DNA of 64,000 nucleotides from Betaproteobacteria bacterium (GTDB lineage Bacteria > Bdellovibrionota_B > Oligoflexia > Silvanigrellales > Silvanigrellaceae). Each line of letters begins with the position of its first letter. Within the stretch, counting starts at the first letter, position 1. A program made the translations under genes and the position numbers. A model generated the notes under the pieces. The model saw only the letters and a list, made by a program, of their open reading frames with translations. It was not told the DNA's origin and ran no database searches. Below are positions 1 to 64,000 of the stretch, one piece after another. The DNA is taken from NCBI GenBank assembly GCA_016868315.1, contig VGHE01000002.1:406466-470465 (forward strand), read 5' to 3'.

Positions 1-249
1 TCCCACTTCCACGAATTGGTACTCATCGTTATTTTGAACTGAGAAATCGTTGCAGGAATAGGGGAACTGTTCAAAGGCATCCGGAGTGTTTGTGTCTGAC
101 TTAATCATTGTAAGTGAGCAGCTCACGACGGTTGGATATTTGCGCGAGCGGCTTTCACTGCTCTGAGAACGGCTGACAGGGGTAAATGCTCCACAAAACA
201 TAAGCGCAGCGCAGGCGACAGCAAGCGAAGTGATTGGGCTCAATTTCAT
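1..249 (-). CDS. Secreted protein of unknown function (N-terminal part)
   Basis: The reading frame starts at an ATG at 249 and stays open to base 1, so only the first 83 residues are visible. They begin MKLSPITSLAVACAAL, a Sec-type signal peptide with a basic n-region and a hydrophobic core, followed by a polar Ser/Asn-rich region with two cysteines (about residues 44 and 66) that could pair after export. A GGAG stands about 9 nt upstream of the ATG. The gene is divergent from the metalloprotease gene at 438, with 188 bp between them. No family is recognisable in the visible part. Confidence 0.6.
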   Translation of the reverse strand, partial: MKLSPITSLAVACAALMFCGAFTPVSRSQSSESRSRKYPTVVSCSLTMIKSDTNTPDAFEQFPYSCNDFSVQNNDEYQFVEVG

Positions 250-437
250 TGGCAAGTTCTCCGGAAGAATTTTGCAACAAAGTCGCTGTGGCGCCGGCTC
301 TTGTCAAGAATTCTAGCCTTCTTTCTGAAGTCTCGCTCAAGCGGTAAGAACCAGTAGATTATTTGTTTTTTTCTGAAGGCTAAAGATTAGTCATCAATTT
401 CCGATACTAATACGGTTAAAAAGCATGAGGTGCGACT

Positions 438-1430
438 ATGATTATCAGGCTCTCGCTTTTCCTGACCCTTGCACTAATGGCTTCGGCGTGTCGGAACGCA
501 TCGTCCGAGGGGGTAGGCGAGGACGGTGAATCGGTCGTTTCTTCCTCTCCGCTATCCCTCAACGTTAAAGACTGGATTATTACTTCGGGTTTTATTGTGG
601 ACCTGAATGTTGAATCGGCAGGCAAGCGTTTGCAGTGGCTGGCACAGCAATCCACAAAGTTTGAGGTTAAGCCTGCCAATCCCTCGGAAGTTCCGGGAGC
701 AAACGGTTGCTACATTGACTTCAATTACCAGGGAAGCGTGAGCCGAATTCCCGTCGACGAAGGAGCGGCTCAACCTCATCCGAATGGTCGAGTGATGTAT
801 TGTAGAAGGGGACGACTCTTCTACGCCCCTGTAGATACGGCCTCTCCTCGGCTTCTGCAGGAGATGGGTGTTTCTTCATCTGAGCTAGCCGGGATACAGT
901 TTTATCGTGTTCCTACTCAGACCGTGAACGCCTGGGCGACTTATTTCGATGGAAAAGGAATTGTAGCGGTTTACGACGGTCTTGGAGCTGCAATGCGCGC
1001 AGGCGGGATTGATGAGAAATCCGGTGTTGGGATTACTCTGGGTCATGAAGTGGGCCACATTGTGGATATGAAAAAAGCGGGCTTCTCCAATCTAAATGCA
1101 GCTCGCCAACGCGTTGTTGCAACCTGTGAGTCGCGGCTCAAAGGACTTGACTCAAAATCGATTACTCTCGCTGTTCGCTCGGATACCTGTTCACGCGATA
1201 TGGCCTCGAATTCTCGCGGATATGAATATTCTGCCGACAATTTTGCAGTGAGTATTCTTGCCCGCAAGAAGTACCCGCAAACCTTCGACCCTTTTGCCTT
1301 TGTTGAATTTGCGCGAAAAATTGGTTCCGGAAAATATGATGCCTACGGGTCGCACCCAGATGGCGTTGAGCGTGGACTCCAAATGGAGCGCAGCCTTGAG
1401 CGCGTTGGTATCAAACGTAAAATCTTTTAA
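438..1430 (+). CDS. M48-like zinc metalloprotease lipoprotein
   Basis: This 330-residue protein starts with a lipoprotein signal (MIIRLSLFLTLALMASAC; Cys18 as the lipidation site). The zinc-protease helix LGHEVGHIVD sits near residues 202-211. Downstream, EYSADNFA matches the position of the third metal ligand in M48-type peptidases (usually ExEADxxA), and SHPDGVERGL near the C-terminus matches the conserved 'HP...R' of that family. A protease acting from the inner leaflet of the outer membrane or in the periplasm is therefore likely. The substrate is unknown. A GAGGTG lies ahead of the ATG. Its stop overlaps the stop of the convergent methyltransferase gene in the shared TTAA at 1427-1430. 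Confidence 0.75.
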   Translation: MIIRLSLFLTLALMASACRNASSEGVGEDGESVVSSSPLSLNVKDWIITSGFIVDLNVESAGKRLQWLAQQSTKFEVKPANPSEVPGANGCYIDFNYQGSVSRIPVDEGAAQPHPNGRVMYCRRGRLFYAPVDTASPRLLQEMGVSSSELAGIQFYRVPTQTVNAWATYFDGKGIVAVYDGLGAAMRAGGIDEKSGVGITLGHEVGHIVDMKKAGFSNLNAARQRVVATCESRLKGLDSKSITLAVRSDTCSRDMASNSRGYEYSADNFAVSILARKKYPQTFDPFAFVEFARKIGSGKYDAYGSHPDGVERGLQMERSLERVGIKRKIF

Positions 1431-2848
1431 CGCGCAGTGGTTCCGGGGTGCCAGAAGATAGAAATGACCTCCGCGTGCATCGTGTGAGCAAAGCAGTCAA
1501 ACAATGCAATGGAATGCATTTGGAAGGCTGCGTCCAGGAAGGGCTTGGTATCCCGGGCGAAGCTGGCCATGTCGCAGGCAATCCAAACCACAACGGTCGG
1601 AGTTGCTCTTTTGGTGAGAGCATTGGCCAATGCTCGGGCGGTAGGTGCGCCAATCCCATCGCGTGGTGGGTCGCACAAAAGAATGTCTGGAAGTTCGTTG
1701 GCACGCACGCGTGCAGCAATGAACTCCCGCACGTCATCGACCGTTGCTTGTGGCGCGATGCTCGGATGATTCGACTTCAACGCATTTATCGCCGGTGAAA
1801 TTCCCTCAACGCTCCATGTGGTCACTTGACGGGTGAGGCCAGCCGCCTTTGCAGGAAGATCTGAGAATGCCCCAGCACCACAATACAAATCCCACGCTGT
1901 CCAAGTGCGTTTGTTGCTGAGAGCCGCAAGCGCAGGAAGCCGCACGAGCGCCTTAAGTTGTTTGCTGATTTCAGAGCGGTAGAGATTCATCGCATCGCGG
2001 TGTGGCTGTAAAAATCCTTGCGGGGCAATGGAGAAGTGATCGATTTCGGGATGATTGATTTGGATGAAGCCGCGGTTGTCGAGCTGTGGGCCATTCCACT
2101 GCTTTACAAAGTTGTGCATCAGCTCACGCACTTTGGCTTCGGTTGCGTTGCCTGCAGAGCAGCGCACATCTTTGAGCCAAAGAGTTACGGTTTCGTTCTT
2201 TAGAACCGTTGCCTCAATCTGCATGTCAATGAGTCCTGTGCTTTCAAAAAGCTGGCTCATTTCAGGAGAGGTGAGACGTGCCAGCAGTTCTGCTCGCGCT
2301 CTGTCGAGCGGTGGGGATACAATCAGACACCCTTCAGCACTGACGACGTTATGTGATTTGCGCGCAAAAAAGCCCAATTCCGTGCCATTAAAATGCCAGC
2401 GCACGCGTTGACGGTAGCGCGACGTGATTCCCTGCTCACAGCGCAGCATGCGACCGGCAATTTGAATTTGCTCGACTGGCCATTGGCCAATGCGTCGGAG
2501 TGTCTGCACCAGCCATTGCTTCTTCAGAGTGAGTTGAGCTGAGGGTGTCACGTGCTGCAACTGACATCCGCCGCAGCTTTGCGCGCGACGGCAAGGTGGC
2601 TTTTGGCGCATGTCGGATTTTTTCGAAATGCCCACCATCTTTGCTTCGGCCATGGTGCTGGTCTCGTGTACAAGTGCCGCAGTAATAACCTCGCCGCCCA
2701 GCGCACCCTCAACGAAAACGACCTTGCCGTTGGCAAGTCGACCCACACCACGTCCGTCGGTGGCAGTGTCGTGCAACTCCAACTCGAATGTATGCACCTG
2801 GCGGTTTAAATTCTGAGTGTGTGTTTCGTTGTGCAAAAAAGACTCCAC
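1427..2848 (-). CDS. rlmD: RlmD/TrmA-family 23S rRNA (uracil-C5)-methyltransferase
   Basis: This 473-residue protein has the full RumA/RlmD layout. An N-terminal TRAM-type domain (about residues 18-76) is followed by [4Fe-4S] cysteines (C86-x5-C92-x2-C95 and later C174), then a Rossmann methyltransferase domain. SAM motif I is WDLYCGAGAF (319-328), motif IV is CDPPRDG (392-398) and the catalytic cysteine lies in IACDMASFARD (C425). The family methylates U1939 (RlmD) or U747 (RlmC) of 23S rRNA. The length and the cluster favour RlmD, but the exact target is inferred. The usual 'FxQxN' substrate loop reads FLQPH here. The start is either GTG at 2848 or TTG at 2836, which has a GGAG 6 nt upstream. 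It is the last gene of the minus-strand run beginning near 7.2 kb. Confidence 0.85.
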   Translation of the reverse strand: MESFLHNETHTQNLNRQVHTFELELHDTATDGRGVGRLANGKVVFVEGALGGEVITAALVHETSTMAEAKMVGISKKSDMRQKPPCRRAQSCGGCQLQHVTPSAQLTLKKQWLVQTLRRIGQWPVEQIQIAGRMLRCEQGITSRYRQRVRWHFNGTELGFFARKSHNVVSAEGCLIVSPPLDRARAELLARLTSPEMSQLFESTGLIDMQIEATVLKNETVTLWLKDVRCSAGNATEAKVRELMHNFVKQWNGPQLDNRGFIQINHPEIDHFSIAPQGFLQPHRDAMNLYRSEISKQLKALVRLPALAALSNKRTWTAWDLYCGAGAFSDLPAKAAGLTRQVTTWSVEGISPAINALKSNHPSIAPQATVDDVREFIAARVRANELPDILLCDPPRDGIGAPTARALANALTKRATPTVVVWIACDMASFARDTKPFLDAAFQMHSIALFDCFAHTMHAEVISIFWHPGTTAR

Positions 2849-2934
2849 GCAAAGCGGACAACACAGAGAGTTCTGGTGCAGTCCTGCTTAAATATATCAC
2901 ACATAATGCGACGGAAGTCACTCGAGGTCAAAAA

Positions 2935-4299
2935 TCAGTACGCATTCGGATGGATAAAACCCTTCAGAGGGGTGAGGACACAGATTTTGAGGTCGAGCCA
3001 TAGGCTCCAATTTTGAATGTACCAGAGGTCACATTCGATTCGCTTTTCAAGTGAAGTATTGCCGCGCCAGCCATTGATTTGTGCCCAACCCGTGATGCCA
3101 GCCTTGACCTTGTGGCGCAGCATGTAGCCGGGGAGGTTGTGACGGAACTGATCGACGAAGAACGGGCGCTCGGGTCGGGGTCCCACAACACTCATTTCAC
3201 CGCGCAACACGTTCCAAAACTGCGGGATTTCATCGAGGCTCGTTTTGCGCAGAAAGGCGCCTACACGTGTGACACGGGAATCATTCTTGCTCGCCCAAAC
3301 AGGACCCGATGAGCTCTCTGCATCGACCCGCATGCCACGGAACTTCAGGCAGTTGAAGGTTTTGCCGTCGAGACCCATGCGTTCTTGCTTATAAAAAATC
3401 GGTCCCGGGCTTGAGATTCGCACGGCCAATGCACAAGCCGCAAAAACGGGGCTCAATAAAAGCAACGCAAACGCTGAGAATACTAGATCGAACCCACGCT
3501 TGAGAATTCTTCCATAGCTGTCGAGACTGGAGCCATTTAAAACAATTGCTGGAAGAGCATCGAGCTGAATGATCCGCGGCACGAGGAATTCGGGAGCTTC
3601 AAAGTCCGGAACAACAATCACGTCCGCCAGAGTGTTACCCAGCACTTCATAAATCGTATGGAGTCGTGGAGTTTCTGAGGCAGAAGGAGCCAGGAAGACG
3701 ATGTCTACGTCGCCTGCATTCAGGCGCGCGCGCAAATCGGGAAGGTGAGAGATATCGAGTTGTGCATCTACCACCAACGCCCAGTCGCTACGATCTTGGA
3801 TCATTTTGACCATGCGTTCGGCAACAGCACCACTGCCCACGACAACCGCACGTCCCCGGGTTTTGCTGTGACGCAGATACCATCGGTTCAGCTTGCGTAA
3901 AAAACTGCGCCCAAAGGCAAGTGCAATAGGCGCAAGAACGAAGAATACGCCCATGGTGGCACGGCTGAAGCGGTGATCGTAAACAAAATAAACGGAGGCA
4001 ACAAAAACAACGAATGACATGAGATGTGCACGGGAAAGATCAAAGGCCTCTTCCCACACGCGGCGCCGTTCGAGGCTGCGCCGATAAACTCCCAGCGCTA
4101 CGAAAACCATCCCATACGAAAGAATAAGTGCAGGGAGCAGAGAGGCATAGCGCGAGAAGGTGTCGGTGCCTTTGGTGAGCTCGATGAGTTCGGTTTTGAA
4201 GCGGATAGTATAGGCCAAAATCCAGCACAGTGTGACACAAAGAAGGTCGATGCCACCGCGAAACACATTAAGGACTTGAGCGTGTTTGTGAATGCGCAT
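2935..4299 (-). CDS. Exopolysaccharide undecaprenyl-phosphate sugar phosphotransferase (WcaJ-like)
   Basis: This 454-residue polyisoprenyl-phosphate hexose-1-phosphate transferase has four to five N-terminal membrane segments (about 12-110), a middle nucleotide-binding-like region ([12 protein letters not shown] near 150), one further membrane helix near 275-295 and the conserved catalytic C-terminal domain. The latter shows [50 protein letters not shown] and [15 protein letters not shown], the signature of the bacterial sugar transferase family. These enzymes load the first sugar phosphate onto undecaprenyl phosphate at the cytoplasmic face to start a capsule or exopolysaccharide repeat. The ATG has AAGG 6 nt upstream and lies 2 nt after the stop of the upstream glycosyltransferase gene, so the two are probably co-transcribed. 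Confidence 0.9.
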
Positions 4300-4301
4300 T
4301 C

Positions 4302-5450
4302 TCAGCCTTTTTCCAACAGAGTCAAAATGTGATCGGCCAGGTTCTCCGCAAAGCGTTCATGCGAGAATGAGCCTGCATGAGCTCGCAGTGTTTGGGTATC
4401 CACATCCACTGCCAATGCCTTGCGCAAAGCCAGCTCCAAAGATGCGGTGTCTCCAAGCTCGAACAGGCTTCCTGTACGACCATCGGTGACCGTTTCGCCC
4501 GTGCCCCCCTGCTTCGGAGCAACGACCCAGCACCCTGATGCCATGGCTTCGAGCGGGACAATGCCAAAATCTTCCAGCGCGGGAAAGAGGAGTACCTTGT
4601 GAGTCTCGTAAAGCGAGGCCACATCAGCGTCAGAGGGCTCAATGTTAAGGCGCACCAACGGATGGTTGCTGTATTTTTGGGCAGCAAGTTGCAGTTCGGC
4701 ACCCTGTCCGGCGGCTGTGACCGGGATGCCCCAGCGGACACACAAATCGAGTGCTTCCAACATTTTTTTGTAAGGCACCCAGGCTCCAAACAGCAGCACC
4801 CGATTTTCCCTTGCCTGAGCCAGCGGCTTTTGTGCAAAGCGGCTCAGATCAACCGAGGGGTGAACAACTACTGCATGACGGCGGTAGTAGAGTTCGCACC
4901 GCCTGGCGACAAAATGGCTGTTGGCAACGAGGAGGTCGACCCGTGCTGTTGAACACACGTCCCACATGCGCAGCTTTTGAAGCAACGCACGCCGCAGGAT
5001 TTCGAGCGGTGAGGTGAGCGCTACGGCTTTCGGGAAGTAGTTGTGCTCCTGATCCCAGGCATAGCGCATCGGGCTGTGGATATAGCAGAGGTGTTTGGCG
5101 TGAGGCGGTGGAATAATTCCTTTGGCTGCGCAACTGCTGCTGCTGATAATCAGGTCGAAGCCATTGAGGTTGAAGCTCTCTGCAGCCATGGGCAACCAAG
5201 GCAACAGTAGCTTATAGATTTTTCCAACTCCCGGCAGGCGGTTCAGAAATGATTTAATTGAGTTGTGCTTGTTTTGTGTGAGCAGTACTTTTTCGGGCTG
5301 CCCAAGTAAACAATGCAGCTCTGCTTGAGGAAACAGGTTAAGAATCTGCTCGAGAACGCGCTCTCCGCCTCTGCGCACGAAAACCCAGTCGTGCACAACC
5401 GCCACCCTCATATTGCGAGTGCGTTCTTTGAGTTGAGTCACCGAACTCAT
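4302..5450 (-). CDS. Family 4 glycosyltransferase (WbaZ-like)
   Basis: This is a 382-residue GT-B glycosyltransferase. The N-terminal domain opens with VAVVHDWVFVRRGGERVL, typical of the WbaZ/mannosyltransferase-like subgroup, and has YIHSPMRYAWD in the middle. The C-terminal domain carries LLFGAWVPYKK and the GT4 E-x7-E motif (ALEDFGIVPLEAMASG). It is expected to add a sugar from a nucleotide donor to the lipid-linked intermediate made by the adjacent transferase. The start ATG overlaps the stop of the upstream NFACT gene as ATGA and has a GGAG 9 nt before it, which supports translational coupling. Starting at Met14 would remove a 13-residue extension not usual in the family, so the true start is not fully certain. 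Confidence 0.88.
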   Translation of the reverse strand: MSSVTQLKERTRNMRVAVVHDWVFVRRGGERVLEQILNLFPQAELHCLLGQPEKVLLTQNKHNSIKSFLNRLPGVGKIYKLLLPWLPMAAESFNLNGFDLIISSSSCAAKGIIPPPHAKHLCYIHSPMRYAWDQEHNYFPKAVALTSPLEILRRALLQKLRMWDVCSTARVDLLVANSHFVARRCELYYRRHAVVVHPSVDLSRFAQKPLAQARENRVLLFGAWVPYKKMLEALDLCVRWGIPVTAAGQGAELQLAAQKYSNHPLVRLNIEPSDADVASLYETHKVLLFPALEDFGIVPLEAMASGCWVVAPKQGGTGETVTDGRTGSLFELGDTASLELALRKALAVDVDTQTLRAHAGSFSHERFAENLADHILTLLEKG

Positions 5451-7210
5451 TCCTGCTTCTCCATAAACATTTGCAGTTCAATCTGAGAATACCTGACAAA
5501 TCGGTGTTCGCTACGCCGCACGATCACTTTTCCCGGTGGAAGGTCTTTGCGCTTGTCGAGATCGCCACGCTGAGCAACGTAAACATCGGCCTCTTGAGCT
5601 CGCGTCTGCTTTGAATGATGGATGGCCAGCATGGCGGCTTCCTTCAGGGCAGCATCGGAGGGCTTCGCACCTTTGGGTTTCTCGAGCCAAACGTGACTTC
5701 CTTCCCCTGTCACCACGTGCACCCAGGTGTGATGCGATGGCATGAGCTTCAGCATGGCATCGGCATCGGCTGCTGATTTTGAAACCCGCAGAAATTCACC
5801 GGAGCTCGCCCGATAAGAACGATACGGCAGACGTCGCTCGCGTTCAGCTTCAAGCGCTGCTGATTTTTGTTGTCCGGCAGTCCAAGTGACTTCGAGGACA
5901 GTGAGCAGCCGTTGCACGGAAACCAAATGCGTAACCTCGCGTGCTAGGCTGAGCTGAGCGTTGCGGATTTCCTCGGGCAGAGCGCGGCAATCTGCACCTG
6001 CACGAATGACTGAATCTTCAAACCGCTCCAGAGCCACACGGCTCTCCTCAACGCGGCGCTCGAGTTCATCTCTGCGCCGTTTGAGTTTTTCCAGTGTGTC
6101 GAAGGTTGCACTCACCAAATCGCCTGGCGACTGTCCCGGCTTGAGAGTGATGATGGGCGGCAAACTGGCGCTTGTGATGAGTTCGGGTGGTACGTGCCAC
6201 TGCGAGAACCCTTTAGGCCACATATAAATATGCGCCCTGAGCGCCTCTGCGCGCGAGCGCAGAGCATTGAGCTCATGCACTGCAGGGAGATCGGCTTTTT
6301 GCCGTTGCAAACGCCTTTCAAGGAACTGAATCCGTGTGCGCGCAGCGCGGCGTACGTGAGTGGGGAGCAGGTTGAGTGCTCCTTGAAGAGTCATCTCAGG
6401 TTGAGGAGGCGCTGCTGCTGTAACTGGCTGTTGAGGAGTTTCTTCCTGAAATCTGCCTGCTCCCGCAGGAATCATGAGCGGAGGTAAGGCCGTGTGAACG
6501 ATGTTTTCGCTCGCATTTAACAATGCTGCGGGCTGCGCTTCTGCTGTGCTGGTGGCAGAGACTTCTGCAACATCTGTAGCAAGACTGCGCAGGCACGAGA
6601 AAACCAAGGGCTGGGTGAACGTCGCTCGGCGCTTGGTTTTTGTGTTTTCAAGTGACCATTCGCAGTGGCTCTCGAAAAAATCTTCCTTGCCCATATATCC
6701 ACTGCACTGGGAGGCGTAGCGCTCAGGAACGCCTTGATGCTTGTGCGCAACACAAACGCGTGCGGGACGGTGGTCAAGATCAAGTACGAGGCAATTGGGT
6801 GCATCTGCCGGCCAATCCCGACTGTCTTCGAAATTTTCTCCTGGAGGTGCAAATTCAATGATTACAGCGACAGGCTCAATACTGAGTAGAACCTGGTGTA
6901 CTTTTCTTCCTTGAAGATATTTGCGCGCCATCTGAACAACAGAGTTGGGTTTTGGTTGTGCCTGCGGGCGCGCGGAGCCCAATGCTATGCCTGATCCGGT
7001 GCGTTGGATGCTGAGCAAAACCGGGTCGCGCGGAGCACCTGGCTTGTAGATGTTGAGCACAAGAAAGCCATCATCGGATGCTGTGATTTTTTGAACTGTG
7101 GCATGGCGCAACCGCTCGAACACGAGAGTGAACTTTTTTTGCCACAGGCCGAGGCGCGCCCAATGCGGAGCAATCTCCTGGAAGAAACGTGGGGTGGTTG
7201 TCGGCTGCAT
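5447..7210 (-). CDS. NFACT-family protein (RqcH/Rqc2-like)
   Basis: From the ATG at 7210 (GAAGG 7 nt upstream) this is 587 residues, close to the usual size of bacterial RqcH. The C-terminus is a clear NFACT-R (DUF814) domain: HTWVHVVTGEGSHVWLEKP, then AAMLAIHHSKQTR, then PPGKVIVRRSEHRFV. The N-terminus resembles a diverged NFACT-N domain (RLRHATVQKI, VLNIYKPG, VQMARKYLQGRKV). A long charged helical stretch rich in Arg/Glu/Leu between about residues 290 and 450 would be the CC-M coiled coil. RqcH binds the split 50S subunit and peptidyl-tRNA and adds alanine tails to stalled chains. That role is inferred, because the N-terminal half is weakly conserved. A TTG at 7342 would give a longer form, but the extra residues look non-coding. 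It leads a run of exopolysaccharide genes. Confidence 0.78.
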   Translation of the reverse strand: MQPTTTPRFFQEIAPHWARLGLWQKKFTLVFERLRHATVQKITASDDGFLVLNIYKPGAPRDPVLLSIQRTGSGIALGSARPQAQPKPNSVVQMARKYLQGRKVHQVLLSIEPVAVIIEFAPPGENFEDSRDWPADAPNCLVLDLDHRPARVCVAHKHQGVPERYASQCSGYMGKEDFFESHCEWSLENTKTKRRATFTQPLVFSCLRSLATDVAEVSATSTAEAQPAALLNASENIVHTALPPLMIPAGAGRFQEETPQQPVTAAAPPQPEMTLQGALNLLPTHVRRAARTRIQFLERRLQRQKADLPAVHELNALRSRAEALRAHIYMWPKGFSQWHVPPELITSASLPPIITLKPGQSPGDLVSATFDTLEKLKRRRDELERRVEESRVALERFEDSVIRAGADCRALPEEIRNAQLSLAREVTHLVSVQRLLTVLEVTWTAGQQKSAALEAERERRLPYRSYRASSGEFLRVSKSAADADAMLKLMPSHHTWVHVVTGEGSHVWLEKPKGAKPSDAALKEAAMLAIHHSKQTRAQEADVYVAQRGDLDKRKDLPPGKVIVRRSEHRFVRYSQIELQMFMEKQE

Positions 7211-7441
7211 GTGCGGACCTTCGTGTGTTGCGGAGGTATCAGAGATTATTGAGCGGGCAGCAGGTCTGTTCGAGGACAAGCAGTTCCAGCGCGCGGCCAT
7301 AGTTCCCGACAACGTCCCAAGAGATATGCTCTCCCCGGGCAAAAATCAAACCAAATGGCAAAGTTGCTTTGACTCACCGGGGGGGTTCCCTGTAGCTTCG
7401 CAGGACTTTCTTTCAGGCTTTGCAACGGGGGTTTGGGGGCG

Positions 7442-8740
7442 ATGAAATGGCCACACAAAGTCCGTGTTTTTTTCTTCCTGATTTGTTGTCAAGGATTTCC
7501 AGTCTACGCAGACACTGCGCAACCTCAGCCGTCTACGCCGCTTGATTTTTCGGCTGTGCTGCAAAAGGTCAGGGCTGTTTCGTACTCGCTTCAGCGCAGT
7601 CAGCAACTGGTGGAGGCAGCTCAGGCCTCCCATGCGGCCACTGGTCTTCAAGACTTTCCAGCGCTGCAGCTCTCGAACGGATTGGCCTACCAGCAATCTG
7701 TGGGCAAGCTGCGGCAGCAACATGCGTTGGCGCTGAGTGCCACCTTGTGGGATTTTGGGCGACAGCAGGCGCAAGAATTGCGCGCGCAGGCTCAAGTTGA
7801 ATTGAGCGAAGCTCAGCTCAGTGAGCAAGATGAAGTTCTGCGTGCAAAAACAGCCCGCTATTACGTCGCATTACACGCGGCAGAGCGAATTCTTGCCCTG
7901 GCTGAAGAGCAGCTGCGCAATGCGCAGAGCAAATTGCAAACAGTCAATGCTGCATACAGACGCGGGGAACGGCCACAGACAGATGTGGTCAAACTCAAAG
8001 TTGAAGAGGGGCGTGCGCAGCTTTTTCTTTCTCGTTCCCAAGATGAACATGCAGCTCTTTCAGCGCAGTTGTTGCTTTCCACTCTGGCCGACAGCACATC
8101 GTTCAACGCTCAACCGCGTCTCCGTTTCAAACCTCTCCCCGAGCGGGCGGTGGCGCAGTGGTCTGAGCTTTTTGTAGGCTGGGAAAAGCATGTGCCCGAG
8201 TCTGCGAGTTTTCTTAAAATCGTTGCAAATGAAAAAGCAGTGCAGGCCGAGCTTCACTCTATTGATGCCGAACGCTTTCCAACCATCGGGAGTACGGCTG
8301 CGCTGCAGGCTAATGGCAGTCTTTTGCCCATCAAACCTGATTTTCTTGCGCAATTGAACCTGCAGTACAGCATTCCATTAACATCGCAGCGCAATATGCG
8401 GCGTTCAGCGCTGCTGGCGCGCGTCAAAGAAATACAGCTCAATCTCACCGAGGAGAATAAAAACCGTCGCGATAAAGTTGTTCAAAGCAGAATTCGTGCG
8501 CAAGGTGTGTTGCGAACACTCGATTTACAGCGGGCTCAAATTGAAACCTTGCTCGAGTACCAAAAACTGATCCGCAACCGGTATTTTGCAGGCCGTGCGA
8601 CTTTACTTGAGCTCACCACAACCGAAGATGACCTGCTCGCACAGCGACTCGAGCTGGCTCGGCTGCAGTCGAATTTGTATCTTATTGCCCTCGATGCTGC
8701 CGATGCCCTCGGAGGAAAACACATTGAAGAACTCTTCTAA
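7442..8740 (+). CDS. TolC-family outer-membrane efflux protein
   Basis: Starting at the ATG at 7442, this 432-residue protein opens with a Sec signal peptide (cleavage likely after VYA) and then shows two outer-membrane-efflux-protein halves of long amphipathic helices. Features typical of the family are the Ala/Gln/Glu-rich helices, LSATLWDFGRQQAQELRAQ in the first half and LLEYQKLIRNRYFAGRATLLELTTTEDDL near the end of the second. It should form the trimeric channel-tunnel that joins the RND pump encoded next. A TTG at 7433 is an alternative start. It is divergent from the NFACT gene and is followed by the adaptor gene after 28 bp. Confidence 0.9.
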   Translation: MKWPHKVRVFFFLICCQGFPVYADTAQPQPSTPLDFSAVLQKVRAVSYSLQRSQQLVEAAQASHAATGLQDFPALQLSNGLAYQQSVGKLRQQHALALSATLWDFGRQQAQELRAQAQVELSEAQLSEQDEVLRAKTARYYVALHAAERILALAEEQLRNAQSKLQTVNAAYRRGERPQTDVVKLKVEEGRAQLFLSRSQDEHAALSAQLLLSTLADSTSFNAQPRLRFKPLPERAVAQWSELFVGWEKHVPESASFLKIVANEKAVQAELHSIDAERFPTIGSTAALQANGSLLPIKPDFLAQLNLQYSIPLTSQRNMRRSALLARVKEIQLNLTEENKNRRDKVVQSRIRAQGVLRTLDLQRAQIETLLEYQKLIRNRYFAGRATLLELTTTEDDLLAQRLELARLQSNLYLIALDAADALGGKHIEELF

Positions 8741-8768
8741 GAACCAATTTTCGTTGCGAGGGAATACT

Positions 8769-9797
8769 GTGTTTGGAATGTTTTTTGGAATCAAAACTTC
8801 CCTTCTCTCTGCGCTCTTTGTGATGGGTTTCTCCGCATGCACGAAGACCTCGGATAAGTCCATTTCCGGCTCCGAAAAAAAAGCTGAAGGTGGCACGTCA
8901 GGAAGCGAAAAAGCAGGTGGTAAAGAAGGCCGCGGTCGGCAACGCGGGCCATCAGTTGTTCAGGTTGTTGTTGTTAAGAAACAACGCGCAGCACAGCAGG
9001 CACAGACCTCTGTGCCGCTGGTTGGTCGCAAACAGACCAACGTTTTCTCCAAGGTTGCTGGTCGTTTGTCGCGCATTCTTGTTGCAGAAGGTCAGGCTGT
9101 GAAAGCCGGACAAACACTTTTTCAGGTCGACCGTAGCGAGCCGGGAGAGTCTTATCTCTCGGTTCCCGTCACGAGTCCTATTTCCGGATGGGTCGGACGT
9201 TGGAATGTCACTGAGGGAACCCAGGTCTCAACCCAAGATGCTGTCGTTCTTGTGGTCGACGACCAAACCCTCATTGCCAACATCTTTCTGCCAGTTCAGG
9301 AATGGGTGCAGGTCAAACTCAACTCCAAGGTTTCTATTCGCGTGCAGCAAGTCGAGCGGCCAGCGCGCATTCTCACGATTGCTCGTGCTGCGGAGTCAGG
9401 AAGTGGTCGCGGCGCTCTCACGGTGGAGCTCAACAACTCTGACTACGCATTCAAGTCCGGTGTTGTTGCTCTTGCCTCGTTGGAGCTCGACACCCGCGAT
9501 CGTCTTCTCCTCCCCGCGTCGGCTCTGCGGATTTCCGATCAAGGTGCCGCGGTGTTCAAGGTGGTAGAGAACAAGGCCAAGCGAGTCAGGGTTCAATATG
9601 AGCTCTTCAACAATGACACCGTTGAAATTCTCTCGGGGCTTGCAGAAAATGAAACCGTAGTGAGTGTGGGCGCACACCAACTCTTCGATGGTGCCGAGGT
9701 CAAGGTTGCTGATCCTGCAGGTGCTGCAGACACCTCTCCCGCCGATGAAGCAGCGCGTAACAAGAAGCGCCCCCGGGGTGAGGGGGACGGCAAATGA
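8769..9797 (+). CDS. RND efflux periplasmic adaptor subunit (lipoprotein)
   Basis: This is a 342-residue membrane-fusion protein. The GTG at 8769 is chosen because GAGGG ends 6 nt before it. An ATG at 8778 is possible. The N-terminus is a lipoprotein signal ending in MGFSAC (Cys24), followed by a Ser/Gly/Lys-rich linker. The lipoyl/barrel-sandwich halves are visible as VFSKVAGRLSRILVAEGQAVKAGQTLFQVD and, further on, ISGWVGRWNVTEGTQV. Unusually, only a short turn instead of a long alpha-hairpin separates them. Beta-barrel and membrane-proximal domains follow, then an acidic/basic tail. It links the inner-membrane permease to the outer-membrane channel. Its stop overlaps the permease start by 4 nt (ATGA), so the two are translationally coupled. 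Confidence 0.88.
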   Translation: MFGMFFGIKTSLLSALFVMGFSACTKTSDKSISGSEKKAEGGTSGSEKAGGKEGRGRQRGPSVVQVVVVKKQRAAQQAQTSVPLVGRKQTNVFSKVAGRLSRILVAEGQAVKAGQTLFQVDRSEPGESYLSVPVTSPISGWVGRWNVTEGTQVSTQDAVVLVVDDQTLIANIFLPVQEWVQVKLNSKVSIRVQQVERPARILTIARAAESGSGRGALTVELNNSDYAFKSGVVALASLELDTRDRLLLPASALRISDQGAAVFKVVENKAKRVRVQYELFNNDTVEILSGLAENETVVSVGAHQLFDGAEVKVADPAGAADTSPADEAARNKKRPRGEGDGK

Positions 9798-12700
9798 ATA
9801 TCCCACGCCTCGCCATCGACAGGCCAATTTTTGTGACCATGATCACAGTTTTTTTGTTGGTCATGGGATTACTTGGTTTGAGCAAATTGCCTCTCGATTT
9901 GTATCCAAGCCTGACTTATCCCGTGTTGGCGGTGCGTGCGGAACTCAAGGGTGCTGCACCCGAGGAAATGGAGCAGCTGGTCGCGCGTCCACTTGAAGAC
10001 GTGCTCAGCACAGTAGCCGATGTGAACTCTATTCGCTCGGTCAGTCGTGAAGGGTCTGCATTTGTCATCCTTGAATTCAATCAGGGTGTAGACATAAAAT
10101 TCCAAGAGATGCAGGTGCGTGCCAAGGTCGGAAACATCCGCCGGCGCCTGCCGGAGAATGTGTCCGAACCGGTTGTGTTCCGTCAGGATCCCGACGACAC
10201 ACCGATTGTGGAAATAGCCATGACCGGCAATCGGCCCGCATCGGAGATTTCCAAGCTGGCCGACGATATCGTCGCGCGCAAGATTCGCCAAATCGAGGGC
10301 GTGGGTGAAGTTAATTTGAAGGGTGCCCAACGCGAAGAGATTCAAGTTGAGCTCAATCCCGAAGCGCTCGAATTGTGGCGTCTCAATGCAAGCGATGTTG
10401 TGCAGGGTATCAATCGGGCCAATCGAAATGAGCCCGTGGGGCGACTGTTTGGGCAAGAGCGACGTTGGGTGCTGCGCACGGTGGGTGCAGCCCGGAGCGT
10501 CGAGGATCTCCGCAATGTTCCGATTGGTCGTGCAACGAATGGTATGCCGCTTCAGCTCAAGGACGTTGCCGAAGTGACGGCTGGGTATGCCGAACGTGAT
10601 TCGGTTAGTCGCTTAGGCAACAGTGGTTCTTTCGAGCCGGCCGTGATTGTCGAAATACTTAAGCAGTCGGGCGAAAACACCGTTGCAGTGGTCGACCGTG
10701 TGAGTGAGGTGTTGGCTGCTGTTGCCGATGAACTTCCTCAGGATGTGAAAATTCAAGTTGTCCGCGACAACTCAACCCTGATTCGTTCCAATGTGGCCGA
10801 TGTGCAGGAAAGTCTTATTATTGCCTCTTTGCTCACGGTCATTGTGGTTTTGCTTTTCATGCGCAGCCCTCGCAGTACCGTGACCACCGGTCTGGCGCTT
10901 CCAAGCAGTGTGGTGACCACATTTGCGATGATGGCATGGGCTGGATTTTCCATGAACGTCATGACCCTCTTAGCGCTGTCGCTCTCGATTGGGTTGTTGG
11001 TCGATGATGCCATTGTGGTGCGCGAGAATATTTATAGGTATCTGCAAAAGCCGGGGGTGGATGCGAAAACCGCAGCCTACGAGGGAACGCGTGAAGTAAT
11101 GTTGGCCGTGCTGGCAACCACGTTGGTTGTGGTGGCCGTGTTTTTGCCCGTGGGGTTCATGGGTGGAGTCACTGGGCAGTTCTTCAAGCCCTTTGCACTC
11201 ACCGTGGTTTTCGCCATGCTCATATCGTTGTGGGATGCGATTTCCATGGGCCCCATGCTTTCCGCTTATTTTGCAAACATCCCACACCCACTCAAAGAAT
11301 GGCAGAGTTTTGGTTCCTTCGGCATGCGTATCAACGCCTGGCTCGAAGCTTTCGAGCACAAATTCGACCGTCTTGCTCAAGCATATGCACGTGTGTTGCA
11401 GTTGCTGCTGAGGAAGCCTCTCCTCTCATTTGCGATAGCGGTTGTTTCTTTGGTTGTTGCAGCAGTCGGTTTCAACCTCGTTGAAAAAAGTTTTCTGCCC
11501 ACACAGCTGGGCGATACCTTCCGAGTTTCTCTTGATGGACCTCCATCAGTTCGGCCGGAATCAGTTTATGGTGTGGGTGATCTGGTTCATGAACGTCTGA
11601 AAACCATTCCTTCCGTGGATTTTTGGACGGTTGAAACCGGAACAAACAGCGCCGGCTCAGCAGACGTGGGCTTAAATGTTCGTGTCTCACAGCCCTTTGC
11701 TCGGTCGCAGAAATCGTTGGCACAGGTGCGCCAAGACGTGCGCAAAGTGCTCTCCGGTTTGCCGGGTTACAACGTCCGCATCAGTGAGCCAGCAGACCCT
11801 TTGGCCAGTGGTGGTGCCCGCTATCAACCTGTTGCAGTTGTTGTCTCTGCCGAAAATCAAAGCGAGCTATTGGAGCTCGCGAAGAAAGTGCGAACGGTTC
11901 TGCAAACCACCCCTGGCATTGCCGATGCTCAGCCGCTGCAAGAGGATGGACTGCCCGAGGTACAATTCAAGCCCAATCCACTTCTCACTGCTCAGTATGG
12001 CCTGAGCAACGACGTGCTCCTGAACCAAATGGCAATTTGGGTGCAGGGTGACGCGAGCAACTCACTTTCGTTGGGGGATGAGCAGGTCCCTATCCGCGTC
12101 CGTTTGCGCGGCGCAAGGGAAGAGACACCCGTTCAGCTGGCTCGCCATGGTGTCGTGGTGCGCGGCACAGGGCGCACCTCAGGTGAGGCAGTCGTGCCGC
12201 TCAGCAATTTCATGCAGATTCAGACAGGTGCAGGACCCTCCGTGATTGTGCGAGAAAACCGTGAGCGCGTTTTGCGCGTTGGTGCGAACATTCTTCCCGG
12301 TGCAGCGCTGGGTTCGGTTGTTGCTGAACTCAAGGAGCGTCTCAACACCATTCCGCTCGGCAATGGCCAGTCGCTGAGCGTCAAGGGGCAGAATCAGCAG
12401 ATGGATGAACTCCTTAGGAATCTCGTTTTTGCGCTGCTGCTTGGGTTGGTGTTTGTATACATGGTTCTTGCCTCGTTGTTTGAATCATTCGTTCAACCTT
12501 TTACGGTCATGATGGCTATTCCGTTGGCTGCAACAGGTGCAGTTTTGGCTCTGTTGGCTTTTGGATTTCCGCTCGATCTCTATGGCGGAATTGGCGTTAT
12601 TTTGCTCGCTGGAATTTGCGCCAAGAATAGCATCCTGCTGATTGATTTCGCGATGCAACGCGTCCGCGAGGGAATCGCACCCGCCGAAGCAGTGGTACAA

Positions 12701-12922
12701 ACAAGTCCTTTGCGCTTGCGCCCCATTCTGATGACTTCGGTTGCAATGATTGTGGGAATGTTACCCGTTGCGACAGGCTGGGGTGCTGGTGGTGCAGCAC
12801 GCATGCCGCTTGGGATTGCAACTATTGGCGGAGTTCTGAGTTCTACAATTCTCACGCTCTTCGTGGTTCCAAATCTCTTTGTTTGGATAGAAAACCGCCG
12901 AGTAAGAAGAGTGTCTGTTTAA
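9794..12922 (+). CDS. RND efflux pump inner-membrane permease (AcrB/MdtB-like)
   Basis: At 1,042 residues it has the full length of an RND permease with 12 membrane helices and two large periplasmic loops. The N-terminus (IPRLAIDRPIFVTMITVFLL) is typical. The proton-relay aspartates are present in helix 4 (SIGLLVDDAIVVREN, D404 and D405) and the relay lysine in helix 10 (AKNSILLIDF, K944). The sequence GLALPSSVVTTFAMM also fits the HAE-1/hydrophobe class. No Met/Glu pattern of metal-efflux (HME) pumps stands out, so an amphiphilic drug, detergent or lipid-like substrate is more likely. The start overlaps the adaptor stop as ATGA, and a hairpin terminator follows 37 nt after the stop. Confidence 0.93.
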   Translation: MNIPRLAIDRPIFVTMITVFLLVMGLLGLSKLPLDLYPSLTYPVLAVRAELKGAAPEEMEQLVARPLEDVLSTVADVNSIRSVSREGSAFVILEFNQGVDIKFQEMQVRAKVGNIRRRLPENVSEPVVFRQDPDDTPIVEIAMTGNRPASEISKLADDIVARKIRQIEGVGEVNLKGAQREEIQVELNPEALELWRLNASDVVQGINRANRNEPVGRLFGQERRWVLRTVGAARSVEDLRNVPIGRATNGMPLQLKDVAEVTAGYAERDSVSRLGNSGSFEPAVIVEILKQSGENTVAVVDRVSEVLAAVADELPQDVKIQVVRDNSTLIRSNVADVQESLIIASLLTVIVVLLFMRSPRSTVTTGLALPSSVVTTFAMMAWAGFSMNVMTLLALSLSIGLLVDDAIVVRENIYRYLQKPGVDAKTAAYEGTREVMLAVLATTLVVVAVFLPVGFMGGVTGQFFKPFALTVVFAMLISLWDAISMGPMLSAYFANIPHPLKEWQSFGSFGMRINAWLEAFEHKFDRLAQAYARVLQLLLRKPLLSFAIAVVSLVVAAVGFNLVEKSFLPTQLGDTFRVSLDGPPSVRPESVYGVGDLVHERLKTIPSVDFWTVETGTNSAGSADVGLNVRVSQPFARSQKSLAQVRQDVRKVLSGLPGYNVRISEPADPLASGGARYQPVAVVVSAENQSELLELAKKVRTVLQTTPGIADAQPLQEDGLPEVQFKPNPLLTAQYGLSNDVLLNQMAIWVQGDASNSLSLGDEQVPIRVRLRGAREETPVQLARHGVVVRGTGRTSGEAVVPLSNFMQIQTGAGPSVIVRENRERVLRVGANILPGAALGSVVAELKERLNTIPLGNGQSLSVKGQNQQMDELLRNLVFALLLGLVFVYMVLASLFESFVQPFTVMMAIPLAATGAVLALLAFGFPLDLYGGIGVILLAGICAKNSILLIDFAMQRVREGIAPAEAVVQTSPLRLRPILMTSVAMIVGMLPVATGWGAGGAARMPLGIATIGGVLSSTILTLFVVPNLFVWIENRRVRRVSV

Positions 12923-12958
12923 CATTCACGGGTTGTGTTTTGTGGTTAATTGTTATTG

Positions 12959-12986
12959 AGACGCGCTGATTGTGCGTCTTTTTTTT
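12959..12986 (+). terminator. Rho-independent terminator of the RND operon
   Basis: A 6-bp stem AGACGC / GCGTCT with a 9-nt loop runs directly into an eight-base T run (12979-12986). It stands 37 nt after the permease stop codon and ends the tripartite efflux operon. Confidence 0.75.
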
Positions 12987-13061
12987 ATTGTTGAAATAAC
13001 TTTTGAAAAGAAATCTTCTTGTGCGTTGAATATTTCAGAGCGTTCTAGTTTTTTTCTTAAA

Positions 13062-13081
13062 CCTGACTTGCAGCTGTCAGG
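13062..13081. promoter_or_regulatory. Inverted repeat upstream of amtB (possible operator)
   Basis: CCTGAC and GTCAGG form a perfect 6-bp inverted repeat separated by 8 nt, 95 nt before the ammonium transporter start and after the terminator of the previous operon. The spacing is that of a dimer binding site. No match to a known operator is claimed, and no sigma-54 TGGC-N8-TTGC element was found in this gap. Confidence 0.25.
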
Positions 13082-13175
13082 CAGCGCAGCTAACTCTCCT
13101 TCAAAATTAATTGATCCAACACATCAGCTCATGGTGAGCCGAACAGTTTGAGTGTCCAGATTTGGAGGGAGTGGC

Positions 13176-14609
13176 GTGTCAGAGAAAAAGAATCCAATAC
13201 CGGCATTGGTTCTCTTGTGCATATGTGTGCTCGCGGGATTTGTCACAAGCGGAACCGCTCAAAACGTGGGGGGCGCTGTCCAGCCGGGCGATACGGCCTG
13301 GATGATTGCTGCTACTGCACTCGTGCTTTTCATGACGCCAGGATTGTCGTTCTTCTATGGAGGAATGGTGCGGTCGGGGAATGTTGTTTCGACGCTTTTG
13401 CAAAGCTACGTTTGTATGGGTGTGGTGAGCTTGGTTTGGCTCGTTGTGGGATTCAGTCTTTCATTCGGTACCTCCGTAAACGGTATTATTGGTCATCCTG
13501 CAACCTTCTTCTTTTTTAAAGATGTGACCGGGGCAACTGAAGCCTCACTCTCGCCCACCATACCTTTTCTTCTCTTTGCACTCTTCCAGCTTAAGTTTGC
13601 GGTCATTACGCCAGCGCTTATTACCGGCGCTTTTGCCGAACGCGTGAAGTTCAAAAGCTATCTGCTGTTTATTACTCTGTTTGTTTTGTTTATTTACGCT
13701 CCGCTTGCGCACTGGACCTGGCATCCCGAGGGAATTCTCAGAAAGTGGGGTGTGCTTGATTTTGCAGGTGGTACGGTTGTGCACATGTCGGCAGGGTTCG
13801 CTGCTCTCGCAGGTGCTCTCTTTCTTGGCGCGCGGAAGAACGCCACACATGGGCAAACGCCGGCAAATATTCCTTACATCATTCTTGGAACGGGGATGTT
13901 GTGGTTCGGTTGGTTTGGCTTCAATGCTGGTTCATCTTTGGCTGCCAACGAGACTGCTGCGCTTGCTTTTGGAACCACAAACACCGCCTCGGCTGCAGCA
14001 GCACTCGCATGGTGCGCCTATGATATGCTCCTGGGGCGGAAACCTTCGGCGGTTGGATTCTGTGTTGGTGCCGTTGTGGGGCTCGTGGCCATCACGCCGG
14101 CTGCTGGCTTCGTGACCCTGGGTGCCAGCGTGATTATCGGTGCAGTCTCGGCGGTTGTCTCGCATATTGTGATTGACCTGAAATCCAAGACGAGTCTCGA
14201 TGACACTCTCGATGTTTTTCCATGTCATGGTGTAGGCGGCTTGATGGGAATGATCTTCACTGCTGTTTTTGCAAAAGAGGTCGGTCTGATTCATGGCCAA
14301 ACCGAAACGTTCTACAAGCATGTTGCAGCCATGTTCGGCGTTGCCGGTTTCGCCTTTTTTGGTTCATATCTGCTTTATAAAGCGGTCGACATGATTACAC
14401 CGCTGCGAGTGACGCCCGAGGAAGAGGCACTCGGACTCGACTTGAGCCAGCACGGAGAGACGGCAGAGACCGTCCCAACGCCAAGAATTCTCGCGGTCAA
14501 TGCAGTTGACCCGCTGCAGCTGAACTTGAGTCAGACCCAAGAGGCAACGACATCAGGTCCGGCTGGCGAGAATAAATCATCATCTGTGCGCTCCCTCTCT
14601 TCTCTCTGA
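13176..14609 (+). CDS. amtB: Ammonium transporter (Amt/MEP/Rh family)
   Basis: This 477-residue protein starts at the GTG at 13176, which has GGAGG 7 nt upstream; a GTG 24 nt earlier has no such site. An N-terminal hydrophobic segment resembling a signal peptide (LVLLCICVLAGFVTSGTAQN) precedes the 11-helix Amt core. Family motifs include FFYGGMVRSGNVVS, GAFAERVKF, WFGFNAGSS and the conserved HWTWHPEG-like loop. The pore twin histidines are H203 (TVVHMSAG) and H351 (FPCHGVGG). A cytoplasmic tail of about 65 residues, rich in Glu/Thr/Ser, follows the last helix. It should pass ammonium/ammonia across the inner membrane. No glnK (PII) gene is adjacent, which is unusual for bacterial amtB. Confidence 0.93.
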   Translation: MSEKKNPIPALVLLCICVLAGFVTSGTAQNVGGAVQPGDTAWMIAATALVLFMTPGLSFFYGGMVRSGNVVSTLLQSYVCMGVVSLVWLVVGFSLSFGTSVNGIIGHPATFFFFKDVTGATEASLSPTIPFLLFALFQLKFAVITPALITGAFAERVKFKSYLLFITLFVLFIYAPLAHWTWHPEGILRKWGVLDFAGGTVVHMSAGFAALAGALFLGARKNATHGQTPANIPYIILGTGMLWFGWFGFNAGSSLAANETAALAFGTTNTASAAAALAWCAYDMLLGRKPSAVGFCVGAVVGLVAITPAAGFVTLGASVIIGAVSAVVSHIVIDLKSKTSLDDTLDVFPCHGVGGLMGMIFTAVFAKEVGLIHGQTETFYKHVAAMFGVAGFAFFGSYLLYKAVDMITPLRVTPEEEALGLDLSQHGETAETVPTPRILAVNAVDPLQLNLSQTQEATTSGPAGENKSSSVRSLSSL

Positions 14610-14752
14610 GCCCGGGTTTGTGCTGCCACTCAGGGCAAAAGCACCGCGAAAGTCAAAGCTGTGAAGTTGACGTTCACAACGAGTTTCCCACGCCCCAAGA
14701 TGTAAACTGATTGAATATGGCACTTGAGTGCCACTGTCAGAGGGCAGCTGGG

Positions 14753-15373
14753 ATGGCTTTGACTCTTTTCAATCGCCGCTTACGCGTCTTTGTGCGATGG
14801 CTCGGTCTGCTCTGCGTTGCTCCGGCAGCTGCAGCGCGCGCCGAGCTTGGCGATTTTTTCGTGCACCAGCGCGTTGGTGTAACTGAGTCGCGCGGCTCTT
14901 TGGCTCGGGAACACCAGAGAGCAGCGCTGCAAACCACACTTTCGCAGTCGTTTAGAACTTTTCCAACGGGGATTCCCGTCGATATTGCCAATGAGCTTTC
15001 CGTTTATCTCGATTCATTTACAACCCGGGGCAAGGATTCACTTTATTTTCCTCTCAGGCCTCAGACGCTGGCACGGGTGATTGAGCCGGCCTTTGGATTA
15101 GATGTTTGCTTCTTTTCCATGTCGCTGGTGCGGTTTTGTTTGGCGGGTGGGCTGAGCATGCTTCATCTGCAGACCGGTGCAGAGGATTTTCAACGTTACG
15201 TTGGTTTGCCAACAACTGCGCGGATTGTGATTGTGCCGTTCGAATCCATATTCGTCTGGGAATTGGGCACCCGCTACCGCAAGTTTGAGAACCGAACCGA
15301 GGGTTTTCTAAATAGTCATGAAGATCTTTTTACGTTTGTGAGTGTGGGCCTGGCTTCCATTCAGTCGCGCTAG
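14753..15373 (+). CDS. Small secreted protein, unknown function
   Basis: This 206-residue product from the ATG at 14753 begins with an Arg-rich n-region and a hydrophobic segment ending VAPAAAARA, a Sec signal peptide. The mature part alternates short hydrophobic stretches with turns (LYFPLRPQTLARVIEPAFGLDV, FLAGGLSML-like strand, IFVWELGTRYRKFENRTEG) and could be a small beta-barrel or a beta-sandwich. No family is recognised. A TTG at 14711 gives a longer frame, but the signal peptide fits best from 14753. It lies 51 bp before the RCC1-repeat lipoprotein gene on the same strand and may be co-transcribed with it. Confidence 0.6.
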   Translation: MALTLFNRRLRVFVRWLGLLCVAPAAAARAELGDFFVHQRVGVTESRGSLAREHQRAALQTTLSQSFRTFPTGIPVDIANELSVYLDSFTTRGKDSLYFPLRPQTLARVIEPAFGLDVCFFSMSLVRFCLAGGLSMLHLQTGAEDFQRYVGLPTTARIVIVPFESIFVWELGTRYRKFENRTEGFLNSHEDLFTFVSVGLASIQSR

Positions 15374-15423
15374 GAGCTGTTTCGAGCACGTTGAGAAGTT
15401 GCATCTGCAATTGGGGCAATGGA

Positions 15424-16761
15424 ATGAAGAAAATTTCAGTGCAAAAAGATGTTTGGATTTCAAAAGTCTTGTGCGTCTTTTTTGGCAGTGCCTGGACACT
15501 GGCTCTTGCAACGGCGTGTGGATTTGGAAAGCCTGCACCCGAGGAAAATTCTGATGGCTCTATTACACGTCCGATTGATAAGGATCCTCTTGTAGATCGT
15601 GCACAGCGCGAGCATCCGTTGGTCGAGCAGCGGCGTGGAAGTGAATTACTCAAGCAGAGGGCACAATGGGCACAGAAGGCTCAGATCGCAGAAAGTGCGA
15701 TTGTGCGAGTTGCAGTGCAGAACGACGCAACCTGTGCTCGAAAAGTCTCCGATGAAGTTAAATGCTGGGGATGGAATTACCGTGGTGCACTCGGTGCACC
15801 ATACGCTCCGGTTGGTGCACCGGGAACCGTTATTTCTTCGACGACCCCGCGCAAGGTTGAGTCACTAACGGAGGCTATTCGCTCTTTTTCTGCTGGTAGC
15901 TATAATCTCTGTGTCGTGACCCAAGTTGGTGCATTGAAGTGTTTGGGTTCCAATCAATTCGGTCAACTCGGTGATGGCACAAACACAAGTTCCTATCTGC
16001 CGAACATACCTTCAGGGTTGGGGAGCGGGGTTCTTCGGGTGGGCATACGCTTCAACAAAAGCTGCGCTCTTCTCGAGAACAAGAAACTCAAGTGCTGGGG
16101 TTTTACACTTTCGACTCTTCCTTCAGAAATACCTGGCGTTTTGAGCGGGGTTCTGCAGGTGAGTATCGGACAAGATCACCAATGTCTTCTCAACGAGAAT
16201 TTTGGAGTGCAATGCTGGGGTTCCAATCAGCGCGGGCAATTGGGGATCGGTTCTGAGTTGAGTTCTGCTTCCGCTCCCGTGAGTGCACTGGGCTTGGAGA
16301 AGGGGGTTGTGCAGGTTGCAACTGGAGCATCGCACAGCTGCGCTCTGCTCGCCGATGCAACAGTGAAGTGTTGGGGCTTTAATAGCCACGGTCAGCTCGG
16401 TACAGGCAACACGGAAAATCAAACATCACCCACCCTGGTGCAGGGTCTGAGCGGTGAAGTTGTTGCTTTGAATTTGGGCGACGAATACTCTTGCGCCCTA
16501 CTCAAAGGCGGACAACTGATGTGTTGGGGCAGAAACAGCAACGGACAATTGGGTGATGGTACGCTTGAAAATAGATCTCTGCCCGTTGCGGTTGTTGGAC
16601 TCCAGCAAGGTAACATAGCGATTGGAGCAGGGAGCAAACACACTTGTGCCATGAATTCTGCGGAACAAGTGCAGTGCTGGGGGGCCGAGTCCTTTGGTGC
16701 GTTAGGCAGCGGTCAGACAAATGGGAATTTCAGTGCTCCCGTTACGGTGAAGGACTTCTGA
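15424..16761 (+). CDS. RCC1-repeat lipoprotein (beta-propeller)
   Basis: From the ATG at 15424 this is a 445-residue lipoprotein (signal ending LATAC). After a polar linker it carries about seven RCC1-type blades, each with the pattern 'CALL....VKCWG.N..GQLG.G'. Examples are CWGWNYRGALG, CLGSNQFGQLGDG, CWGSNQRGQLGIG, CWGFNSHGQLGTG, CWGRNSNGQLGDG and CWGAESFGALGSG. Each blade has two cysteines (the CALL-type and the CWG-type), which may form one disulfide per blade after export. RCC1 propellers are protein-interaction platforms. The bacterial Cys-rich exported form has no assigned function, and a surface or periplasmic binding role is inferred. It is convergent with the subtilase gene, whose stop lies 8 bp away. 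Confidence 0.82.
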   Translation: MKKISVQKDVWISKVLCVFFGSAWTLALATACGFGKPAPEENSDGSITRPIDKDPLVDRAQREHPLVEQRRGSELLKQRAQWAQKAQIAESAIVRVAVQNDATCARKVSDEVKCWGWNYRGALGAPYAPVGAPGTVISSTTPRKVESLTEAIRSFSAGSYNLCVVTQVGALKCLGSNQFGQLGDGTNTSSYLPNIPSGLGSGVLRVGIRFNKSCALLENKKLKCWGFTLSTLPSEIPGVLSGVLQVSIGQDHQCLLNENFGVQCWGSNQRGQLGIGSELSSASAPVSALGLEKGVVQVATGASHSCALLADATVKCWGFNSHGQLGTGNTENQTSPTLVQGLSGEVVALNLGDEYSCALLKGGQLMCWGRNSNGQLGDGTLENRSLPVAVVGLQQGNIAIGAGSKHTCAMNSAEQVQCWGAESFGALGSGQTNGNFSAPVTVKDF

Positions 16762-16768
16762 ATTTATT

Positions 16769-18730
16769 TCACATGAAGTGGAAAAGCTTTTTGGATTTGT
16801 TGATATTAACGCGTTTGAACGAAGGTCCCTTCCAGTCGAGCTTGAGTCGTTTTCCACTCGATGCCTGAAAATACTCAAGCCTTATTTTTGTATAGCCGTT
16901 CTTGAGTGTCAGAGTTCCAGTTTTTTCTCTGGCAGAGTGGATGCCATCGTTTTGGATCACGCGTATGTCATTCACATAGAGCAGGCTTCCGTCATCTGAA
17001 GTCAAGAAGAATTTGTAATCGCCTGGCGCTTCTATCTTGATGACACCTTCAAAGACTAATGCAAAGTTGTTGTTACGCGGCGCCACCGCAAGAGAGAGGC
17101 TCGAAGTTGTGCCCGCAGAGGTTATCGCCGTCGAACTAAAGTTTGGCAGCTTATTCCACTTTCCTTCGTAATACTGAAAACGCAAACCCTCCACGAGTGA
17201 CGGCGGTGCATCAGGACGAGGTGTTGCAATTCCTAACATTTTGTTGACTGAACCTAAAAGATTCAAATGCCGGGCTCCTGAAACCTTACCCTCGTATCGT
17301 GAGATATAGTCTGCTCCCTGAAGCAATGCAGTCTTGATGTCTTCGAGGGATTTGTTGGGGAAAGAATTCCAAAGTAGCGCGGCCGCACCGGCAACATGGG
17401 GAGCAGCCATGCTTGTACCAGAGAAAATTTGGTACTGATTGCCTGGAACCGTGCTAAGAATGCCACCACCAGGCGCAGCAATATCGACACCATCTGCGTA
17501 GTTGCTGAAGCTACTCAGATCACCACTCTGCTCGCTTGAAGCAACCGAGAGAACGTTAGGGTAAACATTGGTTAAGTAGGCTGGAAAAATTGCCTTTGGC
17601 GCGGATTCATTCCCTGCCGCAGCAACAACAAGAACCCCCTTGCTGCGGGCCAACGAGATGGCCTTTGCGAAAAGAGCAGAAGAAAATTCGGTACCCCAAC
17701 TGTTGGAAAGAATTTTAGCATTGTTGGAAATGGCATAGAGTAGCCCTTGGTAGGCCGCTTCAAAACTTCCGCCGCCAAAGTCATCGAGAATTTTTACCGC
17801 CATGATTTGTGCGTTCCAATTTACTCCTGCAACGCCTTTCGCGTTGTTGCCCTTTGCACCTATGGTTCCTGCACAATGGCTGCCGTGTCCGTTGACATCT
17901 TGGGGTGAATTATCGAGCGAGGCGAAGTTCCAGCCGTGAATATCATCCACAAACCCATTGCCGTCATCGTCAATGTTGTTGCCCGGAATCTCGCCCGTGT
18001 TTTTCCACAGGTTTTCTTTTAAATCGACGTGCTGAAGATCGATTCCGGTATCGATGACCGCAACGGTCACCTGCTTTCCACCCGTACGGCTCTGCCACAC
18101 GTCTGGTGCTTTGATGGCCGACATTCCCCAAAGCTCTGGCATACGCGGGTCGTTGGGAAGTGCAATGGCTCGAATTTGTGCGTTGGGCTCTGCAAAGAGA
18201 ACTCCGGGTGTCCGGTTGAGTTTGGACAAAATGTCCGACAGCTCGTTCGCATCTTTAACATTCACTTCCGTCGTAATGAGGTCGAACGCAGCTTCGGAGG
18301 AATCGATGTCCTTGAGGATCTTTTTAAGCATTTTGAGAGAATGAGGTTTGTTGCGCAAACCTTTCACTGGAATTTCACCGAGTGACACAACGTCTGCAAT
18401 AGGAACGCCATCGGAGAGTTTCTTCACATCGCCTGTTTTCATTTTCAGCGGAAGTGTTCTGTCCCAGTCTTCTCGCACTAAGATGTTGATACTCACACCG
18501 GAAGAACCCGATGGCTTGCTTTTGAAAGCCGATTCGAGGCTCTTGAACGAAACGGACGCCTCGAGGATTGAATCTTCGAGATTCAGCGTATCACTTGTAT
18601 CGCTTGCGAACTGGACATCGGACGTTGGTTTTTGATTTTCATCTTCACTCGCTGCCGGTGCCTTCTTTCTCAAACAGGACGGAAGAGCCGCGGCAAGACT
18701 CAACAGAACAAGCACGCAAACAGCCCTCAT
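16769..18730 (-). CDS. Subtilisin-like (S8) serine protease lipoprotein with C-terminal PA14 domain
   Basis: This 653-residue protein starts at the ATG at 18730, placed 5 nt after GGAGG. The lipoprotein signal ends LPSC (Cys19). An acidic linker and an I9-like propeptide region (to about 195) precede the S8 domain with Asp227 (AVIDTGID), His282 (NGHGSHCAG), oxyanion Asn374 (AAAGNES) and Ser440 (SGTSMAAPHVAG). An Asp-rich insertion (NIDDDGNGFVDD) just after the Asp motif probably binds calcium. The last ~130 residues are a PA14 domain (FALVFEGVIKIEAPGDYKFF, SDDGSLLYVND), a carbohydrate- or adhesion-type module. It is probably an outer-membrane-anchored, calcium-stabilised protease directed to a glycan-bearing surface. 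It is divergent from a LysR gene. Confidence 0.88.
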   Translation of the reverse strand: MRAVCVLVLLSLAAALPSCLRKKAPAASEDENQKPTSDVQFASDTSDTLNLEDSILEASVSFKSLESAFKSKPSGSSGVSINILVREDWDRTLPLKMKTGDVKKLSDGVPIADVVSLGEIPVKGLRNKPHSLKMLKKILKDIDSSEAAFDLITTEVNVKDANELSDILSKLNRTPGVLFAEPNAQIRAIALPNDPRMPELWGMSAIKAPDVWQSRTGGKQVTVAVIDTGIDLQHVDLKENLWKNTGEIPGNNIDDDGNGFVDDIHGWNFASLDNSPQDVNGHGSHCAGTIGAKGNNAKGVAGVNWNAQIMAVKILDDFGGGSFEAAYQGLLYAISNNAKILSNSWGTEFSSALFAKAISLARSKGVLVVAAAGNESAPKAIFPAYLTNVYPNVLSVASSEQSGDLSSFSNYADGVDIAAPGGGILSTVPGNQYQIFSGTSMAAPHVAGAAALLWNSFPNKSLEDIKTALLQGADYISRYEGKVSGARHLNLLGSVNKMLGIATPRPDAPPSLVEGLRFQYYEGKWNKLPNFSSTAITSAGTTSSLSLAVAPRNNNFALVFEGVIKIEAPGDYKFFLTSDDGSLLYVNDIRVIQNDGIHSAREKTGTLTLKNGYTKIRLEYFQASSGKRLKLDWKGPSFKRVNINKSKKLFHFM

Positions 18731-18812
18731 GAAGTCCTCCACAATCGCTCCCGAGTTTTCGTCGGGTGCGCGACAAGACTTGACTCCGTTTTTTGGGGGA
18801 ACCAGCTAATTT

Positions 18813-18818
18813 TATAAT
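18813..18818 (+). promoter_or_regulatory. Possible -10 element in the protease/LysR divergent region
   Basis: TATAAT lies in the 216-bp AT-rich gap between the divergent subtilase and LysR genes. No well-spaced -35 box accompanies it on the plus strand: TTGACT at 18780-18785 is 27 nt away. On the minus strand the same stretch reads TATAAA. Both genes' promoters should lie in this gap, but their exact positions are uncertain. Confidence 0.25.
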
Positions 18819-18946
18819 GTCATGTAATTGCTGAATAAAAAATAAAGTTTGAGATCGAGGCGTCGCTTTTTTCTGAGTTCCACTGGGCTTGCTCGACCAC
18901 ACCTGCGGATTGAAATATACAAGAGCGTATTGATGAGGAGAACCGG

Positions 18947-19897
18947 GTGTCGGATCTGCAGGATATTCATCGTCTCCAGGCTTTTGTCACAGCTGTTGAA
19001 GAAGGGAGCTTTACTGCTGCTGTGAAAAAGTTGCATATCACTCAGCCCGCTTTGTCCGCCCGATTAAAGCTTCTCGAAGAGAGTTTCGAATGCCAGCTGC
19101 TCGAGCGCACGGGGCGCGGTGTGCGCCTGACACCCATGGGTCACCTGGTTTACAAAAACGCTGTCGACATTCTTGGGCGCATGCGGCATCTGGGTCAGGT
19201 CGTTAAGAATCATCTGGAGTTGCGCGATGGTTGGCTGCATTTGGGTGGCGGTGCTACGGCAGTCATGGGTGTTTTCCCGAATGCCATTGCGCACTTTCGC
19301 GTAAAATACCCGAACATCCAGTTCACACTGCATGAACAAGACAGCCGCAGTGTGCTCGACGCCGTACGCAACCAGATGATCGACATTGGTGTGGTGACGC
19401 GCGACCCGGACGCAGCAATGGAGTCGTCCGACGACCTTGATGGTCTGAAAGTCCACGGTGAGATTGTTGATTCGCTCAGAGTGATTGCCAGTCCAAACCA
19501 TCCGCTTGTGTCGGTGGGGGCAGCCCTTGAGCGTGCTGGAAAAAAGCTTTTGCCAATGCATCTGAACAAGCAGCACATGATTTTGTTTGATGAAGGTTCT
19601 GCGGTGCGGGGAATCATTGATTCCGAGTTCAAGCGGCTCTATGTGCACCCGCGTGTTGTGATGACCCTCCGATCAACCCAAAGTATGGTACGGATGGTTG
19701 AGAAAAACATTGGCTTATCTATTGTCAGTCACTTATCTCTCAACGAAGAAGATCGCGTGCGCTCGCTTTCTGTGGATGGCCTTCACATGACCCGCAAACT
19801 CGTTCTTATTTCTTCGGCCGAGCGGACTTTGCCCCCGGCTGCGGTCGCTTTTCTGGAAGTGCTGATGGGTAGTGTCGCAGTGAATTCTGCGCCATAG
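18947..19897 (+). CDS. LysR-family transcriptional regulator
   Basis: This 316-residue protein starts at a GTG with AGGAG 6 nt upstream. The N-terminal winged helix-turn-helix (about 5-65) is the classic LysR form: LQAFVTAVEEGSFTAAVKKL, then ITQPALSARLKLLEE and LLERTGRGVRLTPMG. A periplasmic-binding-protein-like effector domain follows (about 92-300). The inducer cannot be told from sequence. LysR regulators often control the divergent neighbour, here the subtilase-PA14 lipoprotein, through a shared intergenic region of 216 bp. The last 92 bp overlap the convergent gene ending at 19806. Confidence 0.9.
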   Translation: MSDLQDIHRLQAFVTAVEEGSFTAAVKKLHITQPALSARLKLLEESFECQLLERTGRGVRLTPMGHLVYKNAVDILGRMRHLGQVVKNHLELRDGWLHLGGGATAVMGVFPNAIAHFRVKYPNIQFTLHEQDSRSVLDAVRNQMIDIGVVTRDPDAAMESSDDLDGLKVHGEIVDSLRVIASPNHPLVSVGAALERAGKKLLPMHLNKQHMILFDEGSAVRGIIDSEFKRLYVHPRVVMTLRSTQSMVRMVEKNIGLSIVSHLSLNEEDRVRSLSVDGLHMTRKLVLISSAERTLPPAAVAFLEVLMGSVAVNSAP

Positions 19898-20339
19898 CAA
19901 CCATCTCCAAAATTTCCAGACGCATCTTCCAAAGTCGTTGCAAACGCATAACTTCGACGCGCAATTCATCCATCGGATGAATGCGGCCATCTTCCAGCGA
20001 CTCTGCCCCCAATAACTGTCGCTTTGTTTCCTGCTCGGAGGTGAATCGCAGCAGCGACCTCTCCAGTTGGCGCAGCTGCCCAAGGTGATCGACAGCATCA
20101 GAAACCAGTGCATGCACCTCCTGCCGGCCTTGGTCGGCCAACAGACGAAGAATGTCTTTAGGCTTAAAGGCTGCAGGTTCGGTTTTGCGGATCTCTTGCA
20201 GGCTCAGCGTGAGGAGGGAAGAATCCTGCTCTACAGAGAACGTGTCGGCACCGCGAGACCGTGAACCCGGCAACGAAGAGGTGGAGCGTCGAAAGCTCAC
20301 ACCGCGGATCCGATTACGGGTAAAGGTGCGCATCGACAC
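19806..20339 (-). CDS. Hypothetical protein, cytoplasmic, helical
   Basis: This 177-residue protein has no signal peptide. It starts at a GTG at 20339 (GGAG 7 nt upstream) 10 nt after the stop of the DUF4175-like gene. An ATG at 20333 is nearly as good. A basic, Ser-rich N-terminus precedes a Leu/Glu/Arg-rich helical body (LRLLADQGRQEVHALVSDAV, LGQLRQLERSLLRF, ELRVEVMRLQRLWKM) that could form a coiled coil, and a Pro/Lys-rich tail. The 3' end lies inside the LysR gene on the other strand. No family is recognised. Its position suggests it is the third gene of the exonuclease/DUF4175 operon. Confidence 0.55.
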   Translation of the reverse strand: MSMRTFTRNRIRGVSFRRSTSSLPGSRSRGADTFSVEQDSSLLTLSLQEIRKTEPAAFKPKDILRLLADQGRQEVHALVSDAVDHLGQLRQLERSLLRFTSEQETKRQLLGAESLEDGRIHPMDELRVEVMRLQRLWKMRLEILEMVAMAQNSLRHYPSALPEKRPQPGAKSARPKK

Positions 20340-20349
20340 TTCGCTTCTC

Positions 20350-22506
20350 CTAGCGCAAACGTGATTCGAGATAGCGGATGGCGGGTGAATCGGCAGATTC
20401 ACCGGATGCACGTAGGCGAGCGATCTCTTCAAGGATCTGCCTGCGCCAACCCATGTCGAGTTGACCCTGTGCTGCAATAGCTTCTTGTGTGCTGCGGAAG
20501 TTCTGGCCGTCTTGTTCCTGCTGAGATTGGCGTTCAGCTTCCTCTTCGTCCTGCAGTGCTGCTAAAGCACGAACAATTCCATCTTGGGCGCTCTCGATTC
20601 CGCTGCTCATTTGGTCTTGGTTCTCACTTTGTGCACCTTGACGTGCCTGCTGGTTGCCCTTCTGTGCATCCCGTGCGGCCTCCTGAAACTCCTCGGAGAT
20701 TTGGGGTAGGGAGTCGAGATCTTGTTGTGAGTTGTCGAGCGATTTTCGCGCCGCTTGGTTTTCTTGGCGCGCGTTCTGGAGTTCCCGGTCGGCACGCGTC
20801 AGTTTTTCGCGAGCTTCACGCATTGCGCGTTGGCGTGCTGCTTGGAGCATGGCCAAAACACTTCCAAGCTGCTTCTGCGCATGATCGAGCGCAGCTTGGG
20901 ATTTGTTGATCGACTCGTTGAGTTTTTGATCCTTCAAGTTACGTTCAAGGTCTTTGAGGTTCTCGGGCGTGCGGTCGAGCTTTAAGGCGTCGAGAGCAGC
21001 TTGTTTCTCCTGGAGGGTCAGCCCAGAAGTTTGCTTTTCAACCAGCGCACCGAGTTGTTTTTTCAAAGCCTCTGCAGCACCTCGGAGTTCAGTGGTGTCC
21101 TTACTGAGTTGAGGAAGCTCTTCTTCTTTGGAGCGCTGTACGGAAAATTTCAGATTTTGCAGGCGCGCAAGCAGATTCTGAACTTGACTCGCTGTTTGTT
21201 CACGTTTCAAGCGCTCAAGCAGGTTTTTGATCTTTTGCTCGGTGTCACGTGCTGCTTTGTCTTTGGGGGCATTGATTTTATCTGCGCTTGCATTGATTTT
21301 TTCCATTTGCCGCGCAGCAAGACTTTGAGCACCCATCTGTTGCGCTGCGTCGGCGGCCTTTGCAAGCTCCGCGTTCAGCTTTTCTTTTAGTTCTTGTGTG
21401 GACTGGTTTTGGTTCTGGAGTGTCTGCAGTGACTTTTCGAGCGATTGAATCAGGTTCTGCCGGATACTTTCGCGCGTGATAATGTCGAATTTGAGTTCCT
21501 CCGACTCACCGAAAATTCCTTCAGCAACCGTTTTTGCAACAGCCTTGATGTAGAGGGTATCCTTGGGGGCAAAGGGGATGCCTTGAGTGTTGAAGTTGAG
21601 GTTGTCGCCGTTGAAGTTCTGTTCGTTGGCATTGGCAAATTCGGCAACAGGTTTGACCATCCGATATCCAGACTGGGTGCGCACATGGAATTCGACGCTT
21701 GCAAGAGGAATCTTTGAGCGGGCTTTGACGTTGAGAGGAATCAGACCCGCCTGACGCGGTTCAGTGTTCTCTTTTGCGAGTTCGACAATTGGGCGCGGCT
21801 GAGGTGTGATTTTTAGAATTTGACGCGCGTACTCTTTGCCGTTTTTTAGGATTTCGAGGGTGACGACATTGTCGGTTTGAGGGGAGAGAGACAGCTCTTG
21901 CAGTATCACCTTTGCGCTGTGACCAAAATTCGCTGAGCTCGGGATGGGTGCTGTGATTCGGGTTGTAGCTGGTGCTTGTGGAACAAGGTTAACCTGCCAC
22001 TGGGTTTTACTTTTTCGATAGCGAAACTGAACCGACACATAGGAGTCCAAATCCACCTCAAGCGTTTCACTTCTCTGGTTTGTAAGTTGAAATTCCTTTG
22101 GATCAGCGTCGGTATAGCTTGGAAACTCGATTCGTAAATGTACCTGTTCTGTGCGCAGGGATTGTTCGAGCCACGTGAATCCACGCATGACCTGAGGTGC
22201 GAGGGGCGGGACAACAGCACCGAGCCAAATAATAAGAAAAACAGCAGCAGCAGTGTTTCTTTGCGTGCGCAATTTCTCTGGCCGAACACCAAATGTTTGC
22301 AGATTCAAAGCCAGGCGTTCCTGGCCAAGACTCTTCTCTCTTTGCCATGCGTCGAGAAAAAAACGGTGCCATGCTGCAGCGAGCAGCAGGCCAAGCAATG
22401 CACCGAGTATGAGAGAGTCATTGCGTCCGGAAGAGGAAACAGCAGCGGCCGTGACACACACAAAGACGACTGACCAGAGCACTGAATTGAGTTGGGCAGG
22501 AGTCAC
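20350..22506 (-). CDS. DUF4175-like membrane-anchored coiled-coil protein
   Basis: This 718-residue protein starts at a GTG (GGAG 9 nt upstream). Two membrane segments lie near residues 8-48 and a third near 85-104, followed by a beta-rich exported region (about 115-330) with Ig-like sequence. A very long Gln/Ala/Glu/Lys-rich coiled-coil region fills about 340-640, and the tail is Gln-rich. The arrangement resembles DUF4175/TIGR02302-type proteins, which have no firmly assigned function. A structural role across the periplasm is a reasonable inference. It is preceded 22 bp upstream by the exonuclease gene and followed 10 bp later by a small helical protein gene, both on the same strand. Confidence 0.72.
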   Translation of the reverse strand: MTPAQLNSVLWSVVFVCVTAAAVSSSGRNDSLILGALLGLLLAAAWHRFFLDAWQREKSLGQERLALNLQTFGVRPEKLRTQRNTAAAVFLIIWLGAVVPPLAPQVMRGFTWLEQSLRTEQVHLRIEFPSYTDADPKEFQLTNQRSETLEVDLDSYVSVQFRYRKSKTQWQVNLVPQAPATTRITAPIPSSANFGHSAKVILQELSLSPQTDNVVTLEILKNGKEYARQILKITPQPRPIVELAKENTEPRQAGLIPLNVKARSKIPLASVEFHVRTQSGYRMVKPVAEFANANEQNFNGDNLNFNTQGIPFAPKDTLYIKAVAKTVAEGIFGESEELKFDIITRESIRQNLIQSLEKSLQTLQNQNQSTQELKEKLNAELAKAADAAQQMGAQSLAARQMEKINASADKINAPKDKAARDTEQKIKNLLERLKREQTASQVQNLLARLQNLKFSVQRSKEEELPQLSKDTTELRGAAEALKKQLGALVEKQTSGLTLQEKQAALDALKLDRTPENLKDLERNLKDQKLNESINKSQAALDHAQKQLGSVLAMLQAARQRAMREAREKLTRADRELQNARQENQAARKSLDNSQQDLDSLPQISEEFQEAARDAQKGNQQARQGAQSENQDQMSSGIESAQDGIVRALAALQDEEEAERQSQQEQDGQNFRSTQEAIAAQGQLDMGWRRQILEEIARLRASGESADSPAIRYLESRLR

Positions 22507-22528
22507 GTCACAATTCTCCGAGTTTTTT

Positions 22529-23212
22529 TTAAAGCTGATTCATGGGCTCCTGGTAAGGCTGGAGATCACCCAAAGTCTGAAGTTCAGGGTGCTCACGCAG
22601 CATGTTCCAGAGCACTTCGGCCGTAACAAGAATATCTCCGATAGACCTGTGGCGCGACTCGAACGTCAGATTATAGTGCTGTGCCAGCGTATCGAGGTTC
22701 TTGCGTTCTGATTGCACGAGCGCTCGAGCCATTTTGAGGCTGCAAATGACGTGATAATTGCAACTCATCCCCAGGCGTGCACTTTCGTGCAGCATGATGC
22801 CGCAGTCGAATTCTGCATTGTGGGCAACTCCCACACAGCCGCGGAAAAATTCATGGAAATTGTAAAAGACATCTTGAAGTCGGGGAGCATTGACCAGCAT
22901 TTCGTCGTTGATACCGGTCAGACCGAATGTTTCCGGCGGTAGTTTTTGTCCGGGATTAACCAGAGTTGAAAAACGGTCGACCTCCTTGCTGTTACGATAT
23001 TTAATGGCTCCGATTTCAATGATGCGCGCGGTCTTTACGTTGAGTCCTGTGGTTTCAAAGTCGAAAACAACAATCGGCAAGCTAGCGATGGTTTCATGCG
23101 GTGAGAAAGTGGAGCCGCTCACGCCACCCATAATGGCCAGGGTTTCAAACTGATTCTTGGTGCGACCAGAGAGCAACTGATGAAAGATGCTGTTTGGAAA
23201 AGCTGACGCCAT
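22529..23212 (-). CDS. DnaQ-like 3'-5' exonuclease (DNA polymerase III epsilon type)
   Basis: This 227-residue protein contains all three DEDDh exonuclease motifs: ExoI VFDFETTG (D51, E53), ExoII HNAEFD (D136) and ExoIII HRSIGD (H188, D193). It should remove 3' nucleotides from DNA, or act on RNA in the RNase T-like branch. The ~40-residue N-terminal extension is not part of the fold. No clamp-binding motif stands out at the C-terminus, so it may be a stand-alone proofreading or repair nuclease rather than the replicative epsilon subunit. The ATG has GGAG upstream. Promoter-like TTGCAA and TATCAT (19-nt spacing) lie upstream on this strand. Confidence 0.88.
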   Translation of the reverse strand: MASAFPNSIFHQLLSGRTKNQFETLAIMGGVSGSTFSPHETIASLPIVVFDFETTGLNVKTARIIEIGAIKYRNSKEVDRFSTLVNPGQKLPPETFGLTGINDEMLVNAPRLQDVFYNFHEFFRGCVGVAHNAEFDCGIMLHESARLGMSCNYHVICSLKMARALVQSERKNLDTLAQHYNLTFESRHRSIGDILVTAEVLWNMLREHPELQTLGDLQPYQEPMNQL

Positions 23213-23278
23213 AGTTGAAAGCTCCTTTGCTCACTCCATTAGCACGGATTCTTATGATAAAAAAACCCGCTCTCAGGC

Positions 23279-23307
23279 TTGCAAAGGGAATTTCAGAAAT
23301 GTAAAGA
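23279..23307 (+). promoter_or_regulatory. Candidate promoter of tRNA-Ala
   Basis: TTGCAA (23279-23284) and TAAAGA (23302-23307) are 17 nt apart, the optimal sigma-70 spacing. They would start transcription near 23314, about 12 nt before the tRNA. The -10 match is weak. TTGCAA is self-complementary and could also serve the divergent exonuclease gene. Confidence 0.3.
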
Positions 23308-23325
23308 CCCCTGCTGTAAAGACAG

Positions 23326-23401
23326 GGGCGGTTAGCTCAGTTGGGAGAGCGCAGCAATGGCATTGCTGAGGTCGTCGGTTCGATCCCGATACCGTCCACC
23401 A
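23326..23401 (+). tRNA. tRNA-Ala (anticodon GGC)
   Basis: The 76-nt gene folds as a standard cloverleaf. The acceptor stem is GGGCGGT / ACCGTCC (one G-U pair), the D arm GCTC/GAGC, the anticodon stem CAGCA/TGCTG with loop ATGGCAT (anticodon GGC at 23359-23361), and the T arm GTCGG/CCGAT with TTCGATC. The discriminator is A and the 3' CCA is encoded. It reads GCC codons. A hairpin-forming sequence (CCCCTG...CAGGGG, 23308-23328) overlaps the first bases of the tRNA in the precursor. Confidence 0.97.
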
Positions 23402-23414
23402 CTCCTTCTGCCGG

Positions 23415-24527
23415 TCAAGGCAGTCGGTACAATTTCCTCGCATTCAAACTCATCACAGCTCTAGCTTCATCCAGGTTGAAGCCAACGCGTTCCATGCTCT
23501 TGAGGGTCAGTTTGACGTATTGAGCGACTGCACCCGGCTGCCCCGAGGCGTCGGAGCCATAGAGTGTCCGGCTCAGGAGTTTTTTTGCCTTCAGGTTGCG
23601 CAAAGCTGCATCCATAAACTTGCCTTCAGGGTCGTAGTTGGCCAGTCCGAAAGCGCTGATTTCGAGATAGACGTTGGGGTAGGTGAGGGCAAGGCGGTAC
23701 ACGTCGTCGGTAAAGTCGAAGCCCTCGCGGTTGAAGTCAAAACCCATGTGTCCAAGCACGAACGGGACATCAGGATGGCGTGCGATAGTGGCTTCAAGCG
23801 CAAGCGGCGAGCTACTGCGCAGGAACTTCTTTCTTTCCTCGTCGGTCTTAAAGTCGCTCATTTTGCGCAGCGGTGAGCTTCCAATGTGGTGGTAGACGGG
23901 GACGGCGAATTCGCGCGCGACTTCGTAAATTCCTTCGTAGCGCTCATCGTCTATTGGCAATTCATTGTGAACAAATGCGAGCTTAATGCCCTTCATGCCA
24001 GGGTGCTTGAGCGAGCGGCGCAATTCGAGCAGTTCGTATTCAGCCGTAGAATCGAAATTATGAACATTCACGCTCGCCATGCCAAAGAAATACCAAAGTT
24101 CGCCGTTCGGGCCACGATTGCGGCTGTCACTCAACATGGATTCGATCGAGGCGTTGTCAACGGTTCCCCACGTGAGGGGCGCGTAAACCGACATTAGGCC
24201 GCACATGCTGAGTCCGGCGTTGAGACATTCCCGCTTTACCCCGAAAAATGGGGTGTAGGGCTTGAGAACCAAGTTGGCCATGGCCTCCAGGCTCCAGTCT
24301 TTGAAATTGCGCGGGAGCCAGTTGGGGAGGGTTTTGTACAGAAATTCTTTTCCGAGTGGTCCCATGGTTTTCGCGTCACCCACATGCTGGTGAACGTCGA
24401 TGACCTCCACCTTTTCGCCCTTGTAGGTCGGCTCTTTGAAAGCAGCGTAGGACGTGGCTGGGGCAAGAAATGATGAGCCAAGAAGCAGAAGAAGCGTCGA
24501 GGAGCGGGCAGCGCGTGTCAGAATCAT
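23415..24527 (-). CDS. Exported amidohydrolase-family protein (TIM barrel)
   Basis: From the ATG at 24527 (AGAAGGAAG about 10 nt upstream) this 370-residue protein starts with a Sec signal peptide ending SYA-A. The mature part is an amidohydrolase-2-type metal-dependent barrel. It shows VIDVHQHVGD (H46 and H48, the strand-1 HxH), the strand-5 region AVPVYHHIG, VLGHMGFDF for the strand-6 histidine and LYGSDASGQPG for the terminal aspartate. An Asn/Arg-rich middle region differs from well-known decarboxylases. Hydrolysis or decarboxylation of a small exported or imported carboxylic compound is possible, but the substrate is not predictable. It lies 13 bp past the tRNA on the opposite strand. 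Confidence 0.75.
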   Translation of the reverse strand: MILTRAARSSTLLLLLGSSFLAPATSYAAFKEPTYKGEKVEVIDVHQHVGDAKTMGPLGKEFLYKTLPNWLPRNFKDWSLEAMANLVLKPYTPFFGVKRECLNAGLSMCGLMSVYAPLTWGTVDNASIESMLSDSRNRGPNGELWYFFGMASVNVHNFDSTAEYELLELRRSLKHPGMKGIKLAFVHNELPIDDERYEGIYEVAREFAVPVYHHIGSSPLRKMSDFKTDEERKKFLRSSSPLALEATIARHPDVPFVLGHMGFDFNREGFDFTDDVYRLALTYPNVYLEISAFGLANYDPEGKFMDAALRNLKAKKLLSRTLYGSDASGQPGAVAQYVKLTLKSMERVGFNLDEARAVMSLNARKLYRLP

Positions 24528-24634
24528 AGTCAAATGGCTTCCTTCTGAAGGGTTGCCGGCGTGGTAGAGTAGAACGGGTGCAACGTCAATGAATTCCTCG
24601 CGTGGATTCCTTTTCGTCTGGAATTGGGGCTCGA

Positions 24635-25321
24635 ATGTTACTGAAAAATCATGCATTTTTGCTTAGTCTTGGTCTTTTTGGTGTGGTTTTGGGGCTCTCT
24701 CCGAGCAGCGCCGCTGCACAGTCTCCAGGTCCGCGCGAAAAGGCATCTGAGGGCCAACAGTCCCCTGCCGCAGGTAATGAGCCCGCAGATTCACCTGATT
24801 CCGCCGACGACGCAGAAGATATTGATGAACGCTTTTCAACCGAAGGTTATGTTGGGGGCTATGTTGCACTTCTGCAGCACACCGTTCCCACAATTGGTCT
24901 GACTGCCTCTATGTACCTCGACGATGGTTTCCGCTTCGGAGCCGATATTTCGCGTGGTTCATCGAAGCTTCTCTACGGAGCGTTCGTCACACAAGGAGCA
25001 TCGGTGTGGGGTGCTTGGGAGCTGGGGAGCAGGTTTTGGTTAAAAGGTGGAATGGGCTACTCCAGTCTCGAAAAGCCTACCACACAAGAACCGTTGTCTT
25101 ATCTCCTGAAAGGAAAAGACAGCTCGGCTGAGAAGCAGGAAGATAAGAGCGACACGCTGGGAGTGGATGTTTCATTTGGCCAGCTTTGGTCGTTTCCGAA
25201 ATATTCGGTGTCGGTGGACTACCTGGGCTTCACAATTCCATTGTTGCGCCTCACAGGACCAAAAATGCCGCTGTACTCATTGCACGCGGCACGCTTGGAA
25301 CTGCTTTATAATCTTGAGTGA
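24635..25321 (+). CDS. Secreted protein, possible small outer-membrane beta-barrel
   Basis: This 228-residue product starts at the ATG at 24635 (GGGG upstream). A GTG at 24602 would only add residues ahead of the signal peptide. The signal ends PSSAAA-Q. A disordered Pro/Asp/Glu/Ser-rich segment (about 30-70) precedes a region of alternating strands: GYVGGYVALLQH, TIGLTASMYLDDGFRFGADISRG, YGAFVTQGASVWGAWELGSRFWLKGG and ARLELLYNLE at the C-terminus. These amphipathic strands with aromatic girdles suggest an outer-membrane barrel, although the last residue is Glu, not aromatic. No family is recognised. It is convergent with the DUF2141 gene. Confidence 0.6.
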   Translation: MLLKNHAFLLSLGLFGVVLGLSPSSAAAQSPGPREKASEGQQSPAAGNEPADSPDSADDAEDIDERFSTEGYVGGYVALLQHTVPTIGLTASMYLDDGFRFGADISRGSSKLLYGAFVTQGASVWGAWELGSRFWLKGGMGYSSLEKPTTQEPLSYLLKGKDSSAEKQEDKSDTLGVDVSFGQLWSFPKYSVSVDYLGFTIPLLRLTGPKMPLYSLHAARLELLYNLE

Positions 25322-25334
25322 TACGGGTAGACGC

Positions 25335-26015
25335 TCAGAGAAAATCAAGCAGGTAGGTCATTTTCGAAGACGTTGAGCGCGGCTCACTTTTCATTTCGAA
25401 TGCAATGGCCGAAAAATTCGGTGGACCCGGTGGTGGTGAAATACGCGGACGTCCGTTTTCCGAAAATGCCACCCCCTCCTTCGGGATCCCCAGGAAGTTG
25501 TAATTCATTTTTCTGTCGCGATTTTCATCGTGCCACAATGCAATCGCATAAGTTCCAGGCGGCACGTCTTCAATCTTAATATCAAAAGAGCTTCCAACAA
25601 CAGTGAAGCATTCCGCAAGAATTGCTTTGTCGCCGGAGTCGGGGAAGCCGTCGGGTGAGTTGAACAAAGACAAACACACATTGCCGCGTTCGGTGCGAAT
25701 ACCATTCACAGAGACCGTGAGCGTTGCGCCTTTCGGAGCAGTGGGTGCTCCTGCGACCGGTGGCTGGTTTGGAGTGTCAGAAGGGTTACCACCAGCGTTC
25801 GGATTCGAGCCTGCGCCGCTGCCGTCGCTCGGTGCGAGTCGATTCTCCTGAGGGTTCGTAGGCGAATTTGTTTCAGGATTTTTGGGTTTCACCGACACTG
25901 GAACATTTGGGTCTTTTCCGACTTCAATGCCCTGCGGATCGCCGCAGCTCACAGCCATTAGTGTGAGAGCCAAAAGAAGTATTGCAGAGGTCTGACGTAC
26001 CGGCTGAAACTGCAT
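25335..26015 (-). CDS. DUF2141-domain lipoprotein
   Basis: This 226-residue lipoprotein starts at the ATG at 26015 (GGAG 9 nt upstream); the signal ends MAVSC. A Pro/Asn/Gly/Ser-rich flexible linker (about 30-95) joins to a DUF2141 domain (about 100-215). The domain has the usual succession: LTVSVNGIRTERGNVCLSLF, then FPDSGDKAI, then IEDVPPGTYAIALWHDENRD and NFLGIPKEGVAFS. DUF2141 is a beta-sandwich of unknown role found in exported proteins. Two cysteines in the domain may pair. The gene stands alone between convergent and co-directional neighbours, downstream of the porin-like gene's terminator. Confidence 0.82.
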   Translation of the reverse strand: MQFQPVRQTSAILLLALTLMAVSCGDPQGIEVGKDPNVPVSVKPKNPETNSPTNPQENRLAPSDGSGAGSNPNAGGNPSDTPNQPPVAGAPTAPKGATLTVSVNGIRTERGNVCLSLFNSPDGFPDSGDKAILAECFTVVGSSFDIKIEDVPPGTYAIALWHDENRDRKMNYNFLGIPKEGVAFSENGRPRISPPPGPPNFSAIAFEMKSEPRSTSSKMTYLLDFL

Positions 26016-26163
26016 TGCGATGCTCCCGAAAGTGTGGGGACGTGTTGCCAACAGCCCTGAGCAACTCGGCAACATAGCAGTGAATTGCAAAAGCACAAAC
26101 AAGAAAGCGGGGAAAGCGACCTGATTTTTGAAAAGATCAGGAATTTCGGTGTTCAGCAAGCGC

Positions 26164-26201
26164 AAAAAAGCGGCCTCGGAGGCCACAAGAACTCCGAGAC
26201 C
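26164..26201 (-). terminator. Rho-independent terminator of the porin-like gene
   Basis: On the minus strand GGTCTCGGAG pairs with CTCCGAGGCC over 10 bp (one G-U pair) around a 10-nt loop, followed by GC and six Ts. It lies 47 nt after the porin-like gene's stop and separates it from the DUF2141 gene. Confidence 0.85.
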
Positions 26202-26247
26202 GTGTTGGGGCAGGTGTAGTTTTGAAGCACTTCAGCCCCAGGGGCTC

Positions 26248-27555
26248 TCAGTAATCGTAGCGGATGCGCAGACCAAGAGCCTGTTCGAACTTGGCGGATT
26301 TGTTGTCCGAGCCAAGCAGTTCTTCGCGGGGAACCAATTTATCGCCCTTCTTTGTACCGAAGGCAGCGCCGTTCGCATTATCAACCCAAGCCTGTGAGCG
26401 GTTGGAGTTGTAATAGGTGTACGAAGGAATGATGCTCAGCTTTTCATCGACTTTGTACTGACCAGCGAGAGTGTAAGCTGCCTCGGTCGCGCTATCCACT
26501 TTATTCTTCTCGGAAGAAGAGAAGTCTGTGACGCTAGACTCTGCAGCCTTGAGGGTGCGGAAGTTCAACTCGCTGAGAACCGAAAATTCGTTCTTCACGA
26601 TCTTGTATTCACCGGCAACCAGGTAAGTGGTCGCGACGTTTTGGCCAGCGCTGTCATCTTTCTTTGCAACAGCATACGAGTCGTGTGCAATACCAGCCTT
26701 GAACTTCATGTCGTCCATCTTGTGTTCAGCAAGAAGGTGAATGAACAGGTCGTACTTGGGCTTGGATTGATCTTTGATGCCGAGCCACTTGCCCTGCGTA
26801 CCAACGCCCACCTGCACAGGTGTCTCGTCGATTTTAAAGTCTGATGTGACTTTGTGATACCAGGTTGTGTCTGCGTAATCTTTCGCGGAATTTTTGTCGT
26901 TCAAATCCGAAAAAGTCGCGTCATCGAGTGAACCCAAGCGCGCCAGGTGGTAGGTGACTTTCAGGTCGTTCCAACCTGTTTTGTACGCTGCACGGTAGCC
27001 TTCAATGCGGTTCATGTGACCCGTGAAAGCAATAGCTTGAGCAACGTTTGAAGCTTTAGTTTTATCGGTCAGGCCGGCAAGTGCTGGCTCGATTTCGCGC
27101 ACATAACCGAGCTCGAGACCATCAACACCAGGAACCTTAAATAGAAGACTGTAGTACTTCAGCACGTCGGTGTTGATTGTGGTGCGATTGCTTGTTTCGT
27201 TGATGCCGTACTTCTTGGTGTTCTCAAGTTCGTGCAGGCGCAGATCGGCCATTGCACTGCTGTTTTGACCAAGGTTGCGCTCGAGCTTCAGGCGGAATGT
27301 GACGAGCTTGGGTGTTTTGAAGTTTTTGTTGGCCTGGTTCAGATTCTTGTAGAACGGATCAAGTTGCACGCGCATCGAGACTTTGGTGGATGCTGAGCTC
27401 GTTGTAGCCACTGGTGCAGCTGCGGCCTCGACGGCTGGGGCAGGAGCAGCTGCCTGAGCGACGCTCGGAGTTGCAGCCGCAGCTGCGGTGGTTGTGCTTG
27501 CAAGAGCGACTGACGAAAACAAAGAAAATGCAGAAACAGAAACGATATGTTTCAC
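26248..27555 (-). CDS. Porin-like outer-membrane beta-barrel protein
   Basis: This 435-residue protein starts at a GTG 4 nt after a perfect AAGGAGG. The signal peptide ends VALA-S, followed by an Ala/Thr/Pro-rich stretch. The rest consists of alternating amphipathic strands (KVSMRVQLDPFY, LVTFRLKLERNL, LKVTYHLARLG, SIIPSYTYYNSN) and ends LGLRIRYDY, with a C-terminal Tyr as BAM-assembled barrels require. The strong ribosome-binding site and terminator suggest high expression, as for a major porin. A small stem-loop (GTGGC-TTT-GCCAC) at 27577-27589 would lie in its 5' untranslated region. The family could not be named; a phosphate/short-chain-selective or general porin is possible. Confidence 0.72.
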   Translation of the reverse strand: MKHIVSVSAFSLFSSVALASTTTAAAAATPSVAQAAAPAPAVEAAAAPVATTSSASTKVSMRVQLDPFYKNLNQANKNFKTPKLVTFRLKLERNLGQNSSAMADLRLHELENTKKYGINETSNRTTINTDVLKYYSLLFKVPGVDGLELGYVREIEPALAGLTDKTKASNVAQAIAFTGHMNRIEGYRAAYKTGWNDLKVTYHLARLGSLDDATFSDLNDKNSAKDYADTTWYHKVTSDFKIDETPVQVGVGTQGKWLGIKDQSKPKYDLFIHLLAEHKMDDMKFKAGIAHDSYAVAKKDDSAGQNVATTYLVAGEYKIVKNEFSVLSELNFRTLKAAESSVTDFSSSEKNKVDSATEAAYTLAGQYKVDEKLSIIPSYTYYNSNRSQAWVDNANGAAFGTKKGDKLVPREELLGSDNKSAKFEQALGLRIRYDY

Positions 27556-27576
27556 GACGCCTCCTTAAGATGGTTT

Positions 27577-27589
27577 GTGGCAAAGCCAC
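27577..27589 (-). other. Small 5'-UTR stem-loop ahead of porin-like gene
   Basis: On the minus strand GTGGC and GCCAC form a 5-bp stem with a TTT loop about 20 nt before the GTG start. It could stabilise the mRNA or affect initiation. No known RNA family is recognised. Confidence 0.3.
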
Positions 27590-27755
27590 CAAAAGTACAT
27601 AGTCAAAATAAAAAGTTGGCAAGTGCATGCAAGATTGTTTGCCTAGATTTCGCGAAAGAGTCACAGAATTGTTCCTTCTGTGCTTGTCTATGAATCAATT
27701 TCTCGGAAAGATTTTTCTGGGCGATTCAAAATTCATTGGGTTCGGAGATTCGTGG

Positions 27756-28838
27756 GTGCGTTTCTTTTCTTTTTCATCAACTTTAATTCTCTGCGCGCTT
27801 TGCTCGCCCTCGGCCAAAGCGTTTGTCTTGTTGCAAGATGAGTTTTTTCCGCGTGCGGATTTCAGCGAGAGAGCCCTAGTGCCTGAGTCGACCTACTTCA
27901 AAGCACACATGCTTTCGGGTGTGGGGCAAGACAGGGTCGAGACTTTGGTCAACGAACAAAGCGAGACACGTGTTTTTGCAGCGCTCGGTGTTGCGGGTCA
28001 GAGCGGTTTCAATGTTGTGGAAAAGCTCCGGCTCGACCTGAGGGTGCAGGCTCTGCGCTCCGTGGCGCAAACTGAAGTGACCGGAAATTCACTTTGGAAG
28101 AAGAATGAGGCGCGTTCTGAGCTTCTAGCGTCGGGTCTGGCGCGTTTTCTTTTAAATGAAGGGCTGCGCGTAGGAGCTGGGGCTCAGTGGATCTTGCGTC
28201 CTGCTGCGGAGGAGGATTTCGTTTTCGCGGGCGAAACCGGCAAGACGAGTTTTTCTGCCTTCAATATGCTGGCTCCTGAATATGTGTTGAGCAAAGAGAG
28301 CGGCTCCGGGTGGTCTGTGGGATTGGCTTGGCGTCCGGAGGCAACGCGGAAGCGTTCATTTGTGCGCATTGCTGCTGCGGAAGAGGCTCGCATGGAAGAA
28401 GATGTTGAGCTTGCGGAAAAGTGGTCAGCCGGCGTGCAAGCGCAGATGCAGGGTGGCCGCCAGCTGAGTTTGGATTTCGAACTTGTTGGTGTGGGCGAAG
28501 CCGAGAAACGCGAGAGTGTTTCGGCTGGGGGCGGGACTCCGCTGGGTCAGGGGAGACGCTACGGAGTGGCCGGAGTGTTGGGCTGGGGCGAGTGGGGAGG
28601 CCACAATCTTGCTTTGGGTGTCGGCTATCAATCGTTGGGCTACACCGAGCAGGGACAAGTTTCACCGCAAACGGCGCCTATGTGGACAGTGCTTTTGCGC
28701 GATGAACTCAAATGGAACGACCTCAATGCCCGCTTCGATGCATTGTTTGGTTTGGGACGCGACAAGCAGAGTCTTCCAGACTTGAATGCAGATTACCGGC
28801 GCATGTTGGTTTCGCTGCAGGCCGGAATCATTTTTTGA
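27756..28838 (+). CDS. Probable outer-membrane beta-barrel protein, unknown
   Basis: The GTG at 27756 (GGAG 8 nt upstream) gives a 360-residue protein whose first residues form a clean signal peptide ending PSAKA-F. Upstream in-frame starts at 27627 and 27690 would put the signal far from the N-terminus. The mature part alternates amphipathic strands and turns: TRVFAALGVAGQSGFNVVEKLRLDLRVQAL, GLRVGAGAQWIL, GWSVGLAWRPE, RRYGVAGVLGWGEWGGHNLALGVGYQ. It ends in Phe (LVSLQAGIIF), as outer-membrane barrels do. It is the first gene of a five-gene plus-strand cluster and is followed 14 bp later by a lipoprotein gene. No family is recognised. Confidence 0.65.
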   Translation: MRFFSFSSTLILCALCSPSAKAFVLLQDEFFPRADFSERALVPESTYFKAHMLSGVGQDRVETLVNEQSETRVFAALGVAGQSGFNVVEKLRLDLRVQALRSVAQTEVTGNSLWKKNEARSELLASGLARFLLNEGLRVGAGAQWILRPAAEEDFVFAGETGKTSFSAFNMLAPEYVLSKESGSGWSVGLAWRPEATRKRSFVRIAAAEEARMEEDVELAEKWSAGVQAQMQGGRQLSLDFELVGVGEAEKRESVSAGGGTPLGQGRRYGVAGVLGWGEWGGHNLALGVGYQSLGYTEQGQVSPQTAPMWTVLLRDELKWNDLNARFDALFGLGRDKQSLPDLNADYRRMLVSLQAGIIF

Positions 28839-28852
28839 AGGGCTGGGCTGAT

Positions 28853-29587
28853 ATGAAAACTTTGGCACCGTTCAAAATCAAATTCATGAATAGCCGCTGT
28901 GCTGTTGTAAATCGCGGCAGCGCTTTCAGGAAGCGCTGCTCCACAGCTGTTGGGGTGGTTGTGGTTGCGTTTCTCATTTCAGCCTGCCGTTTCAAGAGTT
29001 CAATCATCGAATCGAACGGCGAAACAGCACTCGACACCATTCCATTTGCGAAGGCAGGCAGTGAAAACACCAATTCACTTTCCGCAGTTCACTTGGCCAG
29101 CATGCAATCGGCGCCCGCGGCGGTGCGCCCCGATCCCGACCTCTATGCCCGCAGGCTACTCAAGCAATTCCGCAAAGACGGCAACACGCTAGCTCGTCAG
29201 CTTGGCCGCATTGAGCAATACCGCCTCATGTTGGGTGGGGCGAGCCAGGATTTCCGAACTGTGCCCCAAGAAGCATATGATGCAACTTCGCTTCTAACTC
29301 TCCAGAAAGTTGCACAGGAGGTGTGTGTGTCACTGATTACACCTTCGGCAAGGGAGCATCCCGGCTGGTCGAGTATTCTCCCCGAGGCGCTCTCTAATGT
29401 TCAAGGCAACATAAAATTTCTAATGACACGCATGCTCGGGTTTCCGGAGTCATCTCTGAATGCTTCAGCAATTTCGGAGCTTGTGGAGATGGTGAATGCA
29501 TTCCCCGAAAAAGGAGTGATCACCGCAAAAAGCTATCTGCCGGCATGCACGGCGATTGCGATGGATGCGGAGGCTCTGCTGTTGTGA
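28853..29587 (+). CDS. Lipoprotein of unknown function
   Basis: From the ATG at 28853 this is a 244-residue protein with a long basic n-region, a hydrophobic core and a lipobox FLISAC. The mature part is helical with two conserved-looking segments: YARRLLKQFRKDGNTLARQL and RIEQYRLMLGGASQDF, then SAREHPGWSSILPEAL. Two or three cysteines occur in the second half (VCVSLITP, LPACTAIA). No family is recognised. Its stop overlaps the start of the heme-protein gene as GTGA, with GGAGG inside this gene serving as the next ribosome-binding site. The two products are therefore probably made together and may form a complex. Confidence 0.65.
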   Translation: MKTLAPFKIKFMNSRCAVVNRGSAFRKRCSTAVGVVVVAFLISACRFKSSIIESNGETALDTIPFAKAGSENTNSLSAVHLASMQSAPAAVRPDPDLYARRLLKQFRKDGNTLARQLGRIEQYRLMLGGASQDFRTVPQEAYDATSLLTLQKVAQEVCVSLITPSAREHPGWSSILPEALSNVQGNIKFLMTRMLGFPESSLNASAISELVEMVNAFPEKGVITAKSYLPACTAIAMDAEALLL

Positions 29588-31236
29588 AAGTCCTACTTCT
29601 GTCGGCATTGCTGTTTGCAGGAAACCTTTTTTGCGGAGCTCAGACGGCCGAGGCTGCCTCTGCGCGCACCATCCGCCGTGCGGCACAACTTTTGGGTGCA
29701 CGTATGCCCACCGAATCTGAGGTCAAATCAACCCTCAGTAATCAGAGCGGGTATAAATCGTATGTACGATCCTTGCTTGCCAGTGAGGGCTTCTATGAAG
29801 CCATGCTGCGTTATCACGAACGTCAGTTTGGCGTGGGTCTGCCCGAGGAATATCTCGACGAGTTGATGCGCGACGATCTCGACGGCACGTCACAGAAGCT
29901 GGCGACTTTGACCTGCAGTCGAACGTCGAATAATCGGCTCTCGTGTGGTTGGAAGAATGTTGATAGGCGCACGGTTTCCAGCTGCAAAGCTGCAGAGCAA
30001 CAGCCCGTTGCACCCTTTTGGAAGCAGGGATTGGTGTTATGGGTGTGCCCGAGTGTGACCTACGCGTGTGGTGCAGATCTCAGTAAATGTGCAGTCGAGT
30101 TTCCCAATTCCGATGAAGCACGTCACTCCGAATTAGGCACGACCGATGTTTTCGATTCCAAGCGCAGTGTGCTCAAAAGCCTGAGCCGTCAGGCTGCAGG
30201 TATTGCCACAGCAGTTGCGGTTGAGAATTATCCGTACACAAAAATTCTCGCACCAGGGCTGACTGCAGTCGATGGAATCCTCGCTGTATTTCTGCAGCAG
30301 AGTTTTCAATTTGATGTCGACAAACTGCACCCCAATGAATCTCTCTTGCGTCAGCTCAAGGCTGTTCCTGCGAGTCAGTCTAAATTTTCACTCGTTTACA
30401 CAGGTAATAGCTACGAAACTGCGGGAGTGCTCACCACCTTCGGTTGGCTGCGCCGCTACGAGAAAAACCGCACACGTGCAAATCAGCTCTACGAGCGCTT
30501 GATGTGCCGTAAATTCACCTCTGAGTTGCCACGAGTTTTTCCTCAAGATCCGGGGAATCTGCGCACCACTCCAGGTTGTAGTGGTTGTCATGCGACGCTC
30601 GATCCGCTCGCCGATTTCTTCTCGGTGTGGGGCGAGGGGGGAGCTCTCTACACTCCCGTGGGCACGGGCAAGCAAACAACTTTTATTGGCAAAGGCGGAA
30701 GCAGCCTTGCAGACCTCTCCAATATTATTGTGGGCGATGAGGCCTTTGCTGCATGCACAGTGAATCATGCGTTTGAATGGCTGATGGGAAGAAAGTTCAG
30801 ACAGGCTGAGTCAGCTCTGAGGCAATCGCTCACGGATTATTTCATTGGTACAAATTATAGTTTCAAAGAACTTATGTATGCGATTGCCACGCATCCGGGC
30901 TTCACAGTGGATACACGCTCCGATGCAAACATCACCGACCCGCTCGAGCAGCCGGCGATTGGTAAAGTCCCCGAACCATCTTTGCCAGCGTGCAGCACCA
31001 CAATCGACTACAACACCCAAATCGCACCTCTCATTTCTCAATGCACCTCGTGCCACTATAGCGGTTCGCCGCGGCAGGTTCTTGAAACCTCGGCGCAGTG
31101 GAAAACCTGGGGCAGCCAAGCTGTTTCGATGATGAGTGTTGGGCAAATGCCACCCGGTTTGCAGGGGGCTCCCGTGGCAGGAAATGTATATAATTTGAAG
31201 GAAGCTGTGCGCTGTTGGTTGCAACAGAATCCATGA
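29584..31236 (+). CDS. Exported di-heme DUF1588/DUF1585 (planctomycete-cytochrome type) protein
   Basis: This is a 550-residue protein from the GTG that overlaps the previous stop (GTGA), with GGAGG 10 nt upstream. It has a Sec signal ending QTAEAA. Two c-type heme sites are visible: CSGCH (332-336) and CTSCH (487-491). The first lies in PGCSGCHATLDPLADF, typical of DUF1588, and is followed by a DUF1585 region (FAACTVNHAFEWLMGRKF...HPGF). The second lies in a C-terminal cytochrome-like segment with a QMPPG methionine (possible axial ligand). Three CxxC-less cysteine pairs in residues 110-170 may be disulfides. Such proteins are usually encoded next to DUF1501 proteins, as here. The electron partner and substrate are unknown. 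Confidence 0.8.
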   Translation: MKVLLLSALLFAGNLFCGAQTAEAASARTIRRAAQLLGARMPTESEVKSTLSNQSGYKSYVRSLLASEGFYEAMLRYHERQFGVGLPEEYLDELMRDDLDGTSQKLATLTCSRTSNNRLSCGWKNVDRRTVSSCKAAEQQPVAPFWKQGLVLWVCPSVTYACGADLSKCAVEFPNSDEARHSELGTTDVFDSKRSVLKSLSRQAAGIATAVAVENYPYTKILAPGLTAVDGILAVFLQQSFQFDVDKLHPNESLLRQLKAVPASQSKFSLVYTGNSYETAGVLTTFGWLRRYEKNRTRANQLYERLMCRKFTSELPRVFPQDPGNLRTTPGCSGCHATLDPLADFFSVWGEGGALYTPVGTGKQTTFIGKGGSSLADLSNIIVGDEAFAACTVNHAFEWLMGRKFRQAESALRQSLTDYFIGTNYSFKELMYAIATHPGFTVDTRSDANITDPLEQPAIGKVPEPSLPACSTTIDYNTQIAPLISQCTSCHYSGSPRQVLETSAQWKTWGSQAVSMMSVGQMPPGLQGAPVAGNVYNLKEAVRCWLQQNP

Positions 31237-31248
31237 CAGTGAGGTGGC

Positions 31249-32571
31249 TTGAGCGTGTGCAGAGATGAGCATCGTCGCGACTTTCTTCAAGCAGGCATAA
31301 GCCTGAGTGCAACCTTCATGCTTTCGCGCCTGATGGGGAATTCACAGGCGTGGGCTCAGGGTGCCTCGGAAGATTTCCCCGTACGGCGCAAGCTCGTGTG
31401 GATACACATGGGTGGCGGATGGGACATTCTTGAGACGGTCGATCCGAAGCAACAATCCACCTCAAAACTCGACGTCACATACGACTACAGTCAGGCGCAA
31501 GCCCTCGCTGGTGCAACACAGGATGTTCGGCTTGGACGCTGGTGGAAAAAGACCGCACGCTATGGCTCGGATCTGCTTTTGGTGCGTGGTTTGGCGATGG
31601 GAACAACCTCTCACGACGCAGGGAGTGTTTATGCCGACACGGGCGTGCTCTCCAACAGTGGGAATGTCAACGCAGCCAGTATTCCCACCATCGTGGCTTC
31701 GCAAAGCGGAGCAACCATTCCTCTTATCCAACTTGGTGGTGCTGCAACGCCCAAAACCGATAGAGGCTTGCTCAAGCCGGTTTCAATTGTGCGTGCGACC
31801 GACTTAAATTTGTACCAAGGATTGTTTCCCAAAGATGCCACAACCCAGGATGCCACCACCCGCATTTTGGAATATTCACGGCGCTCAATTTTGCGGTTGC
31901 AAGCATCGGCAGGGAGCAACGATCGCCTCACTGCAGTGGAGGCAGCACGCAGTAAAATTCTCGGGCAAATTGATGCAGGTGTGGGCTCAAAATTAAGTTT
32001 GAGCGATGCCGACCGCGCTCCTTTTTTGGCTGCGCTCGATTCCGACACTCTGGGCAATGTGCGCGGTCAGGTTGAGAGTTTTGCTTTGGCGGTCAAGCTT
32101 CTCAAGAACGACCTTGTGTCTTGTATCAACATGGGGGTCGGCGGATTCGACACTCATTCGAATCAAGAACGCGCACTCATGCCTGTGTTGACCAACTTCG
32201 ACGCATTGTTCTCTGCTTTCTTGTCTCAGCTCAAAGGCGAGGGTCTACTCAACCAAACACTCATTGTGCTTTACTCAGATTTCGGTCGAACCCCGAAGGT
32301 GAATGCCATGTCGGGTCGCGATCACTGGCCCGTGGGTGGAGCCTTAATGGCCGGTGGAGGCCTTGCGGGTGGACGCGCTGTAGGTGCCACCGATGCCGAC
32401 TTGCTTGCAAAGAACGTCGACCCCAACACTGGCCTTGAGTCGAGCTCTGGTATTCAGCTGAGCCCCATTCACCTGGGCGGCAGTGTGATTGAGTTGACCT
32501 TGGGGTCGGGATACCTGGGCAAACGCCCCTATCTCGAATCGATTCCTGCGCTGACGCGTCTTAAGTCTTGA
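31249..32571 (+). CDS. DUF1501 family protein with Tat signal
   Basis: This 440-residue protein starts at a TTG (GAGG just upstream; a GTG at 31255 is an alternative). The N-terminus carries a twin-arginine motif, HRRDFLQAG, followed by a hydrophobic stretch ending AWA-Q, so it is likely exported folded. The body matches DUF1501: KLVWIHMGGGWDILETVDP, GVGGFDTHSNQ, LIVLYSDFGRTPKVN and DHWPVGGALMAGGG, a sulfatase/alkaline-phosphatase-like fold. The conserved DTH, DFGRT and H residues could bind metal. The family's reaction is unknown. Pairing with a DUF1588/DUF1585 heme protein 12 bp upstream is the usual context and implies a common periplasmic function. Confidence 0.85.
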   Translation: MSVCRDEHRRDFLQAGISLSATFMLSRLMGNSQAWAQGASEDFPVRRKLVWIHMGGGWDILETVDPKQQSTSKLDVTYDYSQAQALAGATQDVRLGRWWKKTARYGSDLLLVRGLAMGTTSHDAGSVYADTGVLSNSGNVNAASIPTIVASQSGATIPLIQLGGAATPKTDRGLLKPVSIVRATDLNLYQGLFPKDATTQDATTRILEYSRRSILRLQASAGSNDRLTAVEAARSKILGQIDAGVGSKLSLSDADRAPFLAALDSDTLGNVRGQVESFALAVKLLKNDLVSCINMGVGGFDTHSNQERALMPVLTNFDALFSAFLSQLKGEGLLNQTLIVLYSDFGRTPKVNAMSGRDHWPVGGALMAGGGLAGGRAVGATDADLLAKNVDPNTGLESSSGIQLSPIHLGGSVIELTLGSGYLGKRPYLESIPALTRLKS

Positions 32572-32589
32572 AAGCGAGGACAACAGGTT

Positions 32590-33672
32590 ATGTGGTTTCC
32601 GGTCGACTTCCCTATGCCCAACGAGCACTTCGTTCAGCGCACGCTCACGCCTCAGGCCACCGCTCCGCAAACTCAAAGCCTGCAGATTCCCTTTGCCTGG
32701 CGAAGCCTCGATTCCAACGCCAAGGCCGACCTCACGGTCAATGCTCAGCAGTTTCAAGCTTCAACACTCGCACGAGTCCAAAAACGCAATTTAGGTGTGG
32801 CTTTTTCGCCGTCCTCGGGACTTTGGTTTTCGCTTCTTTTCAATGAAGAGGTGGCGGCTGTCCGTAATACCCGCGAATCCAACAGCAACCGGGTGACTCT
32901 CAATGAGGAATTCCAAGTGCGTGAGGCTGTCGCGCGGGTTGGGCTCGACCTGCTCAACAACATGAAACTGGGGATTGGCATTCGCTCACAATCGGTGCGG
33001 GGCGATGTGGTTGGAAGTTTCAGTGTGAGTGCGCTCAACCGTGTTGTTTACTCGGGCTCCCGATTGGGTGTCGTTGGTGCGCTGCTCGTCAACCTCGCGC
33101 CTGTGCAGATTGCCGTGCGCCACGAAACACCAGTGACTGGAAAAGTTGATATTCAGGGTGAGAGCAAAGTGAGCTCTACATATGGTTACACAGGTGGTGC
33201 AGTGAGTTTTGCAGTGAACTCTGAAACGGCGCTTTTAGCCGAGTATGGGTATTACACGGCAGCACGCAACGAACTCGCCTCACCCGTGCCTTCCGCAGGA
33301 TCCAACAACGGTCTAACCCTTCTTCCACTTGGAACAGCGATTGAAGCCCGGGTTGTTCCGCTGAGCCTAGTGGGTGCTGGCGTCTCGCACAGTCTTGGCT
33401 CCGCACTCAGACTGCAGCTCGATGCGGTTCAGGGAAAAATTTATGCGAGTAGCGATCCGGAGCTGTTGCTGCCGGACACCGTGCCAGACGATCAAAAACA
33501 AAAAGTGAATGCAATTCGCTTAGGACTTTCACTTGAAAAAGGTGACTGGGAAAGCCAGATTTTTGCGGATTATGGGCAGTCTAAGGTGTCTTACAGCATT
33601 GACAGCAGCAACAAAGTTTCGCGTTCGCATTCATACTGGGGCATAGGTTTGCGCGCCGGTGTTGAGATCTGA
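32590..33672 (+). CDS. Beta-barrel-like protein without visible signal peptide
   Basis: This is a 360-residue product from the ATG at 32590. An in-frame TGA (the previous gene's own stop at 32569-32571) lies just upstream with no other start between, so no longer form is possible. The N-terminus (MWFPVDFPMPNEHFV) has no signal peptide. The sequence nevertheless alternates strands and turns like an outer-membrane barrel: GLWFSLLFNEEVAAV, NNMKLGIGIRSQSV, RLGVVGALLVNLAPVQIAV, LLAEYGYYTAARN, SYWGIGLRAGVEI. Export may depend on a partner, or it may be a cytoplasmic beta-rich protein. It closes the five-gene cluster and overlaps the convergent ABC transporter gene by 42 bp. No family is recognised. 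Confidence 0.6.
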   Translation: MWFPVDFPMPNEHFVQRTLTPQATAPQTQSLQIPFAWRSLDSNAKADLTVNAQQFQASTLARVQKRNLGVAFSPSSGLWFSLLFNEEVAAVRNTRESNSNRVTLNEEFQVREAVARVGLDLLNNMKLGIGIRSQSVRGDVVGSFSVSALNRVVYSGSRLGVVGALLVNLAPVQIAVRHETPVTGKVDIQGESKVSSTYGYTGGAVSFAVNSETALLAEYGYYTAARNELASPVPSAGSNNGLTLLPLGTAIEARVVPLSLVGAGVSHSLGSALRLQLDAVQGKIYASSDPELLLPDTVPDDQKQKVNAIRLGLSLEKGDWESQIFADYGQSKVSYSIDSSNKVSRSHSYWGIGLRAGVEI

Positions 33673-35517
33673 GTTTGAACTGCGCAGGTAGGCCTCGAGA
33701 ACCTGCTCGCGCGCACCAAACATGCGCACTCTTCCCGCTTCCATCCACAACACCCAATCGCAGGCGCGCAAAGTTGTGAGTCGGTGTGCAACTATGACCC
33801 GAGTTTTTCCGCGCAGCAGTTCAGCAACAGCCCATTCAAGTTTTTCCTCCGAGGCCGGGTCAACTGCACTTGTGGCCTCATCCATGACAATCAGCGGAGC
33901 ATCTTGAAGAACGGCTCGTGCTAGGCAAATGAGCTGACGCTGCCCGGCCGAGAAGTTGGCGCCGCGTTCATGCACGGGCTGGTTCAATCCACCCTCGCGT
34001 GCCAGCAGTGGTGCAAGCCCGATACGTTCCAGTGTGGATATGAGCTCTGGGTCATGGTCGCTGCGTAAGCTCAAATTCTCACGCAGCGTGCCCCGGAACA
34101 GGGTGGGCTCTTGTGGAATGTAGGCCAATAGAGACCGCAGTTCTTCCGCTGTGCAGCTGTTGTTGCCTGTAGAAAGGCCGCACAAATGAATGCTGCCTTC
34201 TTCAACTGAATACAGAGCAAAGAGCGCTTGAATGAGAGAACTTTTGCCACTTCCGGTGCGCCCGACAATGCCTAAACTCTGGCCTGCCGGCAAAGTGAAG
34301 CTCACAGAATTCAACACGCGCTCTTTGTCAGTGTTATAGCGCAATGAAACGTTGTTCACTTCAATGCCACGCGATAAATCGGGTGAGCTCTGTTTAAGAG
34401 TGCCCGTGGACATGGGGTGTAAGGTTTGAATCAGGCGTGGCACAGGCAACACTGTAGCTGGTTCTATCGGACGGCGGAGATAATCGTCCAGCCGTTCAGC
34501 ACCTGTGAGAGCTTCTTCGAGCTGCAACACATATTCAAAGTACTGCTGGAGTGTCGTCGATAAAAGCCAGATCTGGGTAAGCACAACCACAATTTGTCCG
34601 AGACTGACCCACCCCGCATTTTTGAGCCATAGCCCCAGTGCTCCGAACAGAAACAGCGCAGCTGCAGTCGCAAGGCTCATCTGCAAAGAGAATTTTGCTG
34701 TCTTGCGCTGCTGCGCTATACGTTCGCGCTGAAGATTCCAATTGAGTGCGTTGAACCGGTGTGTGAATAGTTTTTGTCGGCCATAAATTTTAACAGTGCG
34801 CGAGCCCTGAGCGGTTTCTGCGAAGTGTGCAATGGCAGGACCACGAGCAGCTGAAACACTGCGTCGAGCACTGCGAATAGCCATTCTGTTGCTCAGGTAA
34901 ATGGCGGCATAAATGCCTCCTACAGCAAGTGCTGCGGGCAAACCGAGAGTTCCTGTGGCAGCCATGAAGAGCAAGCACAGGACGGCATCGAAGCTCAGAC
35001 TGATGAACTCGCCCATAGGGCCACCCGTCATGCGCAACACGCTTTCAAAGTCGCTTGAGAAGCGGGTGAGGGCGCGCCCAACAGGAGTGCGATCGAAAAA
35101 CTTCATCGGGAAGCGCGAGACACGCACAACCACTTCATCGTGCAGTACACCCGCGGCACGGGTGCCAAGGCGCGCGATTGCCACACGAAAAATAAGATTC
35201 AAGACAAGCGCAACGGTCACCATCACCACGAGGAGTTTTGCGAAATCGGAGGCTGTCCAACCCACAAACACCGAGCCGCGTGAGGTGCATTCTTCGCCAC
35301 TACAACTGTTGTCGACCCACCACCCCACAACATTTGCTGAACCAACTAAGCAGGCGCGTGCCACAACTCCAATCATCAAAGTTATAAAGGTCGCCTTGCG
35401 CCAAGGGCCATAGGCCTCCCACAGGCTCTGCCAGACCTGTGATTCAAATCGACCTTTGAATTGAACTTCGGCCTCGTGAAAATGGCTTTTTGGTGGGAGT
35501 GAGGCGTTGTTGCTCAT
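33631..35517 (-). CDS. ABC exporter half, ABCC type, canonical ATPase site
   Basis: This 628-residue protein fuses a six-helix exporter membrane domain (about 40-330) to a nucleotide-binding domain. Visible motifs are Walker A GRTGSGKSS (419-427), Q-loop PQEPT, signature FSAGQ (522-526), Walker B IVMDE with catalytic Glu547, and H-loop His578 (VAHRL). The linker and the sequence ERIGLAPLL...NFSAGQRQL resemble the second half of MRP/ABCC proteins. It should pair with the product of the gene just upstream, whose stop overlaps this start as ATGA. Export of a lipid, peptide or conjugated compound across the inner membrane is likely. The substrate is unknown. Confidence 0.88.
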   Translation of the reverse strand: MSNNASLPPKSHFHEAEVQFKGRFESQVWQSLWEAYGPWRKATFITLMIGVVARACLVGSANVVGWWVDNSCSGEECTSRGSVFVGWTASDFAKLLVVMVTVALVLNLIFRVAIARLGTRAAGVLHDEVVVRVSRFPMKFFDRTPVGRALTRFSSDFESVLRMTGGPMGEFISLSFDAVLCLLFMAATGTLGLPAALAVGGIYAAIYLSNRMAIRSARRSVSAARGPAIAHFAETAQGSRTVKIYGRQKLFTHRFNALNWNLQRERIAQQRKTAKFSLQMSLATAAALFLFGALGLWLKNAGWVSLGQIVVVLTQIWLLSTTLQQYFEYVLQLEEALTGAERLDDYLRRPIEPATVLPVPRLIQTLHPMSTGTLKQSSPDLSRGIEVNNVSLRYNTDKERVLNSVSFTLPAGQSLGIVGRTGSGKSSLIQALFALYSVEEGSIHLCGLSTGNNSCTAEELRSLLAYIPQEPTLFRGTLRENLSLRSDHDPELISTLERIGLAPLLAREGGLNQPVHERGANFSAGQRQLICLARAVLQDAPLIVMDEATSAVDPASEEKLEWAVAELLRGKTRVIVAHRLTTLRACDWVLWMEAGRVRMFGAREQVLEAYLRSSNSDLNTGAQTYAPV

Positions 35518-37178
35518 TGCCTCTCCTTCACGCTGATCTTGCCCTGCTCGAGCGTCCAGACCTGATCGCAGAACGGCAAAACCGAAAGCCTGTGAGTCAC
35601 CAGCAGGCGGGTTTTGCTGCGCCAGTGTCCAAGAATAAGGTTGTTGACCAAAGATTTTTCCGTGCCCACATCCACGGCACTGAGGCAGTCGTCGAGCAGC
35701 AGAATATCGCGCCCTAAGCCCATGGCACGCGCTAGGCTCAGGCGTTGCCGTTGGCCGCCACTGAGGTTGACACCGCGTTCGCCAATTTCGGTATTGAGGC
35801 CGTCGCTCATGGCAGCCAAGTCGGGCGAAAATGCACTGAGGTGCAACTGCGTTAGGGTGCGCGGGTCGTTTTCTGAGGAGAGTTCATAGGCAAAGCCCAC
35901 GTTGTCGCGGATGTTGGCACTCATCACAAAGCCGTCTTGTGGGACAAATCCAAAGAAGGCACGCAGCTGTGGCAACGGAAGCTGCAGCGCGTCTTGGCCG
36001 AAGATTTCATAGCTTTCAAATTCGCATGGAATTTCTCGCAGCAGTGCATGCAGCAGAATGGTTTTACCTGAGCCTACAGAACCAGCGATCGCCACACATT
36101 TTCCTGCCTCAACATCGAAGCTGAGGTTGTCGAGCAGCACTTGCCCATTCTGTACAACTGTTAACCCGCGCACACGCAAAGCAATGCCTTTATTCGTATT
36201 CACATGTGGCACCGTAGTTTCATCAATATCTGGCTCGCGTTGCAGGTTCAGATAACTCTGCAGACGTTTTGCCGAGGCCAGCGCATCGAGTCCGCTGACG
36301 AGTGTCCAAGGGATACTGCGCAGCGGGCGCACCATAAAAACTCCACACAGCCACAGGGCAGCCACGAGACTCCCCGGGCTCACATCCGGCTGTGTTGCTG
36401 CATACGACAGAGCCACCGCGTTTAGAATGTAGGGAGCAACTTGCATGATGCCATTCATGCCCGAGCCATTGCTGACCTGGCGCAGGCGTGCGTTGGTTTC
36501 AGCTGAGCGTGTAGAAAAAATACGCCCTTCAAAGTTCCCAATCCAACCCAGCATGCGCACAGCGCGCATGTTTTGCAGCCATTCGTTAATGATTGCGACC
36601 CGTGCTGCTGTCGCCGCTTTGGATCGTCGAAATAGGCGCGCTTGCCTGCGCGCGAGAAAAAGACAGATGAACAGATTCACACCCGCGGCCAAAAGCAGTG
36701 GAGTTGCAGGCAGGTCGTGCATGAACTGCAGTGCAAATGGGAAGGCCAGAATGGGAACCCCTGCAAGTGCAATGAGGGGAAGTACTTCCTCGAAAAGCGA
36801 GCAAACAGCGCTCACATCTTGCGCATAGAGGCTGACTGTTTCGCCCACGGTCATTTGAAAACGCGATTCACCGCGCAACGATAGTGTTTGTTCGTAGACC
36901 CGTTGTGCCAGGGTGCGGTGCGCAAGCGCACTCTCGCGCACGAACAAATATTTGCACAGCGCTTGAAGTGCCTGCGCCACAAGGAGCCCGCCAGCTGCCG
37001 CTGCGAGAAGAATCAGGAGTGTTTGGGTTCCAACGATAGAGGATGTTTGCAGCATGTCGATGAAGTGTTTCTGTGCAAACACTCCACCCAGAGCCGCTGC
37101 AGTTCCCAGCACCCCGAGCAGAAATATTCCCAGACGTACCCCGAGCCTTTCGGCTAGAAGTGTTGCGATGAGATGCAT
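35514..37178 (-). CDS. ABC exporter half, ABCC type, degenerate Walker B
   Basis: This is a 554-residue half transporter. The ATG at 37178 is chosen for the GGAG 10 nt upstream; longer in-frame forms start at 37196 or 37286. A six-helix membrane domain is followed by a nucleotide-binding domain with Walker A SVGSGKT (about 367-373), signature LSGGQ (472-476) and H-loop VTHRL. The Walker B ends LLLDD, so the catalytic glutamate is aspartate (residue 497). This is the hallmark of the first ABCC nucleotide-binding domain. With the canonical partner encoded next (ATGA overlap), it should form a heterodimer with one active and one weak ATPase site. The pair is divergent from the mannosidase operon. 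Confidence 0.86.
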   Translation of the reverse strand: MHLIATLLAERLGVRLGIFLLGVLGTAAALGGVFAQKHFIDMLQTSSIVGTQTLLILLAAAAGGLLVAQALQALCKYLFVRESALAHRTLAQRVYEQTLSLRGESRFQMTVGETVSLYAQDVSAVCSLFEEVLPLIALAGVPILAFPFALQFMHDLPATPLLLAAGVNLFICLFLARRQARLFRRSKAATAARVAIINEWLQNMRAVRMLGWIGNFEGRIFSTRSAETNARLRQVSNGSGMNGIMQVAPYILNAVALSYAATQPDVSPGSLVAALWLCGVFMVRPLRSIPWTLVSGLDALASAKRLQSYLNLQREPDIDETTVPHVNTNKGIALRVRGLTVVQNGQVLLDNLSFDVEAGKCVAIAGSVGSGKTILLHALLREIPCEFESYEIFGQDALQLPLPQLRAFFGFVPQDGFVMSANIRDNVGFAYELSSENDPRTLTQLHLSAFSPDLAAMSDGLNTEIGERGVNLSGGQRQRLSLARAMGLGRDILLLDDCLSAVDVGTEKSLVNNLILGHWRSKTRLLVTHRLSVLPFCDQVWTLEQGKISVKERQ

Positions 37179-37395
37179 GGTCGAAGGGCTCCTCATGACC
37201 CCCGAAGGCTCCAAGGCAGATGCCAGGGACGAAGGCTCATGATTGAATTTCCAAGTCAGCCGATTCCTTATCTTTTCTTTTGCCAATTTGAAATGACACC
37301 CGGGGGTGAGCCCCTAAATTGACCTCGATCGTGCCCGGTGGTAGCAAACCCGTCTGTTTTTCAAGCACAATAACTGAATTTCCTGGGGCAAAAGC

Positions 37396-40107
37396 GTGCA
37401 GCACAATGGCAGCAGAGGGCAGTTGGGGATTGTTGTCCCGCATACGCACTGGGATCGTGCCTGGTACATGCCTTTCCAGGCATACCGTTTGCGTCTTGTC
37501 GAGATGCTCGACGACCTTCTCAACTGGCTCGAGGCAGGGGCGTTTCCCCTGTTTGTGCTCGATGGCCAGACAGTTCTCCTCGAAGATGTTTTTGCAGTGC
37601 GCCCCGAGTTCCGTGAGCGCGTTGCTGCTCTGGTGCAGCGTGGGAAAGTCAAGGTTGGTCCTTGGTACACCATGCCGGATTTGTTTTTAGCTCGGCCGGA
37701 ATCTTTATTGCGCAATCTGCATCGTGGAATCGGCATGGCTGAGGAATTGGGTGGAGCCTCGCGGGTGGGTTACGTGCCTGACTCGTTTGGTCACTTTGCC
37801 CAGCTGCCGCAGCTGCTCAACGGCGTTGGTATTTACTCGTATCTCTTTATGCGTGGAATGCCCGAGGCACTGCGTGATGCGCACGGGGCGCTCTTTGTGT
37901 GGCGTGGGCTCGATGAGGGCTCAAAGCTCACAGGTGTTTATCTGCGGGAAGGCTATTTCCCTCTCGGTGCGCTCGGTCAAGAAAGTTTTCATGGGCGATA
38001 TGATGGCCTCCAGGCTGATTTTGGAGCTGCACAGAAGCGTTTGAGCGACACCCTGGCACAGCTTACTCCCGTTCAAAAAAATCCCGTTTTTGTTTTGCCT
38101 GCAGGCGGCGATCACCTCCCTGCGCGCGCCGATCTCAAACCGCTCGTGGATGCTCTGAACACTCAGCAAGCTGACATTGAACTCCGTTTTGGTAGTTTTG
38201 AAGATGCGCTGGCTGAGCTTGCACCGCACTGCGTTGAGCTCCCGGAACACCAGGGCGATTTGCTCGGGCAGGCCGATCATCCGCTGCTGCGCAATGTGCT
38301 TTCCTCCCGCATCGATCTCAAAATATTGAATCACAAGGCGCAGAGTCTGCTCCTTGGAATCGTGGAACCACTTTTGGCGTGGTCGCGTCTTCAGGGTTTG
38401 CCTCTTGTGCATCCTTCGTTGCTTCAAACCGCTTGGGATGCTCTTCTCAAAAACCACGCACACGATGACATCTGTGGCTGCAGTGTCGATGATGTTCACG
38501 TCGACAACGTGCAACGCTATCATGAGGTCATCGCGCTGGGGCGGGAAATCATTACCCGGCAGCTCGAGCATGCGGTGCAAAGGCTTTGGGGCGCGGCTGC
38601 ACATGCGCGCCAGTCACGGGTTGTGGTCTTCAATCCGCACCCGTGGTCGCATCGGGAGCCTGTTCGGGCGCGTGTGCTTTTGCCCGACGCAGGCGGAGAA
38701 TTTTCGCCTGAATCACCCGCGCGTGAAATTGTTGTGCGCGATGCGGTAGGTCACGTTCTGCCGGCACGCATTTTGGCCACGCGTTGCAAGGATATTCGCA
38801 ATAACTACCTTGAAACCACTTGGGGGCGCTCGTACACGGTTGCGTTTGATGCGGATCTTCCGCCGCTCGGATTCAGTGTTTTCACTGTTGAAGAATGCAC
38901 ACAAGAGTTGCCTGAGCGCACCGTTGCGGAGCTGTCTCAAACAATTGCTGTTAACCAGAATATTAATTTAGGCGAGCTTCCACCCGAGTTGCGCGATGGG
39001 TTCAGCTTTGAGCTCGATGCCGACCTCGGCGATGGCTATTCGTTCGGACCATGTCCTGAAATTCCAACCCAAAAGGCGCGCCTCAGAGCTGCGCAGCGCG
39101 ATGCATTGCAACAGGATGTTTTACACCTGTCATACGAAATCTCCGGCCATACTTTTGTTCTGCGCGACGAACTCAAAAATAAATCTCTCGCAGATTGTCT
39201 GGGTGCGCAGAAAACCATGGAATTGGGTGTTGTGGCGCGCCGCAGAGACTCGGGCTCATCGAAGGCTTGGGAGCTTTCTCTTCATTACACAAACATCTGC
39301 GCTGACAGCCGGCTGAGAATTGTGTTTCCTGCCCAGGCCAACGTCAGTGCAGTGTGGGCCGATGCACAGGCACGCTTTGAGCAGCATTCGGCGCAGATTC
39401 AAGCGCATCAGATTTGGCCTGGACCGCTCGCTGAGCCACGCTATCCGGGTGAACAGCCGTATCCAGTGCATCACACGAACGATGGTGTGGTGTGTGTGGG
39501 TTCCGCAGGCTTGAGCTTCTGTGGCGGCGCGGGTGTGCATGAGTTTGAATGGGTTGAGCGTGGCGGGCAAAAGGCAGTCGCCCTCACACTGCACCGCGCG
39601 GTCGGCTTTCTCTCGGTGCGCGGCGGTCGCATTCGCTCGTGCCAGGCGGGGCCGCAGCGTTCTACGCCAGATGCACAACTGCTCAAGCGCATCGAGCACA
39701 CACTTGTTTTTGGAACACGCCAGGATACTGCAATCAGCGAGGCTTTCCGCACTTTGAAGGAAATCGTGCACCCCGCATGGGTTCAGGAGCTTCCGGTCGT
39801 GCCTGCCGCGCAATTCACACACTCCGCAGCGCATGTGGCACTGTGCGATGTTGCAAGCACCCCGTTGCAGCTGATGGCCTGCCGGAATGGGGTAGAGGGC
39901 GCTGGCGTGTTTCTGCGCTTGCTCAATCCCACCGAGCACAACCTGAGTGTGGATTTGAGGCTCCACCCAAGCGTGGGTCTGTGCCAGCTGTTCGATCTCG
40001 ACGATCGCACCCCGCTGCAAGCTGAAGCTGAAAAAATCACTGCAGGCATTCTGCAGGCAAACTTCAAACCCTTTGAGATCAAAACCTGGAAGCTTTTCCC
40101 ATGCTGA
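37396..40107 (+). CDS. GH38 alpha-mannosidase (MngB-like)
   Basis: This 903-residue enzyme starts at a GTG (GGGG 7 nt upstream). The GH38 catalytic domain opens with the zinc motif PHTHWDR (H16, H18, D20), followed by the nucleophile Asp129 in VPDSFGHF and a third zinc-site region AHDDICGCSVDDVH (about 355-368). The length and plain cytoplasmic N-terminus (no signal peptide) match bacterial enzymes such as mannosylglycerate hydrolase MngB and other class II alpha-mannosidases. It should cleave alpha-mannosides taken up into the cell to free mannose. The next gene begins inside its last codons (7-nt overlap). It leads a four-gene sugar operon. Confidence 0.92.
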   Translation: MQHNGSRGQLGIVVPHTHWDRAWYMPFQAYRLRLVEMLDDLLNWLEAGAFPLFVLDGQTVLLEDVFAVRPEFRERVAALVQRGKVKVGPWYTMPDLFLARPESLLRNLHRGIGMAEELGGASRVGYVPDSFGHFAQLPQLLNGVGIYSYLFMRGMPEALRDAHGALFVWRGLDEGSKLTGVYLREGYFPLGALGQESFHGRYDGLQADFGAAQKRLSDTLAQLTPVQKNPVFVLPAGGDHLPARADLKPLVDALNTQQADIELRFGSFEDALAELAPHCVELPEHQGDLLGQADHPLLRNVLSSRIDLKILNHKAQSLLLGIVEPLLAWSRLQGLPLVHPSLLQTAWDALLKNHAHDDICGCSVDDVHVDNVQRYHEVIALGREIITRQLEHAVQRLWGAAAHARQSRVVVFNPHPWSHREPVRARVLLPDAGGEFSPESPAREIVVRDAVGHVLPARILATRCKDIRNNYLETTWGRSYTVAFDADLPPLGFSVFTVEECTQELPERTVAELSQTIAVNQNINLGELPPELRDGFSFELDADLGDGYSFGPCPEIPTQKARLRAAQRDALQQDVLHLSYEISGHTFVLRDELKNKSLADCLGAQKTMELGVVARRRDSGSSKAWELSLHYTNICADSRLRIVFPAQANVSAVWADAQARFEQHSAQIQAHQIWPGPLAEPRYPGEQPYPVHHTNDGVVCVGSAGLSFCGGAGVHEFEWVERGGQKAVALTLHRAVGFLSVRGGRIRSCQAGPQRSTPDAQLLKRIEHTLVFGTRQDTAISEAFRTLKEIVHPAWVQELPVVPAAQFTHSAAHVALCDVASTPLQLMACRNGVEGAGVFLRLLNPTEHNLSVDLRLHPSVGLCQLFDLDDRTPLQAEAEKITAGILQANFKPFEIKTWKLFPC

Positions 40108-41015
40108 AAATCACTGGTACTTTTCTCGATGAAATCACCCACGATATCCCGCCACAAAACTGGGGCAAGCGTGAATGGGCAGCCGATTTCGATGCCATGA
40201 AGGCCATCGGTATCGACACCGTTATTCTTATTCGTGCGGGATACCGCGAGCGGCTGACCTTCGATTCCAAGGTCATCAACAAACACCGCCGTTGCTTGCC
40301 GGCCTACACAGACCTTGTCGATCTGTTTCTCACCGAGGCAGAGCGCTGCGGCATGACCTTTTGGTTTGGCACGTATGACTCGGGTCAGTATTGGATCAAT
40401 GGCGAATACAAGAAAGAAAGCGACCTGAATCGCGATTTCTGTTCCGAGGTGATGGATCGTTATGGCCACCGAAAGGCATTTGGTGGTTGGTACATAAGCC
40501 ACGAAATCAATACATTCGATGCAGGTATGATGAAGGTTTACGACGACCTCTCGGCGCACCTGCGCTCACTCAAAAACATTCCCATTCTCATGTCACCTTA
40601 TGTGAAAGGTGTGAAACAATTCGGTGCGGAAGCAATTTCGCTCGATAGCCACGTCAAAGAATGGGGCGCAGTGTTCCGTGATCTTGAGGGTAAGGTTGAT
40701 GTGGTGGCATTCCAAGATGGTCAAATGTCGTTCCTGGAGCTTCCTGATTATCTCAAGGTGAATCGCGATCTTGCTGTAAAGCATGGCCTGCAGTGCTGGA
40801 GCAACCTCGAGAGCTTCGACCGCGACATGCCTATTAAGTTCCCACCCACGGATATCCGCAAACTACGTTACAAAGCAGAGCAGGCAGCTGCTGCAGGTGT
40901 CGACAAGCTGATTACTTTTGAGTTCTCACACTTCATGAGCCCGAATTCAATTTATCCGGCGGCACATCAGCTTTACAAGCGCTACCAAGAGTGGATTCGT
41001 GGAGAGGAACTTTGA
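40101..41015 (+). CDS. DUF4434-domain TIM-barrel protein, probable glycoside-active enzyme
   Basis: This 304-residue protein has the DUF4434 pattern of a glycosidase-like (beta/alpha)8 barrel: ITGTFLDEITHDIPPQNWG, DTVILIRAGY, MTFWFGTYDSGQYW, FGGWYISHEIN, PILMSPYV, DVVAFQDGQMSFLEL and FEFSHFMSPNS. Acidic residues at the ends of strands (E in SHEIN, D in FQDG, E in TFEF) are candidates for catalysis. It has no signal peptide. The family has no assigned activity. The tight coupling to a GH38 mannosidase (7-nt overlap) and an AGE epimerase (1-nt gap) implies work on the same sugar, perhaps removing a different glycosyl or aglycone part. Confidence 0.78.
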   Translation: MLKITGTFLDEITHDIPPQNWGKREWAADFDAMKAIGIDTVILIRAGYRERLTFDSKVINKHRRCLPAYTDLVDLFLTEAERCGMTFWFGTYDSGQYWINGEYKKESDLNRDFCSEVMDRYGHRKAFGGWYISHEINTFDAGMMKVYDDLSAHLRSLKNIPILMSPYVKGVKQFGAEAISLDSHVKEWGAVFRDLEGKVDVVAFQDGQMSFLELPDYLKVNRDLAVKHGLQCWSNLESFDRDMPIKFPPTDIRKLRYKAEQAAAAGVDKLITFEFSHFMSPNSIYPAAHQLYKRYQEWIRGEEL

Positions 41016-41016
41016 A

Positions 41017-42201
41017 ATGAACCCAACCCAACACACCATAACCGCGCTAAGGCATGAATTCGAAACCGAGCTCTTCGAGCGGGTGATTCCCTTTTGGGAG
41101 AAGCACTCTTGGGATAAAAAAAATGGCGGTTTCTGGAATTGCCTCGACCGCACCGGACAGGTCTTCGACAACACCAAATACGGTTGGTTGCAGGGTCGCG
41201 AGACTTGGCTCTTCAGCAAGCTGTATCGCACAGTCGAACGCAAACCGCTTTGGCTCGAAATGGCGCGCAGCGGCGCAGAGTTCTTGAAGAACACTGCTCT
41301 CACAAAAGAAGACCGGCTCCCTTTTCGCATGACCGCTGATGGCAAACCTATTTACATTCAACGTAAAATTTTCAGCGAATGCTTTTACATCATGGCGATG
41401 GCTGAATACAGCCGTGCGAGCGGAGACGAAAGCTACGCACGCGAAGCACAGCGCATGTTCGAAAAAGTGTGGGCATGGGCCTTCGATTGGAGCAAAGTGG
41501 GGCGCCCCAGCTACGAAGGCGAAACACCATTGCAGTCGCTCGCAGTGCCAATGATTCTCATGAACCTCATTGAGGAACTCACGGATGGTCATGCCGAACC
41601 TTTTGGGCGTGAGCTTGCAGATTGCCAAAAGGCTTTTCTCAAGCATGTGAAGGTTGCAGAAAAGCGTGTGTATGAATTTGTACGCCCAGATGGCTCGCTG
41701 TGCACCGAGCTTCCCGAGGGGCGTCAGCTCAACCCTGGACATGCGATTGAAGCAGGTTGGTTTCTGCAGCATTGGGCGCAGCGGCAGAATAATCCCGAAC
41801 TCTCCCTGCTCGCACAAGATGTTGTGCGCTGGTCACATGCCGAGGGTTGGGACAAAGAAAAGGGTGGCCTGTTTTACTTCTTGGATGCTCAAGGTCATTC
41901 CCCCACACAGCTCGAATGGAACATGAAGCTGTGGTGGCCTCACTGTGAGGCTCTCTATGCTCACTTGCTGAATTTCAGCCTAACGCGCAGTGCGCAAGAC
42001 TGGGATCTGTTCACACAAACGAAAGAGTACACTTTCAAGCATTTTCCCGATCGCACCCACGGAGAGTGGTACGGCTACCTCGATCGCGATGGGCGAGTCA
42101 GCCAAACGTTTAAGGGCGGCCCTTATAAATGCGCATTCCATGTACCTCGTGCGCTTCTGCTGTGCTGGAACACACTCAAAAAATTGGAGAGTGAAAAATG
42201 A
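41017..42201 (+). CDS. AGE-family sugar epimerase/isomerase
   Basis: This 394-residue protein starts at the ATG at 41017, 1 nt after the previous stop, with GAGAGGAA upstream. The alpha6/alpha6-barrel pattern of N-acylglucosamine 2-epimerases, cellobiose epimerases and YihS-type mannose isomerases is clear: FWNCLDRTG, RETWLFSKLYR, FSECFYIMAMAEYSRASGD, LNPGHAIEAGWFLQHWA (with the catalytic-type His), WNMKLWWPHCEALYA and KCAFHVPRALL. In this operon, conversion of released mannose to fructose or glucose (or of a mannose-containing disaccharide) fits best. A 2-epimerase acting on N-acetylmannosamine is the alternative. It overlaps the transporter gene by ATGA. Confidence 0.9.
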   Translation: MNPTQHTITALRHEFETELFERVIPFWEKHSWDKKNGGFWNCLDRTGQVFDNTKYGWLQGRETWLFSKLYRTVERKPLWLEMARSGAEFLKNTALTKEDRLPFRMTADGKPIYIQRKIFSECFYIMAMAEYSRASGDESYAREAQRMFEKVWAWAFDWSKVGRPSYEGETPLQSLAVPMILMNLIEELTDGHAEPFGRELADCQKAFLKHVKVAEKRVYEFVRPDGSLCTELPEGRQLNPGHAIEAGWFLQHWAQRQNNPELSLLAQDVVRWSHAEGWDKEKGGLFYFLDAQGHSPTQLEWNMKLWWPHCEALYAHLLNFSLTRSAQDWDLFTQTKEYTFKHFPDRTHGEWYGYLDRDGRVSQTFKGGPYKCAFHVPRALLLCWNTLKKLESEK

Positions 42202-44072
42202 ACTGGTGGAGTGGAAACAACCTTCTGACGACTCTCGATTACTCTGTGATACTGGCCTACCTTGTTGGCATCATGGTTTTGGGTTTGTGGCTCGAGCGCA
42301 AGGCGCGTGGCGGTATTGATGCCTACTTTCTTGGGAATCGTAATTTGCCGTGGTGGGCTCTGGGTGCTTCGGGCATGGCTTCAAACATGGACATCGCCGG
42401 TACGATGGTCATTGCTGCCCTCATTTATTCAATGGGCGTGAAGGGTTTCTTTATTGAAATCCGTGGTGGGATTGTTCTCATCATGGCCTTCTTCATGATT
42501 TTCATGGGTAAATGGACGCGTCGTGCGCAGGTTATGACTCTCGCAGAATGGATGCGCCTGCGCTTTGGAGATGGCAGGGAAGGGCGTACTGCTCGCCTTA
42601 TCAGTGCCATCATGAATCTCGTGGTTTCGATTTGGATCATCAGTTATTTTGCAGTGGGCGGCGGAAAATTTTTCGGTGAGTTGATGGGAATTGATGACCG
42701 AGTCGCCTCTATCGCGCTCATTCTCATCACCATGGTTTACACTGCGGCAAGTGGCTTCTACGGCGTGGTCTGGACCGATGTGGTGCAGGGAGGCCTTATT
42801 CTTGTGGCCGTTCTCTACGTTATTTATATGGCCATGAGTCAGGTCGAGTTGCCGCAAGAATTTATGGTGTCGGTGCCCAATGGTGCAGGTGGCTTTGAGG
42901 CTGTACGCACGACCTTGAACGACTGGGCAACAATTCTGCCCCCCATGGAAATCAATCTTCCGGGCGAGTATTCGCGCTACAATATTTTCGGTATCACGAT
43001 ATTCTTCTATCTGCTCAAAACCTGCATTGAAGGTTTTGCAGGTGCGGGTGGTTATACAAGCCAACGCTATTGTGCAGCGAAGTCGGATCGTGAAGCGGGA
43101 TTGCTTTCCTTGTTCTGGATCCTGCTGCTGTCTTTCCGCTGGCCATTAGTCATGGGTCTTGCGCTTTTGGGAATCCACTATGGCATGACAACCGGCAAGG
43201 TCATCGACCCGGAATTGGTTCTCCCCACTGTAATTGCCAACTACATGCCCTCGGGCATGAAGGGACTCGTGATTGCCTGTTTCATGGCCGCTGCGATGTC
43301 CACATTCACGGCCATCATCAATGCAGGGGCAGCCTATTGGGTTAAAGATATCTACGAGACGTTTATTAACCCCAAGGCGTCTTCAAAAACCCTCATTTGG
43401 CATTCGCGCGCAGCAACGGTTGGGATCGTACTTCTTGGGCTGGCCTTCAGCTTCGACACTGTAAATATCAATGATATTTGGGGCTGGATCACCATGGCGT
43501 TTGGAACTGGCCTTTTTGTGCCACTGTTGTTGCGCTGGTACTGGTGGCGATACAATGGCTATGGATTCGCAACCGGAACAATCTTCGGAATGCTTGCCGC
43601 TGTGCTTATCCGTGTCCTCAAAATTGAAATGCCCGAATACATGGGCTTCGTTCTGCCGAGCGCCATTTCACTTTTTGGGGCGATTGTTGGAACGCTGCTG
43701 ACCCCACCCACGCCGCGTGAAACGCTTATCAACTTCGTGAAGGTCACACGTCCATTCGGATTCTGGAGCGATATTCACAAAGCACTCCCCGGGGAAGAGC
43801 AGCAGGCCATCCGCACCGAAACACGGCGCGACCTTGCCGCAGTGCTCTTTGCTGTCCCATGGCAGCTTGTGTTGTTCCTGCTTGGCATGGTGGTGGTTCT
43901 CAAGAAATGGGAGAGTGTTGCTGGTTTGCTGGCGCTGTTCGTTGTTTTGTCGTTCGGTCTTTATTGGTTCTGGTTTCGGCATCTGGCAGAATCAGCAGCT
44001 AGGGAGCCCAATCCATTGCTCAACCCAAATTCGGGTTCAGTGAAGTCGGGAGAGGCTTTGCCGGAGAACTGA
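42198..44072 (+). CDS. Sodium:solute symporter family transporter (sugar)
   Basis: This is a 624-residue SSS-family protein with about 14 hydrophobic segments. Recognisable parts are the first helix (TTLDYSVILAYLVGIMVLGLW), GRN-like loop FLGNRNLPWWALGASGMASNMD (sodium-site region), GFYGVVWTDVVQGGLI, YTSQRYCAAKSDREA (QRY motif of the family) and PSGMKGLVIACFMAAAMSTF. The sequence is closest in style to sodium/glucose and sodium/galactose cotransporters. It should import the mannoside or hexose handled by the three upstream enzymes. It starts inside the epimerase stop (ATGA), and the next gene begins 2 nt after its stop. Confidence 0.92.
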   Translation: MNWWSGNNLLTTLDYSVILAYLVGIMVLGLWLERKARGGIDAYFLGNRNLPWWALGASGMASNMDIAGTMVIAALIYSMGVKGFFIEIRGGIVLIMAFFMIFMGKWTRRAQVMTLAEWMRLRFGDGREGRTARLISAIMNLVVSIWIISYFAVGGGKFFGELMGIDDRVASIALILITMVYTAASGFYGVVWTDVVQGGLILVAVLYVIYMAMSQVELPQEFMVSVPNGAGGFEAVRTTLNDWATILPPMEINLPGEYSRYNIFGITIFFYLLKTCIEGFAGAGGYTSQRYCAAKSDREAGLLSLFWILLLSFRWPLVMGLALLGIHYGMTTGKVIDPELVLPTVIANYMPSGMKGLVIACFMAAAMSTFTAIINAGAAYWVKDIYETFINPKASSKTLIWHSRAATVGIVLLGLAFSFDTVNINDIWGWITMAFGTGLFVPLLLRWYWWRYNGYGFATGTIFGMLAAVLIRVLKIEMPEYMGFVLPSAISLFGAIVGTLLTPPTPRETLINFVKVTRPFGFWSDIHKALPGEEQQAIRTETRRDLAAVLFAVPWQLVLFLLGMVVVLKKWESVAGLLALFVVLSFGLYWFWFRHLAESAAREPNPLLNPNSGSVKSGEALPEN

Positions 44073-44074
44073 GA

Positions 44075-45274
44075 ATGAGCGTTGAAGTTGCCTCTCGCGG
44101 TTTCGTGCTAAACATCTCTGTGGTTGGCATGGCAGGGTTCTTAGCCGCGGGATGCACTCCCATTAAGTCCTGGTTTGCAGGAAGTTCTCGCACCCCTGAA
44201 TCTGCTCCAGCAAAAGCAACCGAGCAACCCAAGCCGCTTGTGAGCAACGCCTTTGCATATGCTCGTTATGTTGCATTGAATTTGGAGTCAGCTCCCAACA
44301 AGGAACTGCCTCCGGCCGAGGTTGAGCGCATTCTTTTGCAATCGGCGGTCAATTCGAAAATCAACCCTGAGACCACAATTCAGCTGCTCAGCACTCGAAG
44401 TCCGTCGAACTCAGAGGCCGGCAAAAGCACGAGCCAGCTGCGTTTGGAGGAATTTCAGGCGCAATCTCAGAGCTGCGTGGCTCAATTTGAGAGCCTCAAA
44501 GAGTGTTGTCAGGCTTTCGCCTGGCCTCTGGCAGTTTTGCCGCAGCTCACCAAACTCGACTCAAGCAGGTTGCTCTCTCTTCAAGATTCGACCAAGAGCC
44601 AGGCTGGGAAAGCAGAAATTTTGAAAGGCTGGGTAACGCTCGGAACGGATACGCAAGTTGATGCAACAGATACCCCGGCTGCAACCGATACCCCGGCTGC
44701 AACCGATACCCCGGCTGCAACCGATACCCCGGCTGCAATCGGAACCACCTATCGATTGTCGGGTCTTAAAGCTTGGCTCGGAGTCTGCCACGTTGTGATG
44801 TCGGGAGCTCCATCGACACTCGCTGAATTTAAGCAAACGTTGGGTAGCACCCTTGCTGACAGAAGCCTGTGGAGCCAGGATTTGCATGCCCGCAGCCGTG
44901 CCAAGCGCGGCCCTCGGCGCGTCTTTGCGCACCGCGACGGGCAAATTTCGCTGGCCGAGACCCTCGCTTCCGATTGTTCGGTCAAGGAAACAGAGGTGAT
45001 TCGCCGCAGGCGCGATGGCGCTTTGGACTACTGGGTTTATGATGCCGAAGGGCGGCTCACGCCGGTGAGCCATTTTCCCGCCCCAAATAACGATAAGGGC
45101 TTTGTGACGGTAGAAAAACTCTCGCCCGACAGCTGCATGGGATGCCACTATAGTTTCGATACCCGCCACTTCGACCAACTGAAGGTTTCGGCCGAAGCTC
45201 TGCGTTTGCCGAAAACCCTTGATCTTCCGGTGGTCTGCCTGAAGCCTGGAGATGCCCTGGCCGAGGACAATTGA
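44075..45274 (+). CDS. Heme-binding lipoprotein with tandem ATDTPA repeats
   Basis: This is a 399-residue lipoprotein (lipobox LAAGC, Cys27; GGAG 8 nt before the ATG). A helical region with several cysteines (about 55-190) is followed by four perfect or near-perfect six-residue repeats ATDTPA (197-220), a second folded region and a c-type heme site CMGCH (354-358) near the C-terminus. The part around it (FVTVEKLSPDSCMGCH, DTRHF) resembles cytochrome-like periplasmic proteins that sense or reduce. The function is unknown. It lies 2 nt after the symporter gene and probably shares its transcript, although heme proteins are not usual in mannoside operons. Confidence 0.72.
   Translation: MSVEVASRGFVLNISVVGMAGFLAAGCTPIKSWFAGSSRTPESAPAKATEQPKPLVSNAFAYARYVALNLESAPNKELPPAEVERILLQSAVNSKINPETTIQLLSTRSPSNSEAGKSTSQLRLEEFQAQSQSCVAQFESLKECCQAFAWPLAVLPQLTKLDSSRLLSLQDSTKSQAGKAEILKGWVTLGTDTQVDATDTPAATDTPAATDTPAATDTPAAIGTTYRLSGLKAWLGVCHVVMSGAPSTLAEFKQTLGSTLADRSLWSQDLHARSRAKRGPRRVFAHRDGQISLAETLASDCSVKETEVIRRRRDGALDYWVYDAEGRLTPVSHFPAPNNDKGFVTVEKLSPDSCMGCHYSFDTRHFDQLKVSAEALRLPKTLDLPVVCLKPGDALAEDN
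44663..44734 (+). repeat. In-frame 18-bp tandem repeat, four copies
   Basis: The unit gcaaccgataccccggct is repeated four times without spacers (the first copy has one A-for-C change), and a fifth copy starts and diverges at 44735. Each unit encodes ATDTPA in the heme lipoprotein. Copy number could vary by slippage without breaking the frame. Confidence 0.95.
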
Positions 45275-45294
45275 TTTCGGCCAACCGGCCGAAA
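45275..45294. terminator. Perfect inverted repeat directly after stop codon (possible terminator)
   Basis: TTTCGGCC and GGCCGAAA form an 8-bp perfect hairpin with loop AACC that begins on the first base after the TGA of the heme-lipoprotein gene. There is no T run after it on either strand, so it may be a weak terminator, an mRNA 3' stabiliser or a binding site. Confidence 0.4.
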
Positions 45295-45366
45295 AGTCAC
45301 CCATAAATTCGCTCGACAAAATAAGATTTGCGATTTAACCCCTGCTCCTCCGAGGAGAGGTGAGAC

Positions 45367-47376
45367 GTGCGCGCAATGACTCATATGACAAAGCTTTTGG
45401 TGCCACTCTGCGTAGCATTTGTAGCGTGTGCTCCTGCGTCTGGAATTCAGCCCGCGTCAGCGAAAGGCGACCTTGCGGCGCACACACAATCGCAGACTCT
45501 TGCGAAGACTTCTAAAAAGACAGCCTGCGTGAGCTTCCAAGGCAACGGCGTTTATTTTGCTTCGCATGTGGGTGCTCTCATTTCGTTGCTTGAAAACAAC
45601 TACGAACCAGTTTTTGCAACGGGTGGTTCGAGTGGAGCGATTCTCGCGAGTGTTTCGCGCGCGCTCGTGGAAAATCCCTCTTTGCGCGGAGCCGATGGTA
45701 GTTTCGCACCACAGAAAGCTGCAGTCCTGCTCGCTTCAAGTTCACCTGTGATTGAGTCTGTGTTGTTTCTGCCTCGTTTTACAACGCCACTGAGTCTCCT
45801 CGATTCTTTCGATGTCTTCTTTTCGGGTTCAGCCGCAGGTGTGCTCAGTGCAACCCCCAGAGACGCATTGGTGCATTCAGAGTCGATTGTTGGACAATCA
45901 ACTCTCGTTATCGATTTTTTTCGTTCCTTGGACTTTTCAGTTGCCTTAGCAGAGAGAAATCTCGCAGAGCGTGAGCGCAAGATTGCTGCGCTGTGGCGCT
46001 CATTTTCGGATGCTATTCGGGTTACTCCCGAGGAGTTTGCAGATGCAATTTTTGTGCCGCGCTCTCGTCTCGTTGCAGAAGGGCACATGCACATCGTTCA
46101 AATTCAAGATAGATTCTTTCGCCTTTACCGCAGCAAACAAGACACGATGGTGAATAATTTCCGCACGCGGCAGGAACAGTGGAACCAGCTGCTTGAGGGG
46201 AATTTTGAAGTCTTTGGTTTGAACAATCCTGAGAAGCGTCGCTCTGTTTTGAAAAACATCCTCGAAGCCATTCGTGGAGTCGAAAGTTTTGACTCGCTTA
46301 CTGCCACTCTCTCTGGTGATTTTCTACTGGCCGATCCCGACCGCGTTTATCGCGCATTTGATGGGTTTGATTCACGCACAGGGCGCTCCATCGAAATTCC
46401 ATCGAATGTTGTACTTCATACAACTGCGCGGCGTGCCACCAGGAAGTTAAATGAATGGAACGAGATTCCCGGCCTTGAAAGCCTGCACCATGTTTACATG
46501 AGCAACTCCCGGCAAGCTGTGCATAATGCTCAGGCTCTGCACAGACCCGAGAACAATCCGCTCCAGCCGTCCGACAAATCCAAATCTCCAGTGATTCCCA
46601 CCGAGCGTATTGTTGCCACTGCTTTGGGGCTTGGTCCAGCGCTTGCGGCAACCACAGGTGAGCCCACAGCATTTGTGCGTTTGCCTATTGCCCTTGATGT
46701 GCCTGCACGTGAGCGTCTGGCATGGGTTTCAAACCAGGAACAATTGATTGGTTCGGGCGGTTGGTTGGAAAAAGTTTCTTTGGGAACAGCCACAAAATTT
46801 AATGAGTGTGCGCCTCAAAACGTTGACCTCTACTTCTACACGTCCGACGGCGAGGGAGTGAATCGGTTTGCAAAAATGCTTTTCCTCGGGCTGTTCCTCG
46901 ATCAGCCCTTGCGTGGGCTGCTTGCGCGGCAAATTGAGAATCCAAGCGTGAACCTGGGTGCGCTTCTTTCCGGGCAGATTCCAGATAACAAGCCTTTCGA
47001 GACACCCGCCGATAAGCAGAAAGTTTTTAACGGCGTTTTGGAATCAGTTGATACCCTTTTTGCGGAAACACGCGATGCGAAGGCACGTGCGGGGAGTCTT
47101 CCTGTGAATTTTGCGTTCGCCGATCCCTCAAAAATGGGCGGCACTTCCTCAAAAGCTTTGAACGCTGTGTTTCGCTCGAATCGTCGCGCTATGATTTTGG
47201 CAGCCTATGAGTACACACGCAAGACGGCTCTTGAACGCGGTTTGGGCAGCGCGAGCCTGCCCCTGTGGAACAAGCAACTCGATTCAGTTCTCGGGCAAAC
47301 CAAGCCCGACGATGTTCTTGCCGTTGTCTCCGACACCATGCCGCGTTTGTCGATCACTGAGGGATTTTCGAACTAG
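45367..47376 (+). CDS. Patatin-like phospholipase lipoprotein (probable)
   Basis: This 669-residue protein starts at a GTG (GAGG 6 nt upstream; an ATG follows at 45376). The signal ends VAFVAC (Cys21). A patatin-type core is suggested by an oxyanion-like FQGNGVYFASHVGALISLL, then the nucleophile elbow TGGSSGAIL (GxSxG, Ser88). A late SDGEG (Asp494) could supply the DG dyad residue. The distance between elbow and Asp is larger than usual, and the length is about twice that of simple patatins, so the assignment is moderate. It could hydrolyse phospholipids at the outer membrane or on target cells. The 3' end overlaps the convergent response-regulator gene by 23 bp. Confidence 0.6.
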   Translation: MRAMTHMTKLLVPLCVAFVACAPASGIQPASAKGDLAAHTQSQTLAKTSKKTACVSFQGNGVYFASHVGALISLLENNYEPVFATGGSSGAILASVSRALVENPSLRGADGSFAPQKAAVLLASSSPVIESVLFLPRFTTPLSLLDSFDVFFSGSAAGVLSATPRDALVHSESIVGQSTLVIDFFRSLDFSVALAERNLAERERKIAALWRSFSDAIRVTPEEFADAIFVPRSRLVAEGHMHIVQIQDRFFRLYRSKQDTMVNNFRTRQEQWNQLLEGNFEVFGLNNPEKRRSVLKNILEAIRGVESFDSLTATLSGDFLLADPDRVYRAFDGFDSRTGRSIEIPSNVVLHTTARRATRKLNEWNEIPGLESLHHVYMSNSRQAVHNAQALHRPENNPLQPSDKSKSPVIPTERIVATALGLGPALAATTGEPTAFVRLPIALDVPARERLAWVSNQEQLIGSGGWLEKVSLGTATKFNECAPQNVDLYFYTSDGEGVNRFAKMLFLGLFLDQPLRGLLARQIENPSVNLGALLSGQIPDNKPFETPADKQKVFNGVLESVDTLFAETRDAKARAGSLPVNFAFADPSKMGGTSSKALNAVFRSNRRAMILAAYEYTRKTALERGLGSASLPLWNKQLDSVLGQTKPDDVLAVVSDTMPRLSITEGFSN

Positions 47377-47803
47377 GAACTTTTGCAAGTTCTGCGCGGT
47401 CTTCAAGAAGATCGTTGTGCCTCTCACCGAGTTTCATGAAGTGCTCGGCTGCAGCTACCAACTCGCGCACCCGAAATGGCTTTTGAAAGATAGCGTCGGC
47501 ACCCAGAGCGTGAGCCTCCTCGCGCGAGACGTCGTCGTAGGCTGTCATAATGAACAGCGCCGGGCGGATAGTCTTGCGAACAGCCGAAATTTGTTTCACC
47601 AATGCTTGTCCTGGTAACCCGGGCATACGGATGTCGGTTACAATAAGTTTTAGGGCTTGCGCGTGTTTTTTCCACAGCTGCTCGCCCTTCATGCCGTCAC
47701 TTGCCGTAAGAACTTCCCAACCACGCTGTTCGAGGTGCCACACAAGCTCTTCGATGATCGAATTCTCGTCATCCACCAACAAAACCAAAGGTCGGTTCTG
47801 CAT
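47354..47803 (-). CDS. Single-domain response regulator
   Basis: This 149-residue protein starts at the ATG at 47803 with GGAGG 9 nt upstream; the frame is open to 47905, but those starts lack a site. The receiver domain has the acidic pair (VLLVDDEN, D11/D12), phosphorylation site Asp57 (IVTDIRMPG), Thr/Ala switch (IMTAYDD) and Lys108 (FQKPF). After the domain, only a short charged helical tail follows (HFMKLGERHNDLLEDRAELAK), with no DNA-binding domain. It should relay phosphate or bind a partner protein. No histidine kinase is adjacent. It is divergent from the two-gene unknown unit at 47955. Confidence 0.88.
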   Translation of the reverse strand: MQNRPLVLLVDDENSIIEELVWHLEQRGWEVLTASDGMKGEQLWKKHAQALKLIVTDIRMPGLPGQALVKQISAVRKTIRPALFIMTAYDDVSREEAHALGADAIFQKPFRVRELVAAAEHFMKLGERHNDLLEDRAELAKVPSSKIPQ

Positions 47804-47954
47804 CAGCAGGTACCTCCACGATTTCCTAATTATTGAATTTGATTCGTCAAAAATATCAGTAACCTTGACCTTTTTTTTTGCCATTCGCGTTATCTTATTC
47901 AGCATTCAGAACTTTTTCCCGATGACTCTTATGATCCGCGGCAAGGAGGTAAGA

Positions 47955-48941
47955 TTGGGCAGCAGCGACGAGAAACCTGCGAAACGGGACGTTGCACGTG
48001 CGACACCGCTGGCACTGAGCCAGCAGTTGGGTGTTCCCGTTTACGATGTGTTGGCCGCGATTGAGAGTGCTCATTTGGAGCCGCTTGATGGCGAAGGCGG
48101 TTTGCTCGAGTACGAAATCAAACCGGTGGTCAGTTCTCTGCTCGAGAATAAACGATTGCAGCAGAGTGCCGAGAACCCTCATGTTCAGCGTCTCTTGAGA
48201 GAGTGTCTTGAAACCTACCAAGATGCGCTACGCCGTATGATTCGAGAAGAGAACAAAACGGCCTACGAAATAAAGCAGATGACCGAGTCGCGTTTTCTTG
48301 AGGTACTTGGGCAGCTCAGTATCTCTTTGGGTCGTCTGGAGGCCTTCGTCGCACAATCTTCACGCGTGCTGAGCCAAATTGATGTGCGCCTTTCAAGGCT
48401 AGCAAGTGGTCAACCTCAGCAAAGCGTTCAGGCTGATTCTATTCCTTCAAGTCAGCCTGGAGCGGAAGGCGATCAGTTGACCCAGGTCGCAAAGACGCTC
48501 CAGCACGCATTCAGCAGCGCACGCGCTCAGCTGCGCTCGCCTGTGTTGTCGCAGCTTACGCAGCAAGAGCACTGGCTTGCGTTTGAATCTCACCTCACTC
48601 AGGTTCTAATGGCTTCGGGGCAGACGTCTGAATCTGCGCGCACAGAATGGTTTGAGAAGGTGAAAGTGCTGTTGCACATGGGCAGTCTCGAGCTGCGCCT
48701 TAACGGACAGGCAGCGTTGGCAGACGTTCGACCTGCATTGGTGAATCAATTTTCAGAACTCCTGAGTCGAATGCCTTCTGAGCAAGAGGTTCTTCCTGGG
48801 TTTGAGGTTTATTTCGACTGGGTGCAAGCAGAGATGCGTAACGGTTACCCTGCGCTTCTTTTGTTTCTGCTGATTGTTCTCAATCGTGGTGCACAGGTGT
48901 CGTGGTCAGGTTTTTTAAGCACATTCGTGAATGAAAGTTGA
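47955..48941 (+). CDS. Hypothetical cytoplasmic helical protein
   Basis: The TTG at 47955 follows a perfect AAGGAGG by 5 nt, giving 328 residues; the ATG at 47922 has no such site. There is no signal peptide. Near the N-terminus, LALSQQLGVPVYDVLAAIESA looks like a helix-turn-helix or a HEAT-like pair. A long helical region follows (ETYQDALRRMIREENKTAYE, LEVLGQLSISLGRLEAFVAQ), then a Gln/Ser-rich linker (about 160-185) and a second helical domain ending in a hydrophobic helix (YPALLLFLLIVL). No family is recognised. Its end overlaps the next gene by 11 bp. Confidence 0.65.
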   Translation: MGSSDEKPAKRDVARATPLALSQQLGVPVYDVLAAIESAHLEPLDGEGGLLEYEIKPVVSSLLENKRLQQSAENPHVQRLLRECLETYQDALRRMIREENKTAYEIKQMTESRFLEVLGQLSISLGRLEAFVAQSSRVLSQIDVRLSRLASGQPQQSVQADSIPSSQPGAEGDQLTQVAKTLQHAFSSARAQLRSPVLSQLTQQEHWLAFESHLTQVLMASGQTSESARTEWFEKVKVLLHMGSLELRLNGQAALADVRPALVNQFSELLSRMPSEQEVLPGFEVYFDWVQAEMRNGYPALLLFLLIVLNRGAQVSWSGFLSTFVNES

Positions 48942-50205
48942 TGACACGATGTGGAACTTGCGCAGTTTGGATGTTTCCAATCCTACCGCTTTGGTGGTGT
49001 GCACCGGACTCGATTGGGGCGCAGGTATTTATGTTTACGCACCCCGTCGTGAAGCATTGTTTCTCGGGCTGTGTCGTAAAAGCTTGAGCCCACTAAGCCG
49101 AGTGGTGTTCAATTTCAATCCGCGCGCTCAGCTTTTTCGCAGTCTTGCGAAGGTTTTCTCGATCTCAGAGCGGCTTCTGGATTTGACACTCAACGAGAAC
49201 GACGATGCTAAAATCGGTGCGTGGTTAAGCGGTGCGCCAACATCCTTGGGCGGGCAGCGCAACGCTGAAAATCTGCTTGTGATTTTGCGAGCCGAGGTCA
49301 TGTATCTCTTTGGTTCTGTGTGCGCTGTGGTCGCTCAGCACAACAAGCAAGATTACACACGCTTTTTTGACTACTTTGCAGCAGTCAATGGCCAGCGCGA
49401 CGAACTGGTACCGCTCATTGTGGAAACCGTTCTCGGCAAAGAGCTGCGCTACATTTTTGAGAATCTCTGCGGGCAGTATTACTTTCAATCTTCTTCCCGA
49501 CAGCAGCGCCGCAAAGAATGGTTATTTCAGGCCGAGCGTGTCTTGAGTGAGTTGTGTGCTGCTCCGTTTGAAGCTGAGTGGGATACCAAACAGCTTGAGA
49601 CACTGATGGTGTATTCAAGTGCAGATTTAAATGTTGCGAGCAAATTGAACCAGGCGCTGTTTTTGCCGATGTGTAGCTCAAATTCCGAAGCAGATACGTA
49701 CCCTCCACTTGAGAGCAGTGTGGCTTTGTTACTCGATAAAGGCGCGACTGATTTTATTTACGTCAACTCGTTCGTGGAGCAGCTGCGGTGGGTCGAGCGT
49801 CTCGCTGTTTCCCGGCAGCGTGCGCGGCTCGATGCCGTGCGTGAAGATCCGCTACGCAGCCAGTCCTTTTTTGATGCACGCTCAGGGCGCAGTGGGGTTC
49901 TAATTCTGACCGACTCAACTTTGAATGAACTTGAGAATGTGCTGCAGGCGTTTCCTCTCACAAATTTTTCGCTGCCTGTACAGGAGACTCTCGAGACGGC
50001 GTTTGAAGTCCGCGCAATCCGCAGCGCTGCAGGGATTCCAGTGAGTCCGCAGTACGATCCTTTCCAATTGGCACAGGCCTTTGTGCGCAGAACTCATCCC
50101 CAAAAGCAGTCGGAGATCTTCGCCACACCTGCTGGGCTTGAATTTTTTATTTCGGGGCTCAAGCTATCGGAGGAGGAAACGGTTTCCTGGAATACCTGCC
50201 CTTGA
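48931..50205 (+). CDS. Hypothetical protein, unknown
   Basis: This is a 424-residue protein without signal peptide or membrane segments. It starts inside the end of the previous gene (11-bp overlap); an ATG at 48949 is an alternative start. The sequence mixes helices and strands: ALVVCTGLDWGAGIYVYAPRRE at the N-terminus, many aromatic and Leu-rich helices in the middle (FGSVCAVVAQHNKQDYTRFFDYF, YIFENLCGQYYF) and a C-terminal strand-rich part (SGVLILTDSTLNELENVL). No motif of a known enzyme is visible. Coupling to the upstream gene and the divergent response regulator suggests one functional unit. Its nature is unknown. Confidence 0.65.
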   Translation: MKVDDTMWNLRSLDVSNPTALVVCTGLDWGAGIYVYAPRREALFLGLCRKSLSPLSRVVFNFNPRAQLFRSLAKVFSISERLLDLTLNENDDAKIGAWLSGAPTSLGGQRNAENLLVILRAEVMYLFGSVCAVVAQHNKQDYTRFFDYFAAVNGQRDELVPLIVETVLGKELRYIFENLCGQYYFQSSSRQQRRKEWLFQAERVLSELCAAPFEAEWDTKQLETLMVYSSADLNVASKLNQALFLPMCSSNSEADTYPPLESSVALLLDKGATDFIYVNSFVEQLRWVERLAVSRQRARLDAVREDPLRSQSFFDARSGRSGVLILTDSTLNELENVLQAFPLTNFSLPVQETLETAFEVRAIRSAAGIPVSPQYDPFQLAQAFVRRTHPQKQSEIFATPAGLEFFISGLKLSEEETVSWNTCP

Positions 50206-50347
50206 ATGAGGCAAGGTGCTTGCTTCACATTTCGCCGCCACTGGCAATTCAACTTTTGAGTGTCCTCTGACTCACCCATCTTCCGCCAATCCAATTATCC
50301 TGACCTTCAAGCATGTGTTCCAAAAATGCAGGTGAGGGGGGATTTTT

Positions 50348-51598
50348 ATGGGTTCAAAGCTTCGTTTGTTGGCCATGGCGCTTCCTTGGGCTTGGGTTGC
50401 GTCGTCGGCCTTTGCCGCGGACAATCAGTCAGGAAGCCAATACCTCAAGTTCCGTGATGAGAAGTCATTGGAGCTCTTTCTCAAAAACAACGCAAAAGCC
50501 GAACGCATTCACCGAGGTTTGATGTGGGTTGAGATTCAAGCCAACTCCGGATTGCTTTTCACTCAGCAGCAGGCCGAGAGCCTTGGGATTGTGAATCAGG
50601 AGTCAGCGGAGAGAACCTACAGAATTCCCAAGCCCGTAAAGGAACTGCAAACCACAAGTGATTCTCCCAACACGAAGCTCTGGGGGATTACCAAAGTCAA
50701 TGCCCCGATGGTTTGGGGCAAAACCAAAGGCTCGCGCAAGGTGGTTGTGGCCGTTGTCGATACTGGAGTCGACTATGAGCACCCAGCTCTGCGTGAAAAT
50801 ATGTGGGTGAACAGCGCTGAGCTCAATGGCCAGCCTGGGATAGACGACGATGGCAATGGCTACATCGATGACATTCATGGTGCAGACTTTATCGGTGGTG
50901 CACCCACGCCTATGGACGATGAAGGTCACGGCAGCCACGTTGCAGGCACCATTGCAGGCAATATGCCTTCTGATTCTTTTTATGGTGTAGCACCTGGCGT
51001 GCAGCTCATGGCTATCAAAACACACAACAAGAACGGCGAGGGAAGTAAAACATCCGTCGTAAAGGGAATCCTCTATGCGACCGATATGGGCGCGCGGGTT
51101 TTGAATTGTTCCTGGGGTGGAGCTCCGGAAGCGGCCGAGTACGATCAACTTCTTTTCGATGCGATTGAATATGCAAACAAGAAAGGTGCGTTGTTGGTTG
51201 CTGCTGCAGGCAACGAATCGGGCAACAATGATACTCGTGCGCGCTATCCTACAAACTACGACCTTCCTGGCGTCGTTTCCGTTGCGGCCTCGGATAAACT
51301 CGATCGCAAAGCGTATTTCTCCAATTTCGGCGTCAATACCGTTGACCTTGCAGCACCCGGTGTTGCGGTGTGGAGTGTTGAGGGTGGAAGCCTTGGATTC
51401 ACTTCGCTTTCGGGAACCAGCATGGCGGCGCCGCATGTTGCGGGTGCTGCTGCTCTGTTGGCCTCGACACCTGCAGGGCAAAGCATGAGCGCGGCTCAGT
51501 TGCGGGAAACACTCATGTCGAACGTGGAAGCAATTTCCGAATGGCGCACCAAGGTGATTTCCGGTGGGCGTCTCGACGTGCGTTTCCTTGGTAAATAA
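50348..51598 (+). CDS. Secreted subtilisin-like (S8) serine protease
   Basis: This is a 416-residue protease with a Sec signal peptide (cleavage after AFA), an I9-like propeptide (to about 105) and an S8 domain with Asp138 (AVVDTGVD), His194 (EGHGSHVAG), oxyanion Asn289 (AAAGNESG) and Ser358 (SGTSMAAPHVAG). An insertion GIDDDGNGYIDDIHG after the Asp region matches the one in the PA14 subtilase at 16769-18730 and probably binds calcium. There is no C-terminal add-on domain, so the mature enzyme is soluble in the periplasm or outside the cell. A strong Shine-Dalgarno run (GAGGGGGG) precedes the ATG. A shared hairpin terminator follows directly. Confidence 0.93.
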   Translation: MGSKLRLLAMALPWAWVASSAFAADNQSGSQYLKFRDEKSLELFLKNNAKAERIHRGLMWVEIQANSGLLFTQQQAESLGIVNQESAERTYRIPKPVKELQTTSDSPNTKLWGITKVNAPMVWGKTKGSRKVVVAVVDTGVDYEHPALRENMWVNSAELNGQPGIDDDGNGYIDDIHGADFIGGAPTPMDDEGHGSHVAGTIAGNMPSDSFYGVAPGVQLMAIKTHNKNGEGSKTSVVKGILYATDMGARVLNCSWGGAPEAAEYDQLLFDAIEYANKKGALLVAAAGNESGNNDTRARYPTNYDLPGVVSVAASDKLDRKAYFSNFGVNTVDLAAPGVAVWSVEGGSLGFTSLSGTSMAAPHVAGAAALLASTPAGQSMSAAQLRETLMSNVEAISEWRTKVISGGRLDVRFLGK

Positions 51599-51625
51599 AA
51601 AAAAGCCGGCGCAAGCCGGTTTTTT
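51597..51625. terminator. Bidirectional rho-independent terminator with GCAA tetraloop
   Basis: An A-run plus GCCGGC pairs with GCCGGT plus a T-run around a GCAA (GNRA) loop, giving a stem of ten or more pairs with one G-U. It starts on the stop codon of the subtilase gene and could also stop minus-strand transcripts. Confidence 0.88.
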
Positions 51626-51653
51626 GTTGTGCGTAAAGAATAGATGAGAGATG

Positions 51654-51685
51654 CAAAAAAAGCTTCACCCGTGCAGGTGAAGCTT
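51654..51685 (-). terminator. Rho-independent terminator of the OmpA-type gene
   Basis: On the minus strand AAGCTTCACC and GGTGAAGCTT make a perfect 10-bp stem with a 6-nt loop, followed by a run of Ts. It lies about 10 nt after the OmpA-type lipoprotein's stop codon. Confidence 0.88.
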
Positions 51686-51694
51686 CTTCTTTTT

Positions 51695-52636
51695 TTAGCG
51701 GCTGGTGCTGCTTTTTGTTCCCTCTGCAGCAGGAGCTTCATCGAGCTTGTTGAGTGCTTCGAAGCCGGGGAGTTTACTGAGGTCAGGAATAACAACGATT
51801 TCAACACGGCGGTTTGACGCGCGGCCTTCCTTTGTATCGTTGGCGCGGGCAGGTTTGCTTTCACCGTAGCTTGCGGCGCTAATGCGCGACTCTGGCATGC
51901 CAGCGTCTACCATCTTCTTGAGTACGGAAATGGCGCGTGCTGCTGCGAGTTCCCAGTTGTTGGCGAACTTTCCACCGCTAATGGCCACGTTGTCGGTGTG
52001 GCCTTCGATTTGGAAGCTTTTGTCGGTGAGGGTTTGCAGGAGGCCGGCCACTTCTTGCACCGATTTCTGGCCTTCTGTAGTGAGGCTCGATGAGCCGCTT
52101 CTAAACAGCAGGTCGGAATTGAGAGCCACAACCATACGCCCATCAATAATACGCACGCGCAGACGGCCGGAGTCGATCATGGATTTGAACTTCTTGAGAA
52201 GATCTTGATACTCGGACACGCGTTTGTCGGTTTCGGCTTTGTTCTTTTCGAGTTCTGCAAGGGCAATACGGAGTTTGTCATTATCAGTTTGAACCTGGTT
52301 CAATGAGGTTTGCAGCATGGATTTGTCTTTGCTGACAGCCGATACTGTTTGCTCCAGTGAGCTGGCTTTCTGTTCCAGGGTCGATGCCTTCTTCTCAAGC
52401 GTGCTGGCCTTTTGCTCCAGTGTGTTGGCTTTTTGAGAGAGGTCGGAGGCTTTGGCCGATTCGCTCTTGAGCGAGGTTTGGAGCTGATCTGCCTCTACGG
52501 AGCGCTGATTGAGCTTGCCTTCGGTCTCTTTAAGGCGAGCTTCGAGCGCTTGGTACTTGGATTTGCTGACACAGGCATTGGAAAGAGCAAGTGCGGCAAG
52601 AAGTGTTGGTAAAGCAACGTAACGGGTCTTTTGCAT
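51695..52636 (-). CDS. OmpA-family peptidoglycan-binding lipoprotein with coiled-coil stalk
   Basis: This is a 313-residue lipoprotein (lipobox ALSNAC). Residues about 25-150 form a continuous heptad-rich coiled coil, including three near-identical seven-residue units (LEQKAST / LEKKAST / LEQKASS) around 75-95. The C-terminal OmpA/MotB domain (about 165-290) has IEGHTDN, NWELAAARAISVLKKMV and the final ARANDTKEGRASNRRVEIVV, including the Asp/Arg residues that bind meso-diaminopimelate. A Pro/Ala/Ser tail follows. It should tether the outer membrane to peptidoglycan or hold another complex at a distance set by the stalk. Confidence 0.93.
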   Translation of the reverse strand: MQKTRYVALPTLLAALALSNACVSKSKYQALEARLKETEGKLNQRSVEADQLQTSLKSESAKASDLSQKANTLEQKASTLEKKASTLEQKASSLEQTVSAVSKDKSMLQTSLNQVQTDNDKLRIALAELEKNKAETDKRVSEYQDLLKKFKSMIDSGRLRVRIIDGRMVVALNSDLLFRSGSSSLTTEGQKSVQEVAGLLQTLTDKSFQIEGHTDNVAISGGKFANNWELAAARAISVLKKMVDAGMPESRISAASYGESKPARANDTKEGRASNRRVEIVVIPDLSKLPGFEALNKLDEAPAAEGTKSSTSR

Positions 52637-52708
52637 CGTAGGACTCCCTTGTTAGACTCGATGCAGTGATTTTGAGGCGGTCACCTTGTGATTGCAATGG
52701 AGCGAATC

Positions 52709-53776
52709 ATGACAGCGGCAAACATCCTTCGTTCATCGGTTTTGGTTTTGGCGGGTTTAGCTGCGGGCTGGTGGCTACGTTCGGCGAGCCAAAGTCGCAC
52801 GACAACTGTGATGGGTTTCCGCGAGGACGCTGCTGTTGTGCAGGTGAAGGGGCGCACCTACAGCTTTTCTGAGCTTCCGATTCAAATGAGACATCACATT
52901 CATAGCGCATATCTGCAGGCGCATGGGCAATTCCGGACTGTTGCAGAGGATTTTGCTGCAAGAGTCGTTGCCTCGGGTGGAAAGGACGTGGCTGAGTTCA
53001 CTTGGGAGAAAGAATACGGGCAAAAGCCGAGCGAAGAAGAGGTGCGCAAGGCGTACGAGAGCGGCTTTAGGAATGTTGGCCCGCTGAGCGATGCTAAGGT
53101 GCGCGCTGAAGTTGAACGTTCGTTGCAGCGTAATTTGGTGATGAACCGCATTTCCAAAGAGCTCAGCACTCTTGTGCAAAACAAAGAACTCAAGATGATG
53201 TGGGATTTGCCGCTCGCACCGGAACTGAAGTTGAGTGTCGATGCCTATCCGGTGGTTGAGGTTGGCGATGAAAGCGACACCCAGCCGCTCGAGGTTGAGG
53301 TGGTTTTCAATTACGGGCAGGCCAATTCCGAGGGTGCATTTTTTGCCATTTCACGTGTGGCTGATTCACTCAAGCGGCGCATTCGGATTCGGCTGCTGAG
53401 CGAATCTACCGGGCTTGCCAAAGAAGAGGCTGCAACTGCTTTGGTGAACTGCCTGGCTCGGGAGGCGGGTTTCAAACGTGAAGCTTGGCTTGTGCATGCA
53501 CGCCTCACACAGGAGCTCTACCGCTTGCCCAATGAGCAGAGCGAGCTTCCCATGGCGCAGTATTTTCCTGGCGATCCGGAGCTCGTGAAGCGGGTTGCAA
53601 CATGCAATCCCAAACCACTGGAAGAAAAGATGCTGGTGGCGAACACTGCAGCGTGGAAGCCTCTGCGCAGCAATCCTTACCCGATGATTTTTATCAATGG
53701 CCGGCGTATCTCCGACCAAGACCCGCGCGGCACCGAGGGTGTGTTGCGGGAGTTGTTGGGGGAGAGGGGGAAGTGA
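52709..53776 (+). CDS. Membrane-anchored thioredoxin-fold-like protein lacking CXXC
   Basis: This is a 355-residue protein from the ATG at 52709 (GGAG 6 nt upstream; GTG at 52688 and ATG at 52697 are alternatives). One N-terminal membrane helix (ILRSSVLVLAGLAAGWWL) is followed by a segment resembling SurA/parvulin N-domains (AVVQVKGRTYSFSELP...). The C-terminal half fits the DsbA-like pattern: beta strand EVEVVFNYG, inserted helices with a lone Cys (LVNCLAREAGF), a second lone Cys (VATCNPK) and a cis-Pro-like YPMIFINGRRI. No CXXC is present where the redox site would be, so it is more likely a chaperone or binding protein than an oxidoreductase. It is divergent from the OmpA-type gene. Confidence 0.6.
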   Translation: MTAANILRSSVLVLAGLAAGWWLRSASQSRTTTVMGFREDAAVVQVKGRTYSFSELPIQMRHHIHSAYLQAHGQFRTVAEDFAARVVASGGKDVAEFTWEKEYGQKPSEEEVRKAYESGFRNVGPLSDAKVRAEVERSLQRNLVMNRISKELSTLVQNKELKMMWDLPLAPELKLSVDAYPVVEVGDESDTQPLEVEVVFNYGQANSEGAFFAISRVADSLKRRIRIRLLSESTGLAKEEAATALVNCLAREAGFKREAWLVHARLTQELYRLPNEQSELPMAQYFPGDPELVKRVATCNPKPLEEKMLVANTAAWKPLRSNPYPMIFINGRRISDQDPRGTEGVLRELLGERGK

Positions 53777-53782
53777 GGTTAT

Positions 53783-55300
53783 TCAATCAACCTGAAAGTG
53801 AATTTTTAAGCCCGCATCATGGTGCTCAACAAAGCTGACTGAAGAACTCGTCCGTCCTAAACTCATGATGCATCGGCTCGTTTGTGCAGGAAGACCCTGA
53901 ATAAGACCTGCTCCCGAAGTGCGAGCTTTAAAATGAGCGATTTTGCATGAGTTGTTCTTTGGGCTCTCAAGAACAAAAAAATCTCCCCCCAGCTGGAGTA
54001 CTTTTCCAGCGACTCCCGCATCGTGGTGAATGCGATGAAAGTTACCTTCTACAACACTTAAGCGACCTTCAGAGGAAAATGTTGCCAAGCTTTCCTCTGA
54101 AGCATGGAAGCGAGTTTCTGCGGGAATGGGGCTCTCGCCGAGGTCGAACTTTTGCACCTCCGTAAACTTGGTTTGGTTGTCCTCAAGAGAAAGGACACGC
54201 AGCTGCTGCCCTTGCCGGAACAGCAGGCGAGCTTTGCCAAGGCCAGAGGAATCAGACCACTGCGTTGAAGCCAGGCGCCAATCAGTGGGATAAAAGAGAG
54301 CTTCGGGAGACTTTCCGAGCTGTAGAGCGAGGTGTGCCTGTTTCAAGCTCAAATAATGGTTTGGCCACCAAAGGCCTCCTAGGTTAACCTCAGGCAGCGC
54401 AGGATTTTGTGTCGCGGGTAAAAAGATGGTGAACTCACCTTGCCGCCATTCCCCATGAGCGAAAAGGCTTGAAAGCCCGAAATCACTGCGCGTCAGAGTG
54501 TTCCCCTTGAGGAACAACAGCGAGTTCGAAGAAAAATCAAGCCACAAAGCGGCGCTCTCGTTTTTCAAAAGTATCCGCCCATCATCGGACGCTTCCGCAG
54601 AGGTGAAAATTCCGCTGCGTGAGGCCAGCCAGGGACTCCGGTTCCAAACCTTTTTTTTGAGTGCGTCGACCCAAATAATTTCTTTCTCAGTTTGAACGAG
54701 AAGAAGATGTTGCGGTACAGCCGTGGAAAGCTCTTTGGTGTGCGCACGCGCAGAAACAATCCAGGCTGGCCATGAGGCTTTGCATAGATTCGTGTTTGCA
54801 GTTTGCTTTCCTTCCAAAACACTTTGAAGATTGCTGGCAACCAAAGTGTACTCGCCGTATTCACCTACGAATTTAGAAGAGTCTTTGTTGGATGGCTTTA
54901 ATTGGCTGGCTGTGGGTTTACAAACGCTTCCCCGGCACTCTTCCAAACGCATTCCCTTGGGATTTGAGGTGCAGACCGTTCTCAGCCAAGAGCTTGGGGG
55001 CTCAGTGCCAAAGTAGTTCACGTTTGTGAGCTTCGGAGAACCCGATTCCGCTTCGACGTCTATAACCAGAGCGGGTGGAGTTGATTTGAAATGAAGAAAA
55101 AGAGCGTTCCGAACATCAGTGGGCTTGAGACCCAAAAGGTGAATTTGTTGCTTTGAGATTTTGATATCAGACAGAACACCTTGAGCGTTCGACTGAGATG
55201 ATAACGATAATGAAATAAAGAGGCTTGGTAGAGTTACGATCTTGAGAACGAACGAGAGCCCTGCTTTCATTTCCATTTGTGTCTTTTTAGCGCTATTCAT
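53783..55300 (-). CDS. Exported protein of unknown function, paired with the giant repeat protein
   Basis: This is a 505-residue protein with a signal peptide (VLKIVTLPSLFISLSLSSQSNA-Q). The mature part is rich in strands and short repeated-looking units: WVDALKKKVWNRSPWL, ILLKNESAALWLDF, LRVLSLEDNQTKFTEV, FSSEGRLSVVEGNFHRI. This is the look of a beta-propeller or of a beta-sandwich array. Several cysteines lie in the first third (VCTSNP, LEECRGSVCKP). No family is recognised. It begins 15 nt after the stop of the giant repeat gene on the same strand, so the two are probably co-expressed, and this protein may help it fold, anchor or leave the cell. It is convergent with the thioredoxin-like gene. 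Confidence 0.62.
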   Translation of the reverse strand: MNSAKKTQMEMKAGLSFVLKIVTLPSLFISLSLSSQSNAQGVLSDIKISKQQIHLLGLKPTDVRNALFLHFKSTPPALVIDVEAESGSPKLTNVNYFGTEPPSSWLRTVCTSNPKGMRLEECRGSVCKPTASQLKPSNKDSSKFVGEYGEYTLVASNLQSVLEGKQTANTNLCKASWPAWIVSARAHTKELSTAVPQHLLLVQTEKEIIWVDALKKKVWNRSPWLASRSGIFTSAEASDDGRILLKNESAALWLDFSSNSLLFLKGNTLTRSDFGLSSLFAHGEWRQGEFTIFLPATQNPALPEVNLGGLWWPNHYLSLKQAHLALQLGKSPEALFYPTDWRLASTQWSDSSGLGKARLLFRQGQQLRVLSLEDNQTKFTEVQKFDLGESPIPAETRFHASEESLATFSSEGRLSVVEGNFHRIHHDAGVAGKVLQLGGDFFVLESPKNNSCKIAHFKARTSGAGLIQGLPAQTSRCIMSLGRTSSSVSFVEHHDAGLKIHFQVD

Positions 55301-55315
55301 AGATTCACCATGCTC

Positions 55316-58300
55316 TCAATTTATGGGTGCAGTCATGAAATAGAATGCACGACCTTTTCTATCTTTAAGCCAGAAGACACCACGAATTTCTGGATGAGCA
55401 GAGTCTGCCTGAAGTGAGTATTTACAGCTTGTGTCTAGATTTTCTGGTGCGGTAATTACATTCGAGCAATTTGTTGAGTCGGAGAGGGTTGAGATATAGT
55501 CGATCTTGAAAATATCAGTTAGAGATGGGTGGATGTTGATTTTTTCCTGTTGTGAAGCACTGGTTGTTCCATAAAGACGCAACGCAACGCCGTCACCTTC
55601 AACAATATCAGTCAGGTCTGACCTAAGATTCTCTGCTCGTAATGTAGCATCCTTGATGCACTTCCATCCAGTTGCAGCAGTGTTCAGACAAGTTGCACTC
55701 CACCCTGTGCCGATAGAAAAGTTCTCCAACCAGGTACGGCGTGCAAAAGTTTCTGCACTGATTGTGATTTCGCTATCTGCATATATAACTTCGGATTTTT
55801 CAGCCTTAGTGATGTCAGCGCCTGCAGCGGCCGCTGTTTCTTGTGAAACTGTTGTAGACGAGTCGTTTTTGAGGCTGCGCAGCGGAACCCTGAGGTCTGC
55901 AGATGCATCAAACAGAACGTGTGTTGGATCGTCGGATTGGAAGTTCACCTGGAAGCGCGAGCTGAATTTGTTATTTTCGCCCCAAACAATAAATTGACCA
56001 TATTTTCCGGTGGCAACGCCCTCTGTTAGATGCGCTGGAAGAGTAAAGGTTGGCTCAACTTCATCAGTGACCAATGCTTCGCTCGATGTGGATACTGCAG
56101 CGGTCAGAGTCAACCCAGAGTTGTTCTTAAAGGTGCACAATGAGAATGGCTTTGAGTTGGCATCATACATCCAGGGTGTACATTCTACCGTTGGTGCCGC
56201 CCGCTTAACTGGCGCAAGAACCTTAAATCCTGTTCCACCAAAATCATTGTTGTTATCGTTTGTCTTGCATCTCAGAGTTCCCTCTAGGAAGCCTGTTGTT
56301 GTGCTTGCTGAGAGAGTAAAGCTTGTAGTGCCATTTGACGTCACCGATTCGGTTGCAGAGCCGGCGTTCTCAACAAAACCAGCAGTGATTTCGGTTCCGT
56401 TGCAGGAGCTCGTTCCAAGGTAGTTTCCTGCCTTATCAAACCTCCAACCGTAGAATGTGCCACAACCTGCACCACCAGCGGCGGTGCCCGAGTTGTTGGT
56501 TGTGCAAACTATCGATTCTAAGCACTCAGGCTTGGAGTGAATATGATTTCCATTATTTACACAGGTGTAAATCGGAGGCTGCGTTGCTGTGCGTGTGATC
56601 ATGCTTCTTCTTGTTGCGCCTGCCAGAATGGTTAATGCGCGTGTTGCGTTGGCACCGCATTTTGAAAACGAAAGAGTGTGGGCCTTCGCTTTGTAAATCT
56701 TTAGATTCGCAACACTTGATGTAGTGTTGTTGGTCACCTGAATGCTGTCAGCAAATGGTCCAGGCTCATTTCCCGATACAGAAAGATTGCAATCGGCAGC
56801 TCCATTCGATGTTCTTGTTGTTATGTTATCGAATTGGTCTTTTGCGGTCACCGTGAGCGCAATTACTGAGTTTTCATCGGCGTACTCATCCACACCAAAG
56901 TCATCGTTCGAAGGCATTCCAGAAATATCAAGTTTTGCAGCCAAACCTGCAACCACCGGAGGAACTACGACTTCTACTGTTTTACCGCGTACAGTGACAT
57001 TGAACTTGCTCGCGGAGGGCTGAAGCTTTTTGAAGTTCATAGATGCTGCAGGGAAACACTCCCCGTTTTCATTGAAAGTGCAATTGGTAATCGTTGAGGT
57101 AAAGACATCGGAACTGGTTAGGCTTGCAGCATTCGCTCCAAATGTGTGTGCTTGTGAGCCGACAGTTGCGAATCCAATATTTTGAGTTGCGTTGAGTCCC
57201 GGCATGGCAACGAAGTCATTGCCGCGCTGACTCTTCAGGCCAATCTTTGAAAGTGTGACATTTCCCAGTGCAGCCTGAATTTCTGTTCCAGTGATGGTAT
57301 AAATGTTGCTAGCAAGTGTGGATGTGGGGAGAGTGGTGACTTCAAGTTTGGCAGGCCCACCCCAAAGGTGAACAAAGTTGCTGCCGCCCTTGCATGTGAT
57401 GACGTCGTTCATGGCTGGAACGGCAGCCGTTGACCCAAATGTCTGGGAGTGTTCGGTCGCGCCATCAGCAAAAGTTCCACCATATGCTTTTCTTTGCCAA
57501 ATACAGGTTTGGTTGTTTGCTGCCTCAGTTGTGGTTTTGTTTCCATATTCATCATATTTGAAGGCATAGAGATTGGGGCATGTAACACTATTGTTGCCGT
57601 TCAGAGTTGTGCACGCGATTTGCGTCGCAGTATTTTCGTCGTTAGTTGACCAGCTAGGTGCAAGGTTTTCTTTGCTGATAAGATATTTAGACGATGCCTT
57701 CGGATCGACTTGCACAGTTGTTGTTGCCGTGAAATTGCAGCCCGTTCCTTTGAAGGTGAGCGGATTGCTGCCTGCTGCAAAGAGAGTTACAGGAGCGGTT
57801 GCAACGTTATTAGCAACTGTTGTTGTGCCAAGTGTTGCAGTTGCCCCGGTGGGAGAGCTAGGTGCTGACTCAAGTGTATACCCAGTGCAGCCAAAGGTGC
57901 TCGGGTTTTCTTGTGCGTCGAAGCCCTTCAACTCAAGATTAAATTGCGTTCCCGCAATTTGAGTTGCTACAGGGTTGATTGTCACTGTGGTCACTGTACC
58001 AGCATTCACAATCATCGAGATGTTGTTGGAGGTCACGCCGCGCACCTTGACTGCAATATCATTGAGACCACTGCCACCAGCACGAGTCAGGCTGAGTTTG
58101 ACAGGGCTTGTTGTTAGGTTGTTTCCCGTACCGCATACGCCGGTGCTGAAGTTGCAAGTTGGATTCGCAGGTACCACGGGATTTGCATTTTGCATGACTG
58201 ATTTGACAGCAGTGGTGACAAACTCAATGGGCTCAGCTGTGAATGCAAAGCTTGCGGAGGTGATTGCCTGTTCAGTGCCTCCCGCTCGCGTGAAAAGATC

Positions 58301-61300
58301 AATTCTGTGAACCCCAACGTTGTCGTTTCCGGCAGTCACGGTTCTGTGATTTGTTGAATCCGAATCAGATGCAATGTCGATCCGGTCGGACTTGGCCAGT
58401 TTCAAAGCCACACGTGAGATTCCACCGCGGACGGTCGGGGTGGTGGTTGAATCCAGTGCACCGATAGTACATTTCACTGTGCCATCGAGGAAGGCTGTGT
58501 GGCTAATGGAGAGCTGGCGGCCGGCTGGCAGCGCAGCAGGTGTTGTACTTGGACTGACAGCAACGTAGTTCCAGGTACATTGTTTGGTTGTGTCTGTAAC
58601 AAGGTTACCTTTGGCATCGAGTGGGTATGCATACACGGTGTCGCAAACTACGCCCGTACCTGAGGTTTGTCTGTGAGTGCAGCCGATCGCTGCAGTAGCT
58701 GTATCAGTTGTCACATTGTCTGCCGTGCGGTTTGGTGCTGAAAGCAGTTTGATGCTGGCGAGTGCACCTTCCGTAACCTTCACGTTGTGGGAGGCTGTGT
58801 ATCCACATCCCGTGAAGCCCAGGTTGAACCCATCGGCCTTCACTCTCGGTAGCCGGAACGAATCGTTCGCCAAGGTATAAATGCCTGTTTGTGTTTTGCT
58901 TGGGTTCGCAGTTTGAGCGTTATCAGTGTTTGGCGCTTGTGTGGACTCACCTGGTGCAACATAAACGAGATTTGCATTATCACACGCTGGGTTTTTGAAT
59001 GCGTCGAAGAGTCGAATTTCACCCTCGAACAGATCATCCGTTGTCACAGTTGTGGGAATGGTTGTGGTGAAGCTGTTGGGAGCTGCTGCCTTGACCTTGA
59101 TTGTGGTGAGCTTGTTTGCGCTGGTCGCGTCAGTCGCTGATACGCCCTTTACGGAGATATTAAGCGTTCGAGCAGTTTCGTCAGCTTTGGCAAAAGTAAA
59201 GGCTTTCGCGGTTGAACAGAGCCCCGTTGCGTTGAAGTCGCAAGTTATAACTGGAGAGTTAGTAAACGGTGTGCCTTCTGGAGCTGCGCTTGCCGTTGTG
59301 CTGTAACTGATTGTGAGATTGCCGGCGTGGCTCGCATTGGACAGAGCGCCATTCACATATGTTTTGAGCTGAATTGAGTTTACGGTGAAGTTATTCGCAC
59401 CAGCAGTGATAAATCCGTTATCGTCTCGCGTGTCGGTTGTGGTGACTTCGAGATGTTTGAAGCCACCGTAAACTTTCAGCGACTTTGTTGTGTTGGTGGT
59501 TCCATTCACGTTCTTGATACAAGCTAAGGTTGCATCGAGTGCACTAAATGAGGTGACCTGAATAGAAGCAGAGGCGGCTTGCTCCTCCCAAGGACGAGTG
59601 GTGTTGGCTGCGTTGATGTCGGTGAGTGTCCATTTATCGCAGGTATCATTAGCTCTTTGGTTATCAAAATCATCATAGAAATAAGCATAGATGTTGGCAC
59701 ATGTGGCACCGCCACCTTCGTTTAGGGTTGTGCAGGGCAAGCTGTTTGCGCGGTCAGTCTTCACGGCAGAGTTGTTGTCGGTCACATAGAAGGATTTGAC
59801 CGCACCACCGTTGATGCTGAATGTTAGCTTTCTTGCAACACCACAGGTCGTGAACGTAATGGGAAGATTTGTGCCTGCACGTGTGATCTGCATATTGCGC
59901 AGGTGGTGTGTACCCACAGTGCTTGCAACCTTCAGGTTGTCGTTTCCTGTAGGATGAACAAAGGAATCCCCGCCCTTGGGATTGTTGGCAATTGATTCAG
60001 TGAATGTTGTGGTTGTGTTGCAGACTGTGCCGTCGGTGTTTTTGTCTGTCAGATTATCAAATGCATCTTTGTTAAAGATATTGAGGCCAAATTTATCGTC
60101 GGCGGTGAGGGTGGCTGCCATGTTGTTTGCAAACGCATTGCCTCCTGAGTCGAGGAGTGCGTGCGTTGAGCTCGCAGCGTTTGCAGCCGCGGGTGCGACC
60201 TTGATTGTGCTAAGTTTTGCAGAATCCGCATCTGCAACAATCGTCGAAATGCCCGAAACGGAGAGCGTCAGGGTTTTATCCGTGTCGTCAGCCTTGGCGA
60301 ATGTAAAGCTCTGTGCGGTGCTGCAAATTCCGTTGGTGAATCCACAGGAGTGTGTGGGTGTTGCAGTAAAGGCCGTTCCATTCGGCGCGGGGCTTGCGGT
60401 TGTCGTGTACTTGATGTCGAATGTACTTGTGTAGTCCGCGTTTACAAGTGCGCCTTTATTATGTCCTTTAAGTTTGACACTGTTGACGGTGAAGTTATTC
60501 GCTCCGGCAGTGATTTTTCCATTGCCATCACGGTTGTCGGTAACTGTAACCTCAAGTTTAGAGAATCCACCATAGAGGTGAATACCGGCTGTGTTCCCAA
60601 TTTCAGTCGCTCCGGCTTTAACGCAGTTCAAAGTAGCGTCAAACGAGGCGATGGAAGCGACCTGAATAGAAGAAGAACCACTTTGCTCAGCCCAGGGCGG
60701 ATTGGGTGCTTCACTTCCAGTAAAATGGGTGAGAGTCCATTTGTCACAGGTATCGTTTGCACGGTGATTTCCGTAGGTATCGTAGAAGTAGGCGTGTATA
60801 TTTCCACATGTTGCACCGCCATTACCACTCAAGGTTGTACAGCGATCTGCTTCTAATGGCGTAATGCTGACTGCTGCTGATTTGTTTAGAACGTACTTTT
60901 TCGCAACATTTGGAACAACATTGAATGTTACCGCGCGAGCAATGCCGCATGTGGTGAATGTTATAGTTTGATTAGTTCCAGCTTTGCTGATGCTTGCATT
61001 GCGAAGATGGAATTTTCCAGTTTCATTACTTCGTTCGTTGTTGCCCGTTCCAGTGGGACGTACATATGCATCCTCATTATTCGGGTTGTTGTCAATCGGG
61101 TCGTCAGATGTCGTCGAATCTGTAGCAGCGCATGCAGCACCCGCATCGTCTAAATCTGTGGGGTTGCCAAATGCATCCTTGTTAATAAAGTTTAGCCCGA
61201 ACTCTTCGCCTGCCACAAGAGTGTTATTTGTTCGAACTGTTCCGAAATCATCGAGAAGTGTATAACTCGAATAGGTTGCTGCTGCATTCCCCGGCGTGAC

Positions 61301-64000
61301 GTCGATTTCATTTGAAGTCCATGATTTGCCGCGTGCTGCGACTGTGATGGTTCGGTCAGCTTCGACCTTGGTGAAGTTCAGCTGGAACGCCGAAGCCGAT
61401 GGAGGTGTAGTGCATTCCCCTGTAGCACTAAAATCACACTTGAACGACGGTGTCACAACTGCGGGCGGGGTACCCGAGGCTGCTGAAGAAGCGTTTGTTG
61501 AAAGTACAATGTCTTCTCCTGGCAGCGCTACTGGGTATTGGCCGAGTGAGTAATTTCCATCTGTATACGTCGGAGTGAGATACATGATTTTGGAGATCAA
61601 TCTGTTTGCTGCGTTTGCGTTGCCAGCTGTAACAGCCTGAGCAGTTCCAGCTTTGAGCGTTGCAGCGGTGTTATCTGGGTTGCCATCAAGAATTGCCTTC
61701 ACCGAGTGAATACCGCCATAGAGGTGAATGGCTCTATCGAGTGTGTCGCCGGCAAAATCGCACTTCAGGTCGCCATCAAGGAAGTCTGTGCTGCTCAACC
61801 TTGTGTTCGCACTGGCTGTCGGCAGGCTTATGACTACTTTGTTTGCATCAGAGCTGTGAGCTGTGGTTCGTTTCGTATAACTCCAGTCGGTGCAGCTAAT
61901 CCCATCTGCAATGCGGTTGTAGAACTTATCATAGAACCATGCATACACATTCCCGCAATCAGCACCTGACCCCTGCGCATTGAGGGTGCAGCGTTGCGAG
62001 ATTGTGTTGTCTCCCGTTGCTGCTGTTGGCGCAGTGGCACTCAGTGTGACGCGTGTGTGTTTATGTGCAGCTGGATTGACTTTCACATTCATGGTCACAT
62101 CAGCGAGACCGCAGGCTTTGAAGGTTAATGTGTGAGTTCCTGCTTTTGTGACCGTAAAGCCATTGAGTGAGCTAACTTCAGTGGTTTCAGCGAAACTGTA
62201 AACACCTGTTGGTTCCTTTGCTAGAAGCCGGTCGCCACTTGTCAGCCGTGAGTTGTTGCCATCGAGTCCCGAGCCCGTGATGTCGTTGGCGGCCGGAACA
62301 CAGGCCTGAGCGGCAGCTGTTTGGTTTTTCAAGATGCTTGTGGGGTTGTTGAATTCATCAAAGACCCTGATTTTTGCTCCTACAGAAGCACCTGCGGTCA
62401 TAGGGTTGTCCGCTGTAATCCTGGTATTTTCATTTACAACTTGTGTGTACAGCCCCACCTGCATGGAATGTGCACCGCGCGGGGTCACAGCGAGATTATT
62501 TATCGCGAAGGTTCTGCCGCGCAGTGAAATATTTATGTGGCGCGGGTTGGCCTCAACTTTGCGGAAGCTGAGCACACCCACGTTTGCGGCGGGCACACAT
62601 TCACCATTCGCACCAAAATTGCATGCAAAGGTTGTTGAACCTGTGGCAATTGGGAAAGTTGATTCGGTCAGGCTGCGCGCATCGGCTGAGCCGAATGCTA
62701 TTGTTTCTCCCAGCGCGGCGGGGAAGTCGTCTTTTGGAGTATCCGCTTCAACTAGGTCTACTCCACTCAAGCTTGGCTTTTTAAACTTTGCCGTCACTTT
62801 GGTGATTTTGAAGTTGTCGGCTGCGGCGACAGCGGTTTCCGCTCCACCACTGCCCCCAAATGTATAGGTTGCCGCGATGGATGAAAGGCCACCGTAGACA
62901 AACGCCTTCGCACTCACGGAGTTTTCAGTTGCGCAGGTCAGAAGGCCGCTTAGGTATTTGGTATTTGCATCCGCTGTGAAAATTGTGGTTCTGTCGGTAT
63001 TGGCGGCAGCTAATGCAAAGTCATCGGTCTTGTTCGCACCGTCAGCAGATGCAGATTGATAGTCCCAGCTTGTGCACTTCGCAGTCGGATGGCGGTTACC
63101 ATAGGTGTCCCAGAAGTACCCACGTATGGTTGGGCAGCGCACGCTCAGCCCAACTCCCAGTGGGCATTTAACCTCGGGGGTGGTCGTTGCAGCGGTGGGT
63201 GTGTCTTCCTGTGTGGAGAGCTGCGCTTGGTGAACGGCACCCGAACCGACCGTAAAAATACGCTCTTCGGCAGGCAGATTACATGCTCGTATCTTGATGA
63301 CTACTGCCAAAGTGTTTCTGTACAGCTTAAACCTTATGTTGTTCCAGTAGGCTTTTGAAGTCTCGGTAAATATCCTTGTGTTCGCCTCACCATTGAGTGC
63401 ATATGTATTGAGATCGGAAAGATTAATTGTGCCAGGTATGGACGCTATTTGATCATTTACTGCGCATCCCAGCGCTGTTGCCGAATCGCCGCATTTTGGC
63501 GGCATCATTAGCTGAGTTGCTTCAATGGTTGCAGTATTTGTGTTGCAGGTGCGGTTTCCTTGTGCGTCGAGAGCTTCAAGGGAATCCAACGTGATTTCTT
63601 CGCCGGCAGCGACGCTTGTTTTGTTGAAATTGCCGACTTTGAGTCGAGTGGCATTTTGTAGGCCAACTGAAATTCCCGCGATTTCCTGCTTAACTCCGCG
63701 CGTTTGAATTATGATTTTTCCGCTTGTTTCGGCCGTAAAACTAAAGGAGACCATCCCGTCCATGTCGCCTGCTGTGCTATGGTTTTTTACAAGATCAGTT
63801 GGGAGTGCGGCTACGGGAAGCGCTCCTTCTTTGCTGAACGCATAGACTTCAGTCCGTTCTCGGTTCACAGACTGTAGGTTTGAACTTGTCACATTGCCGC
63901 CAGCGTCGACTCCGCCACCGCGATACTGGAGGAGTGTGACTTTCGTAATCTTCAGATTATTACTACCGACAGGTATGTTGTTCACGCTTGGAGGATCTGT
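55316..64000 (-). CDS. Giant Cys-rich multi-repeat exported/surface protein (Ig-like, 5' end outside window)
   Basis: At least 2,894 codons are open from the right edge to a stop at 55316. The first in-window start-like codon (GTG at 63985) has no signal peptide after it and lies inside a repeat, so the true start is beyond the window. The visible part is seven copies of a 350-390-residue super-repeat. Each has an 'A' part (NFxVxxxxL ... CxFxxxGxC ... LxFxKA ... IxVRG), a 'B' part (DxFxNP ... AGTxxxTFxxCG) and a 'C' part (CTTLNGxGxxTCxNIYAYFYDxYGNxxAxxTCDKW ... YGG). The YGN-type turns recall Big_1/invasin Ig-like domains. About eight cysteines per unit suggest disulfides. The C-terminal ~350 residues differ from the repeats and may be an anchor or secretion domain. 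A surface fibre or adhesin is likely. Confidence 0.85.
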   Translation of the reverse strand, partial: TDPPSVNNIPVGSNNLKITKVTLLQYRGGGVDAGGNVTSSNLQSVNRERTEVYAFSKEGALPVAALPTDLVKNHSTAGDMDGMVSFSFTAETSGKIIIQTRGVKQEIAGISVGLQNATRLKVGNFNKTSVAAGEEITLDSLEALDAQGNRTCNTNTATIEATQLMMPPKCGDSATALGCAVNDQIASIPGTINLSDLNTYALNGEANTRIFTETSKAYWNNIRFKLYRNTLAVVIKIRACNLPAEERIFTVGSGAVHQAQLSTQEDTPTAATTTPEVKCPLGVGLSVRCPTIRGYFWDTYGNRHPTAKCTSWDYQSASADGANKTDDFALAAANTDRTTIFTADANTKYLSGLLTCATENSVSAKAFVYGGLSSIAATYTFGGSGGAETAVAAADNFKITKVTAKFKKPSLSGVDLVEADTPKDDFPAALGETIAFGSADARSLTESTFPIATGSTTFACNFGANGECVPAANVGVLSFRKVEANPRHINISLRGRTFAINNLAVTPRGAHSMQVGLYTQVVNENTRITADNPMTAGASVGAKIRVFDEFNNPTSILKNQTAAAQACVPAANDITGSGLDGNNSRLTSGDRLLAKEPTGVYSFAETTEVSSLNGFTVTKAGTHTLTFKACGLADVTMNVKVNPAAHKHTRVTLSATAPTAATGDNTISQRCTLNAQGSGADCGNVYAWFYDKFYNRIADGISCTDWSYTKRTTAHSSDANKVVISLPTASANTRLSSTDFLDGDLKCDFAGDTLDRAIHLYGGIHSVKAILDGNPDNTAATLKAGTAQAVTAGNANAANRLISKIMYLTPTYTDGNYSLGQYPVALPGEDIVLSTNASSAASGTPPAVVTPSFKCDFSATGECTTPPSASAFQLNFTKVEADRTITVAARGKSWTSNEIDVTPGNAAATYSSYTLLDDFGTVRTNNTLVAGEEFGLNFINKDAFGNPTDLDDAGAACAATDSTTSDDPIDNNPNNEDAYVRPTGTGNNERSNETGKFHLRNASISKAGTNQTITFTTCGIARAVTFNVVPNVAKKYVLNKSAAVSITPLEADRCTTLSGNGGATCGNIHAYFYDTYGNHRANDTCDKWTLTHFTGSEAPNPPWAEQSGSSSIQVASIASFDATLNCVKAGATEIGNTAGIHLYGGFSKLEVTVTDNRDGNGKITAGANNFTVNSVKLKGHNKGALVNADYTSTFDIKYTTTASPAPNGTAFTATPTHSCGFTNGICSTAQSFTFAKADDTDKTLTLSVSGISTIVADADSAKLSTIKVAPAAANAASSTHALLDSGGNAFANNMAATLTADDKFGLNIFNKDAFDNLTDKNTDGTVCNTTTTFTESIANNPKGGDSFVHPTGNDNLKVASTVGTHHLRNMQITRAGTNLPITFTTCGVARKLTFSINGGAVKSFYVTDNNSAVKTDRANSLPCTTLNEGGGATCANIYAYFYDDFDNQRANDTCDKWTLTDINAANTTRPWEEQAASASIQVTSFSALDATLACIKNVNGTTNTTKSLKVYGGFKHLEVTTTDTRDDNGFITAGANNFTVNSIQLKTYVNGALSNASHAGNLTISYSTTASAAPEGTPFTNSPVITCDFNATGLCSTAKAFTFAKADETARTLNISVKGVSATDATSANKLTTIKVKAAAPNSFTTTIPTTVTTDDLFEGEIRLFDAFKNPACDNANLVYVAPGESTQAPNTDNAQTANPSKTQTGIYTLANDSFRLPRVKADGFNLGFTGCGYTASHNVKVTEGALASIKLLSAPNRTADNVTTDTATAAIGCTHRQTSGTGVVCDTVYAYPLDAKGNLVTDTTKQCTWNYVAVSPSTTPAALPAGRQLSISHTAFLDGTVKCTIGALDSTTTPTVRGGISRVALKLAKSDRIDIASDSDSTNHRTVTAGNDNVGVHRIDLFTRAGGTEQAITSASFAFTAEPIEFVTTAVKSVMQNANPVVPANPTCNFSTGVCGTGNNLTTSPVKLSLTRAGGSGLNDIAVKVRGVTSNNISMIVNAGTVTTVTINPVATQIAGTQFNLELKGFDAQENPSTFGCTGYTLESAPSSPTGATATLGTTTVANNVATAPVTLFAAGSNPLTFKGTGCNFTATTTVQVDPKASSKYLISKENLAPSWSTNDENTATQIACTTLNGNNSVTCPNLYAFKYDEYGNKTTTEAANNQTCIWQRKAYGGTFADGATEHSQTFGSTAAVPAMNDVITCKGGSNFVHLWGGPAKLEVTTLPTSTLASNIYTITGTEIQAALGNVTLSKIGLKSQRGNDFVAMPGLNATQNIGFATVGSQAHTFGANAASLTSSDVFTSTITNCTFNENGECFPAASMNFKKLQPSASKFNVTVRGKTVEVVVPPVVAGLAAKLDISGMPSNDDFGVDEYADENSVIALTVTAKDQFDNITTRTSNGAADCNLSVSGNEPGPFADSIQVTNNTTSSVANLKIYKAKAHTLSFSKCGANATRALTILAGATRRSMITRTATQPPIYTCVNNGNHIHSKPECLESIVCTTNNSGTAAGGAGCGTFYGWRFDKAGNYLGTSSCNGTEITAGFVENAGSATESVTSNGTTSFTLSASTTTGFLEGTLRCKTNDNNNDFGGTGFKVLAPVKRAAPTVECTPWMYDANSKPFSLCTFKNNSGLTLTAAVSTSSEALVTDEVEPTFTLPAHLTEGVATGKYGQFIVWGENNKFSSRFQVNFQSDDPTHVLFDASADLRVPLRSLKNDSSTTVSQETAAAAGADITKAEKSEVIYADSEITISAETFARRTWLENFSIGTGWSATCLNTAATGWKCIKDATLRAENLRSDLTDIVEGDGVALRLYGTTSASQQEKINIHPSLTDIFKIDYISTLSDSTNCSNVITAPENLDTSCKYSLQADSAHPEIRGVFWLKDRKGRAFYFMTAPIN
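56400..63990 (-). repeat. Seven ~1.06-1.18-kb super-repeats in the giant gene
   Basis: Equivalent turn motifs (YGN, FYN, FDN, KGN, AGN) mark the units near plus-strand positions 63100, 61920, 60770, 59665, 58605, 57545 and 56425. Unit lengths are therefore about 1180, 1150, 1105, 1060, 1060 and 1120 bp. The units around 60770 and 59665 are the most alike (both contain ANDTCDKWTLT and AGANNFTVNS). The outermost copies have diverged more. Confidence 0.85.

Follow-up and report, generated by a model that had tools for sequence, protein, structure and literature searches.

A conserved five-gene cell-envelope locus joining a two-CxxCH heme protein and a DUF1501 protein to a lipoprotein and two barrel-like proteins

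Gene content of the locus

The window analysed here is a stretch of 64,000 nucleotides from the genome of a member of the family Silvanigrellaceae. At positions 27756-33672 it holds five co-directional and tightly packed genes for cell-envelope proteins, with all ORFs open. The preliminary description of this DNA had read them as a barrel, a lipoprotein, a di-heme DUF1588-DUF1585 protein, a Tat-exported DUF1501 protein and a further barrel, and the reading holds, with DUF1588 scoring below its cut-off. The tight coupling it described, with a GTGA overlap and short gaps, is borne out by the measured spacing of successive genes (14, -4, 12 and 18 bp from barrel1 to barrel2). Comparison of all five proteins with Pfam gives confident names for two of them: the 550-aa protein contains DUF1585, and the product of the next gene is a DUF1501 protein. 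Neither the lipoprotein nor barrel1 has a match in Pfam, and in NCBIfam no protein of the set reaches a cut-off. Export signals are found in every product except barrel2.

The two outer genes encode barrel-like proteins. The first, barrel1 (27756..28838, plus strand; profile A3), is a predicted outer-membrane beta-barrel with the signal peptide VRFFSFSSTLILCALCSPSAKA and with the family motif GxDxQSxxEFNAxY near its C-terminus. Its start is uncertain, the coordinates being about 27756-28838 and the ORF opening at 27627. The last, barrel2 (32590..33672, plus strand; profile A4), begins 18 bp after the DUF1501 gene, and its match to OMP_b-brl in Pfam is sub-threshold. Measured against shuffled sequences, beta-amphipathicity is in excess in both barrel families (mean z 2.25 for barrel1, 2.26 for the window protein; mean z 2.71 for barrel2, 4.21 for the window protein) and not in the other three proteins. 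Homology between barrel1 and barrel2 is not supported.

Signal peptides are present in barrel1 and in 13 of the 14 barrel2 ORFs from other genera, the remaining one (L057) being unclear. All three members of the window's genus, that is the window and two relatives, lack a signal peptide in barrel2. A signal peptide hidden in another frame can be rejected, because no frame contains a signal-like segment. In the same three genomes the stop codon of the DUF1501 gene lies 15-18 bp ahead of the barrel2 start codon. The two ORFs are in frame, and a read-through fusion can likewise be rejected, in view of the conserved start site and of stops that differ (TGA, TAA, TGA). Between the window and L040, within the genus, barrel2 shows dN of 0.27 and dS of about 2.4 (saturated). 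Because it is still constrained, barrel2 is probably functional in this genus; because its signal peptide is absent, an outer-membrane location is doubtful there. Of the original picture of two outer-membrane barrels enclosing the set, the flanking position and the beta-amphipathic character of both proteins stand, while barrel2 of this genus lacks the expected signal.

The lipoprotein gene (28853..29587, plus strand) lies 14 bp downstream of barrel1. Its product has the lipobox LISAC, a mostly helical C-terminal domain and a Leu-rich C-terminus; the lipobox cysteine, Cys45, follows a hydrophobic stretch and is invariant in 17/17 lipoproteins. The AF2 model has a mean pLDDT of 71, with values >85 over most of the C-terminal domain. 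Homology between the lipoprotein and the heme protein is not supported by sequence. Phycobilisome linker domains are the best structural matches of the two models (Z 6.5 for the lipoprotein and 4.7 for the heme protein, below the informative range of the tool), and Foldseek returns no match with E < 1 for either.

The heme protein gene (29584..31236, plus strand) starts within the 4-bp GTGA overlap with the lipoprotein gene. Its 550-aa product consists of a DUF1549-like N-terminal segment, a DUF1588-like part, DUF1585 and a C-terminal cytochrome-c-like domain. PSD2/DUF1585 (PF07624) scores 26.4 bits, over the cut-off of 25.8, and is matched by all 18 family members at E <= 1. PSCyt3/DUF1588 (PF07627; 14.5 vs 27 bits) and PSCyt2/DUF1549 (17.1 vs 29.8 bits) stay below their cut-offs; a weak DUF1588 match recurs in 18/18 members, with a best E of 9.8e-5. 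In Pfam the protein does not match DUF1800, for which three family members give E of 0.008 or weaker. The two CxxCH sites noticed earlier are indeed there, CSGCH at residue 332 in the DUF1588-like part and CTSCH at residue 487 in the C-terminal domain, and both are invariant in all 18 members of this exported family. The C-terminal domain further carries a conserved GxMPP motif (GQMPP in the window protein), which would fit Met as an axial ligand. In 58/58 genomes there is a cytochrome c assembly family, as PF01578 in the window's own genome. Since the CxxCH sites are invariant, the GxMPP cytochrome domain is present and the assembly family is available, two-heme electron transfer by the 550-aa protein is plausible. 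Its AF2 model is of low confidence (mean pLDDT 63.6).

The DUF1501 gene (31249..32571, plus strand) has a TTG start after a gap of 12 bp, and its Tat-exported product carries the motif RRDFL. Its match to PF07394 reaches 121.6 bits against a cut-off of 27 (E 5.8e-35); the protein may belong to the alkaline-phosphatase/sulfatase-like superfamily. The twin arginines, GGWD, TSH, DTH, DFGRT and GRDHWP are invariant in 19/19 orthologues. A profile search of the PDB gives 13 matches, all of them either to sulfatases or to a phosphonate monoester hydrolase; they are marginal (E 0.03-0.57) and all fall on one strand region, TLIVLYSDFG, where SDFG is aligned with sulfatase SDNG and Phe stands in place of Asn. 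The sulfatase motif C/SxPSR (formylglycine/nucleophile) is absent from the window protein and from the family alignment, and membership in the S1 sulfatase family can be rejected for this reason. The phosphatase/sulfatase-like fold that had been suggested thus keeps the marginal, consistent PDB matches and lacks the sulfatase catalytic motif. We regard the protein as at best a metal-hydrolase-like member of the alkaline-phosphatase superfamily. Because the nucleophile motif is absent and Phe replaces the aligned Asn, it could also be a non-catalytic structural protein.

Upstream of the locus, a divergent gene (26248-27555) encodes an exported-looking protein of 435 aa with no Pfam match over cut-off; both genus relatives have an ORF of similar size in this slot. 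The last 42 bp of barrel2 are shared with a convergent ABC transporter gene (33631-35517). Farther on, an ORF of 2889 aa (55316-63985) has a weak CarboxypepD_reg-like match as its sole match.

Conservation and descent in the phylum

Eighteen other genomes of the phylum have an orthologue of the DUF1501 protein, at 49-79% identity. In the 18 surrounding regions every ORF was scored by BLAST and against a profile for each of the five families. Since these profiles derive from the orthologues that BLAST had found, what they add is mainly the reach to diverged barrels. Twelve contigs show the complete order barrel1-lipoprotein-heme-DUF1501-barrel2, and three more (L045, L049, L051) keep it as far as the contig reaches. 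Fifteen contigs besides the window therefore show the same order wherever their length allows, and the genes flanking the set vary from family to family. Three exceptions were found. The barrel1 slot of G014 (L057) is taken by an unrecognised ORF of 280 aa; G005 has its barrel2 at another place (C462) and none after its DUF1501 gene; and the locus of G018 is represented by a 3.5-kb contig with just the heme gene, the DUF1501 gene and the end of the lipoprotein gene. The comparison of gene order proposed in the preliminary description thus finds the order kept among differing flanks, with the barrels and the lipoprotein beside the DUF1501 pair as far as each of the 15 contigs extends; the absence of these neighbours, named there as the refuting result, is not what is seen.

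Profile searches of 58 genomes of the phylum detect the lipoprotein in 19, barrel1 in 18 (A3), barrel2 in 20 (A4) and the cluster-type heme protein in 20; cluster-type DUF1501 is present in 19 of the 56 genomes searched for it. Seventeen genomes possess all five genes, including G057, which is outside these 56 and whose DUF1501 was counted as present by assumption. Fisher tests of joint presence give p values from 1e-11 to 2e-14, with shared ancestry ignored. Both barrels are single-copy and almost confined to genomes with the cluster. The lipoprotein profile finds nothing in 398 genomes from the phylum of a Vibrio locus, nor in 246 from the phylum of a Planctomycetaceae locus; the cluster-type heme protein is likewise missing from the 398 genomes at E <= 1e-10, and it has no match in a plasmid collection.

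When the heme and DUF1501 proteins are placed in a tree, the genomes fall into their families: f10, f4, f6 and f1 each come together, and f1 joins f2, a family of the same order. The locus is absent from all eight genomes of genus g5, which belongs to the window's own family, and from four of six in g12. A tree that follows the families, together with such patchy absence, suggests an ancestral locus that was repeatedly lost as a whole. As the five genes are kept together and are jointly present or absent across one phylum, they almost certainly represent a conserved functional unit and not chance neighbours. The proposed self-contained system is in this respect well supported by conserved order, variable flanks and joint occurrence in the 58 genomes.

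A second locus type

With the heme profile, more distant proteins that have one CxxCH came up as well. Six loci, which we call type-II (L086:5445-10523, L087:5282-10467, L088:4187-9440, L089:4668-8487, L091:1112-4993 and L093:5499-9061), contain adjacent and co-directional genes for such a one-CxxCH heme protein, for a small lipoprotein and for a DUF1501-like Tat protein. Three of them (L086, L087, L088) have an additional, separate lipoprotein with two CxxCH, and barrels were not detected in any. The type-II lipoproteins are found in 8/58 genomes. When profiles of the two locus types are compared, the heme proteins match with E 1.3e-30, the DUF1501 proteins with E 3.6e-9 and the lipoproteins with E 9.6e-6 over the C-terminal 109 columns; as background, the window-type lipoprotein profile gives E 0.02 to 0.8 against other segments. 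On these profile scores, type-II is a paralogous locus and its three proteins are remote homologues of those in the window. Because all three are homologous between the locus types, the heme protein, the lipoprotein and the DUF1501 protein form a shared core. The lipoprotein had been described as unique; since type-II holds a homologue, this does not stand, and we see in it a core partner that is not confined to the window locus.

The cytochrome c domain fused to the window's heme protein matches the separate type-II cytochrome with E 2e-4 over 35 columns. It may correspond to the separate two-heme lipoprotein, and the match is only suggestive because it covers little beyond the C-terminus of the heme domain. 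A further locus, L090 (G047 contig C18:27580-28594), is a decaying type-II locus, with three internal stops in the lipoprotein match and a truncated heme ORF.

Possible function and relation to known systems

We suggest, with a probability of roughly 0.4, that the locus encodes an outer-membrane-anchored periplasmic redox/hydrolase complex, a single envelope machine whose genes are passed on and lost together. In the periplasm, the Tat-exported DUF1501 protein would act as a metal-dependent enzyme of the alkaline-phosphatase superfamily, either a hydrolase or a transferase. Docked to it, the two-heme protein would carry electrons between the site of the reaction and the pool of periplasmic cytochromes by way of its C-terminal cytochrome c domain. 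The lipoprotein might anchor or scaffold this pair at the outer membrane, with the barrels as dedicated conduits for substrate or product. We favour this explanation because it accommodates gene order, joint presence, the tree, the invariant CxxCH and DUF1501 motifs, the assembly family, the PDB matches and the type-II core.

One alternative is a secretion or assembly apparatus, in which a polymer or protein of the cell surface would be matured or anchored by the heme protein and DUF1501, with the barrels serving for its export or display. Export systems typically include dedicated barrels and a lipoprotein, DUF1501 and DUF1800 have been linked to bacterial chitin synthase operons (PMC5122149), and a separate DUF1501-DUF1800 pair exists in the window's own genome; the conserved unit, however, includes no synthase, ATPase or export gene, and its flanks are variable, so we consider this unlikely, yet worth keeping in mind. 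Nutrient scavenging, with DUF1501 cleaving sulfate or phosphate esters, the barrels as porins and the heme protein as an accessory, would agree with the marginal sulfatase and phosphonate monoester hydrolase matches and with the frequent location of PSCyt genes near sulfatases in Verrucomicrobia (PMC5615132). It appears rather improbable, because C/SxPSR is missing, glycan-degradation genes are not part of the conserved unit, and the two-heme protein and the lipoprotein are constant partners that simple scavenging would not need.

The combination of barrels and a lipoprotein with a protein bearing c-type heme motifs also recalls a porin-cytochrome conduit for extracellular electron transfer of the Mtr/Mto kind. 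Decaheme MtrA spans the outer membrane, for which two CxxCH sites are too few. With two CxxCH and a DUF1501 protein foreign to Mtr/Mto systems, the locus is very improbable as such a conduit. The least probable reading is that the genes are neighbours through descent alone, with no joint function. The gene tree does suggest vertical inheritance from an ancestor of the phylum, but the genes keep their order where the proteins share about 50% identity (near 20-25% for the barrels) and all flanks have changed, and absences affect the whole set; this reading is strongly disfavoured.

Beyond the redox/hydrolase complex itself, we tentatively propose that heme protein, lipoprotein and DUF1501 protein might constitute a three-part redox enzyme of the periplasm that has so far gone undescribed, the lipoprotein being a third subunit that was overlooked. 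The window locus would then be its barrel-equipped form, and the partners of DUF1501 (DUF1800, PSCyt2/PSD1, PSCyt3/PSD2) would be exchangeable. DUF1501 and planctomycete-type cytochrome domains are widespread and their function is still undescribed. A co-inherited locus with a defined lipoprotein partner turns the "frequent pair" into specific, testable subunits, and the paralogous type-II form isolates the common three-gene core.

DUF1501 and the PSCyt/PSD domains are described in papers as functionally uncharacterised. In Verrucomicrobia, PSCyt genes have conserved neighbours and often lie near sulfatases (PMC5615132), a DUF1501 gene cluster is reported from compartmentalised PVC bacteria (PMC4452313), and in PVC clusters PSCyt2/PSCyt3 genes adjoin two families of unknown genes (PMC5615132, PMC4452313). 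In the literature, as far as it was covered, we found neither the lipoprotein nor the barrels described as DUF1501/PSCyt partners, nor a biochemical characterisation of family members.

S1 sulfatases and the phosphonate monoester hydrolase match the DUF1501 protein marginally over the TLIVLYSDFG strand region; C/SxPSR and the Asn after the aligned Asp set the sulfatases apart. The DUF1800-DUF1501 pair (PF08811 and PF07394) likewise places a Tat DUF1501 protein beside a partner; unlike the heme protein, DUF1800 of the window's own genome has no CxxCH, and the pair lies away from the window locus (L085:8551-11392). There, on contig C7, the second DUF1501 gene adjoins DUF1800 (E 1.7e-99) near a GroEL-like ORF. 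Type-II loci share the three adjacent, co-directional homologues and differ in the single CxxCH, the undetected barrels and, in L086-L088, the two-CxxCH lipoprotein. PVC-type clusters are similar in being exported and in having a PSCyt/PSD heme-motif protein beside the DUF1501 protein, whereas in the window the heme protein is PSCyt3/PSD2-like and carries a cytochrome c domain fused at its C-terminus, and the fixed partners include a lipoprotein and two barrels. Taken together, the window locus is a variant of the poorly understood DUF1501/PSCyt systems.
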